Origin: Nocardia salmonicida NBRC 13393
GTDB lineage: Bacteria > Actinomycetota > Actinomycetes > Mycobacteriales > Mycobacteriaceae
Length of the DNA stretch: 64,000 nucleotides
Direction: 5' to 3'
Assembly (NCBI RefSeq): GCF_001613085.1
Contig: NZ_BDBR01000001.1
Location: forward strand, 1-64,000
The notes beneath the pieces were generated by a model. That model saw only the letters and a list, made by a program, of their open reading frames with translations. It ran no database searches and was not told the DNA's origin. The translations under genes were made by a program, and so were the position numbers. Below are positions 1 to 64,000 of this stretch, in pieces. Each line of letters begins with the position of its first letter. Positions within the stretch are counted from its first letter, which is position 1.

Positions 1-348
1 GGTGAAGGGCGGACTCACCTCGATGTGGCGGTCGGTGACGATCGAGGGCGAGATGATCGCCGCGATCGCGTCCTTCGGGATCTTGACTCCCGAGTCGATG
101 GTCATGTGGACCTCGACGTAGGTGCCCTTGGGCACGATCTTGTCGACCTTGCCCACCGCGAGGCCGAGGACCATGATCTCGTTGCCCTCGTACATGCCCG
201 CGATGTTCTCGAAGTCGGCGGTGATCTTGGTCGAGCGGCCGAGCCCGTCATGGGCGGTCAGCGCGGAACAGCTCAGCGTCATTGTCGCGGCGGCGGCCGC
301 CGCGACAATGCGAAACGGTCTCTTCACGGTGCTGTGTGCAAGCCCCAC
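1..348 (-). CDS. Mce-family protein (5' part; gene runs off the left edge)
   Basis: The first 116 codons of an Mce/MlaD-family protein, the cell-envelope substrate-binding component of Mce lipid/steroid importers. The N-terminus has a basic stretch, an Ala-rich hydrophobic segment and an LSCSA motif that resembles a lipobox. It is followed by the MlaD fold, with the family-typical VLGLAVGKVDKI and SPSIVTDRHIEVSP. GTG at 348 is chosen because AAGGA lies at a good distance upstream; an in-frame GTG at 327 is the alternative. The gene is first in a leftward unit whose promoter carries the same 38-bp element as the catabolic operon at 5-6 kb, so it may import that pathway's substrate. The Mce subclass (A-F) cannot be set from this fragment. 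Confidence 0.88.
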   Translation of the reverse strand, partial: MGLAHSTVKRPFRIVAAAAAATMTLSCSALTAHDGLGRSTKITADFENIAGMYEGNEIMVLGLAVGKVDKIVPKGTYVEVHMTIDSGVKIPKDAIAAIISPSIVTDRHIEVSPPFT

Positions 349-412
349 GGGGTGTTCCTTCCGGCCATTGAAGACACGTACACCACGACAGCCGCGTCCA
401 CGGATCACCAAA

Positions 413-450
413 CTGACGAAATAGTCACAGATGACTATTTGATCAGTCAA
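413..450 (-). promoter_or_regulatory. Promoter/operator of the Mce unit, shared element copy 1
   Basis: Read leftward, this 38-bp element begins TTGACTGA and ends TCGTCAG, with AGTCAT and GTGAC blocks between. It matches the element at 6450-6487 at 30 of 38 positions. Within it a perfect inverted repeat, AAATAGTCA-N4-TGACTATTT, covers 419-440, and a TGACT-N8-AGTCA dyad covers 432-449. TTGACT could be a -35 box, with TGACTAT 17 bp further as an extended -10. The Mce start codon lies 65 bp downstream. The natural candidate for the binding protein is the TetR regulator at 6568-7215. Confidence 0.75.
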
Positions 451-711
451 GGAGGCGGAGGAATTCTCACAACAGTGCGGGCTCTGGCTTGTGATGTCGG
501 CGGATCCCCGTAGGACTGGGATGATTTCGCTGTGGTGAACGCTGGCTAGCACTGACGCGCTGCTGCCTCGACCACGGCAGTGAAGGCATCGGCCGCTGTC
601 GTTGCTGCCCGGTCGGGTGCTGGCCCCGCTTCTCGATCGCGCGACCCGGCTCCAGACCCGGCGTACCGGTCGGCGGACACGAATCATCGGAATGTGGGTT
701 TGCTGAGTACT
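451..711. other. Intergenic stretch, no gene seen
   Basis: This lies between the Mce promoter and the end of the SDR operon. The short open frames here have no recognisable product, no good ribosome binding site and no family motif. Confidence 0.5.
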
Positions 712-745
712 CGACCCGAGCAGGGCGGGTATCCCGCTCGGGTCG
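712..745 (-). terminator. Hairpin terminator of the catabolic operon
   Basis: A perfect 10-bp stem, CGACCCGAGC / GCTCGGGTCG, encloses a 14-nt loop 33 bp beyond the SDR stop codon. There is no clear T-tract, as is common in high-GC actinobacteria. Confidence 0.6.
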
Positions 746-777
746 CGGCTGCGTGTGATCTGCCTTGGCGGCAACAA

Positions 778-1599
778 TTACGGCGCACGTCGGGTACGCG
801 CGGACCCGACGCCGTATGCCTTGGCCATGACGGCCTCGATTACGCTGCGCGGTAACAATCTACGGGCCAGGAACACAGCCGGTGCGTTGCTGCCGACGGC
901 ATAGAGCGGCAACGTCTGTTCGGCTTCGACAGCTTCGAGCACAGTGCGGGCGACCTCGTCCGCCGTTATTCCCTTGGCTTCCTTCGCATCGAGGACGGCG
1001 ATCGCCGAGGTGAACTGTTCGATGTAGGGGGAGTCGCTGCTGATGTATTTGGTGCGGCGTCCGGATATTCCGGTCGCGATGGAACCTGGTTCGACGGTGG
1101 TGATGTCGATTCCGTACGGTTTCAGTTCATACCGTGCGGCGGTTGCGAAGCCCTTGAGGGCTGCCTTGGTTGCGACATAGGACGATCGGTAGGCGAGGGG
1201 GAAGCTCGCGAGCATCGACCCGATGTTGACGATCCTGCCGCGACGCTGCTGTCGCATCCCCGGTAGCAGTAACTGAGTCAGTTCGATGGCACCGAAAACG
1301 TTGAGCTGGAACAACCTCTGCACGGCATCCATCGGTAGCTCTTCGAGCGGTCCGCATTGGCTCTCACCGGCGTTGTTCACCAAAACGTCGACGGCTAGGT
1401 CGTCGAGCGCGTCGATGAACCGGGCGATCGAGCCACGATCGGTGAGATCCAGGTCGCGGTAGTCGACGCCCGGCACGGGATCGGTCACGGTTGAACCGTC
1501 GCGGCTTGTCCCGAGCACGCGGTAGCCTCGAGCAACCAAGGCGGTGGCGACGGCCCGTCCTATTCCGGAGGACGCCCCGGTGACGATGGCTGTCTTCAT
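778..1599 (-). CDS. Short-chain dehydrogenase/reductase
   Basis: A classical SDR of 273 aa that would oxidise or reduce a hydroxyl/keto group with NAD(P)(H). The cofactor motif TGASSGIG is at residues 7-14, NNAG at 75-78, the catalytic Ser near 128 and Tyr141-x3-Lys145 (YVATK). The ATG at 1599 has an excellent AGGAGGT upstream and overlaps the P450 stop codon by 4 bp, so it is translationally coupled and is the last gene of the operon. The C-terminal extension past 230 is basic. The substrate is not evident from sequence; by context it is an intermediate or side chain of the compound handled by the P450 and dioxygenase. A longer open frame upstream is only an overlap with the P450 gene. Confidence 0.93.
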   Translation of the reverse strand: MKTAIVTGASSGIGRAVATALVARGYRVLGTSRDGSTVTDPVPGVDYRDLDLTDRGSIARFIDALDDLAVDVLVNNAGESQCGPLEELPMDAVQRLFQLNVFGAIELTQLLLPGMRQQRRGRIVNIGSMLASFPLAYRSSYVATKAALKGFATAARYELKPYGIDITTVEPGSIATGISGRRTKYISSDSPYIEQFTSAIAVLDAKEAKGITADEVARTVLEAVEAEQTLPLYAVGSNAPAVFLARRLLPRSVIEAVMAKAYGVGSARTRRAP

Positions 1600-2798
1600 G
1601 CCGACCTCCTGTCTGCTGGGACGAGCTCGAGCGGAAGACATTCCAGCCTGCGAATGATGTTGTTGACGGCCCACTTCGGTGTGCCGACCAGCTCGATGCG
1701 TTCGACACGATCGGCCAGTGCCCGCAGCATCGACGTGGTTTCGAGCCGTGCCAACGACCGACCCGCGCAGCCGTGCACACCCCAGCCGAAGCCGAGCTGG
1801 CGGGCCGCGTCGCGGGTGATGTCGAAGGACTCGGGCTGATCCCATTCGGCCGGGTCCCGGTTTGCGGAGGCGAAGAGCACCAGTACGCGGCTGCCACCCG
1901 GGATTTTCACCCCACCGATGTCGGCGTCGCGCGCGGCCGTGCGTGAGAACGCGCGCAAGGGCGGTTCGATCCGCACGACCTCGTTGACGGCTTGGGGTAT
2001 CAGGCCCGGATCCGATCGCACGGCCCGCCACTGCGTGGGGTTCTGTGAAAACAGGTAGAGCGCACTCGAGATCGCGCCGATGGTGGTGTCCAGCGACGGG
2101 GCCAGGTAGTCGATCATGAGCGCCGGGCACGATTTCTTGTCGATCCTGCCCTCGTCGGCGGCGCGGAAGACGTCGCTGCCCATGCTGCCGTCGAGAACCG
2201 ATCGATCGCGTGCGACGCGGCGGGCGAAGGCCAGCATCTCCGAGGCCGCCTTCGCCGCGCCGATGGAGTGCCGGTTGATCGGACCCATCGAGTCGAACGT
2301 CGCACCGGCCCAGCGCAGCAGTTCCGCGCGCCCGTCGTGCGGCCAGCCGATAAGATCCGGGACCACCGAAAGTGGTAGCGCGGTCGCGAGATCGTCGACC
2401 CCGTCGATGCGGTTGTTCGCCAACGCCTTGTCCACGACGCTTTCGGCGAAGCGCTCGATGCTGTCTGTCACTTCCCGGAGTGCCTTGGGCGTCAGCCGGT
2501 GTGCGAGAACGGACCGTTTGGTGGCGTGTTCTTCTGCGTCGCTGTTGAGGGTGGTGCCCCGGCCGAGGCGGTTGGCGACGGGGTTCAGCGACACCCCGCA
2601 GCCCGAGATGAAGGTCGCGTCGTCCCGGAGGACGGCCTTGCACTCGGCGTATCGGGAAATCGCGAAGATGCGCTGGCGCGGTAGCCACACCACCGGGCCG
2701 GCCGCGCGCAGTGCCGCATAGTGCGGGTACGGATCGAGGATCGCCTCGGTACTGAAGAGATTCTCGCGATATCGCGGGATGGAAATGTCAACCGCCAT
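1596..2798 (-). CDS. Cytochrome P450
   Basis: A soluble bacterial P450 of 400 aa. The haem-binding loop FGWGVHGCAG puts the thiolate ligand near Cys344. The K-helix ExxR is EVVR. The I-helix reads DYLAPSLDTTIGA, where the usual A-G-x-D/E-T is relaxed to A-P-S-L-D-T-T. No ferredoxin or reductase is encoded beside it. Its start overlaps the 3' end of the flavin monooxygenase by 11 bp and its end overlaps the SDR start, so it is made from the same mRNA. It probably hydroxylates the substrate or an early intermediate. Actinobacterial estrogen degradation is known to pair a P450 (AedA) with an extradiol dioxygenase (AedB), but equivalence here is only a hypothesis. Confidence 0.93.
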   Translation of the reverse strand: MAVDISIPRYRENLFSTEAILDPYPHYAALRAAGPVVWLPRQRIFAISRYAECKAVLRDDATFISGCGVSLNPVANRLGRGTTLNSDAEEHATKRSVLAHRLTPKALREVTDSIERFAESVVDKALANNRIDGVDDLATALPLSVVPDLIGWPHDGRAELLRWAGATFDSMGPINRHSIGAAKAASEMLAFARRVARDRSVLDGSMGSDVFRAADEGRIDKKSCPALMIDYLAPSLDTTIGAISSALYLFSQNPTQWRAVRSDPGLIPQAVNEVVRIEPPLRAFSRTAARDADIGGVKIPGGSRVLVLFASANRDPAEWDQPESFDITRDAARQLGFGWGVHGCAGRSLARLETTSMLRALADRVERIELVGTPKWAVNNIIRRLECLPLELVPADRRSA

Positions 2799-4356
2799 GG
2801 GAACTCCTGTGCGTGGAGGTAGAGGACAGAGCGGGGCAGCTCGGTACGCGAGTGTGTAGGGAGGGGACCGATCGGGAGGTCGCCAGCACGGTTTTGTCCG
2901 GTCGCACGATCGCAGCCGTCGCGCGTCCGCGGCGCAGCCATTCGCCGAGCTCGGAGGACGCCGGTACCGTCAGGATCGCGGCGCCGCGTCGGTCGAGTTC
3001 GGTCCGCTGTTCGCGGGTGAGCGGGGTGGTCGCGAGGAAGAGGAAGCGTCCGGCGGCGATCTCGTCGACCCGCGTGCTGCCGTCGACGACGCAGTTCGGA
3101 CACAGCGAGCCGGCCAGGTCGCGCGGCTGAATCGCTTGTCGCGTAACGAATATCGACCGGGACAGGCGCGGTGTGGCGCTGTCGGTGACCTTGGATCTGA
3201 GGAGGGGAATGTGGCCGAGGAGCGGCACCACCCGCTTGCGGATCACCTGACCCGCCGCCGCCCCACTCGTCATCGCCCGTCCGACGGCGACGGCCAGGCC
3301 GATCATTGACGCGACGTGCGGATCACGTTCGGATTGATAGGTGTCGAGTGCGTCGTCGGGTAGTTCCGATCTCGAGAAGGCGACCAGTTTCCAGATCAAG
3401 TTATGGGCGTCACGCAGGCCCGCCCCCATGCCCTGCCCGATGAACGGCGGAGTGAGATGCGCGGCGTCACCGAGCAGAAAGACCCTGCGGTCACGCCATC
3501 GGTCGACTACTTGGGCGCGGAAGGTGTACTCGGTGGACCGGATCAGCGTCAGCTCAGGATCGCTCACCTCGCGCAGCCAGGGGGACACGAGCGGCTCGAT
3601 GGTGTCGAGCGTGGCGTACTGGTCCGCGGTTTCGTCGTCGCGGAGCTTGAACTCCCAGCGGTAGCGTGACGCGCCGATGCGCATGTACGTCGCGGCGCGT
3701 TCGGGATCGCACACCTGGTGGACGCCCTCCCACTGCCCGAGATCGGTATCGGTGGCGATGTCGACCACCAGCCACCGCTGTTCGAAACCCAGGTCGCGCA
3801 TCCGCGAACCGATCGACGCGCGCACGACGCTGTTGGCGCCATCGCAGCCGAGGACGAATTCCGCTGTGACAGCTCGTCGTTCGCCTGTCTCGGCATCGCG
3901 GTATCTCACGCGAGCGCGATCACGCAGGTTCGCCACCTCGAGTACTTCGCATCCACCCCGTATCCGCACGCCCTCGGTCGCGGCCACCCTGGACCGCAGC
4001 ACGCGCTCGAGATCTGGCTGGTCGAACATGTTGGCCTGCGGGAACCCGTGCGGCATCCGGTCGGGGTCGCGGTCGAATTCCGCGAGCGTGGTGATGGCGG
4101 AGTCGACCAGCCGAAGGCCGCGGCCGGGGCGGGAGATTCCCGCGAACTCCTCGCCGAGTCCGAGGTCGGCCAGTACGCGGTACACCTCGTCGTCGAGATG
4201 CACCGCTCGCGGCTGCGGGTACACCTCGTCCCAGCGATCGACTATCAGGCACTCGATGCCGTACCGCGCCAGCAGTAGCGCGGCTGTCATGCCGGTCGGG
4301 CCCGCGCCGACGATCACGACCGGGTAGTGCTCGACCAGGCCTCGATCAGTGTCCAT
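2788..4356 (-). CDS. FAD-dependent aromatic-ring monooxygenase (MhpA-like)
   Basis: A class A flavoprotein hydroxylase of 522 aa that converts a phenol to a catechol with NAD(P)H and O2. The FAD-binding GAGPTG is at residues 17-22, the DG motif at GCDGANSVVR, and the GD motif LLGDAAHLTPPFIGQGMGAG at about 295-315. The length and a C-terminal thioredoxin-like domain (LCPNC at its start) place it with the 3-(3-hydroxyphenyl)propionate hydroxylase / polyketide hydroxylase group. The gene overlaps FAH upstream by 11 bp (4346-4356) and the P450 downstream. It would supply the catechol cleaved by the extradiol dioxygenase of the same operon. The true substrate is unknown. Confidence 0.9.
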   Translation of the reverse strand: MDTDRGLVEHYPVVIVGAGPTGMTAALLLARYGIECLIVDRWDEVYPQPRAVHLDDEVYRVLADLGLGEEFAGISRPGRGLRLVDSAITTLAEFDRDPDRMPHGFPQANMFDQPDLERVLRSRVAATEGVRIRGGCEVLEVANLRDRARVRYRDAETGERRAVTAEFVLGCDGANSVVRASIGSRMRDLGFEQRWLVVDIATDTDLGQWEGVHQVCDPERAATYMRIGASRYRWEFKLRDDETADQYATLDTIEPLVSPWLREVSDPELTLIRSTEYTFRAQVVDRWRDRRVFLLGDAAHLTPPFIGQGMGAGLRDAHNLIWKLVAFSRSELPDDALDTYQSERDPHVASMIGLAVAVGRAMTSGAAAGQVIRKRVVPLLGHIPLLRSKVTDSATPRLSRSIFVTRQAIQPRDLAGSLCPNCVVDGSTRVDEIAAGRFLFLATTPLTREQRTELDRRGAAILTVPASSELGEWLRRGRATAAIVRPDKTVLATSRSVPSLHTRVPSCPALSSTSTHRSSHGG

Positions 4357-5284
4357 GCCGCACCGTCGTGCGCTGAATGCCGAGGTCGAGCGCGCCGTCC
4401 GGGGTCGAGACGGTCAGCTCCACAACGTCGCCGTCTTGCAGGTAGCGCGGATTCGACGCCTGCTTGTTGAAGAAGATCTTCCACTTGAGCGCGGGCGGTA
4501 CCAGCGACCCGAGGATCTCGATCGGCTTGGCGGGAGCCTTCAGGGCTGTTCCGCCGGGGGTGCCTGTCAGCAGTAGGTCACCCGCGTCCATGCGCTGGAA
4601 TCGGGTGAGGGCGCGCAGGGTTTCGAGCGGACTGTAGATCATCTCTGCCGCCGTGCTGTGCTGGCGCACTTCGCCATTGACACGCAGCGTCAGGCAGAGG
4701 TCGTGGAATCTGTCGAATTCACCCGCCTCGAGCAGCAGCAACACCGGGCCGACCGGTGTGAATGTCGGATACGACTTGCCCTCGTAGAACTGGGTTCTGG
4801 GCAGCTGGACGTCGCGGGCGGACACATCGTCGGTGATGACCAACCCCGTGATGAAGTCGCCGATGTTCGAGCTGTCGAGTTCGGTGCCGACGGGCAGCGT
4901 CGCGCCGAAAACGAGCCCGATCTCGATTTCGTAGTCCAGCAACCGCACGTGCGCCGGTTTGACGATGTCGTCCTCGGGACCACTGATGGACCCGGACGAC
5001 TTGCGGAAGAACGTCAGCGGCACGGTCGCCGGGTTCATCCCTGAATCCTTCACGTGCGACACGTAATTGGTCATCTGCGCGACGACCCGACATGGCGTGG
5101 TCACGGGGGAGATCAGCGCCAAGTTCTCCACCGGCATGGTGTCGCTGCCCCTGCGCGCTGCTTCGATCGCGGCTCGGTGGACCAGGAGCTCGCCCGTGGT
5201 CGTGGCGTCGGTGTCGATTCGGACAGCGCCGTCCGGGGTCAGCACCCACCACGCGTCGGTGGTACGCAGCACGGAAATGCTCAT
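4346..5284 (-). CDS. Fumarylacetoacetate hydrolase family protein
   Basis: A 312-aa FAH-fold enzyme that would cleave or hydrate a C-C bond of a ring-fission product with a divalent metal. DYEIEIGLVFG supplies two of the acidic metal ligands, and ITDDVSARDVQ and GDLLLTGTPGG are family signatures. The N-terminal 60 residues form the small lid domain usual in this family. The start at 5284 overlaps the dioxygenase stop (ATGA). In meta-cleavage pathways such enzymes act after ring opening, which fits its place directly behind the dioxygenase. A longer open frame reading into the dioxygenase gene is not the real N-terminus. Confidence 0.9.
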   Translation of the reverse strand: MSISVLRTTDAWWVLTPDGAVRIDTDATTTGELLVHRAAIEAARRGSDTMPVENLALISPVTTPCRVVAQMTNYVSHVKDSGMNPATVPLTFFRKSSGSISGPEDDIVKPAHVRLLDYEIEIGLVFGATLPVGTELDSSNIGDFITGLVITDDVSARDVQLPRTQFYEGKSYPTFTPVGPVLLLLEAGEFDRFHDLCLTLRVNGEVRQHSTAAEMIYSPLETLRALTRFQRMDAGDLLLTGTPGGTALKAPAKPIEILGSLVPPALKWKIFFNKQASNPRYLQDGDVVELTVSTPDGALDLGIQRTTVRHGH

Positions 5285-6417
5285 GAGTTGGCTACTTTCA
5301 GCAGGCCCCGCAAGCGCTGGGCGTCGAATTCGTTGTCTCGGTGCAGCGAAGAGAAGATGGACCGGAGTTCCCGCAGCGATTGGCGGCCCGGTGCTGTGCC
5401 GAGGAAGTCCTTGGTCGCAGGCGGGCCCCACTGCGCCAGGCCCGAGGCCGTCATCGGCGCCCAGCCGGGTTCCAGCGAGCTGTCGAACAGGTCGCCGTCG
5501 CTGAAGTGCTCGACCAGGAAACCGTCGGGATCGCGCCAGTAGTCGAAGATCTGACTGCCCTGGATATGCCGTCCGATACCCCAGGATCGGCGATACCCGC
5601 GTTCGGCGAGGAACTCGCCACCGGCCGCGAGCGCGTCGAGGTCGCACACCTGATACGCCGAATGCACGTATCGATCCGAAGGGCCCAGTGTCATGGCGAG
5701 GGTGTGATGGTCGGTGGGCGTGCTCCCGCGATCGCAGCGGATGAAGGCCATCACCGGCCCGCGTTCGCGCTGCCCGTCGTAGTACAGGAAGTCGCTGACG
5801 CTGAGTCCGAGATGCTCCAGATACCAGTTCAGGTTCTCCAGGTAGCGGGTGCGCGCGAGGACGACATGGCCGAGCCGCTCGACCCCGGCAGGCACCCGCG
5901 GTGGCCGCTGCGTCGCATTGATCCGGGCGGCGGACTCACCGACGTTGAACAGATGGGCACGCTGGCCCGGCAGCTGCGGCAGCGGGTGTGCGCCGGCCAC
6001 CACGCGCACGGTCTGGCCGCCCGGATCGTGCAAGGTGACGCCGATGCCGCCGATACTCTCGGGCAGTCGCTCCACGCGATGACCCGTTACCTCGGCGAGC
6101 CTGAGCACATCGGACTCCTCGCCGGCCAGGAACGCCGCGCCGACGAAGCGGGTGCGAGCACCCTTGCGGATGATCACGCACGCCGTACCCGCCTGCGTGC
6201 CGCGCAGGTGGATCTCCTCCGAGGTGCGGTAGGCGACAGAGAACCCGAAGGCCAGCGCGAAAGCCTCGGCCTTCAGCAGATCGGGCTTGCGGAACTCGAG
6301 CCAGGCGAGGTCGGCAACCTTGATGATCGGATTGCTGATACGGCCGGGGTGCTCGCCCGGCAGTGCACCCTGATCGACGTGCAGGTCGCGATGTGCGTCG
6401 CTGCGGACCTCCGACAT
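5281..6417 (-). CDS. Extradiol ring-cleavage dioxygenase (VOC, BphC-like)
   Basis: A 378-aa two-domain vicinal-oxygen-chelate protein of the type I extradiol dioxygenase kind. Three expected Fe(II) ligands are visible: His in GHVVLART, His in TDHHTLAMT and Glu in DGFLVEHFSDGD. It is longer than the usual roughly 300 aa, with about 25 extra residues at the N-terminus and a 60-residue C-terminal tail. The start at 6417 is chosen for the strong GGAGGAG behind it; an ATG 16 codons upstream lacks this. It is first in a five-gene operon, 33 bp below the shared 38-bp promoter element. It would open the catechol made by the flavin monooxygenase or the P450. Confidence 0.9.
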   Translation of the reverse strand: MSEVRSDAHRDLHVDQGALPGEHPGRISNPIIKVADLAWLEFRKPDLLKAEAFALAFGFSVAYRTSEEIHLRGTQAGTACVIIRKGARTRFVGAAFLAGEESDVLRLAEVTGHRVERLPESIGGIGVTLHDPGGQTVRVVAGAHPLPQLPGQRAHLFNVGESAARINATQRPPRVPAGVERLGHVVLARTRYLENLNWYLEHLGLSVSDFLYYDGQRERGPVMAFIRCDRGSTPTDHHTLAMTLGPSDRYVHSAYQVCDLDALAAGGEFLAERGYRRSWGIGRHIQGSQIFDYWRDPDGFLVEHFSDGDLFDSSLEPGWAPMTASGLAQWGPPATKDFLGTAPGRQSLRELRSIFSSLHRDNEFDAQRLRGLLKVANS

Positions 6418-6449
6418 CTCTCGACTCCTCCTCCATGCGCGGCGATTTG

Positions 6450-6487
6450 CTGACGATATCGTCACCTATGACTGTATAGTCAGTCAA
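6450..6487 (-). promoter_or_regulatory. Promoter/operator of the catabolic operon, shared element copy 2
   Basis: This is the partner of 413-450 (30/38 identical, same orientation). It holds the dyad TGACT-N8-AGTCA (6469-6486) and a second dyad TGACT-N4-AGTCA (6469-6482). On the leftward strand TTGACT and TGACGAT are 17 bp apart, as in copy 1. It lies between the divergent dioxygenase and TetR genes, so one bound repressor could control both. Confidence 0.78.
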
Positions 6488-6567
6488 GGGTTCTGAGGGA
6501 GTCGTCAGATTTGAAGGCGATTAAGATCGCGGCAGCTGAAACCACTGCCAGAAGGTGACCAACGAAG

Positions 6568-7215
6568 ATGTCCGCCACAGCGAACAGGCTCGAACGCCGC
6601 AAGGCTCTCACCCGCTCGGCGCTGATCGCCGCCGGGCAACGCTTCATCGCCGAGGGCAGGCTCAACGCGCCCATCCTCGAGATAACGCAGGCCGCGGACG
6701 TGGGAATGGGCTCGTTCTACAACCACTTCGACAGCAAGGAAGAACTGTTCGTCGCGGCGGTCGACAGCGCGTTGGAGTCGCTGGGCGACTACCTCGACTC
6801 ACTCACGACCGACCTCGCCGATCCGGCGGAGATCTTCGCCCAGTCCTTCCGGATTGTCGGCCGGCTGTTTCGGCTACAGCCTGATCTCAGCCGGGTCCTG
6901 ATCAACTCCGGCGCCTCGCTGATCGAATCCGAGCACGGCCTGGCACCTCGCGCCGCACGAGACATCGCCGCCGCGACACAGGCGGGACGCTTCGTGGTCG
7001 ACGACACCGATCTGGCGATGGCGCTGGTGACCGGATCACTGCTCGGTCTCGGACGCCTGCTGCTACAGCAACCCGATCGCGATTGTGCCGTGACCGTGGA
7101 CGAAATGACCGTGGGAATACTTGTCGCACTTGGTCTCTCGCGTAACGATGCCCAGGAATTGTGCAGTAGACCAGTGCCGTTGGATGCCGAGACCGCGACC
7201 GACGCTCCGAGGTGA
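6568..7215 (+). CDS. TetR-family transcriptional regulator
   Basis: A 215-aa regulator. The N-terminal HTH (residues about 12-58) includes ITQAADVGMGSFYNHFDSKE, the classic TetR recognition-helix region. The C-terminal ligand domain is all-helical and hydrophobic. It is transcribed away from the dioxygenase operon across a 150-bp gap that holds the 6450-6487 element, the usual arrangement for a repressor that senses the pathway substrate. The same element in front of the Mce gene extends its probable regulon. Direct binding is inferred. Confidence 0.92.
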   Translation: MSATANRLERRKALTRSALIAAGQRFIAEGRLNAPILEITQAADVGMGSFYNHFDSKEELFVAAVDSALESLGDYLDSLTTDLADPAEIFAQSFRIVGRLFRLQPDLSRVLINSGASLIESEHGLAPRAARDIAAATQAGRFVVDDTDLAMALVTGSLLGLGRLLLQQPDRDCAVTVDEMTVGILVALGLSRNDAQELCSRPVPLDAETATDAPR

Positions 7216-7498
7216 AGGACCTGGCGGCGATTATCGAGACTGCCCTGGGCATAGGTGGCGAGGCAGCGCCAGAGAGGATGGAGTTTACCGTTTCCCCAAA
7301 GGTGTATGGGCTCAGCTGTTCTCGCAACAGAACGTGATGCTGACGATCATGAAGGACGCCGCCCGGGAAGGCCTCGACGCGATCGGAGACGGCACCTCCA
7401 CCGCCGCGCGGCTACACGAAATGCAGGACTTCTATGGGTACATGGAACAGGAGATGCCCGCCCTGATCGAACGCAGGCGCGAGCGAGTCGACAGCTGA
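7212..7498 (+). pseudogene. Coding-like stretch, apparently frameshifted
   Basis: A GTG at 7212, overlapping the TetR end, opens a 41-codon frame (VKDLAAIIETALGIGG...). Another frame then reads coding-like from about 7290 to 7498 (FSQQNVMLTIMKDAAREG, ending in an acidic and basic helix). The two halves look like one helical protein broken by a frameshift near 7290. No family was recognised. It could equally be an intact C-terminal ORF using a start at about 7337. Confidence 0.35.
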
Positions 7499-7515
7499 CC
7501 CGGGAAGGTCACACG

Positions 7516-8016
7516 ATGCAGATAGTGAAGCGCCCTGCGCCGCCCACCGGCGTTCGCCGACTGATGTTCCGGGCCCCCATCCACCTCTACCGGCTACGGC
7601 TGGGCTGGTTGTTCGGGGGCAGGCTGCTCCTGCTCGACCACACCGGACGGGTGTCGGGGAAGCCGCGCCAGGCGGTCATCGAAGTCGTCGAACACGACAG
7701 CGCCGATGGCAGTTTCGTCGTCTGCTCCGGGTTCGGCCCCAAAGCCGCGTGGTACCAGAACATCCTCGCGACACCGGACACCAGTATTCGAGTCGGCCTG
7801 CACACCATCCAGGTGACCGCGGTGCCGCTCGATACGAACGAAGGCGGTGAGTTCATGGCCCGCTACGCGCCCCGTCACCCGCGAGCGGCACGAAAACTGG
7901 TGCGGTTCATGGGCTTCGTTGTCGACGGCACACCGGAGGACTATCGCGAGGTCGGCCGTCAGCTGCCCTTCGTGCGTTTGTGCCCACGTGCGAACGGTGC
8001 CCAGGAACGGTCATGA
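7516..8016 (+). CDS. Deazaflavin (F420)-dependent nitroreductase-family protein
   Basis: A 166-aa member of the Ddn/DUF385 family of split-barrel F420- or flavin-binding enzymes. Diagnostic features are LLLLDHTGRVSGKPRQAV (residues about 36-53), the GPKAAWYQNILATPD block that contacts the cofactor, and the late PRAARKLVRFMGF. GGGAAGG precedes the ATG at 7516. Length matches the family. Its 3' end overlaps the next short ORF by 4 bp. Such proteins reduce diverse substrates, including quinones; no specific substrate can be named. Confidence 0.9.
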   Translation: MQIVKRPAPPTGVRRLMFRAPIHLYRLRLGWLFGGRLLLLDHTGRVSGKPRQAVIEVVEHDSADGSFVVCSGFGPKAAWYQNILATPDTSIRVGLHTIQVTAVPLDTNEGGEFMARYAPRHPRAARKLVRFMGFVVDGTPEDYREVGRQLPFVRLCPRANGAQERS

Positions 8017-8204
8017 ATCGCTCGCAGTATCTGCGTCATCGGATGTTCGCCCGGCACGCCCACCCCGTCAGTGCCTGGACCAGACTGGTCACCACGCCGC
8101 TGGTTGTCGCGCCGTTCTGGACCCGCCGGGCGGACGTAACCGCTGGAGTTCTGGTCTGGTTCGCGATCAACCCGATCATCACCCCAGAGCCTGTCGATCG
8201 GTGA
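8013..8204 (+). pseudogene. Truncated DUF6653-like small membrane protein
   Basis: A 63-aa frame starting with an ATGA overlap on the Ddn gene. ARHAHPVSAWTRLVTTPL and VWFAINPIITPEP resemble the first two thirds of DUF6653-type proteins (about 140-150 aa), which continue past this point. Here the frame stops right after the second hydrophobic segment, and the next bases hold a GNAT remnant on the other strand. The 3' end therefore seems to have been lost by a rearrangement near 8204. Confidence 0.5.
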
Positions 8205-8325
8205 TCGTTTGCCACCCGGGCTATTCGGTGTGAATCCGCAGCGTTCGGCGAGCCTTTGAGATGCGAGGTTGTCGGGGGCGCAGGTCAGTTCCAGTCGCGC
8301 GATGGCGAGGTCGTGATCGCCCGCT
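8205..8325 (-). pseudogene. GNAT acetyltransferase C-terminal fragment
   Basis: On the leftward strand a segment reads LAIARLELTCAPDNLASQRL followed by AERCGF. This is the acetyl-CoA-binding and final beta region of RimJ/RimL-like N-acetyltransferases. The N-terminal half is missing and the surrounding frame is not otherwise family-like. It abuts the truncated DUF6653-like gene, so both appear cut at the same junction. Confidence 0.5.
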
Positions 8326-8567
8326 ACATTCGGGAACCGAGCATCGAGGTATCGCGGATGCCGCGATGCTGTGGCAGCGCTCGACGGATCGACAGAGGGC
8401 AGGTCGCTCGCCCAGAAATCGGCTGGCGCATAGGTTTTCGCCGCACCAGTGTTCATCGCGCGAGGTCGCGACGACGAACTGGTTACAACTGCTGACAGAT
8501 TTTCGGTGATCACCGTCCTCGCAACAAGATCAGAAATAGCTGAAAACCGACCAGAAACAGACGATAC

Positions 8568-8597
8568 CGGACAAAAACGGACTGGGATTTCATTGCC
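8568..8597 (+). repeat. Upstream element shared with the decayed ice-binding copy
   Basis: CGGACAAAAACGGA-N9-CATTGCC occurs here and, with identical spacing, at 11892-11921. Each copy lies about 100 bp ahead of a TIG-domain gene. GATCAGAAA also precedes both. It is probably the promoter region of the duplicated unit. Confidence 0.65.
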
Positions 8598-8692
8598 GAA
8601 GTGCCTGCCGGAGAGGGGTAATGGTATCAGCGGCAAATCAAACGGAAAATCCGTGCTGCTGAAATAATTCCTTCCACTCGGAAAGTAACGAA

Positions 8693-10063
8693 ATGGCACC
8701 TGTAATCACCTCGCTGAACCCCTCTTTCGGACCTCCAGCGGGTTTCAATTCCGTAGTAATCACCGGCTCCGGATTCGCCAACGTCGGTCCGATCAGTGTC
8801 CTGTTCGGTTCGACGGCAACGACATTCACGATCGACTCCGATACGCAACTCACGGCCATCGTCCCGCCCGGAACCGGCACGGTGAACGTCACCGTGAAGG
8901 TTCTGCTGGACGGCACGAGCAACCCGGTGCCCTACACCTATGGGGTCCCCGCTCCTACCTTGACCAGCGTCAATCCGAGTTCGGGATCGGCGGCCGGCGG
9001 GACGACCGTCGTGCTCACCGGGACGAACCTGACCGGAGTCACGGCGGTGAGTTTCGGTGGAACACCGGCAACCTCGTTCACGGTCAACTCCTCGACGCAG
9101 ATCACGGCGGTGACCCCTGCCAATGCGGCGGGGGCGGTCCAGGTCACTGTCACCGCTCCCGGCGGGACCAGTAACGGCGTCGCGTTCACCTATATCGCGG
9201 TGCCCACCTTGATCAGCGTCGTTCCGAGCTCGGGCCCGCCCAGCGGTGGGACAGTGGTAGTCCTCACCGGCACAGGCTTGACCGGCGCCACCGCGGTAAG
9301 TTTCGGCGGCACCCCTGCGACCCTGTTCGCTGTCACCAGCCCCACCCAGATCACCGTCCTCGCCCCAGCTCACGCGGCGGGGACAGTGCAGGTCACCGTC
9401 ACCACCCCTGGCGGAACCAGCAACGGTCTCGCATTCACCTACGTTTCGGGTCTGCTGCCGGTCAATGTCGGCACTGCCTCGTCTTTCGCGGTGCTGGGTG
9501 CCGCGACGGTCACCAACACCGGAGCCACGGCAATCACCGGTGACCTGGGTGTCAGCCCGGGAACCTCGATCACCGGATTCCCGCCGGGAACGGTGACCAG
9601 CGGAGTGATCCACGCCGGGGACGCGACTGCGGCGCAGGCACACGCTGATCTGCAGGCCGCCTACCTCGACGCGGCGGGACGGTTACCCACCGCACCCATC
9701 ACCACCGATCTCGGGGGACAAACCCTGACTTCGGGGGTGTACAACGCAGTTGCCGGGATCGGTCTCAACGGCACCGTCACCCTCGACGGGCAAGGAAATC
9801 CGAACGCGGTGTTCATCTTCCAGGCCGCGACGACGCTGATCACCGGGGCCAGCAGCGCCGTGACTCTCATCAACGGTGCCACTGCGGCCAATGTGTTCTG
9901 GCAGGTCGGCAGCTCGGCCACGCTGGGCACCAGCACCGACTTCGTCGGCACCATCCTGGCCTTCACCTCGGTCACCGTGACCGGCGGCACCACCGCGGAC
10001 GGGAGGATCCTGGCCCTCAACGGCGCAATCACCCTCGACACCAACACCATCGCTCTCCCCTGA
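8693..10063 (+). CDS. TIG-repeat protein with ice-binding (DUF3494) domain
   Basis: A 456-aa protein with three IPT/TIG immunoglobulin-like repeats (residues about 1-83, 87-168 and 170-250; each with an SLNPSFGPP- or SVNPSSGSA-like start). A DUF3494 ice-binding beta-helix follows from about 255 to the end, marked by ASSFAVLGAATVTNTGATAI, NAVFIFQAATTLI and ADGRILALNGAITLDTNTI. Ser, Thr and Gly are abundant. There is no signal peptide, which is odd for a domain normally found outside the cell; export may use another route or an upstream start has been lost. GGAAAG precedes the ATG. Family members bind ice or act as adhesins. A perfect hairpin terminator follows. Confidence 0.9.
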   Translation: MAPVITSLNPSFGPPAGFNSVVITGSGFANVGPISVLFGSTATTFTIDSDTQLTAIVPPGTGTVNVTVKVLLDGTSNPVPYTYGVPAPTLTSVNPSSGSAAGGTTVVLTGTNLTGVTAVSFGGTPATSFTVNSSTQITAVTPANAAGAVQVTVTAPGGTSNGVAFTYIAVPTLISVVPSSGPPSGGTVVVLTGTGLTGATAVSFGGTPATLFAVTSPTQITVLAPAHAAGTVQVTVTTPGGTSNGLAFTYVSGLLPVNVGTASSFAVLGAATVTNTGATAITGDLGVSPGTSITGFPPGTVTSGVIHAGDATAAQAHADLQAAYLDAAGRLPTAPITTDLGGQTLTSGVYNAVAGIGLNGTVTLDGQGNPNAVFIFQAATTLITGASSAVTLINGATAANVFWQVGSSATLGTSTDFVGTILAFTSVTVTGGTTADGRILALNGAITLDTNTIALP

Positions 10064-10087
10064 GTCGATGATTCACTGAAAGGACAG

Positions 10088-10130
10088 GTCCCTGGGCCGC
10101 GTGCTCTTCGGCATGCGGCCCAGGGACTTT
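10088..10130 (+). terminator. Strong hairpin terminator
   Basis: A perfect 13-bp stem, GTCCCTGGGCCGC / GCGGCCCAGGGAC (10088-10100, 10115-10127), with a 14-nt loop and TTT after it, 25 bp past the ice-binding gene. Confidence 0.85.
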
Positions 10131-10538
10131 CAGGTTTACCAGCCGCTGGTCTGTCCACCCTTGATTAATGCTTGTTGGGTACACCTGACAATCGTTCACG
10201 AGAAACAAATCTTTTTATTCCGCCGAATGTGACGCGGACACGGAAACCGTGGTGGCTGACCACCTGGTGACAGGGCTGATCGAAACAGCGACTCGACGAG
10301 GGGCGCCCTTCTCTCGATAGTGAGGTGAGATGTCCACTTTCGACGACTATTTGCCGCGAGGTAAATGCCCTATCAAAATTGCTGATCAGATGCTGCCGAC
10401 CTCGATGTCGAGTGGCTCGAAACGATATGTGGGCGGACTCGCATCACGCGATGTCGCCCCGAGAAAGGTTTGAAATCCGGAGTGTGTGCGGATCTGGTCA
10501 CAAGGGATCCGCGCGAAAATCGAGGAGGATAGCAATCA
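10131..10538. other. Relatively AT-rich intergenic region
   Basis: About 400 bp with lower GC than its surroundings. One short frame, 10330-10473 (47 aa, GTGAGGTGAG before its ATG), is the only candidate gene. Its codon third positions are not GC-biased, so it is left uncalled. The end contains GAGGAGG, the ribosome binding site of the amidase. Confidence 0.4.
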
Positions 10539-11600
10539 ATGAGCAAACCCATCTACACCGAGCTCGATAGGCTCGGCAATTCCCGTTCTCAGCGGTGGGG
10601 AGCGCGCATCACGAACTTCCTGCTACACACTCAGGAAGGCAACGGCACCGCTGAATCGCTCGCCGCCTATCTCGGCAACGGTGCCAACGGCGTGTCCTAC
10701 CATTACACGCTCGCGGACCGGATCGTCTGCGACGTGGTCGACACCGACTTCGCGTCGTGGTCGGTGCTCGATGCCAACAGCCACACGATCAACCTGTGCT
10801 TCGCGGGCAGCCGCGCGAGCTGGACCAAGGCCGAGTGGCTCGCGATCGAGGACGATATCCGGATCGCCGCCTGGCTGGCGGTCGAGGACGCGAAGAAGTA
10901 CCGGTTCAGTACGGACGTGATCGCGCCGCCGTACGCACACCGGGACGGCATCTCCGATCACAAGTACGTGACCGAGTGCCTCGGCATCGGAACCCACACC
11001 GACGTCGGCTACAACTTCCCGTGGCGCGAATTCGATTCCCACGTCAGAGAATTCGCGAGTGGCACACCCGCCGCACCGCCTCGCCCGCCCGCCATCGACA
11101 TCGTCGCCGCCACCACACCATGGCTCGGCAAGCGGATCACCGCGGGGGAGGAGCCGACCCGGGACGGCGTCGGTCGGTTCGCGAAGTTCGAGTTCGGCTA
11201 TGCCTACTGGCATCCGTCCACCGGCGCGTACGCGATTCCTACACCCCTGTTCGCGAAACTCGCCGAGCTGGATTGGGAGAACGGCCCGCTCGGTTACCCG
11301 ATCACCGTGTCGACGGAGCTGCCGGATGGCCTTGTCCAAGGTTTCCAGGGCGGTGCCCTGTACTTCCGCGTCGGTCACGAAACGGTGTGGATCCACGGTG
11401 TGATCCGCGAACGCTGGAACCGCACTGGTTTCGAGAGCGGCCGGTTCGGCTGGCCGGTCCGCGACGAGCAGCTGCTCGAGGGCGGCGAGGCGTTCCAGCA
11501 GTTCGACAAGGGGCGGATCTTCTGGGCCGGTCGCCGCGACACCATCGCCTTACTGGACGCGGAAGGTCCCGACATTCCCGTCTCGGACCACGGGGGTTAG
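10539..11600 (+). CDS. N-acetylmuramoyl-L-alanine amidase with LGFP repeats
   Basis: A 353-aa peptidoglycan hydrolase. Residues 1-165 form an amidase_2 (PGRP-like) domain: FLLHTQEGN and VSYHYTLAD supply zinc-binding and active-site histidines, and a later YAHRDGISDHKYVTEC gives the third. The rest has LGFP-type repeats (GPLGYPITV, RFGWPVRDE with FQQFDKGRIFWA), which tether proteins to the mycolyl-arabinogalactan wall. The domain order is like actinophage lysin A amidases and phage-derived host enzymes. No signal peptide is visible, which also fits a phage-type origin. GAGGAGG lies before the ATG. It sits between the intact and the decayed ice-binding genes. Confidence 0.88.
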   Translation: MSKPIYTELDRLGNSRSQRWGARITNFLLHTQEGNGTAESLAAYLGNGANGVSYHYTLADRIVCDVVDTDFASWSVLDANSHTINLCFAGSRASWTKAEWLAIEDDIRIAAWLAVEDAKKYRFSTDVIAPPYAHRDGISDHKYVTECLGIGTHTDVGYNFPWREFDSHVREFASGTPAAPPRPPAIDIVAATTPWLGKRITAGEEPTRDGVGRFAKFEFGYAYWHPSTGAYAIPTPLFAKLAELDWENGPLGYPITVSTELPDGLVQGFQGGALYFRVGHETVWIHGVIRERWNRTGFESGRFGWPVRDEQLLEGGEAFQQFDKGRIFWAGRRDTIALLDAEGPDIPVSDHGG

Positions 11601-12026
11601 AAGTCTTGGCCCAGGTTCGAGCGCGGGCAGACCGAGGAAGGCGCATCGGGCGACGCCTGAACGCATCGCCCGGTGCTTCCGGGGGATCTGAGGTCGGCCG
11701 CACACGGCACGGAGCCTGCCGAATCCGCGATAGTACTGGGCGACAACAGGATCGGCGGCCATCTGGTACCTGACGACGGCCGTCGCAGCACACGTATGTC
11801 GAGCGACGCCGTGTCACGAATCGCCTCTGAGGCAATGTCGGGCGGGACGTGATCTCGCCGCGCCGACGACTTTCCGGTAGCGATCAGAAAACGGACAAAA
11901 ACGGAACGTCGATGCATTGCCTGTGTGTCGGTCCGGTGTGTTAATGGAAGTACCGGGGGGCTGCTCCATCGACAAGCACCTCTCGGTTCGGGGAAATCGT
12001 CATCATCAGGAAAAGGAGGCAGCGCC
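11601..12026. other. Intergenic region with second copy of the ice-binding upstream element
   Basis: No gene was recognised in the first 280 bp. The element CGGACAAAAACGGA-N9-CATTGCC is at 11892-11921, and a good ribosome binding site (AAAAGGAGG) lies at the end, ahead of the remnant TIG gene. Confidence 0.55.
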
Positions 12027-12197
12027 ATGTCTGCCATCACCGCCTCTGCGCCGACCTCGGGTCCGGCCACCGGCGCCGCGAGCGTGGCGATCACCGGTAC
12101 CGACTTCGGGTGGCCGACCGCGACGCGATTCGGTAGCACCGCAACCCCGTTCACCATCGAGTCGGCCACGCAGAGCACCGCCATCGCTCTCCCCTGA
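12027..12197 (+). pseudogene. Internally deleted copy of the TIG/ice-binding gene
   Basis: A 56-codon frame. It opens like a TIG repeat (ITASAPTSGPATGAASVAIT, then FGSTATPFTIESATQ) and jumps straight to AIALP-stop, the same last residues as the 456-aa protein at 8693-10063. The final 17 bases, CCATCGCTCTCCCCTGA, are identical in both. The upstream element and ribosome binding site are kept, so this is a duplicated gene that lost about 1.2 kb of its middle. It might still be translated as a 56-aa peptide. Confidence 0.75.
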
Positions 12198-12337
12198 ACG
12201 GATGCCGGCGCTGCCTACAGCCACATCGGAGGCCGCGCTGGTCCGGCCGTCGGTGACAACCGGGTGGCACGTCGCTCGTCGGACCGCGAGCGGCGGGGCG
12301 TTCATGGACGTGGATCAGCAGGGGGGAGGAACTTTCG

Positions 12338-13270
12338 GTGCAGACCATGCTGAAAATGCTGCTGGCAGAACGACAGCTCAAGACTCATTCGGATTTCATG
12401 GTCGCCTATGACAGATGTGCCGCGCAACTGGATCCCCCGGTCCCACCGGGATACGGCCCGGCGAAAGCGCAGTATTACCAATGGTTGTCGGGCCGGATGG
12501 TCGGGCTGCCCCGCGACTATCATCGCCGGGTCCTGGAACGAATGTTTCCCGGCTGGACCATCGAGAGACTGTTCCAGATTGTCGATTCCCCCTCGGCGGA
12601 CGAGCGCGCTTTCCAGCCCTCCGCCCCGATCGACAGCAAGCTGGCCGCATTCCTCGGTGCCGATATGGTTACCCGAGGTGTGACGCTGGTGTATCCCACC
12701 CGGCGCGATGCGGTGGTCGTGGTCCCGGAGAACGACCTCCGGGGGCTGCTCTACGTTTCCGCACTCCTGCAGCACCACACCGGTATTCGCGTGGACTTCT
12801 GCGGTGACGGGGAGGCCGCCGCGCACACCGACCGCGCGTACATCGGTTTCGGGCTCGGCACCGTGCCTTCACCCCCGGGAGGTGCCACCCGTCGGTTGTT
12901 CACGGTGTCGACAACTGATCCGGCAATCGGGCCTGTCGTCGAACACCTCGAGCTGAGCGACGGCACCCGGTACGACTCCAATGGCAAGCACCACATCGGC
13001 TTCCTCGCCCGGATCCGGCCGAGCCCCGGCCTACATCCCGATCGGTACTGGTTCCTCTGTGCCGGTCTCGCGCCCCGGGGCGCCGCCGGAGCGGGCTGGT
13101 TTCTCGCCAACCATTGGAGTTCCCTCCATCAGTGGGCGGGCGCGAACGAATTCGTCGCCGTTCTCGCCATCCGCAGGTACTCCGACCAGACCTCCGGCCT
13201 GGAAAAGCTGATCCTCGGCTCACCGGACGGGGAATCCCGAGAGCAGCCGACCGCAGGCATCGGCGACTGA
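12338..13270 (+). CDS. Conserved actinobacterial protein, putative regulator
   Basis: A 310-aa cytosolic protein of unknown function, GTG start with GGGAGGAA before it. The N-terminal 75 residues (YGPAKAQYYQWLSGRMVGLP, then YHRRVLERMFPGWTIERLF) match a module common at the N-termini of Nocardia and Rhodococcus HTH-like proteins. It seems to be a small DNA- or nucleotide-sensing domain. The remaining 200 residues are alpha/beta (AVVVVPENDLRGLLYVSALL; DRAYIGFGLG). No catalytic motif was recognised. It lies alone between the decayed TIG gene and the convergent sulfatase. Confidence 0.75.
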   Translation: MQTMLKMLLAERQLKTHSDFMVAYDRCAAQLDPPVPPGYGPAKAQYYQWLSGRMVGLPRDYHRRVLERMFPGWTIERLFQIVDSPSADERAFQPSAPIDSKLAAFLGADMVTRGVTLVYPTRRDAVVVVPENDLRGLLYVSALLQHHTGIRVDFCGDGEAAAHTDRAYIGFGLGTVPSPPGGATRRLFTVSTTDPAIGPVVEHLELSDGTRYDSNGKHHIGFLARIRPSPGLHPDRYWFLCAGLAPRGAAGAGWFLANHWSSLHQWAGANEFVAVLAIRRYSDQTSGLEKLILGSPDGESREQPTAGIGD

Positions 13271-13304
13271 TTCGAAAAGGTCTGTTGCCGAGAGCCATCG
13301 CTGG

Positions 13305-14831
13305 TCACCGGCAGGAGCGTCCGGTGCAGGTGGTCAGTTCACCGAGTCGGTGGTCGAGGTCGGTGACGATGTCGGCGTGGGCTGCGCGGCCTTGAGGGGT
13401 TTTGATGAGGTTGGTGAGTTGGTAGGGGTCGGCCTGCAGGTCGTAGAGTTCGTATTCGCGCTGGTCGAGGGGGCGTTCTCGGTCGTACCAGCGTACGTAG
13501 AGGTACCGGCGGTTGCGCACGGCGCTCCAGGACGGCATGTCGAGTGCGTACATGACGGGGGTGTCGGTGCCGGGGATTTGTTCCTGGGCGATTCCGTTGC
13601 GGCCGTTGTCGCCGTTGCCACCGTATTCGGCGGCGAAATCGGTGCGCCAGCCGGTGGTGTCGCCGGACAGTACGGGGGTCAGGGACCGGCCGTCGACCTG
13701 GTCAGGGATGGGGATGTCCGCCCAGTCGTAGAGGGTGGGTGCGAGGTCGATCGACAGGGCCATGGCGTCACTGCGTCCGGGGCGGATACCGGGGCCGCTG
13801 ATCGCGAGGGGCACTCGCAGGGATTCTTCGTAGGGGGCCATTTTCTGGGTGAGGCGGTGGGCGCCGAGGCTGTAGCCGTTGTCGGAGGTGAAGATCAGGT
13901 AGGTGTTGTCGAGTTCGCCGGTTCGTTCGAGGGTTTCGACGATTCCGGCGACCATCTCGTCGAGTGATTTGAGAGCGCCGAGGCGGTTGGTGTAGTCGAT
14001 GTCGTTGGTCGCGGCGATGGTCGCGGCCCTCGCGTCGGCGGTGTCGATCAGCCATGAGGGTTTGTCGGACACGTCGGGTTCTTGATAGTTCGGTGACCGC
14101 GGGGCGGGGGTGGGCTGGGTACCGGTCAGGTGGCGGGGTGCGGGCGGGATCGGGAAGTGGGGGGAGGTGGAGGCGGCGTACCAGAAGAACGGCTGCCCGG
14201 AGGCGGCGGCGTCTGTGAGGAACCGCTCGGACTTGGCGCGGATCACGTCGGTTTGGTAATCGGCCGGTGCCACACCGTATTTCACGCGGGTCCCGTTTTC
14301 GTTGAGGGTGTAGTTGTAGCCGGAGTACAGGAAGTTGTCGACTCCGGCGTTCCAGTCGTCCCAGCCGGGCGGGATGTGGCCGGGGTCGTGTTCGAGGCCG
14401 TTGAGGTACTTCCCGGCCATGCCGGTGCGGTATCCGGCGTCGTGCAGGGTGGTGGCGATGGTGTGGGATTCGTTGCCGCCCGCGCGGAAGGCGTCGAAGC
14501 CACCGACCTCGCCGGCGTTGGTGAGGACGCCGGTGTTGTGCCCGTATTCGCCGGTCAGGATGGAAGCGCGGGCCGCGCAGCAGATCGGCATCGGCGCGAA
14601 GCCGTCGGTGAACTCCACGCCGCGGTCACGGATCAGTGCCGCGGTGCGCGGCATCGCCTGCCACACCGGGGTGGTGACCGCGTCCAGGTCGTCGGCCAGG
14701 ATCATCACCACGTTCGGCCGCTGGTCTTCGGCCACCGGCGAGGCCGACGCCGTGGAGAGGTACCCGGTCACCGTGAGCAGGACCGCGGCCGCCGCGGTCA
14801 GGGAACGATGCGACAAGCGACGTGCGCGCAT
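13305..14831 (-). CDS. Secreted sulfatase (formylglycine type)
   Basis: A 508-aa arylsulfatase-family hydrolase. The N-terminus (MRARRLSHRSLTAAAAVLL) is a signal peptide ending at about ASA. RPNVVMILADDLD gives the first metal ligands. PICCAARASILTG is the active-site signature, in which the Cys to be converted to formylglycine is followed by the rarer CxAxR instead of CxPxR. GKYLNG and FTSDNG complete the site. ATG 14831 is taken because GAGGAGAAA precedes it; a longer frame upstream has no signal peptide logic. It needs a formylglycine-generating enzyme encoded elsewhere. It would release sulfate outside the cell. Confidence 0.9.
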   Translation of the reverse strand: MRARRLSHRSLTAAAAVLLTVTGYLSTASASPVAEDQRPNVVMILADDLDAVTTPVWQAMPRTAALIRDRGVEFTDGFAPMPICCAARASILTGEYGHNTGVLTNAGEVGGFDAFRAGGNESHTIATTLHDAGYRTGMAGKYLNGLEHDPGHIPPGWDDWNAGVDNFLYSGYNYTLNENGTRVKYGVAPADYQTDVIRAKSERFLTDAAASGQPFFWYAASTSPHFPIPPAPRHLTGTQPTPAPRSPNYQEPDVSDKPSWLIDTADARAATIAATNDIDYTNRLGALKSLDEMVAGIVETLERTGELDNTYLIFTSDNGYSLGAHRLTQKMAPYEESLRVPLAISGPGIRPGRSDAMALSIDLAPTLYDWADIPIPDQVDGRSLTPVLSGDTTGWRTDFAAEYGGNGDNGRNGIAQEQIPGTDTPVMYALDMPSWSAVRNRRYLYVRWYDRERPLDQREYELYDLQADPYQLTNLIKTPQGRAAHADIVTDLDHRLGELTTCTGRSCR

Positions 14832-14941
14832 TGAGTTTCTCCTCGAGAGGTGTGTTGTGGCATCTGATGGTCGACTCGGATGCCTCTCGCCCTGGTAACA
14901 CGACCACTTGACGGATCTGTACAAACCCGGCATCTGTGGGT

Positions 14942-14960
14942 TAATATTAGGCTAGCCTCA
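14942..14960. promoter_or_regulatory. IdeR/DmdR-like iron box
   Basis: TAATATTAGGCTAGCCTCA agrees with the iron-box consensus TTAGGTTAGGCTAACCTAA at 13-14 of 19 positions, including the central TTAGGCTA and CCT. It lies in the divergent promoter region of the sulfatase and the bfd gene, 53 bp before bfd. Iron control of bfd is well established in other bacteria. Confidence 0.6.
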
Positions 14961-15012
14961 CCGAACATTGGGAAGGCTACTTCCATCCCGAGCTTGTCCG
15001 GAGAGGCCGCCC

Positions 15013-15222
15013 GTGTACGTCTGCAACTGTTTCGCGGTGACCGAGGAGGACGTCCGCCGACACATCGCCGACGGCGCGTGCACACCTCGAAGGATCGCCA
15101 CGGCGTGCAAAGCGGGCACTGATTGCGGATCGTGCGTGCGCCGTATCCAAGCGCTGCTCGCCCGCACCGCCTTGCACCGCGAGTACGAATCCGGAGCCGA
15201 GAACCTCGACGAGGTTGCTTAG
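15013..15222 (+). CDS. bfd: Bacterioferritin-associated ferredoxin
   Basis: A 69-aa [2Fe-2S] protein that donates electrons to bacterioferritin to release stored iron. Four cysteines have the Bfd pattern: YVCNCF at residues 4 and 6 and TDCGSC near 37-40, with the VTEEDVRRHI helix between. The length is typical. GTG at 15013 is the start. Its 3' end overlaps the convergent bfr gene by 4 bp, and an iron box lies upstream, so it is likely induced under iron limitation. Confidence 0.93.
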   Translation: MYVCNCFAVTEEDVRRHIADGACTPRRIATACKAGTDCGSCVRRIQALLARTALHREYESGAENLDEVA

Positions 15223-15698
15223 GTGTTGGGCTGCTCGATCAGCTGCGCGATATAGAGCGGTTCGCCGAGCTTCTCCACCAGCTCCAATTGCGTATCCAGG
15301 TAGTCGATGTGGTGCTCCTCATCAGCGAGGATCGACTCGAAGATATTGGCGGAGGTGATATCTCCCTTGGTGCGCATCACCTCTATCCCACGCCGCAGCC
15401 GGTCGATGGCCTCCACTTCGACCTCTCGGTCGGCCTGGAACATCTCGGTCACGGTCTGCCCCACACGAACATGGAACAGCCGCTGATAGTTGGGCAGACC
15501 GTCCAGGAACAGGATCCGGTCGGTCAGGAGCTCCGCGTGCTTCATCTCGTCGAAGGACTCGGAGCGGGTGTACTTGGCGAGCTTGGTCCAGCCGAAATTT
15601 TCTTGCATCTTCGCGTGCAGGAAGTACTGGTTGATCGCGGTCAACTCCGCGGTCAACTGCTCGTTCAGAAACTCGATCACTTCAGGATCGCCTTGCAT
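15219..15698 (-). CDS. bfr: Bacterioferritin
   Basis: A 159-aa haem-containing ferritin that stores Fe(III). Ferroxidase ligands are in place: Glu18, Glu51, His54 and the late DEEHHIDYL pair; Met52 is the axial haem ligand. GGAGTT precedes the ATG at 15698. It is tail-to-tail with bfd with 4 bp shared, so the two mRNAs would overlap and may be expressed under opposite iron conditions. No iron box is obvious in its own upstream 240 bp. Confidence 0.96.
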   Translation of the reverse strand: MQGDPEVIEFLNEQLTAELTAINQYFLHAKMQENFGWTKLAKYTRSESFDEMKHAELLTDRILFLDGLPNYQRLFHVRVGQTVTEMFQADREVEVEAIDRLRRGIEVMRTKGDITSANIFESILADEEHHIDYLDTQLELVEKLGEPLYIAQLIEQPNT

Positions 15699-15939
15699 GG
15701 GCCGAACTCCTTCCGGAAACGAATCGGGGCGATGCGCATCATCGCAGCGCGGCCGGGCGCAGTCCAGTAAGTCCACACTTGGTCGCGGCCGCGAGTTCTC
15801 TCCGACACGCGCGGTAATCACCCGATTCGCAAGCCCTTTCGATGCTCATCGACCAACCGCGATCTCGAGATCCGAAGTGGGCACGCGATCAACGCGACAT
15901 CCGTTACCGAGGCAAATTTCCTGGAGGAGGCACTAGCCA

Positions 15940-16884
15940 TCAGGGGGCGGTTCGGGCATTGGAGTCGAAGGCGCCTGGTATTTCGTAGATCGCGCCGGTG
16001 AAGGTGGCGGCGAACAGACGGCCGGCGGAGAATCCGGTGGTACCCCGGCCGTAGGTGAGGACGCTGGTCGACGTGGCTGCGGTGCCGAGGACGCAGTACC
16101 GGCCGGGTGAGTCGATGCGGACGATGCGGCCAGAGAGGTTGAAGGGGACGACGGGTCGATTCTGTGAGTCCAAGGTCAGCCCGTCGGGTGTACCGAAGGT
16201 GTCGATGCCGGACAGGTCCAGCAGCGATTGTGGTGCGCCGGGATCTGCGGTAGGTATCCGGCTGACACCAGGGTTGACGAAAGTACGTGAGACATAGAGG
16301 TATTCGTTGTCGGCGTCGAGCACGGCACCGTTGGCGCTGGGGAACCTCGCCCAGTCCGCCTGCACCGCGCCGTTCGGGCTGACGCGGCCGACGAGGTTGC
16401 CGAAGTCGTTGGTGGCGTAGACGGTTCCGTCGGCGGCGACGTCCATGCCGTTGGCGGCGCTGAGGCCCGAGGCGAACGGTGCCACCGCACCGGTATCGGG
16501 GTCGACCTCGACGATGCCCGCCAGCTGGACCAGGTCGCCGATGACGACCCGGGCGTCCGCGCCGTAACCGACTAGCAGTTTGCCGTCTCGGGTCCAGGCG
16601 AGCGCACCGGCGCCGCCGCTGGGCACGGTGGCGATGACTACCGCGGGGGCGCCGGGGGCATCGATCCGCAAGACGTGTCCGCTCACGAGATCTGTGGCGT
16701 ACGCGCGGCCCTGCGAATCGACGGTGAGACCTTCCAGGGCACCCGACACAGCGCCGACCTGCACCGCCGATTGGCCGGCGCCCGGGCAGTCGGCGGCAGC
16801 TTGCGCGTTCGGTGCGGAGATGGCGGTCGCGGCGATGAACGCCGCTGCTGTGATGGGTAGGACAATTCGACGTAGGGCCTGCAC
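15940..16884 (-). CDS. Secreted SMP-30/NHL-type beta-propeller protein
   Basis: A 314-aa exported protein from GTG 16884: signal peptide ALRRIVLPITAAAFIAATAI with cleavage after NAQA. A six-bladed propeller follows, of the SMP-30/gluconolactonase/NHL type (GLTVDSQGRAYATD, GMDVAADGTVYATND, GLTLDSQNRPVV repeats). Two cysteines (DCPGAG, RYCVLG) may pair outside the cell. Enzymes of this fold are lactonases or hydrolases, but the catalytic metal residues could not be assigned, so a binding role is possible. Confidence 0.8.
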   Translation of the reverse strand: MQALRRIVLPITAAAFIAATAISAPNAQAAADCPGAGQSAVQVGAVSGALEGLTVDSQGRAYATDLVSGHVLRIDAPGAPAVVIATVPSGGAGALAWTRDGKLLVGYGADARVVIGDLVQLAGIVEVDPDTGAVAPFASGLSAANGMDVAADGTVYATNDFGNLVGRVSPNGAVQADWARFPSANGAVLDADNEYLYVSRTFVNPGVSRIPTADPGAPQSLLDLSGIDTFGTPDGLTLDSQNRPVVPFNLSGRIVRIDSPGRYCVLGTAATSTSVLTYGRGTTGFSAGRLFAATFTGAIYEIPGAFDSNARTAP

Positions 16885-17133
16885 TCGGTACCTCGCTATG
16901 TCGGGTGGCTCATTGTTCCACTCCCGCCGTCGGCGGCCAGCATCATTGTAGGAGGGCACCGTCTTCCTCTGAGCGGGATGGTGTCACGCTCGCTACGGAG
17001 GAAGACCGGCGCCGCCGAGCACCCCGCTGCCCGCGTCGGCGCCTTGCTGAGGTCGAGGGCTTCATCGACGGATGCCCGTGGTTGCTGGTGGATCGATTGA
17101 TGGTGTAGCGCAACGCTTCACGATCGCGGACAG

Positions 17134-18534
17134 CTATTCGGCTTCGATAGTGACGGTGGTCTTCGGCTGCGTGCGGCGCCGGACGTGGCAGGGGACTTCG
17201 CCGATCGGGTGCAGGACTACATCGGTGGTCAGTGCGATGTCGCCGGGTGGGGTTTCGAATTCGAACTCGCGAACCAGAATGGCCAGTGTCAAGGCGGCTT
17301 CGAGCATGGCGAAGCGTTGTCCGATGCATCCTCGCGGTCCATGCCCGAAGGGGAACCAGGCGAACTTGTGCCGTTGGCCATCGTGATCGGCGTCGAACCG
17401 GTCCGGGTCGAACCGGTAGGGATCGGGCCACAGATCGGCACGGTGGTGGATCACCCACGGTGCGATCGTGATGTCGGCGCCGGCGGGGATGTGAAAGCCG
17501 CACACGTCAGCGTCCTGCACTGCTCTTCGGGACAGATACGGTGCTGACGGGTATAGCCGGGTGGTTTCTTTGAGCACCATGGCTGTGTAGGTCAAGGCGT
17601 GGACGTCGGCGGCGGTGGGCGAGGGGCCTGTCAGGATTCGGTCGGCTTCCTCGCGCACCCGGGCTTGGGCATCGGGCGCGCTGCCGAGCAGGCGTAGTGC
17701 GAAGGTCAGCGCGGTCGCGGTGGTGTCGTGGCCGGCGAACAGGAAGATCTTCACCTGGTCGCGAATTTCGTTGTCGGACAACGTGTCATCGCCGTCGCGG
17801 GCAGCGACCAACCGGCCGATCAGGTCCGAACCGGGTTCGGCCGCGGCTCGCCGATGCGCGATGATCTCGTCGCATGCGGCGTGGATGTGTTGCTGCGCGC
17901 GGGCGATGCGCCGGTTCGCCGGCGATGGCCAGTTCAAGGGGATCGGCGCGGGGGAGATGCCGCGCCACCGCGCCGCGCGGCCCAGGACAGGGAAGGTGGA
18001 TCGCACGATCGGCACCAATCGGGCCGAGTCCTCGCCGAAGAGCACCCGCGCCACGATGGACAGGGTGAGTCGAGTCATCTCCGAACCCACATCGAGCACA
18101 CCGTCTGGGCGTGCCAGCCATTGGGTTGTCAGGTGGTCGACTTCTTCGGCCATCGCCGAGGTGTAACCATCGACGCTGCGCGCGGTGAAGAGGGGTTGGA
18201 TGAACCGCCGTTGGCGTCGCCAGGTCTCGTCTTGGCTGGTGACCAGACCGTTTCCGTACAGCTCACGCATCGGTTGATAGAATCCGCTGTCTTTGCGGAA
18301 ATTGCGGTCATGGGGTGCGAGCAGTACTTGGGCGGCGCCCTCAGGATCGCTGATGATGAAGTATTCGCGTCGCATCCCGGGCAGTCCGAAGACGTAGCGC
18401 ACCACCTCACCGCACTCATCGAAACCGTGTGTACCCAAGCCGAGTGGATCGCGAAGAAACTCCCGGGTGGAGCCGAGCAGCCACCCGCCCGACGCGGTCT
18501 TCGGCTCCCTCAGATGCGTCACATCGTTGCTCAT
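17134..18534 (-). CDS. Cytochrome P450
   Basis: A 466-aa P450 of the longer, eukaryote-like (CYP102/CYP4-type) class. I-helix FLFAGHDTTATAL, K-helix KETTRLYP, and haem loop FPFGHGPRGCIGQRFAMLEA are all intact. It differs clearly from the 400-aa P450 at 1596-2798. No redox partner is nearby. Its length and motifs suggest fatty-acid or terpenoid-like substrates, but this is weak inference. The start (ATG 18534) has GGAGGAG just upstream. Confidence 0.93.
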   Translation of the reverse strand: MSNDVTHLREPKTASGGWLLGSTREFLRDPLGLGTHGFDECGEVVRYVFGLPGMRREYFIISDPEGAAQVLLAPHDRNFRKDSGFYQPMRELYGNGLVTSQDETWRRQRRFIQPLFTARSVDGYTSAMAEEVDHLTTQWLARPDGVLDVGSEMTRLTLSIVARVLFGEDSARLVPIVRSTFPVLGRAARWRGISPAPIPLNWPSPANRRIARAQQHIHAACDEIIAHRRAAAEPGSDLIGRLVAARDGDDTLSDNEIRDQVKIFLFAGHDTTATALTFALRLLGSAPDAQARVREEADRILTGPSPTAADVHALTYTAMVLKETTRLYPSAPYLSRRAVQDADVCGFHIPAGADITIAPWVIHHRADLWPDPYRFDPDRFDADHDGQRHKFAWFPFGHGPRGCIGQRFAMLEAALTLAILVREFEFETPPGDIALTTDVVLHPIGEVPCHVRRRTQPKTTVTIEAE

Positions 18535-18746
18535 CGACGACTCCTCCGATCGGTTACTTCGATCCTCACCCGCCCAGGCAACAAAAGCGCGAGTAATCCA
18601 CTACTTCATCTGGCGCGGGTGGGAGCAACGTCGGCCTGGTCTCGGGTTGAGCGGTGAGACCTCGGGGTACCGACGGCAGGCGGCTGTGACACCTGCGAGC
18701 TCGACGGCCGGGGGTGTTTATCGTTCCGACGATCCGCGGCGCCTTG

Positions 18747-18932
18747 TCAGCGCTGAAAGGACCGGCGGTAGAGCATCGGCGTGACGCCGACCGCACGAAT
18801 GAAATGGTGTCGGAGGTTGCCCGCGGTGCCCATGCCGCAGAGTTGGCTGATGCGCTCCACCGGCAGATCTGTGGTCTCGAACATCGGCATACCGTCGGTG
18901 ACGGCGACCGCGACGACTCCCAGGTTACCCAC
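18747..18932 (-). pseudogene. GlxA/AraC-type regulator with large in-frame deletion
   Basis: A 61-codon GTG frame. Residues 1-19 (GNLGVVAVAVTDGMPMFE) are the first strand of a DJ-1/PfpI-AraC (GlxA-type) regulator. The rest (TTDLPVERISQLCGMGTAGN and HHFIRAVGVTPMLYRR) is the last HTH of the same family. About 240-260 middle residues are missing, and the two parts join in frame at a Glu codon. It may be a dead gene or make a bare HTH peptide. It is divergent from the MFS gene it may once have controlled. Confidence 0.7.
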
Positions 18933-19017
18933 AACCCCAGCCTACTGGCAGAATTTTCATCAAGGTAGTCATTTCTGCCTCTCGTCGAGGATCGTTCCCG
19001 CGACGAATCTGAATCTT

Positions 19018-20256
19018 GTGACTACGACTGATGTTTCGCGCATACCTCGGCTGCCTCATGAAGTGGCATTCGGCCTTGCCGCGGCGGTGATCGGCTTCTG
19101 CCTGGCAGCCTCCGCCGTGCCCTCGCCGCTCTACAAGCTGTACGCGACGATCTGGCACCTCGACACCTCGACGGTGACGCTGATCTACGCAACCTATTGC
19201 TTCGGAGTCTTGGCCGCCCTGCTGGTGGTCGGCCGCATCTCCGACGCCGTCGGCCGTCGTCCGGTGATCGCTGCCGGACTGGCTGGTCTGCTCGCGTCGA
19301 TGGTGTTGTTCGGCTATGCCTCCGATGTGATCTGGCTCTTTCTCGCCCGCTCGGTGCAAGGGCTGTCGACCGGTGTCGCCATCAGCGCTGCGGGCGCGGC
19401 GTTGATGGAGCTGTACCGAGGCGATAATCCGGCCAAGGCGGGTCTGTACAACGTCGTCGCGAGCTCGCTCGGGGTCGGAGCAGGTGGCATGGTCGGAGCG
19501 CTGCTGGTGCAATACGTGGCCCATCCGCTGGTAACGCCGTTCGTCCTGCTCGCGGTGTTGGTAACGCTCCTGTTGCTGGGCACGGTGCTGATGCCGGAAA
19601 CCGTGGTGTCGCGCGACAGATTTCGGATCACCGCACCCGGTGTGCCGCGTACGATCCTCGCGCCGTTCATCTTGGCGGGGTTGGGGATCGCGTGTGCGTG
19701 GTCGATCATCGGCCTGTTCCTCGGCCTCGTCGGGGCGATCGTCCCGGCTCTGCTGCACACCAGCAGTGATCTGCCCGCCGGTAGTTCGATCATGGTGATG
19801 GGCTGCGCGGGCGCGGTGGCCGCGGTGCTCACCCAGAAGACGGCACCGACGGCCCAGATCGCGTGGGGTATGGCGATCATGTCGGCGGGCATCCTCGGGC
19901 TGGCTGGGTCTGTGACCGGCGACGGGACCGCGGTGGGATTCCTCGTCTCCGGTGTCGTCATAGGATTCGGCATGGGTAGCGCAATGTTCGGTTGCTTGCG
20001 CACGATCGGCGCCGCGGCCCCGCCGAATCGGCGAGCCCAGGTGATGGCGGCGTTCTACATCGTCGCCTACGCGGCCATCTCCCTACCGACCATCGGCGCC
20101 GGCTACACGGCTCGCCACCTCGGGGCCGCGCACACCATCCAGATCTTCGGCGCGGGCATCGTCGTCACCTCGCTGGCGACCATGGCACTCGCCCTCACTC
20201 GACACCGCGCCGTGGTGAACACCACCGACACAACGCCATTGGTCACCTCGTCATAG
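19018..20256 (+). CDS. MFS transporter
   Basis: A 412-aa major facilitator with 12 predicted membrane helices. GRISDAVGRRPVIAAG (residues about 73-88) is the signature loop between helices 2 and 3, and GLSTGVAISAAGAALMELYR follows helix 4. It is probably a drug or metabolite exporter of the DHA type. GTG 19018 is the most likely start; frames reading upstream cross the divergent regulator remnant and are not membrane-like. The ribosome binding site is weak. Confidence 0.85.
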   Translation: MTTTDVSRIPRLPHEVAFGLAAAVIGFCLAASAVPSPLYKLYATIWHLDTSTVTLIYATYCFGVLAALLVVGRISDAVGRRPVIAAGLAGLLASMVLFGYASDVIWLFLARSVQGLSTGVAISAAGAALMELYRGDNPAKAGLYNVVASSLGVGAGGMVGALLVQYVAHPLVTPFVLLAVLVTLLLLGTVLMPETVVSRDRFRITAPGVPRTILAPFILAGLGIACAWSIIGLFLGLVGAIVPALLHTSSDLPAGSSIMVMGCAGAVAAVLTQKTAPTAQIAWGMAIMSAGILGLAGSVTGDGTAVGFLVSGVVIGFGMGSAMFGCLRTIGAAAPPNRRAQVMAAFYIVAYAAISLPTIGAGYTARHLGAAHTIQIFGAGIVVTSLATMALALTRHRAVVNTTDTTPLVTSS

Positions 20257-20484
20257 TCCGCGCCTGTCCACACCCGGGGGCGGCGGGGATTCCATAGGAC
20301 CCGATCGCCGCTTCGCTCAGGCCGACGCGACGGACGTACCTCGGCGGCCCGCCAGCGTGGTACGGGGACGGAAAGAACGCGTTGTCCTCGGCAGTCTCCT
20401 CCGTTGGCGCTTGCTGAGATCGCCTGTGTCGTTAGGCATTTCGCTTACCTACCTTCCGTGTGATGCGGGGCATGGCGAACCGCG

Positions 20485-20660
20485 GTCCCGCAAGGTGGGT
20501 TTTCCCGATCCACCGGGGCCGGTCAAGGTCGTGAGCCGATGTTCAGCGATGAGTTTACGTACGACCGCGATATCACCGAACTTGCCGACGAACTCGGTCA
20601 GTTCGGCGCGCAGGTTCGTCCGGCGGTCGTCCTCGCGCGCGCGACTTCGACGCGACAGCT
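20485..20660 (-). pseudogene. Fragment of an AfsR/LuxR-type regulatory ATPase
   Basis: The leftward strand encodes NLRAELTEFVGKFGDIAVVR followed by the Walker A region RLTTLTGPGGSGKPTL. This is the start of the NB-ARC-like domain in large actinobacterial LuxR/BTAD regulators (usually 700-1000 aa). Thr of GKT is Pro here, and the frame dissolves a few codons later. Nothing of the rest was found nearby. Confidence 0.6.
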
Positions 20661-20733
20661 GGTATCGGGCGCGGCGCAAGGTCCAGCCGCGAAAGGTGCA
20701 CTGTTCGACTTCGGTCGAGAATGGGGAAGCTAG

Positions 20734-20949
20734 ATGTTTCGTACTTTGATGGTTGCGGCGGTAGCGGGTGCGATCGCGACGGCGGGCACGTTTGCCGAGG
20801 CTGGCGGCAGCAAGTACTGCTATTCCGGGCAGATCTACCTGGTCAACCATGTCAACGGTCGGATCGAGAAGACCGTTCAACCCACCGTTATCGTGGGCGG
20901 GGACGGAACGACCATCACACCGTCTCCAGGAGACGGGTGCCGTGGCTGA
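20734..20949 (+). CDS. Small secreted protein
   Basis: A 71-aa protein with a signal peptide (MFRTLMVAAVAGAIATAGTF, cleavage near AEA) and a mature part of about 47 residues. The mature part has two cysteines (KYCYSGQIY and GDGCRG) that could pair. GGGGAAG precedes the ATG. Its end overlaps the start of the next gene by 8 bp, so the two are likely co-translated. No family was recognised. Confidence 0.6.
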   Translation: MFRTLMVAAVAGAIATAGTFAEAGGSKYCYSGQIYLVNHVNGRIEKTVQPTVIVGGDGTTITPSPGDGCRG

Positions 20950-21301
20950 CCCCACTATCGAACAGCTGTCCGAATCGGTCACCACGGCTGGCGCGGACTG
21001 GGGAGCGGAGATAGTCAGAGGCCCGCTCGGTCGCTTGCAGATCATCCGCCGCCACGGCGAACTGCTCTATGCGCCTGTGGAATTCGCTGTCACCGACGCC
21101 GAGTTGCGGGCCTACTATCGCCGCATCGCCGAAGAAGCTGAGCGGGGTGCGGCACCGGAACCGGCGTGGGAGTGGTGGATGACGCTGATGTCGACGCACC
21201 TCGCTGAAGCACTCCACGACCTAGACCGTGAAAAGCGGCCCTGCGTCGTCATCGTCGGTGACACCGGATTCGCCGCCACCCCGGTCGATTCCGATCATTA
21301 A
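20942..21301 (+). CDS. Hypothetical cytosolic protein coupled to a small secreted protein
   Basis: A 119-aa acidic helical protein starting at GTG 20942 (CAGGAGA upstream). RLQIIRRHGELLYAPVEFAV and LRAYYRRIAEEAERG are the clearest segments; Trp is frequent (EPAWEWWMTLM). It resembles small actinobacterial proteins of unknown role encoded with short secreted or phage-like genes. An 8-bp overlap ties it to the upstream gene. Confidence 0.55.
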   Translation: MADPTIEQLSESVTTAGADWGAEIVRGPLGRLQIIRRHGELLYAPVEFAVTDAELRAYYRRIAEEAERGAAPEPAWEWWMTLMSTHLAEALHDLDREKRPCVVIVGDTGFAATPVDSDH

Positions 21302-21869
21302 GTGAGCCTTCCTCACGTCGTTGAACTCGGTTGTTGCACTGCGCGAATGACCTAGCGTTCCGCGAAGAAATCGAGGTCCGCACCGACGAAGTCGAACGCC
21401 GCTCCTCGACGCGCTCGGTGCCGACCTCGACGAACTGCTCCTATCTCGACCCGTGGTCCGAAGCCATCATCGCCGGACACTCCTACCCCACCCGGGTCGC
21501 CGGAATCCACAACGTCGGCGGCGGACCACACTTCGGCTCCGGACTCACCACCGACACCGCAGCTCAGCACTACGAGAACAAGATCTGATCAACCGCGCAA
21601 CGCTGCACAGGTCCGAACGGAATCGATTCGGCCCGAGTCGATCTCACCCCTGGAACCTTTGGAAGGAGCCGCGCAACGGCCGAGTACACCATTTGACGCG
21701 CCCTTGGCAGCCTGGATCGGGCACCTGGAAGCGACGCTGGTCGCGGAATCGCAATTCATCGCAAGGCGTGCAGTCGGCGGCGATTGGGATGAGGCCCAGC
21801 ATAATGGGCAGCTTCCGGGGGAGGTGACACGGTACGGCCCGCAAAAGGTCGTTGCGGGCGCGACTGATG
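21302..21869. other. Region of broken coding-like segments
   Basis: No intact gene was recognised. 21430-21588 reads DPWSEAIIAGHSYPTRVAGI with VGGGPHFGSG after it, while a different frame just upstream reads LLDALGADLDELLLS, suggesting a frameshifted remnant. A rightward frame 21659-21928 (TTG start; PLAAWIGHLEATLVAESQFI) is also coding-like and runs into the 3' end of the next gene. None could be matched to a family. Confidence 0.35.
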
Positions 21870-22796
21870 TCACTGCTGAATGGCTTCGCGTATCTCATCT
21901 GCGAGGGCTCGATTGCCGGCGGCGATGAACTTCCGGCGCGTAGTCATCGTCTTGTTGATCTCGGTCGTGCTGTTGAGTCCGTATTCCAGCGGGATCGGAT
22001 CACCATCAAGATCAATTGTCACACCCCCGGCTGCATGCAGAATGTAATGTCCGGGCGACAGATCCCAAACAGCAAATCCCTTGGCAAACTCCACGGTTGC
22101 ATCAGTGAATCCGGCAGCGACGTGGTACAGGCTGACAGAGCCGAAATCAACCCCGATGCGTCCTCTTCTTTTGCCATCGTCCGATGCTGCGCTCAGTGCA
22201 TCGAAAAAGCGTTGCTGCTTAGCTAAGGGGCGGAAGCGCTCATTGGGGCGCATCATGTAGTTCGTAACCAGCGCTCGGGAAAGTCGGGCGTTCGAAGGCC
22301 GGTTCAGCGTGTGGCGGTCCCCGCTCGAAGTGATCATGAAGGCGCGATCAGAACCATCGCTATCTCTCATGGCCACGTACAGCTGAACATGATGAAAAAT
22401 GTCGCCGACTACCGCGACAATGGGCCGCTTCAGCGACCGCGAGTAGACCATGATGTGGGTGTAGCCGTGCAGGGATCGCACGGCCAATTCACTGGTATCC
22501 AGCGGATCTACGAGGATGCACAAGTCTGGTTCCGGGTCACTTCCAACGACTTGCGGATCGGCTTCCTCTGATGCGTATATGAATGAAGGCAGATACTCGG
22601 ACAGAAGCTCCTTGTAGCGTCCGTGCATCCACAAGTCGTACTCCGACAAGAAATTGGCCTCATGTCGGACGTTCTCAGTCTCCGATCGGTGCCCGGTCAG
22701 CGCGGCTTCCACCAGGCGGGGCCGTATCTCGGCCATCATGGTTGTCACCATGTCGGTAATTTGCTGCGCCAGCTGGGTCGTGTTCTGATCACTCAT
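21870..22796 (-). CDS. Inositol-monophosphatase-family protein
   Basis: A 308-aa member of the Li+-sensitive, metal-dependent phosphatase fold (IMPase, CysQ, FBPase). The metal-binding motifs are recognisable: ASEEAD (about residue 76), LVDPLDTSE in place of DPxDGT, and FAVWDLSPGHYILHAAGG in place of WDxAAG. The DG-to-DT change suggests an unusual substrate. RBS AAAGGTGA is just upstream. It is 23 bp behind the HTH/PRTase-like gene and so in one operon with it. The pairing of a phosphatase with an HTH-PRTase fusion suggests a nucleotide- or sugar-phosphate signal, but this is conjecture. Confidence 0.8.
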   Translation of the reverse strand: MSDQNTTQLAQQITDMVTTMMAEIRPRLVEAALTGHRSETENVRHEANFLSEYDLWMHGRYKELLSEYLPSFIYASEEADPQVVGSDPEPDLCILVDPLDTSELAVRSLHGYTHIMVYSRSLKRPIVAVVGDIFHHVQLYVAMRDSDGSDRAFMITSSGDRHTLNRPSNARLSRALVTNYMMRPNERFRPLAKQQRFFDALSAASDDGKRRGRIGVDFGSVSLYHVAAGFTDATVEFAKGFAVWDLSPGHYILHAAGGVTIDLDGDPIPLEYGLNSTTEINKTMTTRRKFIAAGNRALADEIREAIQQ

Positions 22797-22819
22797 GCGA
22801 AGGTCACCTTTGCTCGAAT

Positions 22820-23980
22820 CTAGCGCAACTCCAATGGCGGTTCAATGCCGGGCGGGCCCATCGTTGCGGCAATGAAAATGGCTTCAAATTCTGCCGCACG
22901 CATAATCTTAGCGCCGGTCAGGTCATCGAAGCTATCGACGTCCAAGCGGCGGTCTTTGGTCATTGCACCGAAGACGGCGAAGTACAGCTCGGCCTTGGGG
23001 TAGCGGTCGCGCAATTGCCGGGTGAGGTAGCCGATCACGTCGGCGTGCTTGACCTCGAAATCGCAGATGACAATCGTAGGAGCGTCTTTGGCCTCCGGGT
23101 AGAAAGATGCACTATCCAGGTGGATGCCGTCGCGCATTTTGTTGCACCGCAAGTACCCGATTCGGCATCGAGAAAATCGGGATGAAGCAAGGAATGTTGC
23201 CATAACCAAACCGGCCTCATTGACTCCGAAACAGATATCCATATCTAGGCGTTTGCCCAGGTTCTTGATCTGTTGCGACAACCGTTCCACTCCATACCCG
23301 AAGGTCTCCCAAGTAAGATCGATCAATCTGCCTGGCTGAGAATTGGGTAGGGTGAACACGTCAACCTCGGGGTTCCCGTACTCGACAGTTGGAACCGTCA
23401 ATATGAACTCTTGGCCGACTTGACCTCCTCGAATGCGTGGGGCGGGGGACCCGCTCCGTCTCGTACCATTCTCGAGCGCCAATATTGGTTCACCGGCCGG
23501 AACCTTTTCCTCCGTAAAGCTTTTCAGCGCTAGCTGATCTTCGATAGGCAGCCGCTCGTAGGCTTCAGCGATGAGCTCTGTCGGGCTGATGCTCTCCTCC
23601 GCGACACCCAGTGGCCCCCGTCCGTAGGCCGCGCACAATATGAGCAAACCTGACATCGGAGGCGGGGATCCCTGCCCCCTGCGTCGCGCCCACGACTCCC
23701 AGGCGTTGACCGATGTGCCGCCAAGGCTGGTCTGGTTTCCCGTCACGTCGTTATAGCGCGCTGCCGCCTGATCTTGGGATAGGCCCGCCGCGTAGCGGTA
23801 CGCCTGCAAACTCGGCACGTCCGGATACCGGGCCATCAGCTCAGCCGCCGCACCTTTCACTGATCCCAACTCGGTCCACAGCTTCTTACCCTGCGCGGCC
23901 AACTCCCGGCCGCGAGCCTGCGGACTCATCTGGTGGCTCGTGCGTGCGTTCGCGCCCGGCGACCTTGACGACATTCCCAT
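22820..23980 (-). CDS. HTH domain fused to a phosphoribosyltransferase-like domain
   Basis: A 386-aa protein. Residues about 30-125 resemble actinobacterial XRE-type HTH modules (LQAYRYAAGLSQDQAAARYN, NAWESWARR, GLLILCAAYGRGPLG). Residues about 205-370 look like a PRTase-type alpha/beta domain (DICFGVNEAGLVMATFLAS; TIVICDFEVKHADVIGYLT; KAELYFAVFGAM), but the PRPP loop with DD..TGGT is not present, so catalysis is doubtful. ATG 23980 is preferred because GAAGGG lies upstream; a start 21 codons earlier is possible. It is first in an operon with the IMPase-family gene. An inverted repeat at 24024-24043 sits in the promoter, fitting autoregulation. Confidence 0.7.
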   Translation of the reverse strand: MGMSSRSPGANARTSHQMSPQARGRELAAQGKKLWTELGSVKGAAAELMARYPDVPSLQAYRYAAGLSQDQAAARYNDVTGNQTSLGGTSVNAWESWARRRGQGSPPPMSGLLILCAAYGRGPLGVAEESISPTELIAEAYERLPIEDQLALKSFTEEKVPAGEPILALENGTRRSGSPAPRIRGGQVGQEFILTVPTVEYGNPEVDVFTLPNSQPGRLIDLTWETFGYGVERLSQQIKNLGKRLDMDICFGVNEAGLVMATFLASSRFSRCRIGYLRCNKMRDGIHLDSASFYPEAKDAPTIVICDFEVKHADVIGYLTRQLRDRYPKAELYFAVFGAMTKDRRLDVDSFDDLTGAKIMRAAEFEAIFIAATMGPPGIEPPLELR

Positions 23981-24023
23981 GACCGACAGCCCTTCACCCC
24001 AGGAGCAGTAGTTGCCAAGAAGG

Positions 24024-24043
24024 TTACCCATCGCAATGGGCAA
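24024..24043. promoter_or_regulatory. Inverted-repeat operator before the HTH/PRTase gene
   Basis: TTACCCAT-N4-ATGGGCAA, 8-bp arms with one mismatch, lies 44 bp upstream of the chosen start of the HTH protein and on the far side of the 140-bp gap from the micro-operon. A likely binding site for the HTH protein itself. Confidence 0.5.
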
Positions 24044-24183
24044 CTTCTGTACTTCACATCATCTGAGCAGCTCAAGCTACCCAAAAACCCGTTGGAGCTC
24101 GTTCCGCCCAGCAGGTGTGAGGGACCCTGACCGACTGGGAGGGTGATTAGCAGCAACCACCGCCCCCACAGGAGCTACCAGCC

Positions 24184-24294
24184 ATGACGGTTTTCGCGCA
24201 CTCGTCAGCGCCCGACAAGCGGGGGCTGTTGCCGACCGCCCAACCGACACGACTCGCAACTTCGCCGCTACGGCGAACAAGGGGGGACCAATGA
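24184..24294 (+). CDS. 36-aa leader ORF of the micro-operon
   Basis: An ATG at 24184 with CAGGAG at ideal distance opens a 37-codon frame (MTVFAHSSAPDKRGLLPTAQ and on to RGDQ). Its stop overlaps the start of the next gene as ATGA. The good ribosome binding site and exact coupling argue for translation. The peptide is basic and has no recognised motif. It could be a leader peptide or a real small protein. Confidence 0.5.
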   Translation: MTVFAHSSAPDKRGLLPTAQPTRLATSPLRRTRGDQ

Positions 24295-24518
24295 ACACGG
24301 AGAGCCTCACCGCTGTCGAGCAACAGGTGCTCGCTGTCCTCGTCCCGGGTGGACTGCTCACCGCCGACACGATCGCCCGCAACCTGAACGTGCCGCCTCG
24401 GCGCGTGGCGCGTGCCCTGAACTCGTTGCGCCGCAACGGTGACGCCTTCCGCAACCGGCATTCGGAGTGGCAGATCACGGCCGGACAGGGCCGCACAGAA
24501 CGGCGGGTCGCGCGATGA
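24291..24518 (+). CDS. Small winged-HTH protein
   Basis: A 75-aa protein that is little more than a winged helix: VEQQVLAVLVPGGLLTADTI, then ARNLNVPPRRVARALNSLRR as the HTH and SEWQIT as the wing. The GGGGGGA ribosome binding site lies within the preceding small ORF. Start and stop overlap with neighbours (ATGA on both sides). Likely the regulator of this module. Confidence 0.65.
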   Translation: MNTESLTAVEQQVLAVLVPGGLLTADTIARNLNVPPRRVARALNSLRRNGDAFRNRHSEWQITAGQGRTERRVAR

Positions 24519-24685
24519 GTCACCTCACCCCCGCCACACCCGCGCCCCTGCCATCGCTTAGGCAACTCACCCAAACGCTCGAAGCGATGCGCGAAGCCGG
24601 TTGGCTCACAAACGCACCCACTTCACCAACGGTCGGTGCGACAGGGGCACGCATCCCCGCGACCGGGTTGCCCGAGGAGGTTTGA
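24515..24685 (+). CDS. 56-aa hypothetical protein
   Basis: Starts by an ATGA overlap with the winged-HTH gene and ends TGATG on the next gene. It is Pro/Thr-rich with a central helix (LRQLTQTLEAMREAGWLTN). No family was recognised; its main support is the perfect coupling. Confidence 0.5.
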   Translation: MSHLTPATPAPLPSLRQLTQTLEAMREAGWLTNAPTSPTVGATGARIPATGLPEEV

Positions 24686-25164
24686 TGACCCAGACCGGCC
24701 CACCCGCCACCGCCTACGCCGAAACTCCCCGATCACGCTGCGAGTTCTACCGGCGCGAATGCTCACTGCCCACCGTGATCGACCTCGACACAGGGCGGAT
24801 CACCATGAAGGCCGGGTTTGTCGGTGCGGTGATGATGCCCACCGAGCTGGCACATCGGGTCAAAAGCGCCCTCGATGTGCGTGGTGTCGCGCCGTTGCCG
24901 ATTATCTGCCACCCCCGCGCAGAAATGTGGACATTCTTGGTGAGATCCGACATCCGCCCGATCGGTGACCCCGCCGTCGTGGCACAGCTATGGCGAGCGC
25001 GGGTGGTCGTGATTCGTGAGGGCGATGTTGCATTGCCCTCGCCGGTGCCGGACGCACTGATCGCCCGCACGTGGATATCCCCGGCAATAGGCAAGTTCCG
25101 GCCATCCGGGGCGGTTGTCCTCGAATGCGCCCGAGCGTGCTTGCCAAGGCGGGACCCCCGGTGA
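24685..25164 (+). CDS. Hypothetical protein of the micro-operon
   Basis: A 159-aa protein from ATG 24685, with GAGGAGG just ahead. Several segments are hydrophobic-strand rich (ITMKAGFVGAVMMPTELAHR; IICHPRAEMWTFLVRSDIRP), and Cys and Arg are frequent near the N-terminus (RCEFYRREC). It resembles proteins encoded in Nocardia/Streptomyces accessory modules that contain small HTH genes, but no function is known to me. Overlaps neighbours by 1 bp and 4 bp. Confidence 0.6.
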   Translation: MTQTGPPATAYAETPRSRCEFYRRECSLPTVIDLDTGRITMKAGFVGAVMMPTELAHRVKSALDVRGVAPLPIICHPRAEMWTFLVRSDIRPIGDPAVVAQLWRARVVVIREGDVALPSPVPDALIARTWISPAIGKFRPSGAVVLECARACLPRRDPR

Positions 25165-25379
25165 AACCCGGCTGCCGGTCGCCTTGCCCCGACGAACCCG
25201 ATATCCACCTCACCATCCAATTCGCCAGTGTACGAATGGAGTTCGCCGCGTGCCTGACTGCCGCACTGGTGTTCGTGCAAGACATGGCGGCACGCAGACC
25301 ATGCACTGTCGCCGTCGATTCCGGCCACTGTGTCGGGCTCCCGAGACTGCCTAACGAGCGCCTTTACCTGCTGCCCTAG
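25161..25379 (+). CDS. 72-aa hypothetical protein, end of the micro-operon
   Basis: GTG 25161 overlaps the previous stop as GTGA. The protein has four cysteines (GCRSPCPDEPD, FAACLTAA, RPCTVA, GHCVG), which could bind metal. No family was recognised. Confidence 0.45.
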   Translation: MKPGCRSPCPDEPDIHLTIQFASVRMEFAACLTAALVFVQDMAARRPCTVAVDSGHCVGLPRLPNERLYLLP

Positions 25380-25662
25380 CCGCGCGACCGACGCGTATTC
25401 CGACCAATTCAATGGCCTTCGAACGCGCCCCCGGTGAGGCCCCGAGACACCTCACCCCGGCGCGAGCGAAGGCGGCCCCGGACTCGTTCCCCGGCGATAT
25501 CGCGATGTCCGGGGCCACCCCAAACTTTCCGATCTGAGCCCACTAGTGCACGGCCCCGATACTCGTCCAATGATCTAAATGCATTGCACACCAACACTAT
25601 TAACCGCAATTGAGTTACCCATATCGCCCGGAACCGCCGACCAGCACAGGAAACGAGATCAC

Positions 25663-26289
25663 GTGAGCGACTCCGACCGCGCCACGGTCCTGGACCAGTC
25701 CCGCCCCAGTAGCGCGCGCATCCACACCGCCCTCCTCGGCGGCAAGGACTTTTACATCGCCGACCACGCGATCGCCGAGAAACTGACCCGGAACAAGATC
25801 GGCCCCGCGATCACCGAATCGCGTCGGTTCGCCCTCCGCGCGGTCGGATACCTCATCGACCATCACCAGGTCACCCAGTTCGTAGAACTCGGGTGCGGGT
25901 TCCCGAACACACCCAACATCCACGACATCGCCGCCGAACACATCGATACCGCCCGCACCCTCTACATCGACAACGACCCGATCGCGGCCACCCACGCTCG
26001 AGCCCTAATGTCCACACACACAACCCACACCGCGAAAATCGACCTCACAGACACTGTCGCTGTACTCGACGTCATCACCGCGACCCTCGACACTACCGAA
26101 GCGATAGCGCTATTGCTGTCCGGCACCGCCGAACTCATCGACAACGCTCCGTGCTCGACGCTAATGACATCGGGCTCGTCGGTGAGCGGTCCAGCTCGAG
26201 CTGATCGCAATCCGTTGACCGATGCCGTCGGGTACGGATGCCGCATGACTCCACACACGGGTTCTTGCAAGGCATTTCCGGCGCGTTGA
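25663..26289 (+). pseudogene. C-terminally truncated SAM-dependent methyltransferase (DUF574 type)
   Basis: From GTG 25663 the frame encodes the first 150-160 residues of an S-adenosyl methyltransferase of the actinobacterial DUF574 family: SSARIHTALLGGKDFYIADH, then VTQFVELGCGFPNTPNIHDI as the SAM-binding motif and RTLYIDNDPIAATHA. Around residue 155 homology stops, and the remaining 50 residues are unrelated and low-quality. Family members are about 260-280 aa, so it lacks its C-terminal half. Confidence 0.7.
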
Positions 26290-26481
26290 GCGCGAGGGCG
26301 TTGTAGAGGGTCTCGCCCAGCTGCCCGACCCAGGCCCGCAACGCGGAGCCAGACTACTCGGTCGGCTGCGCGCCACTACCCCCGACCACCGGTATACCGA
26401 CTCCCGGGTGATCAGTGCGATCATCGAGCACGCGCCATGCCTGCCCGGCTTGCCGTCGCGACAGGTGAGAGAAGGACCGAC

Positions 26482-27708
26482 ATGGCAGAGCACGAGCGAG
26501 CCGAGAAGGTCGGCACCGTCATGCCTGATGGTGGTGTCCACCCGTCGATGGGGGTGGAGGAGGAGTTTCTGCTCGTTGATCCCTCGACCGGGCACCCCAT
26601 CATGTCCAGCCTCGCGGTTGTCGAGGCGGCGGAAAGGCGCGGTGTCCGGCTTCAATTGGAGTACACCCAGTGTCAGGTCGAGACCAACTCGGCGGTGTGC
26701 GGGCACACGCACGAACTACGGACGCAGCTGGCCGAGATGCGGTCGGCGGCCGCCGATGCCGCCGCGCAGTGCGGCGCGCAGTTGCTGGCGGTGGGCGTGC
26801 CGATGCTCGGTTCGGCCGTGTTGCCGATCACAGACCTTCGTCGGTACCGCACCATAGCGAGCAGGTTCGACGATCTTGTGGGGACGCGGGGAGTCTGCGC
26901 CAGCCATGTCCACGTGGGCGTACCCGACCGGGAAACCGCAGTACAGGTCAGCAACTATGTGCGTCCGTGGCTACCGGCGCTGCTGGCCCTGACCGCCAAT
27001 TCCCCTATCCATGGCGGCGTCGATACCGGGTTCGCGAGCTGGCGGTCGATCATGCTCGCGCGGTGGCCCTGTTCGGGGCCCCCGCCGTGGTTCGCCTCGG
27101 TCGAGCACTACGACGCGGTCGTAGAGAAGATGATCGGGAGTGGTGTCATCCTCGATCCGGGGATGATCAATTGGGATGTGCGGCCGTCAGCTCATCTGCC
27201 GACCATCGAGGTGCGAGTCAGTGACGTCCCCGCGACGGTCGAGGAGACTGTGCTGCTCGCGACGTTGGTCCGTGCGCTGGTGATGACGGCGTTGCGGTCC
27301 ATCAGCAGGGGTGAGTGCGCCCCGAAAACCACCGCGGCGGCGCTGCACGCGGGGTACTCCATGGCCGCCCGCGAGGGATTGACCGGGCGCGGGATCGATG
27401 TGGCCTCGGACCGCGTGATCGCGGCGCGTGACCTGCTCGGACTGTTGATCTGCCATGTCCGATCCGCCTTGGAAGAACTGGGCGAATACCACGCGGCGGT
27501 GACGACGCTGACCGAGATCCTGCGCTGTGGTAATGGAGCGAGCCGGCAACGCCGGGCCTTGCACAGCCGCAACGACGTGAACGATGTGACCGCGATGGCC
27601 GCGCGGAGCACCCTGCAGGTCGGCGGGCCCGCCCTGTCCAGCGGTGCCGACGTCTACTCCGTGTGGTCGGACAGCCCGAGAGTTGCGGTGATGAGCGAAC
27701 TGTCCTGA
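26482..27708 (+). CDS. Carboxylate-amine ligase (YbdK / glutamate-cysteine ligase 2 family)
   Basis: A 408-aa ATP-dependent ligase of the GCS2 family that joins an amino acid carboxyl to an amine. MGVEEEFLLVDPSTG, the QLEYTQCQVETNS strand, SHVHVGVPD and WDVRPSAHLPTIEVRVSDV are family signatures carrying the Mg/ATP-binding acids. ATG 26482 has GAGAGAAGGA ahead. Actinobacteria often carry several paralogues; the substrate of this one is unknown. It stands alone after the accessory region. Confidence 0.9.
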   Translation: MAEHERAEKVGTVMPDGGVHPSMGVEEEFLLVDPSTGHPIMSSLAVVEAAERRGVRLQLEYTQCQVETNSAVCGHTHELRTQLAEMRSAAADAAAQCGAQLLAVGVPMLGSAVLPITDLRRYRTIASRFDDLVGTRGVCASHVHVGVPDRETAVQVSNYVRPWLPALLALTANSPIHGGVDTGFASWRSIMLARWPCSGPPPWFASVEHYDAVVEKMIGSGVILDPGMINWDVRPSAHLPTIEVRVSDVPATVEETVLLATLVRALVMTALRSISRGECAPKTTAAALHAGYSMAAREGLTGRGIDVASDRVIAARDLLGLLICHVRSALEELGEYHAAVTTLTEILRCGNGASRQRRALHSRNDVNDVTAMAARSTLQVGGPALSSGADVYSVWSDSPRVAVMSELS

Positions 27709-27792
27709 AGCCGACCGACCCACATGAAGCCATCGGAGTGCTGCCCGATGGTCACGGTTCTCGTGTCAACGCCGACAGCTGATCGCGACGAC

Positions 27793-28170
27793 TCAGAATG
27801 CTTGTGGGCCGATTCGTTCCACGGCGACGAACACCGACAGTGCCAGCAGCACGATGGTCATCGCGACGTTCGACCATTCGCCGCGGCGTCCGTGCGTGAT
27901 GGCCGCGCCGGCCATGATCGCCGCGAGGCCGATGGCGGCCACGGGCACCAGCCAGGTGGCGATGTCGAACACGCCGGGCAGGATCAGGCCGAGTGCACCG
28001 GCGACTTCGGCCGCGCCGATGAACTTGATCAGGCCTTCGGGGAATGACTCGGCCCAGCCCATTTTTGGGTCGGCGACGAGCTGTTCTTTGGTTTTGGCGA
28101 GTTTCATCGAGCCGGCCATGAGAAACATCGCGGCCAGCAGGCCGGAAACGATCCAGACGACGATATTCAT
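27793..28170 (-). CDS. DoxX-family membrane protein
   Basis: A 125-aa integral membrane protein with four helices (VVWIVSGLLAAMFLMAGSMK, then FIGAAEVAGALGLILPG, LVPVAAIGLAAIMAGAAITH and VAMTIVLLALSVFVAVE). This is the DoxX/DUF4870-like layout, with a conserved early K-x5-E and GAAEVAGA. Family members have been linked to quinone or thiol redox at the membrane. It is leftward, with a shared upstream region ahead of the TetR gene. Confidence 0.85.
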   Translation of the reverse strand: MNIVVWIVSGLLAAMFLMAGSMKLAKTKEQLVADPKMGWAESFPEGLIKFIGAAEVAGALGLILPGVFDIATWLVPVAAIGLAAIMAGAAITHGRRGEWSNVAMTIVLLALSVFVAVERIGPQAF

Positions 28171-28574
28171 GCCGCGACTCCGGTCTGCAAGGGGCAGCAG
28201 GGCGCCGACCCAGGCCTCGACCTGATCCGAGTATCAGGTTCGCGCTTTCATCGTACTGCGGCACGGGACGGCAATCGATGGAGTTCTCGAAGGCGGCATG
28301 GAATCAATGCCGATTCATGCGAATCGTTGAGAAGCGTCGGTTCGCGAAAGAGTTTGGTGCTGAGCACTGTTGGGTATCCCGGCAGTCACGAAGTGGTCCG
28401 GCTCCGACGCGGCGACGCGCGCGATCACGAGATGCTTCCGCGCCCTCCGGATACAGGCGGCGAACGCCTCCATGAGATGAGTGTTGCATTCGTTGTGGTC
28501 GCCGATCATCAAGCCGGTGAGCCGCGGACGGCCTTTTGCACACCTTTGCGCAGGTGTGGGATGGTGGTGGTGAA
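28171..28574. other. Intergenic region between DoxX and TetR genes
   Basis: No gene was recognised. An inverted repeat, CACACCT-N6-AGGTGTG, lies at 28539-28558, 17 bp before the TetR start, and probably serves as its operator. Confidence 0.5.
28539..28558. promoter_or_regulatory. Inverted repeat before the TetR gene
   Basis: Perfect 7-bp arms CACACCT / AGGTGTG with a 6-bp spacer. TTGCACA overlaps its left arm and recurs in the palindromes before the membrane-protein gene at 29412, suggesting a common binding protein. Confidence 0.55.
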
Positions 28575-29219
28575 ATGACGGACGTGACTGCGACGACGCA
28601 CTCGACCACCGTCGGCCTCGGGCCGCGTGCACTGGCCAACCGGCGACGCATCGTCGCTGTGGCCGGGGACGAGTTGCTGCGAAATCCCCTGGCGAGTATG
28701 GAAGACATCGCCGTTGCCGCGGGGATGGTCCGCCGCACCCTCTACGGTCATTTCCCCACCAGGGAAGCGCTGATCGACGGCATGCTCGACGAGGCTTTCG
28801 AACAGGTCGGCCGCGCACTCGACGGTATCGACACCGCGCAACCGCCCGCCCGGGCGACCGCGGATATGACGGTCGCGCTGTGGGCTGTCGGCGACGAGTT
28901 CCAGCTGCTGCTGCGTCTGGACGAAGCCGGGTCGCGGGCCCGGATGGCCGACCGGCTCGCGCCCGTCCGCGCCCGGTTGATCACGTTGATAGCGGCTGGT
29001 CAAGCCGACGGAACCTTCGCTGGTCACCTTCCGCCCGCAGCGTTGGCCAGGGTACTCACGGCGCTGGTGCTCGAGCTGCTGAAGGCGCACAGCGATGGTG
29101 AATGGGGCGGTGCCGAAGCCGCGCGTGACGCTGCCCTGGCTTGCCTGATCGCGGTCGGCGTCGACCGTTCCGGTGCCGCGGAGATCGCCCGGTCCGCCGC
29201 CGAGGCCGCGCAGCACTGA
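28575..29219 (+). CDS. TetR-family transcriptional regulator
   Basis: A 214-aa regulator. The HTH (residues about 18-63) includes MEDIAVAAGMVRRTLYGHFP. The C-terminal domain is helical (WAVGDEFQLLLRLDEAGSRA). It is followed after 190 bp by a membrane protein gene whose promoter carries similar palindromes, so that gene is its likely target; TetR-plus-membrane-protein pairs usually serve efflux or stress sensing. Confidence 0.9.
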   Translation: MTDVTATTHSTTVGLGPRALANRRRIVAVAGDELLRNPLASMEDIAVAAGMVRRTLYGHFPTREALIDGMLDEAFEQVGRALDGIDTAQPPARATADMTVALWAVGDEFQLLLRLDEAGSRARMADRLAPVRARLITLIAAGQADGTFAGHLPPAALARVLTALVLELLKAHSDGEWGGAEAARDAALACLIAVGVDRSGAAEIARSAAEAAQH

Positions 29220-29330
29220 TCGCAGGTGCGCGCGTCGGGCGATCGCTCGTCGAAACATGCTGTCCCCGAATGGATCCAAGGTGTGCTCTCCGGCACGAAC
29301 CCGGGTGGGTGTGAGTCCCTTCACGAGTTC

Positions 29331-29348
29331 TTGCACATCAGTGTGCAA
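29331..29348. promoter_or_regulatory. Palindrome before membrane-protein gene, site 1
   Basis: TTGCACA-N4-TGTGCAA, perfect 7-bp arms, 64 bp before the ATG at 29412. Confidence 0.6.
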
Positions 29349-29357
29349 TAGACGTAG

Positions 29358-29393
29358 TTTCACAGCTACGTGCAATTGCACGAAGGTGTGAAA
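29358..29393. promoter_or_regulatory. Nested palindrome before membrane-protein gene, site 2
   Basis: Outer arms TTTCACA and TGTGAAA enclose the perfect palindrome GTGCAATTGCAC (29370-29381). It lies directly in front of the ribosome binding site, where a bound TetR dimer would block transcription. Confidence 0.6.
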
Positions 29394-29411
29394 ATGTCGA
29401 AGGAGCGGGAT

Positions 29412-29855
29412 ATGACCAGCCAGGTGGCGACTGTGCGCATGGCGTACGCGACCAAGACCTCCACCGGGGGCGCCCCCGTCGATGTGTCCTCGTGGACGCT
29501 GCGCGGTGTGGGCGCGATCCGCGTCCTGTACGGCCTCGTCCCGTTGGCCACCCTGATCCTGGGGACCGATGTCGGCACCGGAATGGCCGTGCCTGTCTTC
29601 GTCGTGGTCGGCCTGGTGTCGGTCCTGCTCGGCCTGGCCACCGTTGCGCTGACTCCTCGGCTACTGAGCCGCGACGACGCTGTCCTGACCGCCGTCGGCG
29701 TCGACGCGATCCTCGTGGTCCTCGGCGTGGCCGCGCTCATGGTGGGCTGGGATCAGTTCACGGTCGCCGCCGCCGCGGTCGTCCTCGGCGGGGTGGTGAT
29801 CGGGGCGTTGTCCTCGGCGGTCGTCGCGATCGTCACGGCGGTGCGCGAAGCCTGA
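29412..29855 (+). CDS. Four-helix membrane protein
   Basis: A 147-aa protein from ATG 29412 (AGGAG at 7 bp). An N-terminal cytosolic stretch is followed by four membrane helices (VLYGLVPLATLILGTDVG; VPVFVVVGLVSVLLGLATVA; AVGVDAILVVLGVAALMVGW; VLGGVVIGALSSAVVAIVTA). No family was recognised. Two palindromic sites precede it and a hairpin terminator follows. It is probably the target of the upstream TetR. Confidence 0.7.
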   Translation: MTSQVATVRMAYATKTSTGGAPVDVSSWTLRGVGAIRVLYGLVPLATLILGTDVGTGMAVPVFVVVGLVSVLLGLATVALTPRLLSRDDAVLTAVGVDAILVVLGVAALMVGWDQFTVAAAAVVLGGVVIGALSSAVVAIVTAVREA

Positions 29856-29883
29856 TCCGCTGACGCGGTGTGAAGTGCCCGAG

Positions 29884-29911
29884 CGGCGCCCCCGGAATTC
29901 CGGAGGCGCCG
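29884..29911 (+). terminator. Hairpin terminator
   Basis: CGGCGCC / GGCGCCG arms surround the perfect palindrome CCGGAATTCCGG, 29 bp after the membrane-protein stop. Confidence 0.65.
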
Positions 29912-30063
29912 TTCGTGATTGGATGCAGCGTGGTTCCTTGTCAGTGCAGGGCTTCGAGGGTGACGGTGATGTGAACGCTGGATCGTTCGAGGGGAAAACT
30001 CGGCGATAATGACGGTGTGCGACGCACGGTGAACCAGGCGTACGATCTGGTCACGAGTGATAA

Positions 30064-30326
30064 TGCCCCGGATGGAGTCCACCCGGCATCTCGTTGGGAA
30101 GCTACAGTGCTGCACAGGCGGCAGGAAATGCCGCGACATCGTATCTGTCGTTGGCGATGCCGAACAAGGTCGAGCAGGATGCGGAGCTCGCGTTGGCGGA
30201 CATGAACAAGACGAACTTTCCATGGGAAGGTCGCTGGTTATGATCGACGTGGCCGAAAGGTGGCGGGATGCCTCGCAGTTGAAGGGCGTCCGGGATGCGT
30301 TGGCCGGTAAGGACGTTGAGAAGTGA
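30064..30326 (+). pseudogene. Remnant of a small gene, frame-broken
   Basis: The frame 30064-30243 reads coding-like from GISLGSYSAAQAAGNAATSY to ADMNKTNFPWEGRWL but has no ATG/GTG start. It ends TTATGA on a second short frame, 30240-30326 (MIDVAERWRDASQLKGVRDA), which in turn overlaps the next gene as GTGA. The pieces could be the tail of a lost gene plus a 28-aa coupled ORF. No family was recognised. Confidence 0.35.
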
Positions 30327-30952
30327 CCGAAAATTTGGACAGCCTTCGTCCCCGTCCGCTCGAAAACGGCCCGCTCGGCTATTATTGGTTCCTGACCTTC
30401 GATCATGCTTCGGAGCTTCATTCGCGGACCAGAGAATGCCAGCAGGCTGTCGATCCGGCGTACTTCAAGACCACGCCGATCGACAGCCTTCACCTGACGT
30501 TGGATCGAATTTCTCGCCCTTACACGTGCACGTTCGAACAACGTGCTGCTATTGCAGTAGCTGCGCAGAATGCCTGCCGAAACCTGCGGCCGATCAGCTT
30601 GTCCGTTGATCGGTTGACCAACATAGGTGGTGCGATCGGCTTCGTTATCTCACCCGCGGCGCCGGTGACGGAACTTCGTGACGCGCTGCGTGCGGCAACG
30701 ATCTCCGTTCTGCCGCAGGCGTCGCTGGAAGAATTCTCGGATCCCCATGTGACGATCGCATACCCAGTTTTCGAAGGACTGGAAGAAATGGCTGCCGCGG
30801 CCGCAGCGACGGCTGGCAGTACTCTTCACGGCTTCGACGTTGTGACCACCGAGGCTGCGCTGGTTTCACTCGAACTTCGGGACAACTCCTACACGTGGGA
30901 TGTCATCGAACGGATCGAACCGGGTCGGGGGCAGCCGAAGCCGTTCGGCTGA
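30323..30952 (+). CDS. 2H phosphoesterase (2'-5' RNA ligase-like)
   Basis: A 209-aa protein with the two H-x-T motifs of the 2H superfamily, SLHLTLDR (residues about 55-62) and DPHVTIAYP (about 140-148), which act on 2',3'- or 1'',2''-cyclic phosphates. The spacing between motifs and overall size fit the LigT/2'-5' ligase-like branch. The GTG start overlaps the stop of a short upstream ORF. The substrate is unknown; roles in RNA end repair or in hydrolysing small cyclic nucleotides are both possible. Confidence 0.8.
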   Translation: MTENLDSLRPRPLENGPLGYYWFLTFDHASELHSRTRECQQAVDPAYFKTTPIDSLHLTLDRISRPYTCTFEQRAAIAVAAQNACRNLRPISLSVDRLTNIGGAIGFVISPAAPVTELRDALRAATISVLPQASLEEFSDPHVTIAYPVFEGLEEMAAAAAATAGSTLHGFDVVTTEAALVSLELRDNSYTWDVIERIEPGRGQPKPFG

Positions 30953-31005
30953 AGCGGGATTCCCGGTTATGCGCCGTCGACCGCGACAGGTCGAGAGAAG
31001 ATTCA

Positions 31006-32706
31006 TCACGGATACCCGTCGCGTACAGGTCTCGGTCCGTTTCCTCGGCTCGACAGCACCACATCCGCGACCGTCGTCAAATGTGGACGGCCGCCGTCGG
31101 TGCTCACCTGCTCCAGCACGAGGCGGCTGGTCCGACCGCGCAGATGCAGCGTCGCTATCTGGTTGCCGAAGAAGGGGCCGGTGACCCGACTCCACTCGAC
31201 CGACACGGGGGGAACGGTGGACACCCGGTTCAGGAGGAAACGCGTCACCCGTTCGGCCGCCCGACTCCACGAGACGCGGAAAATCACCTTCATGGCGGTC
31301 GGAACGTAGTTGTGCATCGGCGAACAGGTCAGCTGGTAGACCCGGGACCTCACGGCGTCGGGGAACTGCGCTTGCGCGGCATAGGCGTGGTGAACGTCGC
31401 CGGACAGCACGCAGATCGTGGCGGGCGCCCGTCCTGCCGGGCCGCTGCACTGTCCGCGCCCGACGCGGGCGATGAGCCGGGCGAGCCGGTCGAACGAATC
31501 TCGGAAGGCGGCCCAATGTTCCAGATCCGCTGAGCGCCGCAATCTTTCGGACCATCCGGCAACACGTCGGCCCCGCACCCCTGAGGCCATGCGCTCATTC
31601 CACGACTCCAGGTCGTGGAGAGCGCGCGGCAGCAGCCACGGGAGCGAGGTCCCCAACAGCAGGTGGTCGTAATCGCCCTCGGTCTGTTGTTCGATCCACG
31701 AGAACTCGGGTTCGGAGACCATCGACCGCGTGCCGCCGCCGAGTATGCGTCCGCACCGTGAATCGATGACGAGCAGCCGGGTGGTGCCGAGATCGCGGCG
31801 ATACGACCACAGCGCCCCCTTGGCGCCGTCGGCTTCTTCGTCCGCCGCGGATGCGAAATCGCGGAGCAACTCCGCGCAGTCGCCGCCCTCGGATCGGATC
31901 CGCTGGTAGAGCTCGTTGTCGGCCAGGGCTGCGGGCGAGAGGTTGCCCAGGTGCTGGTAGATCCAGTACGACGACAACGCGCCCACGATGCGTTCCTCCC
32001 ACCAGTCGGTGGCCTCGATCTCGTCACGCCACGATCTCGAGGTGTTCCAGTCGTCGATGACGTCGTGGTCGTCGAAGATCATCGACGACGGAACCGTGGA
32101 CAGCAGCCAGCGCACCTGCGGGTCGGACCATGACTCGGAATAGAGCCACGTGTACTCCTCGAAGTTGCGGATCTGGGCGCCCGGGGGTTGGTCGAGGTCG
32201 TGCAACTCGTCGATGCGACGGCGGATCTCCGGGGACAGCTCATCGGCGTAGACCTGGTCGCCGAGCAGTACCAACGCGTCGGGCAGATCTTCGGGTGGGC
32301 GTTCCATGACTCGCCGCGCATAGGCGTCGAGAGCGTCGGCGTCGAAGTTGTCGTCGTCCTGCGTCGCCGTCGGTGTGGCGAATCGGCACGAGCCGAAGGC
32401 GAGGATCAGATCGGCGTCGCCGCTGAGCGTGCGAATAACGGACGGGTACGGGGCGTCGGGCAGCGGCCAGACGCGATCCCCATCGAGACCGACCTCGTAC
32501 CGCGTGACGGAACCGGCCGCCAGTCCGGTAATCAGGACGAGAGCGTAGTGGTGCCCGGCGATGGTCCAGGTGTGTTCGCGGTGGCCGAGGACCTCGACAG
32601 TGCACGGTGCCGACGTCTCGACCCAGACGGTGGCGTCGCATTCGCCGACGTGACGCAGCAACGGACCCAGAACCAGCTCGGTCTTACTTTCCGGCAGTCG
32701 TGCCAT
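31006..32706 (-). CDS. PhoD-like metallophosphatase
   Basis: A 566-aa protein of the alkaline phosphatase D family. After a fibronectin-like N-terminal domain (about 1-100), the metallophosphatase core shows FGSCRF, LLGDQVYADEL, IFDDHDVIDDWN, LLGTSLPWLL and ICVLSGDVHHAYAA, which carry the binuclear metal ligands. Unlike classical PhoD there is no twin-arginine signal peptide, so it should act in the cytosol or leave by another route. Convergent with the 2H phosphoesterase gene. Confidence 0.88.
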   Translation of the reverse strand: MARLPESKTELVLGPLLRHVGECDATVWVETSAPCTVEVLGHREHTWTIAGHHYALVLITGLAAGSVTRYEVGLDGDRVWPLPDAPYPSVIRTLSGDADLILAFGSCRFATPTATQDDDNFDADALDAYARRVMERPPEDLPDALVLLGDQVYADELSPEIRRRIDELHDLDQPPGAQIRNFEEYTWLYSESWSDPQVRWLLSTVPSSMIFDDHDVIDDWNTSRSWRDEIEATDWWEERIVGALSSYWIYQHLGNLSPAALADNELYQRIRSEGGDCAELLRDFASAADEEADGAKGALWSYRRDLGTTRLLVIDSRCGRILGGGTRSMVSEPEFSWIEQQTEGDYDHLLLGTSLPWLLPRALHDLESWNERMASGVRGRRVAGWSERLRRSADLEHWAAFRDSFDRLARLIARVGRGQCSGPAGRAPATICVLSGDVHHAYAAQAQFPDAVRSRVYQLTCSPMHNYVPTAMKVIFRVSWSRAAERVTRFLLNRVSTVPPVSVEWSRVTGPFFGNQIATLHLRGRTSRLVLEQVSTDGGRPHLTTVADVVLSSRGNGPRPVRDGYP

Positions 32707-32847
32707 CAGTCCAGACTATGTCGTAAACCGGCTGTCGAGCGGGGCATTCCGCCCCTCATCTCTTGCCGGGCGGATCCGTCGGATCCGATCAACGCTACGA
32801 CTGCGGTCGCAACGATGGCAGTCAGTGGTGCGGCTGATTCAGCGCGG

Positions 32848-34137
32848 TCAGCGGTTGCGGTAGGCGGCGAGGCCACCGAGATCTTCGTTGGCGATGAATA
32901 CCGAACTCACGTTGAGCAGGGCGTGTTCGACGTGGTCGGGGCAACCCCACGCCGCGTCACCCCAGGAATCAGCGACCTTGATCTCGGCCGGTTCGCTACA
33001 CCCCGCGGACCCGCCGAGCTCGCAGTGCTCAGGACGCGGCACCGCCGCCAGCGCGGCTGCGGCACTGTGCATTCGGGCGCTGAGTTCGGCGGCCTCTTCG
33101 GCGCGCTGCTCGGCCTCGGTACGTAACTGGTGTTCGGTGCGTAGAGCTGTGGCCAGCTCTTCGCGCGCGGCTTCGGCTTGTGCCTCGGCAACTGCTTTCG
33201 CCTGTTCGATGTGATGGCGCTCGATGGCCAGACCCGCGGTGTCGGCGAAGACCCGAGCGAGCGCGAGATCGCTGTCCTGCGGGGAGCGCGGGCTGCGGTG
33301 ATACATGGCGAAGGTTCCCAGCAGGGTGCTGTCGCGGGCCAGAATCGGCGTCGACCAGCACGCCGCCAGCTGCGCGCGCCCGGCCAGCGCCCGGAAGTCG
33401 TCCCAGAAGGGATCGGTGCCGATATCGGTCACAATGACCGGTTCGCGCCGATGCGCGGCGGTGCCACACGAGCCAACGCCTTCGCCGGTGGCGATCCCGT
33501 CGATGGCTTCGTTGTAGAAGTCGGGCAGGCTCGGCGCGGCGCCGTGGCGTAGATGGCGCCCGTCCGGGTCGGCGAGCAGCACCGAGACCAGTACCTGTTC
33601 GGGTGCGAGATCCTCGATCGCGCGCGCCATGCCGTCCAGAACCTCGGCCAGGGGCGCTTGGCGGGCGATCTGTTCGACCAAGGCGCGCTGCTCGGCCATC
33701 AGCCGGTGCGCGTGTTCGAGTTGGGTGGTCTCCACACCGATCAACCGGATCCCGGTCACCGACCCCTCGTCGTCGCGGAGTGGTTCGTAGCTGAAATCGA
33801 AGGAGGACCGGACCTTGTGGGCGCGGGCGCCCAGCAGGACCGGAACGGCATGACTGGTGTGGGGTTCACCGGTGCGATAGACCTGATCCAGGACGGCGAG
33901 AACACCGTGCTCGATTAGTTCGGGCACCAGCTCGGCGAGCGGAATCCCGGTGTGTGCGGGGTCTTTTCCGATCGCGGCGAAGAACGCGGGGTTGGCCGTG
34001 TCGACCAGATGCTGCGGGCCCGCGAGCGAGACGAATACAGCGGTGGACTGCCCGAACAGTTCCCGCAGGTCCTGCTCGCTTGCCGAATCCAGCACGCGGG
34101 CATCGGGTTCGGTTCGGCTTCGGGCGGGGGTTGTCAC
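32848..34137 (-). CDS. PAS-GAF sensor protein with Cys-containing C-terminal module
   Basis: A 429-aa soluble sensor (GTG start). Residues about 20-140 are a PAS domain (FGQSTAVFVSLAGPQHLVDT, ANPAFFAAIGKD) with a PAC tail. About 160-310 is a GAF domain (GVGSCGTAAHRREPVIVTDI, STPILARDSTLLGTFAMYH). About 315-365 is a coiled coil. No kinase, cyclase or phosphatase output follows; instead the last 60 residues carry CELGGSAGCSEPAEIKVADS and GDAAWGCPDHVEHAL, three Cys and a His that could bind zinc, ending GGLAAYRNR. The GAF/coil part resembles ANTAR-type or PP2C regulators that lost their output. Confidence 0.85.
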   Translation of the reverse strand: MTTPARSRTEPDARVLDSASEQDLRELFGQSTAVFVSLAGPQHLVDTANPAFFAAIGKDPAHTGIPLAELVPELIEHGVLAVLDQVYRTGEPHTSHAVPVLLGARAHKVRSSFDFSYEPLRDDEGSVTGIRLIGVETTQLEHAHRLMAEQRALVEQIARQAPLAEVLDGMARAIEDLAPEQVLVSVLLADPDGRHLRHGAAPSLPDFYNEAIDGIATGEGVGSCGTAAHRREPVIVTDIGTDPFWDDFRALAGRAQLAACWSTPILARDSTLLGTFAMYHRSPRSPQDSDLALARVFADTAGLAIERHHIEQAKAVAEAQAEAAREELATALRTEHQLRTEAEQRAEEAAELSARMHSAAAALAAVPRPEHCELGGSAGCSEPAEIKVADSWGDAAWGCPDHVEHALLNVSSVFIANEDLGGLAAYRNR

Positions 34138-34326
34138 GACGTGCCTCTCGTCTGCGGAAGAGTGGCTTGATCACCCAGCATCGACGAGGCACCACCAGTG
34201 CCAAACGCTACCGGGCTTGCCGCAGGGTTGCCAATGGGGTGGTCGCGTGACCAGTCAGCAGGTCGTGCGGGATCATCGCGGCCGCCAACCCTATGGCGAT
34301 GCCACCCTCTATTGAGTGTTGCTAAG

Positions 34327-34359
34327 TACTGGTAGTCGGCGTTACTATCTACTGGTAGT
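34327..34359. promoter_or_regulatory. Direct repeats before the PadR gene
   Basis: TACTGGTAGT occurs at 34327-34336 and again at 34350-34359, a 23-bp period that places both copies on nearly the same face of the helix. It lies 33 bp before the PadR start and is a probable site for PadR autoregulation. Confidence 0.6.
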
Positions 34360-34391
34360 TAGTGTCACTGAGTAGGTAGAGGAGGTGCGTC

Positions 34392-34721
34392 GTGGGCAAG
34401 CAGATGACGGAAATGCTCAAGGGCACGCTAGAGGGCATAGTGCTCGCGATCTTGTCGGTGCGGTCCGCCTATGGCTACGAAATCACCGCGTGGCTGCGTG
34501 ATCAGGGCTTCTCCGATATCGCCGAGGGCACCATCTACGCCCTGCTCGTCAGGATCGAGAAGCGCGATCTGGTCGACGTGGAGAAGGTTCCGTCGGAGAA
34601 GGGGCCGCCGCGCAAGGTGTACACCCTCAACGCCGCGGGCCGGGAATACCTCGACGAGTTCTGGGGGACGTGGAGCTTCCTCGCAGGACGGCTGGAGCAG
34701 CTCCGCGAAGGAGGAAAGTAG
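34392..34721 (+). CDS. PadR-family transcriptional regulator
   Basis: A 109-aa PadR repressor from GTG 34392 (GAGGAGG upstream). AYGYEITAWLRDQGFSDIAE with GTIYALLVRIEKRDLV is the winged HTH; GPPRKVYTLNAAGREYLDEF is the conserved wing-to-dimer segment. It is first in an operon with a DUF1048 protein and an ABC exporter, so it is expected to respond to the exporter's substrate. Confidence 0.94.
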   Translation: MGKQMTEMLKGTLEGIVLAILSVRSAYGYEITAWLRDQGFSDIAEGTIYALLVRIEKRDLVDVEKVPSEKGPPRKVYTLNAAGREYLDEFWGTWSFLAGRLEQLREGGK

Positions 34722-34723
34722 AC

Positions 34724-35098
34724 ATGGTCAAACGTTGGATCGAGAAGGTCACCGGACCGTTCGAGGACAAGCGGCGCTATCGCCAGTACAAGGAACGGGT
34801 GAAGCAACTCCCGCCGAGTTATCGCACGACGGTCGAGGCGCTGGACCGGTACCTGATGTACCGCGGGGTGATCACGAACGGTGACGTCCTGATGGAAATG
34901 GCGGAGGACCTCGCCGATCTGTTCGAGCAGAACGCCGCAGCCGGCGTTCCGGTTCGGGCGATCGTCGGCGAGGACCCGGTGGAGTTTGCGGAGACGTTCC
35001 TGGCGAACTACTCCGACGGTCAGTGGATCGACACCGAGCGGCGACGACTGACCGCCGCCATCGAACGCGTCGAGCAGGAAGAAGGGGGGTCGCGCTGA
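34724..35098 (+). CDS. DUF1048 family protein
   Basis: A 124-aa helical protein (RYRQYKERVKQLPPSYRTTV, ALDRYLMYRG, MEDLADLFEQNAAAG) of DUF1048. This family is found almost always directly after PadR genes and before ABC exporters. AAGGAGGAAAG is upstream; the end overlaps the ATPase start as TGATG. Function unknown; it is thought to act with PadR. Confidence 0.88.
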   Translation: MVKRWIEKVTGPFEDKRRYRQYKERVKQLPPSYRTTVEALDRYLMYRGVITNGDVLMEMAEDLADLFEQNAAAGVPVRAIVGEDPVEFAETFLANYSDGQWIDTERRRLTAAIERVEQEEGGSR

Positions 35099-35904
35099 TG
35101 TCGACACAACCGGCAATTCGCGTGCAGGGTCTGGAGAAGTCCTTCAAGGACTTGCGTGTCTTGCGCGGCGTGGACTTCGACGTGGCGCGGGGCAGCATCT
35201 TCGCGCTGCTCGGCTCGAACGGGGCAGGCAAGACCACCGTCGTGAGAATTCTGTCCACGCTGCTCGAAGCCGATGCGGGAGCAGCCGCGGTCTGCGGCTT
35301 CGACCTGGCCACCCAGCCGGAGAATGTGCGCGAGTCCATCAGTCTCACCGGCCAGTTCGCCGCCGTCGACGAAATCCTCAGCGGGCGTGAGAATCTCGTG
35401 CTGATCGCGCATCTGCGGCGCCTGGACAATCCGGGTGCGATCGCCGATGAGCTGCTCGAGCGGTTCTCGCTGACCGAGGCCGGGGCGCGGAAGGTGGCGA
35501 CCTATTCGGGCGGCATGCGCCGTCGTCTCGATATCGCCATGAGTCTCATCGGGAACCCGCCGGTCATCTTCCTCGACGAGCCGACGACCGGGCTCGATCC
35601 GCAGTCACGGATCGAGGTGTGGAAGACCGTCAAAGGACTGGCCGACAACGGTACGACAGTGCTGCTCACCACGCAGTATCTGGACGAGGCCGAACAACTC
35701 GCCGACCGGATCGCGATCCTGCACAAAGGGCGGATCATCGTCAACGGCACCCTCGCCGAACTCAAGGGACTGCTGCCACCCGCGAAGGTCGAATACGTCG
35801 AGAAGCAGCCGACGCTCGAGGATGTCTTCTTCGCCATCGTCGGTGACGACAGCACCGTCGACGTCGACGAGGTCGCGGCGTCGACAAGTAAGGAACAGCG
35901 ATGA
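35098..35904 (+). CDS. ABC exporter ATP-binding protein (DrrA-like)
   Basis: A 268-aa ATPase. Walker A LLGSNGAGKTTVVRI is at residues 37-51, the ABC signature is YSGGMRRRLDIAM and Walker B is VIFLDEPTTGLDP. The C-terminal LEDVFFAIVG is the tail found in DrrA/daunorubicin-type exporters. It overlaps DUF1048 and the permease gene by 4 bp or less. With the permease it would export a hydrophobic drug or lipid, under PadR control. Confidence 0.94.
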   Translation: MSTQPAIRVQGLEKSFKDLRVLRGVDFDVARGSIFALLGSNGAGKTTVVRILSTLLEADAGAAAVCGFDLATQPENVRESISLTGQFAAVDEILSGRENLVLIAHLRRLDNPGAIADELLERFSLTEAGARKVATYSGGMRRRLDIAMSLIGNPPVIFLDEPTTGLDPQSRIEVWKTVKGLADNGTTVLLTTQYLDEAEQLADRIAILHKGRIIVNGTLAELKGLLPPAKVEYVEKQPTLEDVFFAIVGDDSTVDVDEVAASTSKEQR

Positions 35905-36662
35905 ACACCCGATTCTTCGGCGACACCGGCTACCTGCTCGGTCGATCCCTGCGCCACATCGCGCGCAGCCCGGACACCATCATCACCACTGCGATCACGC
36001 CGATCGCGATGATGCTGCTGTTCGTCTATGTATTCGGTGGTGCGATCGACTCGGGGTCGGAATCGTATGTGAATTACCTGCTGCCGGGCATCCTGCTCAT
36101 TACGATCGCATCGGGTATCTCCTACACGGCCTTTCGGCTCTTCCTGGATATGAAGAACGGCATCGTCGAGCGATTCCAGTCGATGCCGATCGCACGGTCG
36201 TCGATCCTGTGGGCACACGTGCTGACCTCGCTGGTCGCCAATCTGATCTCGGTGGTGATCGTCGTGGTGGTCGCCGTGCTCATGGGTTTCCGGTCGGGGG
36301 CGGGAGTGCTGGCGTGGCTCGCGGTCGCGGGGATCCTGGGGCTGGTGACCTTGGCATTGACGTGGCTGGCCGTCATCCCCGGCCTCACCGCGAAGTCCGT
36401 GGACGGTGCGAGCGCGTTCTCCTACCCGCTGGTCTTCCTCCCGTTCATCAGCTCGGCGTTCGTGCCCACCGACAGCATGCCCGGTCCGGTGCAGGCCTTC
36501 GCCGAACACCAGCCGGCGACTTCCATCGTCAATACGATCCGGGACCTGTTCACCCAGCAGCCCGTCGGCGCCGGTATCTGGGTCGCGCTGGGGTGGTGTG
36601 CCGGCATACTCGTCGTCGCCTATTTCGTCGCCACGGCTACCTATCGCCGCAAGGTCTCCTGA
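35901..36662 (+). CDS. ABC-2 type permease (DrrB-like)
   Basis: A 253-aa membrane subunit with six helices. ITPIAMMLLFVYVFGGAI, NYLLPGILLITIASGIS, VERFQSMPIARSSILWAHVL and SSAFVPTDSMPGPVQAFAEH are characteristic of DrrB/ABC2 exporters. Coupled to the ATPase by ATGA; last gene of the PadR operon. Confidence 0.92.
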   Translation: MNTRFFGDTGYLLGRSLRHIARSPDTIITTAITPIAMMLLFVYVFGGAIDSGSESYVNYLLPGILLITIASGISYTAFRLFLDMKNGIVERFQSMPIARSSILWAHVLTSLVANLISVVIVVVVAVLMGFRSGAGVLAWLAVAGILGLVTLALTWLAVIPGLTAKSVDGASAFSYPLVFLPFISSAFVPTDSMPGPVQAFAEHQPATSIVNTIRDLFTQQPVGAGIWVALGWCAGILVVAYFVATATYRRKVS

Positions 36663-36743
36663 CCAGCGGGCGGCTGCTCACGCGCGAGCGATGGCGAAGG
36701 AACTGTGCATCCGACGCACATTCGCGGGCCGACGATCAGAGAT

Positions 36744-38690
36744 TCAGACGTCGATGTGGGAGCCCATGATGACGGTGCGATCGCGGGGTAGGGAGAAGTA
36801 GTCGGCGGCGTCGGCGGTGATGTGGGAGGTGGCGATGAACAGTCGTTTGCGCCACGTGGCCATGGTCGGTTGGTCGCCGCGACGGAGTTCGATCTTGGAG
36901 ACGAAGTAGGAGGCGCGATCGAGGTCGAGCCTTCCTTCTGTCGCCGAGGCATCGAGATGCCGCAACGCCGCGGGGATATCGGGACGTTCGGCGTAGCCGT
37001 AGCGGGCGGTGACGTGGATGATGCCGTCGTCGCCGTGCCCGAGATGGTCGATGGTGAGCCGTTCGGTGAACGGGACACGGGGAACGGGGTCGGTGGCGAT
37101 GCTCACGATCGCGACGTGCTCGTGTCGGATGTGGTTGTTCTCGACATTGGCGCGCATGGCCAGCGGGGTCGTCTTCTTGCCCCGGTTGAGGAAGATCGCG
37201 GTGCCGGGGACCTCGACCGTCCTCGGCTGTCCTTCGCGGAGTTCGTCGACGAATTCCTGCAGCGAACCTTCACGCTGTTCGCGTGCCGCGGTGACGATGT
37301 CGCGCCCGCGTTGCCAGGTGGTCATCACCGTGAACGCGCTGATGCCGATGAGCAGCGGTAGCCAGGCGCCGTGCACGATTTTGGTGAGGTTCGCCCCGAC
37401 GAACAGCAGATCGATCCCCAGCAGCGGCACCGCACCGAGCGCGAGCAGCCAGAACGGGGTACGCCAACGTGCGCGGGCGACATAGAAGAACAGCAACGTG
37501 GTGATGGTGATGGTGCCCGTGACCGCCATCCCGAACGCGTAGGCGAGGGCGTGGGAGCTGCGGAACGCGAAGACCAGAACCAGGACTGAGACCATGAGCA
37601 GCCAGTTGATCCACGGGACATAGATCTGACCGATGGTGGATTCGGAGGTGTGCACGATCCGCAGTCGCGGCAGATAGCCGAGTTGAGCGGCTTGGGAGGC
37701 GACGGAGAACGCGCCGGTGATCACGGCCTGAGCGGCGATGACCGTCGCGGCGGTGGCCAGCAGGACCATCGGGAGCCGACCCCAGCCGGGGACGAGTAGG
37801 AAGAACGGGCTGGTGATGTTCGCTGGGTCGGACAGGATCAGCGCGCCTTGGCCCATGTAGCTGAGCATGCAGGCCGGGAACACCAGGAACAGCCAGCCTC
37901 GGGCGATCGGTCGCCGCCCGAAATGGCCCATGTCGGCGTAGAGGGCTTCGGCGCCGGTCACCGCGAGAACCACCGCGGCGAGCGCGAAGAACGCGATGTC
38001 GAAGTGGCCGAACAGAAATCCCAGCGCGTAGGTCGGTGAGATCGCCTTCAGGATCTCCGGATTGTCACTGATGCCCGCGATCCCGGCAACCCCGATCGCG
38101 GTGAACCACGCGATCATCACCGGTCCGAATACCCGTCCCACGACTGCGGTTCCTTTGCGCTGCACCAGGAACAGGATCACGATGATCACCGCGGTGATCG
38201 GGATGATGAACTCCTCGAACGAGGGCTCGACGATCTTCAATCCCTCGACAGCCGAGAGAACCGAGATCGCCGGGGTGATCATCGAGTCGCCGAAGAACAA
38301 CGAGGCACCGAAGATCCCCAGTGCCGCGAGGAAAGCCGCGGTCCGCTTACCGCCCGGCGCGCTCCAGCGCCGCAACAGCGTGATGAGCGCCATGATGCCG
38401 CCCTCGCCGTCGTTGTCGGCCCGCATCGCCAGCGTCACATAGGTGATCGTCACGATCACCGTCACCGACCAGAAGATCAGCGAGACGATCCCGAACACGT
38501 TGTCCTGGCTCACCGGCACCGGATGCGGGTCGGCCGGATTGAACACCGTCTGCAGTGTGTAGATCGGGCTGGTGCCGATGTCACCGAACACCACACCCAG
38601 CGCGGCGACGATCGCCGCCAGACGCACGACTTCACGCCCGGTCCCGTGTCCGGTCGGGGCCGATGAGGCGGTGGTCGGTGTTTCGGTCAC
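36744..38690 (-). CDS. kup: Low-affinity K+ uptake protein Kup
   Basis: A 648-aa K+/H+ symporter with about 12 helices and a C-terminal cytosolic domain. The family signature is clear: GVVFGDIGTSPIYTLQTVF, then GEGGIMAL, FGDSMITPAISVLSAVEGLK and GAEALYADMGHFGRRPI. GTG 38690 is chosen because GGAAGGA lies just ahead; an in-frame ATG five codons upstream is possible. It belongs to the stable chromosome rather than to any neighbouring operon. Confidence 0.95.
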   Translation of the reverse strand: MTETPTTASSAPTGHGTGREVVRLAAIVAALGVVFGDIGTSPIYTLQTVFNPADPHPVPVSQDNVFGIVSLIFWSVTVIVTITYVTLAMRADNDGEGGIMALITLLRRWSAPGGKRTAAFLAALGIFGASLFFGDSMITPAISVLSAVEGLKIVEPSFEEFIIPITAVIIVILFLVQRKGTAVVGRVFGPVMIAWFTAIGVAGIAGISDNPEILKAISPTYALGFLFGHFDIAFFALAAVVLAVTGAEALYADMGHFGRRPIARGWLFLVFPACMLSYMGQGALILSDPANITSPFFLLVPGWGRLPMVLLATAATVIAAQAVITGAFSVASQAAQLGYLPRLRIVHTSESTIGQIYVPWINWLLMVSVLVLVFAFRSSHALAYAFGMAVTGTITITTLLFFYVARARWRTPFWLLALGAVPLLGIDLLFVGANLTKIVHGAWLPLLIGISAFTVMTTWQRGRDIVTAAREQREGSLQEFVDELREGQPRTVEVPGTAIFLNRGKKTTPLAMRANVENNHIRHEHVAIVSIATDPVPRVPFTERLTIDHLGHGDDGIIHVTARYGYAERPDIPAALRHLDASATEGRLDLDRASYFVSKIELRRGDQPTMATWRKRLFIATSHITADAADYFSLPRDRTVIMGSHIDV

Positions 38691-38898
38691 AGGCCGTCCT
38701 TCCATAGCGAGCACCCGACGGGCGACGCGGTCGTGACGATATCGCCTGTGACCGCGATTCGATCGTGCGACAAGTGAACTATTCACGATCTTTGCGGATC
38801 GACTCAGCCGTCGTGTTCGACGACTCGGACGTCACCTGCCACCACACGACCGGAGTCGGGTCTGGTTTCGAGCTTGTTCGCGACGACGCAGCACACCG

Positions 38899-39846
38899 CT
38901 ATTTGGATTCCAGCCGCCCCAGCGGGTGGGCGGGCGTGAGTACGGTCTGGGCGGTGGTCCAGCCGCTGTGATCGATACCGGCGATGTGACGGAGGTAGGC
39001 GAGGGTGACCTGCTGTATCAGCGCGACCCGGTCGGGGTTCTCGTCGGTGGTCTCGCTGACGTGTTCGCCGGAGATACCGCCCAGGAAATGCTGGCCGCCG
39101 AACACGGTGAGCAAGCTCTTGTTCGTCCGGCTCAGCGTGTAAGCGTCGGTCGTCCAGGCCGGCCCGCGGGTGGTCAGCGGGAGGTTGTCGTCGTCGCCGG
39201 CGATCACCAGGCCTGGGGCGTTGATATGCGAGAAGTCCTGGTCGCACAGCCACGGAAGATGTTCGCGAGCGAAGTCCGTGAGTTCTGTGCCGCCGCGTCC
39301 CGCGGTGGCGAGTTGGATACTGGCCATGACTCGTGGGTCCGAGAGGTCCTCCGCGATTCCGGTTTCCGGGTCGGTGACGCGCATGCCGACCAGGATTCCC
39401 GCGGTCTGCCCGCCGAAGGAATGCCCCGCGGCGATGATCCGGTCGGGGTCGACTCGACCGCGCAAACCGGGCACCGATGCCGCCAATACGGAAAGATCGT
39501 CGAGAATCCGCTTCATGTCCTGCACACGGTGACGCCACAGTCGCGGCCTGCGCGGATCCTCGGCTGCCAGGGTGAACCGCTTCGAGTCCAGGTGCGTAGC
39601 CTGGATGACCACGAATCCGTGCGAGCTCCAGTAGTCGACCAGCGGCCCGTAGCCATCCATGCTGGAGCCGAACCCGTGCGCGAAAAGCACGACCGGTAGG
39701 TCATCGCCGGTGACCGGGGCGGAAACCCGCACCTGGAGGTCTTCACCACGGCCGGATATGGGCACCCTGAGCGGTTTGACGGTGACGGTCGGTGTGGGTG
39801 CGGGGTCGGCCAGGCCGGTTGCGGGGTGAATGACCATGAGTGACAC
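38899..39846 (-). CDS. Alpha/beta hydrolase (chlorophyllase/lipase-like esterase)
   Basis: A 315-aa hydrolase. The nucleophile elbow is GHSFGG and the oxyanion region LFAHGFGSSMDGYGPLVDYW. VIAGDDDNLPL probably holds the acid and GGQHFLGGIS the catalytic His. This motif set matches the chlorophyllase/PAF-acetylhydrolase-like secreted esterases, though no clear signal peptide is present with the GTG start at 39846. It is divergent from a MerR gene whose operator-like dyad lies between, so MerR probably controls it. Confidence 0.82.
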   Translation of the reverse strand: MSLMVIHPATGLADPAPTPTVTVKPLRVPISGRGEDLQVRVSAPVTGDDLPVVLFAHGFGSSMDGYGPLVDYWSSHGFVVIQATHLDSKRFTLAAEDPRRPRLWRHRVQDMKRILDDLSVLAASVPGLRGRVDPDRIIAAGHSFGGQTAGILVGMRVTDPETGIAEDLSDPRVMASIQLATAGRGGTELTDFAREHLPWLCDQDFSHINAPGLVIAGDDDNLPLTTRGPAWTTDAYTLSRTNKSLLTVFGGQHFLGGISGEHVSETTDENPDRVALIQQVTLAYLRHIAGIDHSGWTTAQTVLTPAHPLGRLESK

Positions 39847-39962
39847 ATTCTTTCGGTTCAGTCACGCAGCGCGCTGATCGCGGTTGCGTGCTTCGGGCAG
39901 GTATCCGGTGGTGAGCTGCCAGGGCTTCCGTCGCGGATGGGTACCTCGACTACGCTAAAACT

Positions 39963-39976
39963 TGACGTCGGTGTCA
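39963..39976. promoter_or_regulatory. MerR-type operator
   Basis: The dyad TGAC-N6-GTCA sits between TTGCC and TAGCG boxes in the leftward direction. This is the long-spacer promoter pattern used by MerR activators, in the 170-bp gap between esterase and MerR genes. Confidence 0.55.
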
Positions 39977-40016
39977 GAGGCAAGCGGTTGTGTCATGGAT
40001 CACGCGAAGGGTTCGA

Positions 40017-40397
40017 ATGCGTATCGGCGAATTGGCTCGCCGGACCGGGGTTTCAGCCCGGGCCCTGCGGTACTACGAACAGCAGAACCTGCTGCGTGCC
40101 GAGCGTAGTTCCAGCGGTCAGCGCCAGTACTCCGACACCGCCGTGGATCAGGTACTGCTGATTCAGCAGTTGTATGCCGCGGGCTTGTCCAGTCGAACCA
40201 TCGGCGAGCTCACGCCGCATCTGGTGAACGGCCGCGCCACCCCCGCCCTACTCGGTCGCCTCGAGGTGGAGCGTGATCACTTGCGCCAGAGCATCATCGA
40301 ACTGGAGCGCACCGAACAACATCTTGATTCGGTCATCTCCGCTGTCTCGGCCAATGTGAGCACCGGCGCGGTGTGCGGTCGAGAAACCCGGGCATAG
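40017..40397 (+). CDS. MerR-family transcriptional regulator
   Basis: A 126-aa regulator: HTH MRIGELARRTGVSARALRYY, then EQQNLLRAERSSSGQRQYSD, and a coiled-coil dimerisation helix from about 75. The short C-terminal tail has one Cys (AVCGRE), not the metal-binding set of MerR/CueR, so it likely senses an organic ligand or redox. ATG 40017 has GAAGGG upstream. Its target is likely the divergent esterase. Confidence 0.9.
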   Translation: MRIGELARRTGVSARALRYYEQQNLLRAERSSSGQRQYSDTAVDQVLLIQQLYAAGLSSRTIGELTPHLVNGRATPALLGRLEVERDHLRQSIIELERTEQHLDSVISAVSANVSTGAVCGRETRA

Positions 40398-40720
40398 GGG
40401 TCGAACGGGACCTCGCCGATCCCGCCGTCGGAGAAGTTGGGAGACATGACGAGGACCGAGGGGGCGACCGCGTCGCCGCCTTTGCCGATGATCGGGTCGA
40501 GACGTCCGTCGCTGAGATGGTCGAGGGTCGCGTAGTCCTCGGCCCATCGGGCCAGTTCGACGACCTCGCGGAAACGGGCCCGTTGGCTCAGCGGCTGCTG
40601 GGCGAATCCGGTGCTGTGCTCGGGAACCAGGTCTTTGCCTTTGGGGTAACGAGCGCCGCCGTAGATCTCGACGCGCTCGCGAAGGTATTTGGAGCCGATT
40701 CTCGCCGGATGAGCCCGGCA
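40398..40720 (-). pseudogene. Rearranged remnant of a luciferase-like flavin monooxygenase
   Basis: On the leftward strand one frame reads AEDYATLDHLSDGRLDPIIG followed by KGGD, the early conserved block of luciferase-like (LLM) FMN/F420 monooxygenases. It also has LRERVEIYGGARYPKGKDLV, which in intact members lies much later. The order is altered and both ends are missing. The frame has no proper start or stop and is squeezed between MerR and Nudix genes. Confidence 0.5.
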
Positions 40721-40806
40721 CCGAGCACAATTGAGAAGGAGCTACCACCGAGTGGCTCCGACGACACGCGGCTACGCTGCCAGACCGAAGGTTGGTGAAT
40801 CCACCG

Positions 40807-41250
40807 ATGGCGATACCTATGTACGACGAGGTCCTACCGCGCGGCGAACGCGATGGATTCGGACTACGCGTCGGCGCGATCATCGACCGTGGCGGAGAAG
40901 TGTTGCTACTGGAAGTCAACAGCACCGGCCCCATCCGCCTCACCCACAAACTCCCCGGCGCCACGGTGGGACCCGGAGAATCAGTTGCCCAGGCGCTCGT
41001 GCGAGGAGTCCGCGAGGAAACCGGCCTGACCGTCACCGACATCCGACATCACGTCGGCGACTTCGACTATCTGTCCCCAGCCGGAAGACCGGTGCGACGT
41101 CTACACTTCGCCGTCGACGTGAAAGCCACCAGCCCCATCCACCTCTCGGAGCACGCCGGGTATCTGTGGGTGTCATTGGACCGAGAGCTGTTCGTCACGC
41201 CCTCGATCCGCAACATCCTCGGGACATACAAGGCTCTCCCCGCCCCCTGA
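40807..41250 (+). CDS. Nudix-domain protein with altered Nudix box
   Basis: A 147-aa Nudix fold. The box region GATVGPGESVAQALVRGVRE-ETGL lines up with GX5EX7REUXEEXGU, but the first Gly is Ala and the Glu of the RE pair is Gly (R-G-V), which removes one metal-related acid. Flanking LTHKLPGA and HHVGDFDYLSPAGRPVRRLH are normal. The hydrolase may be weak or may have become a ligand sensor. ATG 40807 is preferred over earlier TTG/GTG codons. Confidence 0.78.
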   Translation: MAIPMYDEVLPRGERDGFGLRVGAIIDRGGEVLLLEVNSTGPIRLTHKLPGATVGPGESVAQALVRGVREETGLTVTDIRHHVGDFDYLSPAGRPVRRLHFAVDVKATSPIHLSEHAGYLWVSLDRELFVTPSIRNILGTYKALPAP

Positions 41251-41383
41251 GCGACCGACATCGGACCGCGGGTGCCGGTCAGTCCGCTGAGTGCGGCCAC
41301 CGCTATCGAGGACCGCGAGCTGTCCTCGATAGCGGCTCCTGGCCGACGGCTTTATTGTCTGGAGTCGGCCCGATGGCCCGGCA

Positions 41384-42118
41384 TCACTTCAGGTGCCGGT
41401 TGAAGAACCGGTTCGCCTCCTCGCCGGCGTGCTGCGGGACGCCGGTGTGCCCGCCCATATTGGCGTGCAGCGTCTTCTCCTCGGAGCCGAAGGCGTCGAA
41501 CAGATCCAGGGCCATTCGCCGGTCGTTTCCTTCGTCGTCCCATTGCAGCAGGACGTGCAGCGGAATGGTGACCTGCCGGGCCTCCTCGAGGATGGCGCGG
41601 GGCACGAAACTACCGGCGAACAGAACGGCAGCCGCGATGCGCGGCTCGACCACCGCCAGCCGAGTGCCGATGGAGATCACCCCGCCCGAGTAGCCGACCG
41701 GGCCGCCGATCTCGGGCAGCGAGAGAAGGGCGTCCAGGGTGGACCGCCATTCCGGCACCGCCTTTTCGACTAGCGGCAGGACGAGCCGGTCGACGATCTC
41801 GTCGTCGACCGGCTCACCGGCCGCCACCGCCCGTTGCAGGTCTATGCGGGCCTGATCGGCGGCGGCCGAACGTGGCCGGTCACCGCTGCCGGGGAGCTCG
41901 ATGGTGGCCACGGCGTAGCCCTCCGCCACGGAGTGCCGGGCCCGGGCCAGCAGTCGCGGGTATGCCGTGCCCAGTCCGAGGGGAGGGGGACTGACCAGGA
42001 TCAGCGGCATCGGTGTTGATGCGGATCCCGGCGTCCACAGGATTCCTGGGATCTCGCCGAGGGTGAATTCGCGCTCGAGGATGTCGTCGTCGAGACGCTG
42101 TTCGGTAGTGAATTGCAT
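41384..42118 (-). CDS. Alpha/beta hydrolase (dienelactone-hydrolase-like)
   Basis: A 244-aa single-domain alpha/beta hydrolase: LILVSPPPLGLGTAYPRLLA at the oxyanion strand, a GYSGGVISIGTRLA elbow with Ser as nucleophile, LLQWDDEGND for the acid and GGHTGVPQHAGEEANRFFNR with the catalytic His. The ATG at 42118 has AAAGG upstream. Similar proteins are common beside regulators in Nocardia. The substrate is unknown. Confidence 0.82.
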   Translation of the reverse strand: MQFTTEQRLDDDILEREFTLGEIPGILWTPGSASTPMPLILVSPPPLGLGTAYPRLLARARHSVAEGYAVATIELPGSGDRPRSAAADQARIDLQRAVAAGEPVDDEIVDRLVLPLVEKAVPEWRSTLDALLSLPEIGGPVGYSGGVISIGTRLAVVEPRIAAAVLFAGSFVPRAILEEARQVTIPLHVLLQWDDEGNDRRMALDLFDAFGSEEKTLHANMGGHTGVPQHAGEEANRFFNRHLK

Positions 42119-42325
42119 GGTCGTGCCTTTCGGGGAGTGCTGTTGAACGGCGCTCCCGGACGACCTATCGCCCGACCGTGACCCCAAGGGGGAGCACCCA
42201 TGTCGATACTGCGTTCACGGGTACCACCTCCTCGTTCTCCGGCACGGACTCCGGAAAGGTAGCAGTGGTCGCAGTCGTTAGCCAACGGCTTTTTCGATGG
42301 CTCCGAGCCGGACGCACTCGAGTCA

Positions 42326-42363
42326 GCAGATGCGGACGTTCGTGACCGCGCGCCCAGCGGCAT
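42326..42363. repeat. 38-bp direct repeat, copy A
   Basis: Identical over 38 bp to 44347-44384, same orientation, beginning GCAGATGCGGACGTTCGTGA. Together the copies flank the Ddn-membrane fusion gene. Confidence 0.85.
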
Positions 42364-42587
42364 GAGCGGTCACTCCTACTACCGGTTGCCCCGCTTGATC
42401 AGGTGCTTTGCCCCCGCATCGAAACCCGCGGGGCTGAGCCGTTCGAAGCCGAAGGCGTCGGCGAGGACTTTCCTCCTCATATGGCACAGCAACCTCCACC
42501 TCACCTACGGGGTCCGTGGTTTGCCTTACCCGCCCAGCCATAGGCACATAGCGACTCTGTACGAAGTGGTCAGCTAAACGCATGCTC

Positions 42588-42605
42588 ATCGGCAGATGCG
42601 GACGT
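42588..42605. repeat. Partial repeat, copy B
   Basis: ATCGGCAGATGCGGACGT (18 bp), identical to 44343-44360 and sharing GCAGATGCGGACGT with copy A. Confidence 0.7.
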
Positions 42606-42766
42606 CTTGACCTAAAGGGGAGCCATTACAGAGCGTTCGGTCGACGCCGGACGTCCACGCTCATTGGTCTTCCGAGGCGGTGGATCGGTATTGCGGGGCC
42701 GGTTGTGGGAATTCGCGTGACCAAGGGCCCTGGTCGGTCCCCGTACGCAAGAGGTGGAATGGCAGG

Positions 42767-43954
42767 ATGGTTGGTCCCGTGATGTCCGAGAAGCTGAAAA
42801 CCCGCGTCGAGCATGAAGTCGACACGAGGTCCGCCGCTCTCGGCGTCTGGCTGTACCGGCGCACCCACGGTCGCATCACTCGGCCTTGGCGCCGACGCGC
42901 GATCGTGCTCACCACGCGCGGCAGACGCTCCGGACGGCCACGCACCGTACTGGTTCAGGTATTCCAGGACGGCCCGGACCTGTTCGTCGTGGCGGCCAAC
43001 AGCGGGCTGCCGAGGCCGCCTGGCTGGTACTTCAATCTCCGGTCCGAACCGCATGCCGTCGGCGAGCTGGAAGGTCACCGGCTACGAATCCGCGCCGAAC
43101 TGCTCCCCGAGTCGGAGACGACGGACCGGTGGCAGTGGGTGCTGGCGCTTGCTCCTGACTACGAGCGCTACACACGGAGAATGGGCCGTGTACCTCCGAT
43201 CTTTCACCTGGTGACAGAACAACAGGAGACCGAAGAACATCGCACCGTGGGCATTCGGTCGACCGTACGGCGCTTCGCCACGATGCGGAACCTCGCCGCT
43301 GCAGTCGGTGTACTGGCCGGGGTCGGGGGCTTTGTCCACGGCATGGGAGAGGTACTGCAGGGCAGTGGTTCACCCAGTGGTGTCGTCTTCGATTCCTGGA
43401 CTCAGGGCCGCATCGCGACGAACCTCGGAGGGGAGCCCGCAATGACGGTCGTGCCTGACCTGCTCACCACCGGGCTGCTCACCATCGGCGTCTCCGCAGC
43501 TGTCACGTTGTGGGCCACGCTATTTCTCGACCGCAGGTTCGGAGGGACAGGACTGGCGTTCCTGTCGGCGCTGCTGATGCTGGTCGGCGGCGGGTTCGGG
43601 CCACCGGTGCTCGGCCTGCTCGCCGCGCTGGTGGCATCGGGTTCGCACCGCGGCCGTCATCGCAGCCACAGATGGGTGCACAGCTGGCTCGGTCGAGTAC
43701 TCACTGCCATGTGGCCCCCCTTGTTCTGGTTGTGTCTCGCTGATGCGGTGTTCCTGGTCTTCGGATCGGTCGTCGCCGGTGTGGTGTTGAACCTCGACAT
43801 CTCGGCCGCCTTCGTCTACGCCCTCTTCCTCGCCGTCCTCGCCATGCCGGTCACCACCATCGCTGGAATAGCGCACGACATCGTCGTTGGTGATGGTCAG
43901 GCGCGGATTGGGCCCTGGACGCCTGGTGCCGATCGGGTCGAGTCGAGCCGATGA
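42767..43954 (+). CDS. Ddn-like reductase domain fused to a polytopic membrane domain
   Basis: A 395-aa protein. Residues about 20-140 are a deazaflavin-dependent nitroreductase (DUF385) domain: AIVLTTRGRRSGRPRTVLVQ, then GLPRPPGWYFNLRSEPHAVG. After a short linker come about six membrane helices: MRNLAAAVGVLAGVGGFVHG, MTVVPDLLTTGLLTIGVSAA, FLSALLMLVGGGFGPPVLGL and others. These resemble stand-alone bacterial membrane proteins that carry the GEVLQGSGSPSGVVFDSWTQ motif. The two parts are normally separate genes. ATG 42767 has GAGGTGG at 9 bp; ATG 42782 is the alternative. Flanked by 38-bp direct repeats. Confidence 0.78.
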   Translation: MVGPVMSEKLKTRVEHEVDTRSAALGVWLYRRTHGRITRPWRRRAIVLTTRGRRSGRPRTVLVQVFQDGPDLFVVAANSGLPRPPGWYFNLRSEPHAVGELEGHRLRIRAELLPESETTDRWQWVLALAPDYERYTRRMGRVPPIFHLVTEQQETEEHRTVGIRSTVRRFATMRNLAAAVGVLAGVGGFVHGMGEVLQGSGSPSGVVFDSWTQGRIATNLGGEPAMTVVPDLLTTGLLTIGVSAAVTLWATLFLDRRFGGTGLAFLSALLMLVGGGFGPPVLGLLAALVASGSHRGRHRSHRWVHSWLGRVLTAMWPPLFWLCLADAVFLVFGSVVAGVVLNLDISAAFVYALFLAVLAMPVTTIAGIAHDIVVGDGQARIGPWTPGADRVESSR

Positions 43955-44785
43955 GACTGACGGTCTCGAACACGTCGACAGCGCAGGGTGGAGCACCCGG
44001 CTCGGTGGTGACGGATGCTCGGCGATACTCCGCAGCCGCCGTCCGGGTCGGCTGGCCCCAGCTGATTCCCGCTACCCACCGATCGCTGCATCGTCCGCGG
44101 GTCAGTGCAGTCAGGGATGGCCGCGACCACGTTGGAATGACCATGGAAGGGGCGGTCGGAATGAGCCTCCACGAGCCGATCGGGCGACAGCACTCGAACC
44201 GTCAGTCGTCGCGTCCGTCATGAGTCAGCCGGTCATGCCCGCGCCGATCGGGCGGCATGGCCGTGCCGCCCTTGGCCTGGCCCATTCATACCTTGACAGT
44301 GGGCGATGATGTAAACCATGACACGGCAACCGACGCACGGTAATCGGCAGATGCGGACGTTCGTGACCGCGCGCCCAGCGGCATTTCCGTGTATTCGGTT
44401 TACGTGGTGCCGTCGAGCTCGCGAGTAGACGGCAGACAGGCCTCGGCGATTGTCACGGTGATCGTCTGCGGGATAGGGAAATCCAGCTCTCGACCGCTGG
44501 CTCGCGACCGGGCGTGTACGTGCGTCAGGACGACGAGCGGACTGGAATCGGACAGGATTGTCTGTTGGGCCAGTTCGAATCCGTAAGGGAGAGTGTCTGC
44601 CTGCCACAGCACGACAGTCGGCGCGAAGAACGGAGCAAGCGTGGCAAACGACGCTGCGCCGGGTCCACACCGGCTCGCCGCGCGAAGCGCCGGGGTAACG
44701 ACAGTAACCAGTTAGCCGATGGAACAATGAATCCGAAGCCATCTCGTGCAATCGCCCTTGCAGCAATCGCAGTTGAAAGGCTGAG
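43955..44785. other. Gene-poor region with the third repeat copy
   Basis: No convincing gene. A 90-codon frame at 43951 overlaps the previous stop but has noncoding-like composition. Copy C of the repeat is at 44347-44384. TTGACA at about 44296 could be part of a promoter for an unknown transcript. Confidence 0.4.
44347..44384. repeat. 38-bp direct repeat, copy C
   Basis: Exact match to copy A, and extended on its left (44343) to match copy B over 18 bp. Copy C therefore looks composite or ancestral. Confidence 0.85.
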
Positions 44786-45253
44786 ATGTCACACCGGAAA
44801 CTTGCCAAAATCTCCCTTGCCGCGAGCGCGGTAGTAGCCGCCCTCATCGCCACCAGTGCCCCTGCCGCAGCCTCGAATTACATCCCCGTCGAGCTCCCCA
44901 TGACCACCACGGGCGCCTACGGTCTCGGCTGCTCCGGCGACGTCTGGGCAGTAGGCAATGTCTACCCCGACGGCGACGTCCCCGGCACAGTAGACCTCCA
45001 ACTCAAAGGCTGGTTGAAGGTCTTCGGCGTCCCCGCTCCCTGGTGCACGCTGGCCCCCACGGTCCAATGGCGCAACCTCGATACCGGCGCCACCGGCCAA
45101 GCGTCCACCGCCCTCGGCGCCTGGCAACCCTTCTTCTGGTCGGCCCCCGTAGTAGGCAACCTCCGCCTCGTAACCGGCCCCGGCCAAGTCGAATTCACCC
45201 TCACGACCGACCTTCCCCACACCCCGAGCGTCACGAACTTCCGGGTGTACTGA
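44786..45253 (+). CDS. Secreted protein of unknown function
   Basis: A 155-aa protein. KLAKISLAASAVVAALIATS is a classic signal peptide, with cleavage at APAAAS. The mature part (about 125 aa) is beta-rich, has two cysteines (GLGCSGD and APWCTL) and no membrane anchor (YIPVELPMTTTGAYGLGCSG; VQWRNLDTG). GAAAGG precedes the ATG. Similar small secreted proteins are common in Nocardia; the function is unknown to me. Confidence 0.75.
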   Translation: MSHRKLAKISLAASAVVAALIATSAPAAASNYIPVELPMTTTGAYGLGCSGDVWAVGNVYPDGDVPGTVDLQLKGWLKVFGVPAPWCTLAPTVQWRNLDTGATGQASTALGAWQPFFWSAPVVGNLRLVTGPGQVEFTLTTDLPHTPSVTNFRVY

Positions 45254-45347
45254 CACGGACCGCACATACATCCGCCAGGACAAGCGTCGACGGGAGATCT
45301 CGGCGACTATCGCCGCCCTTGCGAACAACGCAATGGCGGCCAGGATG

Positions 45348-46301
45348 CTACGACGGTGGCCTACTCGCGCGCCGAACAGCAACCGCCCGCTCCGATGATC
45401 GCGCCGAAGTGTCTTCTTGCCGGTGGAACGGCCTGTGCCGAGATTGCTGACCGATGATGACGACCGGAACCTTCGCTGCGCCGAGGACCGCTCCGCTGAC
45501 CGACCTGCGGGTGACCCGGGTGAGACCACTGTTGTGGCTGCCGAGGACTATCAACTGTGCTCCGGCGGATTCTTGCATCAATCGGTGTGCCGGCTCGTCA
45601 TGGGCGACGAGCCGAGTGACATCGACGTCGGGAAATTCTTCCGGGTAGCCCGCGAGGCTTTCCGTCAGCAGGCGGTGCGCGGTCTCGGCTATCTCGGTTG
45701 TGCGAGTTCCGGGGTGCGGATCGTTCCACAGTGAGATCGCGACGAGCCCGACGCCGCGGCGAGATGCCTCGCCGATCGCGAACTCGACAGCGCGGTGACT
45801 CGCGGGCGAACCGTCGACGCCGACCAACACCGGCAGGTGTCGTGACTCGGGCGGTTGGGGGCCTGGAATGACGGCCAAGGGGCAGCGCGGTCGGCGGGCC
45901 AGCGCGCCACTGACAGAACCGAGCAGGGTGCGCTCGAATACGCCGAGCCCGCGAGCGCCGACGACCAGAAGCTGGGCGTGGCGTGCGCGGCGGCGCAACG
46001 TCGATATCGGTGACGGGCTGACCAGCGAGGTACGCACCGTCAGCGGATACGGTGCCGTCTCGGCGTGCGCGGCCGCTCTCGCCGCGGCCAACGCTTCTTC
46101 GCCCGCATCGCGGAATCCCTGGTGGTGCAGAGTGAACACGCCCAGATGGTCGCCCAGGTCCCAGCCCGAACTCATCGCGTGGACGGCGTGCAGTGGGGCG
46201 CCGCGCAGCATCGCGGTGCGCGCCGCCCAACGGACCGCGCTCGATGCCGATTCAGAACCGTCGACCCCCACGACGACGGGGCGGGTGGTGGGTGCGGTCA
46301 T
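45348..46301 (-). CDS. Tandem-domain universal stress protein
   Basis: A 317-aa protein with two Usp domains, each with an ATP-binding signature: VVVGVDGSESASSAVRWAAR at the start, and GARGLGVFERTLLGSVSGAL, then VLVGVDGSPASHRAVEFAIG and GSHNSGLTRVTRRSVSGAV. It ends with a basic 30-residue tail. It lies 10 bp behind another Usp gene and is probably co-transcribed. In mycobacteria such proteins belong to the hypoxia (DosR) response. Confidence 0.9.
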   Translation of the reverse strand: MTAPTTRPVVVGVDGSESASSAVRWAARTAMLRGAPLHAVHAMSSGWDLGDHLGVFTLHHQGFRDAGEEALAAARAAAHAETAPYPLTVRTSLVSPSPISTLRRRARHAQLLVVGARGLGVFERTLLGSVSGALARRPRCPLAVIPGPQPPESRHLPVLVGVDGSPASHRAVEFAIGEASRRGVGLVAISLWNDPHPGTRTTEIAETAHRLLTESLAGYPEEFPDVDVTRLVAHDEPAHRLMQESAGAQLIVLGSHNSGLTRVTRRSVSGAVLGAAKVPVVIIGQQSRHRPFHRQEDTSARSSERAVAVRRASRPPS

Positions 46302-46311
46302 GGTGTCGGTC

Positions 46312-47184
46312 TCAATTCCCGGTGGCGGGCCTGGTGATGATGAGCGGGCATTCGGCGCCGTGCAGTACCGCCTGGGCAACAGAGCCCAGAGTCATGCCGG
46401 CGAACCCGCGGCGGCCGTGGCTGCCGACGACGATGAGCTGTGCGGTGGCCGCGGCAGTGAGGATCGCCTTGGCGGGCACCTTCTCCGTGACGACGCGCTC
46501 GACGGAGACGTCGGGGTACTTCTCGGCGTATCCGGCCAAGCTTTCCGACAGCACCGCTTCGGCCTGGGTCTGCATGGTGGTGCGTGATTCGTAGTGATAG
46601 AACTCCGACCAGGTATGGACCGCCACCAGATGTGTGCCCCGCTGGGAGGCCTCGTCGAAGGCGATGGCGATGGCGTCGACACTGCAGGCTGAACCGTCCA
46701 CGCCGACCACTACCGCGCCGGTGTCGGACACCGTTTCCGGGATCACCGCCACCGGGCATTCGGCGTGACGGGCGAGCGAGGTGCTCACCGAGCCGAGCAG
46801 CGTGCGGCGGAATGCGCCCAGCCCACGGCTGCCGACGACAACGAGCCGAGCCGACCTACTGAGGTCGCGCAGCATGGCAACCGCGGAACCGGACACCGCG
46901 GCGGTGGAGATGACGGTCTCGGCGATGGGGGTCGGGATCTTCGCGGCCGCTGCCGCAGCAGCGGCGACGATGGATTCACCGTGAGTGCGTAGCTGTTCGG
47001 CATCGAAGATAGGCCCGACAAGGCCCGGCCCGTAGTCGACCGGGACATCGATGGCATAGGCGATCTGCAGCGGGGCACGGTGGTGCGCGGAGTACTCGGC
47101 AGCCCAGCGTAGGGCGACAAGAGACTGTTGCGAGCCATCGACGCCGACGACGACCGGCTGATTCGGGATCCCAGGAGTGAACAT
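46312..47184 (-). CDS. Tandem-domain universal stress protein
   Basis: A 290-aa two-domain Usp: VVVGVDGSQQSLVALRWAAE, GSRGLGAFRRTLLGSVSTSL, VVVGVDGSACSVDAIAIAFD and GSHGRRGFAGMTLGSVAQAV mark both ATP sites (G-2x-G-9x-G-S/T pattern). AAGGCGA precedes the ATG at 47184. First of a two-gene unit with the next Usp. Divergent from the CHAD gene. No clear DosR box was found in its 200-bp upstream region. Confidence 0.93.
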   Translation of the reverse strand: MFTPGIPNQPVVVGVDGSQQSLVALRWAAEYSAHHRAPLQIAYAIDVPVDYGPGLVGPIFDAEQLRTHGESIVAAAAAAAAKIPTPIAETVISTAAVSGSAVAMLRDLSRSARLVVVGSRGLGAFRRTLLGSVSTSLARHAECPVAVIPETVSDTGAVVVGVDGSACSVDAIAIAFDEASQRGTHLVAVHTWSEFYHYESRTTMQTQAEAVLSESLAGYAEKYPDVSVERVVTEKVPAKAILTAAATAQLIVVGSHGRRGFAGMTLGSVAQAVLHGAECPLIITRPATGN

Positions 47185-47388
47185 GATGTCGCCTTTCTGT
47201 TTTCTCCACTGTGCGCTGGGGTCCTCGGAGCGCAGCAGGGTCGGATGACCCGTGCCGAGAGGCACTAGGTCGTCGGAGAGAGCACCCCGACCGGGGACCT
47301 GCGGGGGCGAATGGCTCTGGGAGGGTGACGGCGTTGGGAGCAGGGTGAAGACAGAACCGTTCACCCACTCGACAAGACAGGTTTTGCG

Positions 47389-48330
47389 ATGAAGACCGAT
47401 ACCCCTCTCGATGTCGACACGTCGGCAGATCCCGCGTCGGTGAGCACATTGCTGGCCGACTACCTACACACCCAGCGCGAGACGATCCTGGATGGTCAGA
47501 TCACTGTCGAGACGCACGACGATCCGGACTCGGTGTCCGACATGGTGATCGCGTCCAGGCGTGCCCGTAGCGCCCTGAGCGCGCACCGGAGAACCGTTCA
47601 CACCGAGCCGGAGGTGCGCAGAGTGATCGAGGAACTGCGCTGGTTCGGCATCACCGTCGGCGCGGCCCACGAGCTTCGAACACAGTCGGCGCGATTGCAC
47701 GCCGCCGTAGATGTGCTGCGTCCGCGCTATGTTCGCGGACCGGTGCCCGCCAGGATCACCGAATACTTCGGGGAGCGAACCAGACTCGCGTGGCTGGCCG
47801 CACGCGACCTGCTCGGCTCGCCCAGATTTCCCGCCATGATCGAGGACCTGATGGCCGAAGAACGGTTGCTGCGCGGCGGCATCGTGATGGGGATCGATGA
47901 CGTCGACAACGCGGTGGTGCTGCGCGCGCTGCTCGATCGGGTCAGATCGCGCAGGCGCGCGGTCGAATCCACGGGGGAGGAAGACGCCCGCGACGCGGCG
48001 GTCCACGCACTACGCAAAGCGATCCGCCGCACGCGCTACTATCTCGAAAGTGTCCACGATCTCGCTCCGTCGCGCACCGCGCAGGCATGCGACGGCCTGC
48101 GTGTTGTGCAGAACCTGCTCGGCGAACACCAGGACGCGGTGGTGGCCAAACATCACCTGATCCAGATCACCAGGGAAGCGGAGAACGCGGGGGAGTCGAC
48201 GTTCACCTACGGACTGTTGTTGCAGCGCGAAATCGACCGGACCACCCGGTATTCGGAGGAACTGCCGTCGGCCTACTGGCGATCGTTGCGCGATGCCAGG
48301 GTGATGGCGGACGTGCACGCGAAAGACTGA
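47389..48330 (+). CDS. CHAD domain protein
   Basis: A 313-aa all-helical CHAD protein, a fold that binds inorganic polyphosphate through basic and His residues. VIASRRARSALSAHRRTV, AAVHALRKAIRRTRYYLESV and LLGEHQDAVVAKHHL are the two repeats' signature helices. No CYTH domain is attached. Its place among stress genes fits a polyphosphate-granule role in dormancy. It ends 6 bp from the convergent devS gene. Confidence 0.88.
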   Translation: MKTDTPLDVDTSADPASVSTLLADYLHTQRETILDGQITVETHDDPDSVSDMVIASRRARSALSAHRRTVHTEPEVRRVIEELRWFGITVGAAHELRTQSARLHAAVDVLRPRYVRGPVPARITEYFGERTRLAWLAARDLLGSPRFPAMIEDLMAEERLLRGGIVMGIDDVDNAVVLRALLDRVRSRRRAVESTGEEDARDAAVHALRKAIRRTRYYLESVHDLAPSRTAQACDGLRVVQNLLGEHQDAVVAKHHLIQITREAENAGESTFTYGLLLQREIDRTTRYSEELPSAYWRSLRDARVMADVHAKD

Positions 48331-48335
48331 AAAGC

Positions 48336-50757
<2,422 letters not shown>

Positions 50758-50782
50758 CGGTGACTCTTTCTCGCGTCGGTGT

Positions 50783-50796
50783 GGGACCTTGCTCCC
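50783..50796. promoter_or_regulatory. DosR-like box before devR
   Basis: GGGACCTTGCTCCC agrees with GGGACTNNAGTCCC at 9 of the 12 defined positions, 26 bp before the devR start. It suggests autoregulation. Confidence 0.55.
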
Positions 50797-50852
50797 ATCA
50801 TCCGCTGCTTCGGCGGCCGATAGATCACTGTATTGCTCGAGCGGCACCACGA

Positions 50853-51380
50853 TCACCGCGTTGCCTTCGGTAGCTCGGGTCGGGTGGCGGCCAGCTTTGT
50901 GGCCCACGCGGTCGCCCGCTCGCGTTCTCCCGGTGTCAGTGGGCCGGTCATGGCGGTGACATGGAAGTCGGCGGGTGCGACGGCGAGCTGGTAGCCCAGG
51001 GCCCGCAGCCGTTTGCCGATGCCTTTCGCCGCCGAACCCGGCAGCCACGGGGGATGAGCGACCTTGGTGCCGAACGCGGCGGCCGAGCACGGTGACGAAA
51101 CGGGCAGGGCGGCGTCGAGCCACTCACGAACGCCGATCTCGGTCTCGATCGGGGCCGTTGTCCGAGTAGCCGCGTCCTGGCGGGTCGTTTCGCGGCTGAG
51201 CCCGAAGGCGTGGGTCGGCCCGCCGACGACGAGCAGATCCACCTGTGATGCTCGGTGATTCACCGCCTCGGCGACCGGGCACAGCTGCACCTCGTAGTCG
51301 GGGCGAAGACCGTCGGCGATGGCCTCGGCCACCGCGGCGGTATTGCCGAACATGGATTCATAGACGATCAGTGCGCGCAT
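50853..51380 (-). CDS. Flavodoxin-like protein
   Basis: A 175-aa flavodoxin-fold protein. [20 protein letters not shown] holds the FMN phosphate loop (S-x-F-G-N-T) and [18 protein letters not shown] the second FMN loop. ATG 51380 has AAAGGGAA ahead; an upstream ATG would overlap this site. It lies between a membrane protein gene and devR in one leftward unit. An electron-transfer role during hypoxia is likely. Confidence 0.88.
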
Positions 51381-51405
51381 GCCGTTCCCTTTCATCGATG
51401 GGTCT

Positions 51406-51822
51406 TCAGTGGTGACGCGGGGCGTGATGGGTGAGCGGCGGAGCGCCGAGGGTGGCGACAGCGACGGCGAGGATCACGCACACCGGCTGCAGCCAGCTGA
51501 ATTCCTGTAATACCAACAGCTGCAACAGGATCCAGCCGATCAGCGCGCAGGCGGCGACCATCGCCGTCTGCGAGAGGTCGCGGTCTTCGTGGGCGGCGGT
51601 GAGGGCGACGACCGTCATCGGCAGGCCGACGACGAGGGCAAGCATCACCCCGGCCAGGATCGGGCTCTGCCACGGCAGCCGGCTCTCGGCTGTCGGCCCC
51701 AGTGTCAGCGCCCCGGTGATGAGGGCGAGTGACCCTGCGAACGCCCACGTCGCCAGGATGCCGGTGATCAGGCACAGGACGGATCGACGAGGGTCGAACC
51801 GTCGCAGGTAGGTGGACATCAT
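51406..51822 (-). CDS. Four-helix membrane protein
   Basis: A 138-aa protein with four helices (SVLCLITGILATWAFAGSLA; ILAGVMLALVVGLPMTVVAL; MVAACALIGWILLQLLVLQE; PVCVILAVAVATLG). The last residues are His-rich (THHAPRHH). No family was recognised. A near-perfect DosR box lies 59 bp upstream of its start, and it is first of the membrane protein-flavodoxin-devR-devS unit. Confidence 0.7.
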   Translation of the reverse strand: MMSTYLRRFDPRRSVLCLITGILATWAFAGSLALITGALTLGPTAESRLPWQSPILAGVMLALVVGLPMTVVALTAAHEDRDLSQTAMVAACALIGWILLQLLVLQEFSWLQPVCVILAVAVATLGAPPLTHHAPRHH

Positions 51823-51880
51823 GGGTAGAGCCTCGCGCGTTCGGGCCGGTCACCGGCAGGGCCGAAGGTCCCGCGCACCA

Positions 51881-51894
51881 GGGACCCCGGTCCC
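51881..51894. promoter_or_regulatory. DosR-like box, perfect palindrome
   Basis: GGGACCCCGGTCCC is a perfect palindrome matching GGGACYNNRGTCCC. It is 59 bp upstream of the leftward membrane protein start and 62 bp before the rightward SulP gene, so it could serve both. Confidence 0.75.
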
Positions 51895-51955
51895 GATCCG
51901 GTGACGTTCGGCTGTCTCGGAACCGGCTTCGGCGCACAATGCTGGAACAGTGTTG

Positions 51956-53656
51956 ATGCGTGTGCTGCCTGGACTCCGGCAATTCCAGGGCTATCGACGG
52001 GCGTGGCTGCGTCCAGACGTGGTCGCGGGCGTGACCGTCGCGGCCTATCTGATCCCGCAGGTGATGGCCTATGCCACGGTCGCCGGATTGCCGCCGGTCG
52101 TGGGGCTGTGGGCGGCGGTCGCTCCACTCGCTGTGTACGCGCTGCTGGCGACCTCGCGGCAGTTGTCGGTCGGACCCGAGTCGACCACGGCCCTGATGAC
52201 CGCGGTCACACTGGCACCGCTGGCCGCGGGCGACCCCCAGCGATACGCCGCGCTGGCCGCGGTCCTGGCGCTGCTGGACGGGCTGTGGTGTCTGTTGGGC
52301 GCGCTGATGCGGCTCGGGGTGCTCGCAGACCTGTTGTCGCATCCGGTGCTGGTCGGGTATCTGGCCGGAACCGCCGGTCTGATGATCGTGAGCCAGTTGG
52401 GGAAGGTCACGGGCGTGCCGGTCGAGGGGACGACGATGATCGACCAATTGCGCTCGTTCGTGGCCGATATCGATCAGTGGCATCCGGCCACCGCCGCACT
52501 GGCGGGCTCGGTGCTGGTGGGACTGCTGGTCATGGCGAAATGGGTGCCGCGCGCGCCGGGCCCGTTGATCGCGGTACTGGTCGCTACTGCGGTGGTCGCG
52601 TCGCTGTCGTCGGAACGGCTCGGGCTAGCGGTAGTCGGTGAGGTTCCTGCAGGTCTGCCGACACCGGCGATACCGTCCTTCGGTACGGCCGATCTGGCGG
52701 CGCTGCTGCTGCCCGCCATCGGGATCGCGGTGGTCGGTTTCTCCGACAACGCGCTGACCGGTCGTGCGTTCGCCGCGCGCCACGGCACCCACGTACAGGC
52801 CAATACCGAGCTCGCGGCCCTGGGCGCGACGAATGTGGCCACCGCGCTGACGCACGGATTCCCGGTGAGCTGCAGTGGCAGCCGCACCAGCATCGCCGAC
52901 CTGCTCGGCGCACGCACTCAGCTCTACGCGCTGGTCACCCTCGCGTCGGTGCTCGTCGTGCTGTTCGGCGCGCGTGGAGTGCTGGCCGAATTCCCGTCCG
53001 CCGCACTGGGTGCCTTGGTCGTCTACGCGGCCTTACGACTGATCGATATCGCAGAGTTCCGTCGAATCAACCGCTTCCGGCGCAGCGAGCTGGTGCTCGC
53101 GCTGACAACGGTGGTCGGGGTTCTCGTGCTCGGCGTGCTCTACGGCGTCCTCGTCGCGATCGCGCTGTCGGTATTCGACCTGCTGCGCCGTATCGCTCGC
53201 GCCCACGACGCGATCCTCGGCTTCGTCCCCGGGCTCGCGGGCATGCACGACGTAGACGACTATCGCGATGCGAAACCTGTTGCAGGACTGGTTGTCTACC
53301 GCTATGACGCGCCGCTGTGCTTTGCCAATGCCGAGGATTTCCGCAAACGGGCGCTCGCGGCCGTCGACTGGTGGGGTGATCGAAGCGGTGAACCTGTGCG
53401 CTGGTTCGTGCTCAGCGCCGAGGCCAACGTCGAAGTAGACCTCACCGCGCTCGACGCGGTCGAGCAGGTACGCGCCGAGCTGGCCTCGCGTGGGGTCGTC
53501 TTCGCGATGGCGCGGGTCAAACAGGACCTGCGCGACGACCTGGACGCGAGTGGGCTCACCGATCGCATCGGCGCGCAGCGCTTGTTCCCCACCTTGCCGA
53601 CCGCGGTGGCGGCGTTCCGATCGGATCCGGGGCCGATCGGCCCCGTCCGGCAATGA
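51956..53656 (+). CDS. SulP-family anion transporter with STAS domain
   Basis: A 566-aa SLC26/SulP transporter. RPDVVAGVTVAAYLIPQVMA with YATVAGLPPVVGLWAA is the sulfate-transporter signature, followed by about 10-12 helices. The C-terminal STAS domain starts near 440 (GLVVYRYDAPLCFANAEDF, then VNVEVDLTALDAVEQV-like strands). Substrate could be sulfate, bicarbonate or another dicarboxylate; mycobacterial homologues lie in or near the dormancy regulon. ATG 51956 is favoured by GGAAC at 9 bp. Confidence 0.9.
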   Translation: MRVLPGLRQFQGYRRAWLRPDVVAGVTVAAYLIPQVMAYATVAGLPPVVGLWAAVAPLAVYALLATSRQLSVGPESTTALMTAVTLAPLAAGDPQRYAALAAVLALLDGLWCLLGALMRLGVLADLLSHPVLVGYLAGTAGLMIVSQLGKVTGVPVEGTTMIDQLRSFVADIDQWHPATAALAGSVLVGLLVMAKWVPRAPGPLIAVLVATAVVASLSSERLGLAVVGEVPAGLPTPAIPSFGTADLAALLLPAIGIAVVGFSDNALTGRAFAARHGTHVQANTELAALGATNVATALTHGFPVSCSGSRTSIADLLGARTQLYALVTLASVLVVLFGARGVLAEFPSAALGALVVYAALRLIDIAEFRRINRFRRSELVLALTTVVGVLVLGVLYGVLVAIALSVFDLLRRIARAHDAILGFVPGLAGMHDVDDYRDAKPVAGLVVYRYDAPLCFANAEDFRKRALAAVDWWGDRSGEPVRWFVLSAEANVEVDLTALDAVEQVRAELASRGVVFAMARVKQDLRDDLDASGLTDRIGAQRLFPTLPTAVAAFRSDPGPIGPVRQ

Positions 53657-53745
53657 CCTTGTCCCCTGCTGTCGCGCAGCGGAGTGGACGAGGCTCGATG
53701 TCGAGAGCGCGATCGTCCGACGATCGCGAGACGAGAGGAGCCAAG

Positions 53746-54645
53746 ATGAGCGGGAAGAAGCAGAGCGCGGCCGAGCACAGCCTCGGGCCGGTGCTGGTCG
53801 CGGTCGATGGGTCGGCGAATTCGTACCAGGCCGCGGCCTGGGCGGCGGCCGAAGCCACGCTGCACCACCTGCCACTGCACATTCTCACTTCGGGCGCGAT
53901 CCAGAGCGGGTTCGGGCCGGGGATGTCGCTGGGCGAGGCGGATCTCGAGTGGTTGCGTGTGGACGCCGAGCGGGTTGTCGGCGAAGCCGCGCGGGTCGCT
54001 CGCGCCGCCGTTCCCGACGAGGACCTCACGATCACCACCGAGGTGAGTTTCGAGCTCGCAGCGCCCCTGTTGATCCAGCGGTCGAGCTCGGCGCGGATGC
54101 TGGTGGTCGGCAGCCGTGGGCTCGGCGCGTTCCAACGCGGACTGCTCGGCTCGGTCAGCCGCGCGGCCGCCCAGCACGCGCATTGCCCGGTGGCGGTGAT
54201 CCACGGCATCGCCGCGATCGATCCGGTCTCGGCGGGGCAGCCGGTGCTGGTCGGGGTCGATTGCAGCCCCAACAGCGTGCCCGCGATCGAGGTCGCCTTC
54301 GACGAGGCGTCACGCCGCAAAGTGGAGCTGGTCGCGGTACACGCGTTCAGCGACGCCAGCGAGCTCGACCTCCCCGCGTTCGGTTGGGAGATGGGCAGGC
54401 AATCGGCCGAGGCCGATCTCGCCGAGGCGCTGGCCGGTCACGCCGAGCAGTATCCGGACGTGCCCGTGCGACGAATCGTGGTCGCCAATCGCCCGGTCCG
54501 CACGCTGGTCGACGAATCGGCGTCGGCGCAGCTACTGGTGGTCGGCAGCCATGGCAGAGGCGGGTTCTCGAGCATGCTGCTCGGTTCCACGAGCAACGCC
54601 CTGCTGCACTCGGTGGAGATCCCGACGATCGTGGTACGCGCCTGA
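53746..54645 (+). CDS. Tandem-domain universal stress protein
   Basis: A 299-aa Usp with two ATP-binding domains (VLVAVDGSANSYQAAAWAAA; GSRGLGAFQRGLLGSVSRAA; VLVGVDCSPNSVPAIEVAFD; GSHGRGGFSSMLLGSTSNAL). The second P-loop has Cys for Gly (VDCS). GAGAGGAG is just before the ATG. It follows SulP by 89 bp on the same strand and may share its promoter. Confidence 0.93.
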   Translation: MSGKKQSAAEHSLGPVLVAVDGSANSYQAAAWAAAEATLHHLPLHILTSGAIQSGFGPGMSLGEADLEWLRVDAERVVGEAARVARAAVPDEDLTITTEVSFELAAPLLIQRSSSARMLVVGSRGLGAFQRGLLGSVSRAAAQHAHCPVAVIHGIAAIDPVSAGQPVLVGVDCSPNSVPAIEVAFDEASRRKVELVAVHAFSDASELDLPAFGWEMGRQSAEADLAEALAGHAEQYPDVPVRRIVVANRPVRTLVDESASAQLLVVGSHGRGGFSSMLLGSTSNALLHSVEIPTIVVRA

Positions 54646-54687
54646 ATCCACGTCTGTGTCCGTACCTGGCTGGTTATCCAGCTCACA

Positions 54688-54712
54688 TAATTCGCATCTG
54701 AGATGCGAATTA
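54688..54712. promoter_or_regulatory. NsrR operator
   Basis: A perfect palindrome: arms TAATTCGCATCT and AGATGCGAATTA around one central G (25 bp), 15 bp before the nsrR start. AGATGCGAATTATCGTAAG resembles NsrR sites of Streptomyces hmp genes. Confidence 0.85.
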
Positions 54713-54727
54713 TCGTAAGTTCAGGTC

Positions 54728-55201
54728 ATGCAGCTCACCCGGTTCACCGACCTCGGACTTCGCGTCGTCATGCGACTCGCGGTGGTCGGCAACGGTGATC
54801 GTCCAGGCAGCCGCGAGATCGCCGATGAGTTGGCGGTGTCCTACGCCCACGTCGCGAAGGTGATCACCCGGCTGGCAGAACTCGGCATCGTGGACGCCCG
54901 TCGCGGACGCCGCGGCGGCTTGGCCATCACCGAACTCGGGCGCGACGCCTCGGTCGGCTGGCTGGTGCGGCGCCTCGAAGGCGAAGGCGAAGTCGTCGAA
55001 TGCGAGGGGGCTCACCCGTGCCCGTTACGGACCGGCTGTCTGCTGCGGTCGGCGCTGCGCAACGCCCAGGAAGCCTTCTTCGCGTCCCTGGACACTCTCA
55101 CCATCGAAGACCTCACCCGAAACCCCACGCGCACAGTGCTACTCGCCCTACCCCGGGTGGGCGGCCCGAGCTACGAGACCGCCGCAACGAATGGAGAATG
55201 A
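54728..55201 (+). CDS. nsrR: NO-sensing Rrf2-family repressor NsrR
   Basis: A 157-aa Rrf2 regulator. The HTH is SREIADELAVSYAHVAKVIT. Fe-S ligands match Streptomyces NsrR: Asp8 (MQLTRFTD) and three cysteines spaced C-x5-C-x5-C in CEGAHPCPLRTGC. It would hold a [4Fe-4S] cluster that NO destroys, releasing the promoter. The operator palindrome lies just upstream, and its stop is 1 bp before the hmp start, so both genes are derepressed together. Confidence 0.95.
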   Translation: MQLTRFTDLGLRVVMRLAVVGNGDRPGSREIADELAVSYAHVAKVITRLAELGIVDARRGRRGGLAITELGRDASVGWLVRRLEGEGEVVECEGAHPCPLRTGCLLRSALRNAQEAFFASLDTLTIEDLTRNPTRTVLLALPRVGGPSYETAATNGE

Positions 55202-55202
55202 C

Positions 55203-56426
55203 ATGCTCTCGGTCACCACGAAGGAGACCATCCGCGCCACACTGCCTGCCGTCGGCGCCGCGATCGGCGAGATAACCACCCTCTTCTACGGCAAGATGTT
55301 CGCGGCCGACCCCGGCCTCGAACGTGACCTGTTCAACCGCGGCAATCAGCAGCAAGGTGACCAACAGAAGGCACTGGCCGGCGCGATCGCCGCCTTCGCC
55401 GCGTTGCAGCTCGAACCCGATCAGGCACGGGTCGATCTGATCCTGTCGCGGATCGCGAACAAGCACGCCTCCTTGGGAATTCGGCCCGCGCAGTACCAGA
55501 TCGTGCACAAGTACCTCTTCGAGGCCATCGTCGAGGTGCTCGGTGACGCCGTCACCGCCGAGGTCGCCGCGGCGTGGGACGAGCTGTACTGGCTGATGGC
55601 CGAGACGCTGATCGTGATGGAGCGGGGGCTTTACCGGCGGGCGGGTGTCGTCGACGGTGACGTCTGGCGACAGGCGCGGGTGCGCGAGCGGCGTCAGGAA
55701 TCCGACGACGCCGTCTCCTTCGTCCTCACATCGCTGGACGGCGCTCCCTTACCGTCCTTCTCGCCGGGGCAATACCTCTCGGTGGGCGTTCACCTCGAAG
55801 ACGGCGCGCGCCAGATCCGCCAATACAGCCTTTCCTCGGCACCGGCGGGCGGGGACTGGCGCATCACCGTCAAGCGGGTCGATGCCCATGTCCGGCCGGA
55901 CGGTTCGACCACTCCGGCCGGCGAAGTGTCGAACTTCCTGTACCGCAACGTCTTCGAAGGCGATGTTCTCGATGTGACCACCCCGTTCGGCGATCTCGTG
56001 CTCCACGACGACGACGCACCGCTGCTGCTGATCTCCGCGGGCATCGGATGCACCCCGATCATGGGCATGCTCGGCCATCTCGCCGAGACTGCCGACCCGC
56101 GCCCGATCTCGGTGATCCACGCCGATCGCGCGCCGAGCAGCCATGCCCATCGCGCCGAACTGGCCGAGCTCGTCGACCGGCTGCCGTTCGCGGTCATGCA
56201 CCGCTGGTACGAGGATCTCGGCGCACGGAGTCCCGAGAACGGACTCAGGGAAGGCCGCGCCGACCTCGGTGAGATCACCGTCGCCGAGGGCACCCGCGCA
56301 TACCTGTGCGGGCCACTGCCCTTCATGCTCGACGTGCGAGAGGTACTGCTGGACAAGGGCGTCGCGTCCGAGAACATCCACTACGAGGTCTTCGGACCGG
56401 ACCGCTGGGCGCCCGCCCTGACCTAG
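55203..56426 (+). CDS. hmp: Flavohaemoglobin (NO dioxygenase)
   Basis: A 407-aa flavohaemoglobin that turns NO and O2 into nitrate with NADPH. The globin domain (1-140) has TTLFYGKMFA with the B10 Tyr and YQIVHKYLFEAI with the proximal His. The FAD domain has RQIRQYSLSSAPAGGDWRIT, and the NAD domain has LLLISAGIGCTPIMGMLGHL and AYLCGPLPFM. ATG 55203 is selected for GGAG 7 bp away; a start four codons earlier overlaps nsrR. Co-transcribed with nsrR. Confidence 0.96.
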   Translation: MLSVTTKETIRATLPAVGAAIGEITTLFYGKMFAADPGLERDLFNRGNQQQGDQQKALAGAIAAFAALQLEPDQARVDLILSRIANKHASLGIRPAQYQIVHKYLFEAIVEVLGDAVTAEVAAAWDELYWLMAETLIVMERGLYRRAGVVDGDVWRQARVRERRQESDDAVSFVLTSLDGAPLPSFSPGQYLSVGVHLEDGARQIRQYSLSSAPAGGDWRITVKRVDAHVRPDGSTTPAGEVSNFLYRNVFEGDVLDVTTPFGDLVLHDDDAPLLLISAGIGCTPIMGMLGHLAETADPRPISVIHADRAPSSHAHRAELAELVDRLPFAVMHRWYEDLGARSPENGLREGRADLGEITVAEGTRAYLCGPLPFMLDVREVLLDKGVASENIHYEVFGPDRWAPALT

Positions 56427-56456
56427 GGGCGGCCATGTGATCGGTAAGCCGATGGG

Positions 56457-57443
56457 TCATCGCACGGTGAGGACGTCGGCCAGTGGTCTGCGTGGAGTGG
56501 ACTCCGGTCGCTGCTCGTCGGGTGCGGTGCCGATCCGGACGACGACCTGGGGTATCCCGGGGTGACCGATCAAGCTGCTCAGCAGCCGCCTGCCCGAGGT
56601 TGTTTCGGTGATATGGGTGAGTGCGCAGGTAGCCATTCCCGACGCCGTGCATTCGAGCAGGACCGCCGAGAGCGCCTCGCCGGTACGCAGCCAGGTCGCG
56701 GGCGTCTCGCCGGTCGCGGTGAGCACGGCCAGGCGTGCGTGGTCGTGCATCTCGCCGCGTCGGGCCGAAGGTCCCGGTGTCGGGTACTTCCGAGCCACCC
56801 CGACTCGGGCGAGCTCGGACTCCGAGATCAGCGCCGAGGGTGGAACACCTTCGGGTGTGCCCGGATGGCCTGCCCACCAACGCAATTCGGCTTGGTACTC
56901 CATGTCGTAGCGACGCAGGGCGTCGGACTGCTCGGACGCGAGGGAGAGTCGGGCGCGCGCGTCCTCGTCGAGGACATCAAGGGTGACCTCATAGGAGGAG
57001 ATGAGGTCCTCGAGTACCAGGCGGACCGAACCCCAACCGATCGGTTCGGTCATCGGCAGCCGATCGGAGAATCGGCGTGAGATCGCATCGGCGCGGCGGA
57101 GAACACCGATCGGCGGGTCCGGCCACCGCAGGAATTCCAGGGTGGCCAGCAGATCCGGCCGAGTCGGGTCGGGAAACCGGAGGGTGTCGGTGCGCCAGCC
57201 CTCGGCCGCGAACGCGGTCCGCACGTGGTGCAGGACCGCGCCGCAGCTGATCACCGACTGACGTCCGTGCTGATCGGCGGCTGTGAGCTGCCGGTCGGTG
57301 TCACGAAACAGGTGCAGCCGGGCGCCGTCGAAGACCCATCGCCACGGTTGGGTGTTGTGAACCGACGGCGCGCGACACCCGAGACGGATGGCCGCGCGGA
57401 TCGTGGGATGGTCGGGGACTACGAGGACTGGTTCGTCGTTCAT
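56457..57443 (-). CDS. Acg-family FMN nitroreductase-like protein
   Basis: A 328-aa protein like mycobacterial Acg (Rv2032), Rv3127 and Rv3131. CRAPSVHNTQPWRWVFDGAR at the start and QSVISCGAVLHHVRTAFAAE are typical, as are YQAELRWWAGHPGTPEGVPP and the C-terminal SGMATCALTHITETTSGRRL. Acg closes its FMN site with a lid and may sequester flavin. A DosR-like box is 60 bp ahead of its ATG, matching the DosR regulation of these genes in M. tuberculosis. Confidence 0.9.
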   Translation of the reverse strand: MNDEPVLVVPDHPTIRAAIRLGCRAPSVHNTQPWRWVFDGARLHLFRDTDRQLTAADQHGRQSVISCGAVLHHVRTAFAAEGWRTDTLRFPDPTRPDLLATLEFLRWPDPPIGVLRRADAISRRFSDRLPMTEPIGWGSVRLVLEDLISSYEVTLDVLDEDARARLSLASEQSDALRRYDMEYQAELRWWAGHPGTPEGVPPSALISESELARVGVARKYPTPGPSARRGEMHDHARLAVLTATGETPATWLRTGEALSAVLLECTASGMATCALTHITETTSGRRLLSSLIGHPGIPQVVVRIGTAPDEQRPESTPRRPLADVLTVR

Positions 57444-57502
57444 AGCATCGAGTCTCGTCCTTGCCGGGTGTTTGCCGAGACGGTCTTTGCGCCTGTTCGG
57501 CG

Positions 57503-57516
57503 GGGACCAAATGCCC
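57503..57516. promoter_or_regulatory. DosR-like box before the first nitroreductase
   Basis: GGGACCAAATGCCC matches 9 of 12 defined positions of GGGACTNNAGTCCC. It lies 60 bp before the nitroreductase start, in the short gap after the Usp gene. Confidence 0.55.
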
Positions 57517-57527
57517 TCATCGGCGTG

Positions 57528-58436
57528 TCAGTCGTGGTGTACGACCATCACGGGGCACTCGGCGTGCTGCACGAGCCAGTTGCTGGTCGAGCCGAGCAGC
57601 AGACCGCGGAATCCACCCCGTCCGCGACTGCCGACGACCACGAGCTGCGCGGTCTTCGACCATTCGGCCAGCCGTTCGCGGGCCCCGAATACCTCGACTT
57701 CACGACGTACGGTGACGTCGGGGAATTGCTCGCTCCAACCGGCCAGCCGTTCGGCCAGCAGGGCGGCCTCGCCGGTCTCGAAGTCGGCGATCGGCAGCGA
57801 CAGATAGCTGGAGCCGCCGAACTCACCGCGCGAGAGATCACTCCAGGCGTGCACGGCGACCAGTTCGGCGCCGCGGAGCGAAGCTTCGGCGAACGCGGCG
57901 CCGATGGCGGGTTCTCCCACGCTGCTCCCGTCGACACCCACGACCACCGGCCCGGTCAGCCGGTCCGGGTCGGGCCCGCGCACGACGACCACGGCCCCGT
58001 GCGCGTGCGAGGCCACCGCGAGCAGTGTCGAACCAAGGTGCGCGATCGAGCCTGCCCATGCCGCCGCCCCGACCACGACCAGGTTCGCCTGCGCCGATGC
58101 CGCGATGAGAGCACGGGCAGGGTTGGCGTGGGCGAGCTCGGTGGTCACGGTGACCTCCGGTGCGGCCTCTCGCGCGTCGCAGTCGGCCATGGCGATGACC
58201 TTCTCGGCAGCGTGCTGGAGATCTTGCATAGTGGCGAAGATGAACGCGTCGTAGGCGCTACGCGGAGTTCCCTGCGCGATCGGCCCGGTGCAGTGCACGA
58301 TGTGCAGCGCGCGCCCGCGATCGGCGGCTGTGCGGGCGGCCCAGCGCACCGCGGCTATCGATCCGGGCGAGCCGTCGGCTCCGACGACGACCGCGGCGTC
58401 GGCGTCGCGGTGCGGGGTTTCGCTGTGCTGCGTCAT
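57528..58436 (-). CDS. Tandem-domain universal stress protein
   Basis: A 302-aa Usp. The second domain has a full ATP motif (VVVGVDGSSVGEPAIGAAFA; GSRGRGGFRGLLLGSTSNWL), while the first is altered (VVVGADGSPGSIAAVRWAAR, and GAAAWAGSIAHLGSTLL in place of GSRG), suggesting only one domain binds ATP well. GGAAGG is 9 bp before ATG 58436. It lies 43 bp behind a flavodoxin-like gene and is likely in its operon. Confidence 0.92.
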   Translation of the reverse strand: MTQHSETPHRDADAAVVVGADGSPGSIAAVRWAARTAADRGRALHIVHCTGPIAQGTPRSAYDAFIFATMQDLQHAAEKVIAMADCDAREAAPEVTVTTELAHANPARALIAASAQANLVVVGAAAWAGSIAHLGSTLLAVASHAHGAVVVVRGPDPDRLTGPVVVGVDGSSVGEPAIGAAFAEASLRGAELVAVHAWSDLSRGEFGGSSYLSLPIADFETGEAALLAERLAGWSEQFPDVTVRREVEVFGARERLAEWSKTAQLVVVGSRGRGGFRGLLLGSTSNWLVQHAECPVMVVHHD

Positions 58437-58479
58437 GGGTTCGTGCCTTCCTGACTGGTGCGTTGCGGCGGGAGAGCGA

Positions 58480-59037
58480 TCAGGGATGGACGACAGTGAC
58501 CGGGGCGCGTTGCAGCTCGAGCGCGTCACCGATCCTGGTCGACCATGCACGCACTGCCTGCCAATCACGCAAGTCGCCGTAGCGGGCGCCACCGAGCATC
58601 CGGTACATCGTCCTGGCCCGCCACGAGACGCCCTCGCGTTCGTACCGGCCGGCGAAGGCGGTGTAGTCGCGGGGATGCAGTGTGCGGATCGCGGCGGCGA
58701 TCTTGGGCGGGACCTGCCGTCCGACCCAGCGCCCGATCGGTCCGCGCAGTGCGGGGCCGAGTCCGACGCTGAACAACCAGATGTCCTTGTCCACCAAGGT
58801 GTTCAGGTTGTTGCGAAGGTAAGCGGAGGCCTCGGGCAGCAGATCCATGTTGTGGATCGCGCTACCGATGACAAGAGTGTCCAGACCCGACAGGTCGGGA
58901 GCGTGTTCGATGTCGTGCAGTTCGGCGCGAGCGCCACGGGCGACGAGATCGTCCCAGACGAACTCGGCGATATCGCGGGTCGAGCCCTGCGCGGTGGCGT
59001 ACAGAACAGCGATGCGGGGTGTGGGTGTCGTGGTCAT
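58480..59037 (-). CDS. Flavodoxin-domain protein (HemG-like)
   Basis: A 185-aa protein. IAVLYATAQGSTRDIAEFVW holds the FMN phosphate loop and LDTLVIGSAIHNMDLLPEAS the second flavin loop, as in the flavodoxin/protoporphyrinogen-oxidase HemG group. FSVGLGPALRGPIGRWVGRQ resembles the long insertion of that group. Weak DosR-like boxes lie 59 bp and about 108 bp upstream. First of a unit with the Usp gene. Confidence 0.85.
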   Translation of the reverse strand: MTTTPTPRIAVLYATAQGSTRDIAEFVWDDLVARGARAELHDIEHAPDLSGLDTLVIGSAIHNMDLLPEASAYLRNNLNTLVDKDIWLFSVGLGPALRGPIGRWVGRQVPPKIAAAIRTLHPRDYTAFAGRYEREGVSWRARTMYRMLGGARYGDLRDWQAVRAWSTRIGDALELQRAPVTVVHP

Positions 59038-59095
59038 GATTTCAGCATCGCGCGACCGCAGGGCTGCGGATCAGAGCCGTCATGCCCGCAACGAA

Positions 59096-59109
59096 GGGAC
59101 CAATGGCAC
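59096..59109. promoter_or_regulatory. Weak DosR-like box before the flavodoxin gene
   Basis: GGGACCAATGGCAC keeps GGGAC and the correct 59-bp distance but has a poor right half. A second degenerate site, GGGACTTTCGGCTC, is at 59145-59158. Confidence 0.4.
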
Positions 59110-59194
59110 CGCTGACGGCGGTGGTGACCAACGCGGGACGGGCTGGGACTTTCGGCTCTGCCGGCGGGTAGCGCGACCGGGAAACGATCGAGTG

Positions 59195-60109
59195 ATGACC
59201 GACGAGGCTGCCATCTCCATTTCCGGGCTGACGAAATCTTTCGGCCGCACGCGGGCGCTCGACGCACTCGACCTGAACGTTCGCGTCGGCGAGGTGCACG
59301 GATTCCTGGGGCCCAACGGCGCGGGGAAGACGACGACTATTCGCGTCCTGCTCGGGTTTATTCGGGCCGATGCGGGGACGGTACGAGTGCTGGGGTGCGA
59401 TCCGTGGGCCGACGCGGTCGCTGTCCACGCCCGGCTCGCGTATGTACCGGGGGAAGTCACGCTCTGGCCGGGCATCACCGGCGGCGAGACGATTGATCTG
59501 CTCGCGAAGCTGCGTGGTGGTATCGACCCGCGCCGGCGTGCCGAGCTGCTCGCTCGCTTCGAACTCGATCCGACGGTGAAGGCCCGCGCCTACTCCAAAG
59601 GCAACCGGCAGAAGGTCGCCCTGATCGCCGCCCTGGCCTCGGACGCGGAACTGCTGTTGTTCGACGAGCCGACCGCGGGCCTGGATCCGTTGAAGGAAGC
59701 CGAGTTCCAGCGCTGTGTTCGCGAGCTTGTGGCGCAGGGTCGCACGGTACTGCTGTCGAGCCATCAGCTCGCCGAGGTCGAGGCGCTGTGCGACCGGGTC
59801 AGCATCGTCCGCAACGGCCACACCGTCGACAGCGGCTCGCTCGCCGAGCTGCGACACCTACAGACCACCTCGATCAGTGTGGAGACCGATCGGCCCGCCA
59901 CCGCGCTCGCTGCCGTGCCGGGGGTGCGCGGGCTGACTGTGGACGGCAATCACGCTCGCTTCGACGTCGAGACCGTGCACTTCGACGGCGTGCTGCGCGC
60001 ACTCGCCGACCTCGGTGTGCTCGCGATGACCAGTACCAAGCCGACCCTCGAGGACATCTTCCTTCGTCATTACACGCTCGAGCCCGACGCCACGGTAAGT
60101 GTGTCGTGA
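59195..60109 (+). CDS. ABC exporter ATP-binding protein
   Basis: A 304-aa ATPase. Walker A FLGPNGAGKTTTIRVLLGF is at residues about 38-56 and Walker B is LLLFDEPTAGLDP. The signature motif is YSKGNRQKVALIAALAS, where the usual SGG is SKG, common in large-permease exporters. The C-terminal LEDIFLRHY is the DrrA-like tail. Coupled to the permease by GTGA. The divergent upstream region is shared with the flavodoxin gene. Confidence 0.93.
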   Translation: MTDEAAISISGLTKSFGRTRALDALDLNVRVGEVHGFLGPNGAGKTTTIRVLLGFIRADAGTVRVLGCDPWADAVAVHARLAYVPGEVTLWPGITGGETIDLLAKLRGGIDPRRRAELLARFELDPTVKARAYSKGNRQKVALIAALASDAELLLFDEPTAGLDPLKEAEFQRCVRELVAQGRTVLLSSHQLAEVEALCDRVSIVRNGHTVDSGSLAELRHLQTTSISVETDRPATALAAVPGVRGLTVDGNHARFDVETVHFDGVLRALADLGVLAMTSTKPTLEDIFLRHYTLEPDATVSVS

Positions 60110-61701
60110 GCACCACGACCGCCTCCTCACCGACCGCGGGAGTCGCCACGCTGGCACGCTTCGCGCTACGCCGCGAGCGGTTCGCGCTGCCGTGGTGGCT
60201 GGTCGGGATCGGTGCCTTGATGGCGTTGCAGTCGGTGAGCAGCCAGAACTTCTACGACTCTCCCGCGAAGCTGGCGCAGTTGCGCGCCACCATGAGCGCT
60301 AACGCCGCGGTCGTCGCGATGGGCGGACCGACGAGGTTGCTCGAGACCGTCGGTGGCGAGGTGGTCTTCGAGATCTTCGCCTATCTCGCCGTCGTCGTGG
60401 CGTTGATGAACATGTTCGTGATCTGCAGGAACACGCGCTCCGACGAGGAGGCGGGACGCACCGAGCTGATCAGGTCGTCCCGGGTGGGACCTCAGGCGTC
60501 GGTCGTGGCGGCCCTCGTCGTCGCCGTGGTCGCGAATCTCGGTGCGGCGCTGGTCGTTTTCGTCACCGCAGCGGCGACCGGGCTGCCCGTGGTCGGTTCG
60601 GCCCTGGTCGGGGCCGCGGTCGCGGGTCTCGGGTTCACCGTCGCCGCGGCGACGACAGTCGCGGCACAGGTTTTCGAGAATCCGCGCAGCGTCTATGGGG
60701 CGATCAGCGCGTCGGTCGCAGTGGCGTATGTGCTGCGCGCGGTCGGTGATGTGGGAAACGACGCGGTTGCCTGGATCTCGCCGATCGGGTGGGGCCAGCG
60801 CACGTACCCCTTCGTCGACGATCGATGGTGGCCGCTGCTGTTGTTCGCCGCGACATCGGCGGTGCTGATCGCGGTGGCGTTCGCGTTGTCGCGGCGGCGG
60901 GATCTCGGTGCCGGGCTGTTCGGGTACCGAACAGGTCGTGCCACGGCATCTCGCCTGCTCGGCTCACCTGCCGGTCTCGTGTGGCGCCTGCAACGTGCGA
61001 CCGTACTCGGTTGGTGCCTCGGGGCTTTCGTGCTCGGTGCCGCCTATGGATCCTTTGCCGACAGTATCGAGCAGTTCCTCGCCGACAACCCCGAGATCTC
61101 CGCCTATCTGACGGGAAACGCGGTCGATTCCTATCTCTCGCTCACGCTGTCGATCATCGCGCTGCTCGCTGCTGCCTACGGGGTGTCGGGTGTGCTGCGC
61201 GCACGGTCCGAGGAGAACTCGGGACGGGCGGAGGTGGTGCTGGCGGCACCGGTCGGGCGTGTGCGATGGCTGTCCGGATATCTCGCAGTGGCGATGACCG
61301 GCAGTGCTCTCGTACTGGTGGCCGGAGGGTTTGGCGATGGGCTGGCCTACGGCATGACCATCGGCGATCCACTGCAGTCTGCGCGCCTGGCCGCATCGGC
61401 CCTCGGTTATGTCCCCGCGGTGTGGGTGATCGTGGCGGTGACGGCCGCCGCCGTCGGCTGGGCACCACGGCACGCGGGCGCGGTGTCCTGGCTGTTCTAC
61501 ACCTATGTGGCTGTGGCGCTGATCTTTGCCGATGCGTTCGAGCTGCCCGCGTGGTTCGCCACCATTTCCCCCTTGCGCTACACCGCACTCGTCCCGCTGG
61601 AAGATTTCGATCCAGTGGTGAGCCTGGCTCTGCTGGCGGTGGTCGCGGGAGCGACCGGAATCGCCTGGGCCGGGTGCCGGCGCCGCGATCTCAGACGATG
61701 A
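60106..61701 (+). CDS. ABC exporter permease, duplicated (about 12 helices)
   Basis: A 531-aa membrane subunit made of two similar six-helix halves. Each starts with RFALRRERFALPWWLVGIGA or WRLQRATVLGWCLGAFVLGA, and each has the R-S/A-x-E-E-x-GR-x-E loop (RSDEEAGRTELIRSSRVG; RSEENSGRAEVVLAAPVG). This layout is that of TetAB/ATP-driven polyketide-antibiotic exporters of actinobacteria. GTG start overlaps the ATPase stop. Confidence 0.92.
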   Translation: MSTTTASSPTAGVATLARFALRRERFALPWWLVGIGALMALQSVSSQNFYDSPAKLAQLRATMSANAAVVAMGGPTRLLETVGGEVVFEIFAYLAVVVALMNMFVICRNTRSDEEAGRTELIRSSRVGPQASVVAALVVAVVANLGAALVVFVTAAATGLPVVGSALVGAAVAGLGFTVAAATTVAAQVFENPRSVYGAISASVAVAYVLRAVGDVGNDAVAWISPIGWGQRTYPFVDDRWWPLLLFAATSAVLIAVAFALSRRRDLGAGLFGYRTGRATASRLLGSPAGLVWRLQRATVLGWCLGAFVLGAAYGSFADSIEQFLADNPEISAYLTGNAVDSYLSLTLSIIALLAAAYGVSGVLRARSEENSGRAEVVLAAPVGRVRWLSGYLAVAMTGSALVLVAGGFGDGLAYGMTIGDPLQSARLAASALGYVPAVWVIVAVTAAAVGWAPRHAGAVSWLFYTYVAVALIFADAFELPAWFATISPLRYTALVPLEDFDPVVSLALLAVVAGATGIAWAGCRRRDLRR

Positions 61702-61743
61702 AGGACACCGTGACGCAACGGATTGGGCGCTGCCGTGGTCACG

Positions 61744-62805
61744 TCACATCTCGCCGGCCGCGCGACCGGTCGCCTGCTCGGTGGTGTCAGTGCCATCCGC
61801 CGCGGGTGGCTCGGAAGACAGTGCTGTGGTGGTCGTTTCGAGAATTTCCGCTAGTGGCAGTCGCGGTGTCATCGGTTCCTCTTGTGGTCTGTTCGCCACC
61901 GTGCCCGCGCGAATCAGAATCTGTGGTTTCCCGGCACGCCCGGTCAACTCGCCGATGGCGGCACGACCGCGAGGGATTTCGGTCAGGTTGGTCAGCGGAC
62001 AGGTAGCCAGGCCCAGGAGTGTGCACTCGAGCAACAGGGTCGAGACGATCTCGCCGCAGCGGAGGGTTTGCTCCGGTGAGCCGCCATCGGTGGTCAGGAC
62101 CAGCACCATCGAGTGATCGACCTCGGGGCCTGACTCCGGAGAAGAATCCGGGAAGGCGGGAAAGCTGCGATCGATGCTCACTCGTCGGTGATCCTGCGGG
62201 GAGGGCAGCGCTCGCGCCGGCACACCTTCGCCGGCGAAATCGTGGCCCGTCCACCAGTGCAGTTCCGCCTGGTATCCGGCGTCGTAGCGGCGAATCGCCG
62301 CGCTCGCTCGCGCGGCATGCGCGAGGGCGGGGCGGCTGTCGTCGGCGAGAACATCCAGGGCGGCATCGGCGGGGGAGTACGAGCCACGCAGCATCGCTTC
62401 GACATCGTTCCAGGCCGGTGGCGCCAGGAACGGCCGTCGATCGGTGTGGCGCCGAGAAATCGCGTCCGCGCGCGTCAGATCGGCGTCGGTCACCAGGTCG
62501 GCTCGCTGGAAGGAGACGGTCGCGAGGTGAACTCGCCGATTCGGGTCGGGGAACCGGGTGATGTTCGACCGCCAGCCCGCGGCGGCCATGGCCACCCGGA
62601 AGTGGTCCAGGGCGATGCCGCAGCTGAGCAGCATCTGCCGACCCGATGTGTCCGTCGCGGGCAGCATGCGCTCGGGTACCGAGAAGAGTCGCATGATCTG
62701 CCCGTCGAAGGACCAGCGCCAGGGCTGGGTGTTGTGCAGTGACGGAGCCCGTCCGGCAACTCGAACGGCCTCGCCGATTGTCTCTCCGGTCGGTACGGTG
62801 TTCAT
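61744..62805 (-). CDS. Acg-family FMN nitroreductase-like protein (second copy)
   Basis: A 353-aa paralogue of the protein at 56457-57443. GRAPSLHNTQPWRWSFDGQI, MLLSCGIALDHFRVAMAAAG, YQAELHWWTGHDFAGEGVPA and LGLATCPLTNLTEIPRGRAA line up with its motifs. It has a 35-residue Thr/Ala-rich C-terminal tail that the other lacks. The DosR-like box upstream is closer to the start than in the first copy, so the true start might be further in. Confidence 0.88.
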   Translation of the reverse strand: MNTVPTGETIGEAVRVAGRAPSLHNTQPWRWSFDGQIMRLFSVPERMLPATDTSGRQMLLSCGIALDHFRVAMAAAGWRSNITRFPDPNRRVHLATVSFQRADLVTDADLTRADAISRRHTDRRPFLAPPAWNDVEAMLRGSYSPADAALDVLADDSRPALAHAARASAAIRRYDAGYQAELHWWTGHDFAGEGVPARALPSPQDHRRVSIDRSFPAFPDSSPESGPEVDHSMVLVLTTDGGSPEQTLRCGEIVSTLLLECTLLGLATCPLTNLTEIPRGRAAIGELTGRAGKPQILIRAGTVANRPQEEPMTPRLPLAEILETTTTALSSEPPAADGTDTTEQATGRAAGEM

Positions 62806-62831
62806 AGTTCGACGGTAGGTGCGCGTGCGCG

Positions 62832-62845
62832 GGGACGAGAGTGCC
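62832..62845. promoter_or_regulatory. DosR-like box before the second nitroreductase
   Basis: GGGACGAGAGTGCC matches 10 of 12 defined positions of GGGACTNNAGTCCC, 27 bp before ATG 62805. Confidence 0.6.
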
Positions 62846-62923
62846 ATTCGCCCCGACCCCCGCGCCATTGGACCCGAGATCCGGCGTGGACAGCGAAGTC
62901 GTCGCGTCGGTTCCACGTCCCGG

Positions 62924-64000
62924 TCAGGGCAGAGGGCCGGGTACGTTGCGGTCCAGTTCATCGAGCCAGGCCCTGGCCGAGGCGTCGCTGGGAGCGCGCC
63001 AATCCCCGCGCGGCGACAGGGAGCCGCCCGATCCCACTTTGGGGGCGTTGGGCAGGGTCGAACGCTTGAATTGGCTGGTCTGGATGAACCGGCGCAGGAA
63101 CTGAGCGAGCCAATATTTGATCGTCGGCAGGTCGTATTCGTGGCGGTGCTGCTCGGGAATGGTGTCGGGCCATCGTCCTCGCGTGCGATCGCCCCATGCC
63201 TGATGGGCGAGATAGGCGACTCGGCTCGGGCGGGCGCCGAAGCGCAATAGCTGGTAGAGGTGGAAGTCCTGCAGGTCGTACGGACCGATCACGTCTTCGG
63301 AGCTCTGTATCGGCGCGCCTTCCCGCGCGGGGATCAGTTCGGGAGAGATCCGGGTGGCGAGCACGGACCGGAGAACCTCACCGGCATCCGGTCCGAAATC
63401 ACCGCTGTCGGCGTTCCAGGAGATCAGGTGTTGGATGAGGGTCTTCGGCACCGAGGCGTTCACGCTGTAGTGCGCCATGTGATCGCCGACACCGAATGTG
63501 CACCATCCCATCGCGAGCTCGCTGAGATCTCCGGTGCCGACAACCAAGCCGCGGTGCATGTTCGCCAACCGGAACAGGTGCGCGGTGCGTTCGCCGGCTT
63601 GCACGTTTTCGTAGGTGATGTCGTATTGTTGCGCGCCATCGGCCGCAGGGTGCCCCAGATCGCGCAGCATCTGCCGGGCGGAGCTGCTGATGTCGATTTC
63701 GTGTGCGGTGGCTCCGAGGGCGCGCATCAGTCGTCGTGCGTTGTCCAGCGTTGCGGCACTCGTGGCGAAACCAGGCATGGTGTAGGCCAGGACATTCGAC
63801 CGTGGCAGACCCAGCCGATCCATGGTCCTGATCGCGACGATCAGCGCGAGAGTGGAATCGAGGCCGCCGGATACCCCGATCACCGCGTGCTGTGACCCGG
63901 TCGCGGCCATGCGTGTGCCCAGCCCCGCGACCTGGATGTGGTGTACTTCGGCACACCGTTCGTCACGGCTGTGTGGGTCGGCGGGGACGTAGGGGAAGCG
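62924..64000 (-). CDS. nadE: Glutamine-dependent NAD+ synthetase, C-terminal part (gene runs off the right edge)
   Basis: The last 358 residues of NadE, which amidates nicotinic acid adenine dinucleotide to NAD+ with ATP. The frame is open to the window end: [20 protein letters not shown] precedes the P-loop [14 protein letters not shown] of the synthetase domain, and [20 protein letters not shown] and [20 protein letters not shown] follow. The N-terminal glutaminase (nitrilase) domain lies beyond the edge. An in-frame ATG at 63910 is internal, as homology continues upstream of it. Confidence 0.95.

Follow-up and report, generated by a model that had tools for sequence, protein, structure and literature searches.

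Analysis of a 64,000-nucleotide stretch of Nocardia salmonicida NBRC 13393 (hereinafter the window) uncovered a 38-bp element that is quite probably the combined operator and promoter of a RolR-type TetR repressor, acting on a predicted aromatic ring-cleavage operon, on the repressor's own gene and on a solitary Mce-subunit gene, with a phenolic compound bringing about their derepression. The element occurs at 413-450 and 6450-6487, in both cases upstream of a leftward gene, with the second copy situated in the spacer between the divergent VOC and TetR genes. Direct comparison within the 64-kb window gives 30 identities in 38 positions without a gap. Read in the direction of the genes, each site presents a predicted -35 box, TTGACT, and two TGAC-N6-GTCA palindromes separated by 4 bp, and the TTGACT and TGAC boxes are 17 bp apart in both. 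Of these palindromes, the one that we call the core lies 65 bp before the GTG start (348) of the Mce gene in the first site (414-427) and 33 bp before the ATG (6417) of the VOC gene in the second (6451-6464). The features are collected in Table 1. Further along the window, a plus-strand gene at 8693-10063 codes for three IPT/TIG domains and an ice-binding-like (PF11999) domain, and is unrelated to this finding.

Table 1. Genes and predicted regulatory sites of the cluster, in window coordinates.
Feature	Position	Strand	Remarks
Lone Mce-subunit gene	1..348	-	GTG start 348, lipobox LSCS; MlaD/MCE domain, Pfam MlaD E 1.9e-16
Mce-gene operator (predicted)	414..445	-	Two TGAC-N6-GTCA palindromes, 4 bp apart; core 414-427 TGACGAAATAGTCA
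Second palindrome of Mce-gene operator	432-445	-	One mismatch
Predicted -35 box TTGACT, Mce-gene promoter	445..450	-	Core spacing as in 67/76 related TetR/VOC promoters
SDR (short-chain dehydrogenase)	778..1599	-	Pfam adh_short
Cytochrome P450	1596..2798	-	Best solved relatives include CYP199A4
FAD-dependent aromatic hydroxylase	2788..4356	-	MhpA-like subfamily NF004829, 602 bits vs cut-off 390
Fumarylacetoacetate-hydrolase (FAH)-family enzyme	4346..5284	-	Pfam FAA_hydrolase
Two-domain VOC/extradiol-dioxygenase-like enzyme, first operon gene	5281..6417	-	Pfam Glyoxalase; weak PDB matches
Predicted operator O1 TGACGATATCGTCA	6451..6464	.	Overlaps predicted promoter of ring-cleavage operon
Outer palindrome TGACTGTATAGTCA	6469..6482	.	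Possible second dimer site, conserved less
Predicted -35 box TTGACT, ring-cleavage operon	6482..6487	-	Fixed distance to core in 67/76
Weaker predicted operator O2 TGAGGGAGTCGTCA	6494..6507	.	TetR side, 43 bp from O1
RolR-type TetR regulator	6568..7215	+	PDB 3aqs/3aqt E 7.5e-29; TetR_C_40

Comparisons of Mce sequences indicate that the Mce gene at 1-348 duplicates a single subunit of a complete Mce transporter and stands by itself. In the window its 5' 116 codons are present, the remainder being lost at the edge of the contig (window base 1 is contig base 1), whereas its counterpart in N. rhizosphaerihabitans (G096) is complete, coding for 368 aa with a lipobox. No Mce-like neighbours were found beside this counterpart (the corresponding side of the window being cut off), and it does not stand in a complete Mce operon, in which yrbEA, yrbEB and six mce genes would occur together. 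The same genome has such an operon elsewhere, with two MlaE permeases and six Mce proteins; the counterpart shares 308 of 354 residues with the fourth of these Mce proteins, as against 49-73 identities with each of the other five. It is this closeness to the fourth subunit, combined with the lack of Mce-like neighbours in N. rhizosphaerihabitans, that points to a lone duplicate. Within the window's own genome, bases 1-249 of the window are identical at 247/249 positions (99.2%) to the operon copy on contig C47, from which the gene differs in its signal peptide and promoter, and the ends of four contigs (C1, C35, C44 and C47) fall within copies of this Mce-subunit gene. The near-identity would be explained by gene conversion or a recent copying event, the assembly having broken in a (collapsed) repeat. 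The starred branches of a tree built from 31 operon and 10 lone copies require six or more changes between the two states; lone copies have therefore arisen repeatedly or have repeatedly been overwritten by conversion.

We examined 12 lone mce copies in 11 genomes for their coupling to the putative regulon. An operator-like site is present upstream of five of them, namely those of the window, G096, G020, G006 (C1) and G012. In N. rhizosphaerihabitans such sites occur at both the Mce gene and the ring-cleavage operon, with that of the Mce gene forming a perfect palindrome of 36 bp. The Mce genes of N. rosealba (G097) and N. ignorata (G065; truncated at a contig end) each begin with a GTG that overlaps the stop codon of the SDR gene (GTGA), and are therefore within the operon itself. 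Five copies (G006 (C30), G144, G082, G026 and G125) are without an operator-like site, nor was one found at the seven examined loci that carry mce operons (one of them truncated by a contig end). In G012 the promoter of the lone mce gene is a copy of the genome's own VOC promoter that extends past the start codon (60/78, E 9e-12), an example of how such a coupling can come about. This visible copying, start codon included, together with the five copies devoid of a site and the window's own Mce core, which departs from the exact core at two of its 14 positions, would suit the reading that the Mce site is a copied promoter, plain or weakly regulated, with the Mce gene playing no functional role in degradation. 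However, the N. rhizosphaerihabitans palindrome has kept its symmetry while its letters drifted, and the start/stop overlap in N. rosealba and N. ignorata represents another way to the same coupling; hence, we consider such mere copying improbable. Shared control of the operon and the Mce gene is, on these genomic comparisons, well supported. At the Mce gene, the weight rests on the whole 38 bp and its G096 counterpart, since cores with two mismatches abound in the genome.

The regulator and operator are widespread, and the link to Mce is seen only in Nocardia, where it is confined to some members: among the best 80 of 339 TetR loci, a counted Mce match lies within 10 kb in two, the cut N. ignorata copy falling below the count. 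Three of the copies without an operator (G082, G026 and G125; loci L187, L188 and L189) are lone Mce duplicates located near a P450 gene that seems related to that of the window, and another regulator may control them.

Alignment of the related promoters indicates that the conserved operator is the 14-bp palindrome TGACGATATCGTCA. The sequence-only reading had instead proposed TGACT-N8-AGTCA, which is found in 10 of the 76 aligned related promoters; this low count and the fixed spacing between core and box mark it as a composite of the -35 box and the outer half-site. The survey covered the best 80 of 339 TetR relatives, drawn from named genomes of Nocardia, Rhodococcus, Rhodococcoides, Williamsia, Mycobacterium and its split genera, Antrihabitans, Amycolatopsis, Lentzea, Kutzneria, Pseudonocardia, Nocardiopsis, Nocardioides, Kribbella, Micromonospora and Kitasatospora. 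When the 260 bp preceding the TetR match were read, 73 of these best 80 of 339 loci had a core at up to two mismatches from a degenerate consensus and 72 at up to one, and 57 of the 80 display two core sites 43-45 bp apart. The seven of the 80 that lack a core at up to two mismatches come from Nocardia (three), Williamsia (two), Kitasatospora (one) and Nocardiopsis (one). An alignable best core at up to three mismatches was obtained for 76/80 with a script that required TGA/TCA ends and preferred a following box. In 67/76 of these a CAGTCAA-type box (how the -35 box appears on the other strand) starts exactly 16 bp after the core, where any place within 36 bp of the core would have counted.

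In the window's genome the exact core occurs once, and sites at up to two mismatches number 64 against 8 for the reversed control. The double palindrome is matched in full at 6451-6482 and with one mismatch at 414-445; three further places come next with two mismatches, and at up to three there are 63 matches in the genome versus 15 for the reversed control. Cores with two mismatches and double palindromes with two or three were not used for calling new members of the regulon. Two one-mismatch cores were considered as members and rejected, one on C10 lying inside a gene and one on C17 between the ends of two convergent genes, neither being promoter-like. A search of the literature for the exact core as a literal string returned no match; figures lie outside such a text search, and an operator printed in one could be missed.

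Among 148 Nocardia genomes, 51 contain the exact core and none its reversed control. Of the 73 genomes with a relative of the TetR protein at E up to 1e-30, 49 have the exact core and 24 lack it, while two of the 75 genomes without such a relative have it, both copies being inside genes; as the genomes are related, a significance test would overstate this co-occurrence. Likewise, 67 sites at up to two mismatches were recovered in the 482,223 bases of 26 loci chosen for their TetR or lone mce gene, versus two in the 180,293 bases of 22 other loci. These data bear on the proposal that a different TetR protein or some other regulator, rather than the neighbouring protein, binds the element. Other TetR proteins do exist in the genome, where a first look yielded 156 candidate relatives, but the co-occurrence of core and TetR (49 with and 24 without, against 2 and 73) and the recurrence of sites in the TetR/VOC spacer from Nocardia to Micromonospora make this proposal very unlikely.

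The observations on the DNA with which the sequence-only reading had begun hold: the ungapped 30/38 match exceeds the maximum of 28/38 seen in 2000 dinucleotide-shuffled pairs of the two promoter regions, 1 of 400 random 38-mers of the window had a 30/38 partner elsewhere in it on either strand, and TGACT-N8-AGTCA along with the TTGACT and TGAC boxes at 17 bp is present in both sites. Nor did a scan of the 8.25-Mb genome reveal many unrelated copies of TGACT-N8-AGTCA, its sole occurrences being 432-449 and 6469-6486, with one copy of the reversed control. The suggestion that this motif could retrieve the rest of the regulon fared poorly. Across eight genomes, 8 of its 17 copies are away from the cluster (three inside genes, three not inside genes, and two, in G107, in stretches without a match to the cluster's proteins), compared to seven copies of the reversed control; since the two are about equally frequent, the motif alone has little power, and it was rejected as a regulon finder. 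While that background frequency could be cited for a chance similarity of two AT-rich promoter regions, such an origin of the 38-bp match is scarcely credible, as 0/2000 shuffles reach 30/38 and both sites occur in a second species as well.

The operon reads leftward from 6417 in the order VOC, FAH-family enzyme, FAD hydroxylase, P450 and SDR, and these enzymes would suit a pathway that starts from a substituted phenol or methoxyarene and proceeds by hydroxylation to the opening of the ring. CYP199A4, among the best solved relatives of the P450, demethylates methoxybenzoates. The VOC protein scores far below the cut-offs of the HpaD, BphC and HsaC models. Estrogen (aed) degradation, as described in the available part of one account (PMC12507874), was weighed as the pathway because relatives combine a P450, an extradiol-type enzyme and a CoA ligase (the last at locus L118), and was not adopted. 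For a flavonoid-type pathway, one literature search found no paper.

The 6568-7215 protein is of the RolR type judging by its sequence and its modelled structure. RolR, the repressor of resorcinol catabolism in Corynebacterium glutamicum, is both its nearest sequence match in the PDB (phmmer, E 7.5e-29, with the next entry at 1.2e-05) and its nearest fold (Foldseek ranks 1-4 against the PDB; model pLDDT 88.1). The helix-turn-helix signature given for RolR in the accessible portion of PMC3086911, IxxxAxxGxGxFYxxF, is kept as ITQAADVGMGSFYNHF, and the polar ligand residues named there, Asp94, Arg145, Arg148 and Asp149, correspond to D77, R128, R131 and D132, which are invariant in 11 aligned relatives. 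In the hydrophobic pocket, the alignment has F107 and L142 kept and L111F, L114V and F172T changed, and these three changes may allow a larger ligand than that of RolR.

Beyond the TetR loci, the core points to further candidate members of the regulon. Of its 75 listed places (76 counted), 43 are within 400 bp upstream of a listed TetR match, and of the 32 remaining ones 21 were examined in 20 fetched regions. Twelve of these 21 precede, by a few tens of bp, a stand-alone SDR gene at unlinked Nocardia loci, and the encoded proteins share 60-62% identity with the operon SDR of the window. The rest comprise one before an FAH-family gene, four inside genes, two without an assigned gene and two in G132, before a gene without a Pfam match and before an amidohydrolase gene. 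The SDR loci are the strongest independent evidence for the predicted regulon because there the operator recurs away from the cluster, in front of a relative of one of the operon's enzymes.

Several other loci display variations on this theme. Operator-like sites with 0, 1 and 2 mismatches (L058:5396, L060:12665 and L131:10369) precede a gene for an MMPL-type transporter near an FAD hydroxylase (the assignment coming from a Pfam run on the L060 protein), and an MMPL-type envelope transporter may thus be in the same regulon. Two divergent alpha/beta-hydrolase genes have two operator-like sites, 44 bp apart, between them (L062:17888-17945). Two cores with a TTGACTGA box upstream (L114:5782 and L117:5855) have no recognised gene behind them and are possibly the remnant of a VOC promoter. 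At L118 (G015 C2) the promoter and core are present with no VOC match between the core and the FAH-family gene; the VOC gene seems to be missing there.

Taken together, these observations suggest the following mechanism. The repressor would sit before the ring-cleavage operon, its own gene and the lone Mce gene, with pairs of dimers covering TGACGATATCGTCA and the adjoining half-site and thereby blocking the -10/start region. The block would be lifted at all three places by a phenolic ligand resembling resorcinol, probably the substrate itself or a product formed early on; we infer a ligand of this kind because the four polar RolR residues are kept, even with three of the five hydrophobic ones changed. 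The P450, SDR and FAD hydroxylase would then prepare a catechol-type ring, the VOC enzyme would open it and the FAH-family enzyme would process the product. The lone Mce gene is unlikely to constitute a transporter of its own and would supply a variant fourth subunit to an existing complete Mce transporter, as oMce1A appears to do. The claim of the sequence-only reading that one TetR protein governs both uptake and degradation can thus be retained in its regulatory part, in that the element has, by co-occurrence and upstream position, the behaviour of an operator for the neighbouring TetR protein, and the Mce gene is tied to the operon again in relatives; its uptake part falls short, since a single subunit without a permease is no uptake system alone. 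It is conceivable, though we remain doubtful, that upon induction the variant fourth subunit replaces the constitutive one and changes the cargo, and that this arrangement was invented several times by bringing lone mce genes under catabolic operators; the change of cargo by subunit exchange is a conjecture. In these cases what a substrate-sensing repressor controls appears to be one Mce subunit and not an entire transporter, and the idea that Mce specificity depends on the choice of subunit would thereby become testable.

Three known systems offer parallels. An orphan paralog of Mce1A in M. smegmatis (oMce1A), 84% identical to it, is described in the available part of a preprint (PMC9882608) as enriched with the Mce1 complex in mass spectrometry and as fitting the Mce1A position in the map, with a mixture being suggested. 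As in the window, this is a single-gene duplicate of a subunit of a complete operon (84% identical there, 87% here); unlike oMce1A, which concerns another position, the window's gene codes for a fourth subunit with a lipobox and is under a predicted catabolic repressor.

The RolR system shares with the window a TetR fold (32-35% identity over the Foldseek match), the helix-turn-helix signature, the four polar ligand residues and an operator between the regulator gene and a catabolic operon. As far as the accessible text of PMC9210681 goes, a pair of RolR dimers binds a 29-bp operator, rolO, made up of TGAAC-N4-GTTCA and TTCAT-N2-ATGAA, which is downstream of the transcription start sites and acts as a roadblock. 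Compared with that text, the window's operator has the same plan of a 14-bp TGA..TCA palindrome, a 4-bp spacer and a half-site, but its core reads TGACG-N4-CGTCA and it is predicted to lie over the promoters. The operon enzymes (an extradiol VOC and the FAH family) also differ from those of the RolR system, and the Mce gene is a second predicted target here, unlike there. The new point, as far as sequence can define it, is the operator of a broad and widespread branch of RolR-type regulators, by which the regulon becomes directly testable.

Finally, KstR governs the cholesterol transporter (mce4) and ring-degradation genes in mycobacteria, according to the part of PMC6678751 at hand; joint control of Mce and degradation genes by one TetR repressor, the feature that the KstR regulon has in common with the window, is therefore already known. 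The 6568-7215 protein was considered as KstR itself and rejected, with 20.4 bits in the NF033703 model versus a cut-off of 280. In contrast to the KstR regulon, the window couples one Mce subunit, not a whole yrbE-mce operon, to enzymes that are predicted to act on aromatic compounds and not on steroids. What is new relative to that precedent is a single transporter subunit, in place of the whole transporter, as the predicted co-regulated gene.
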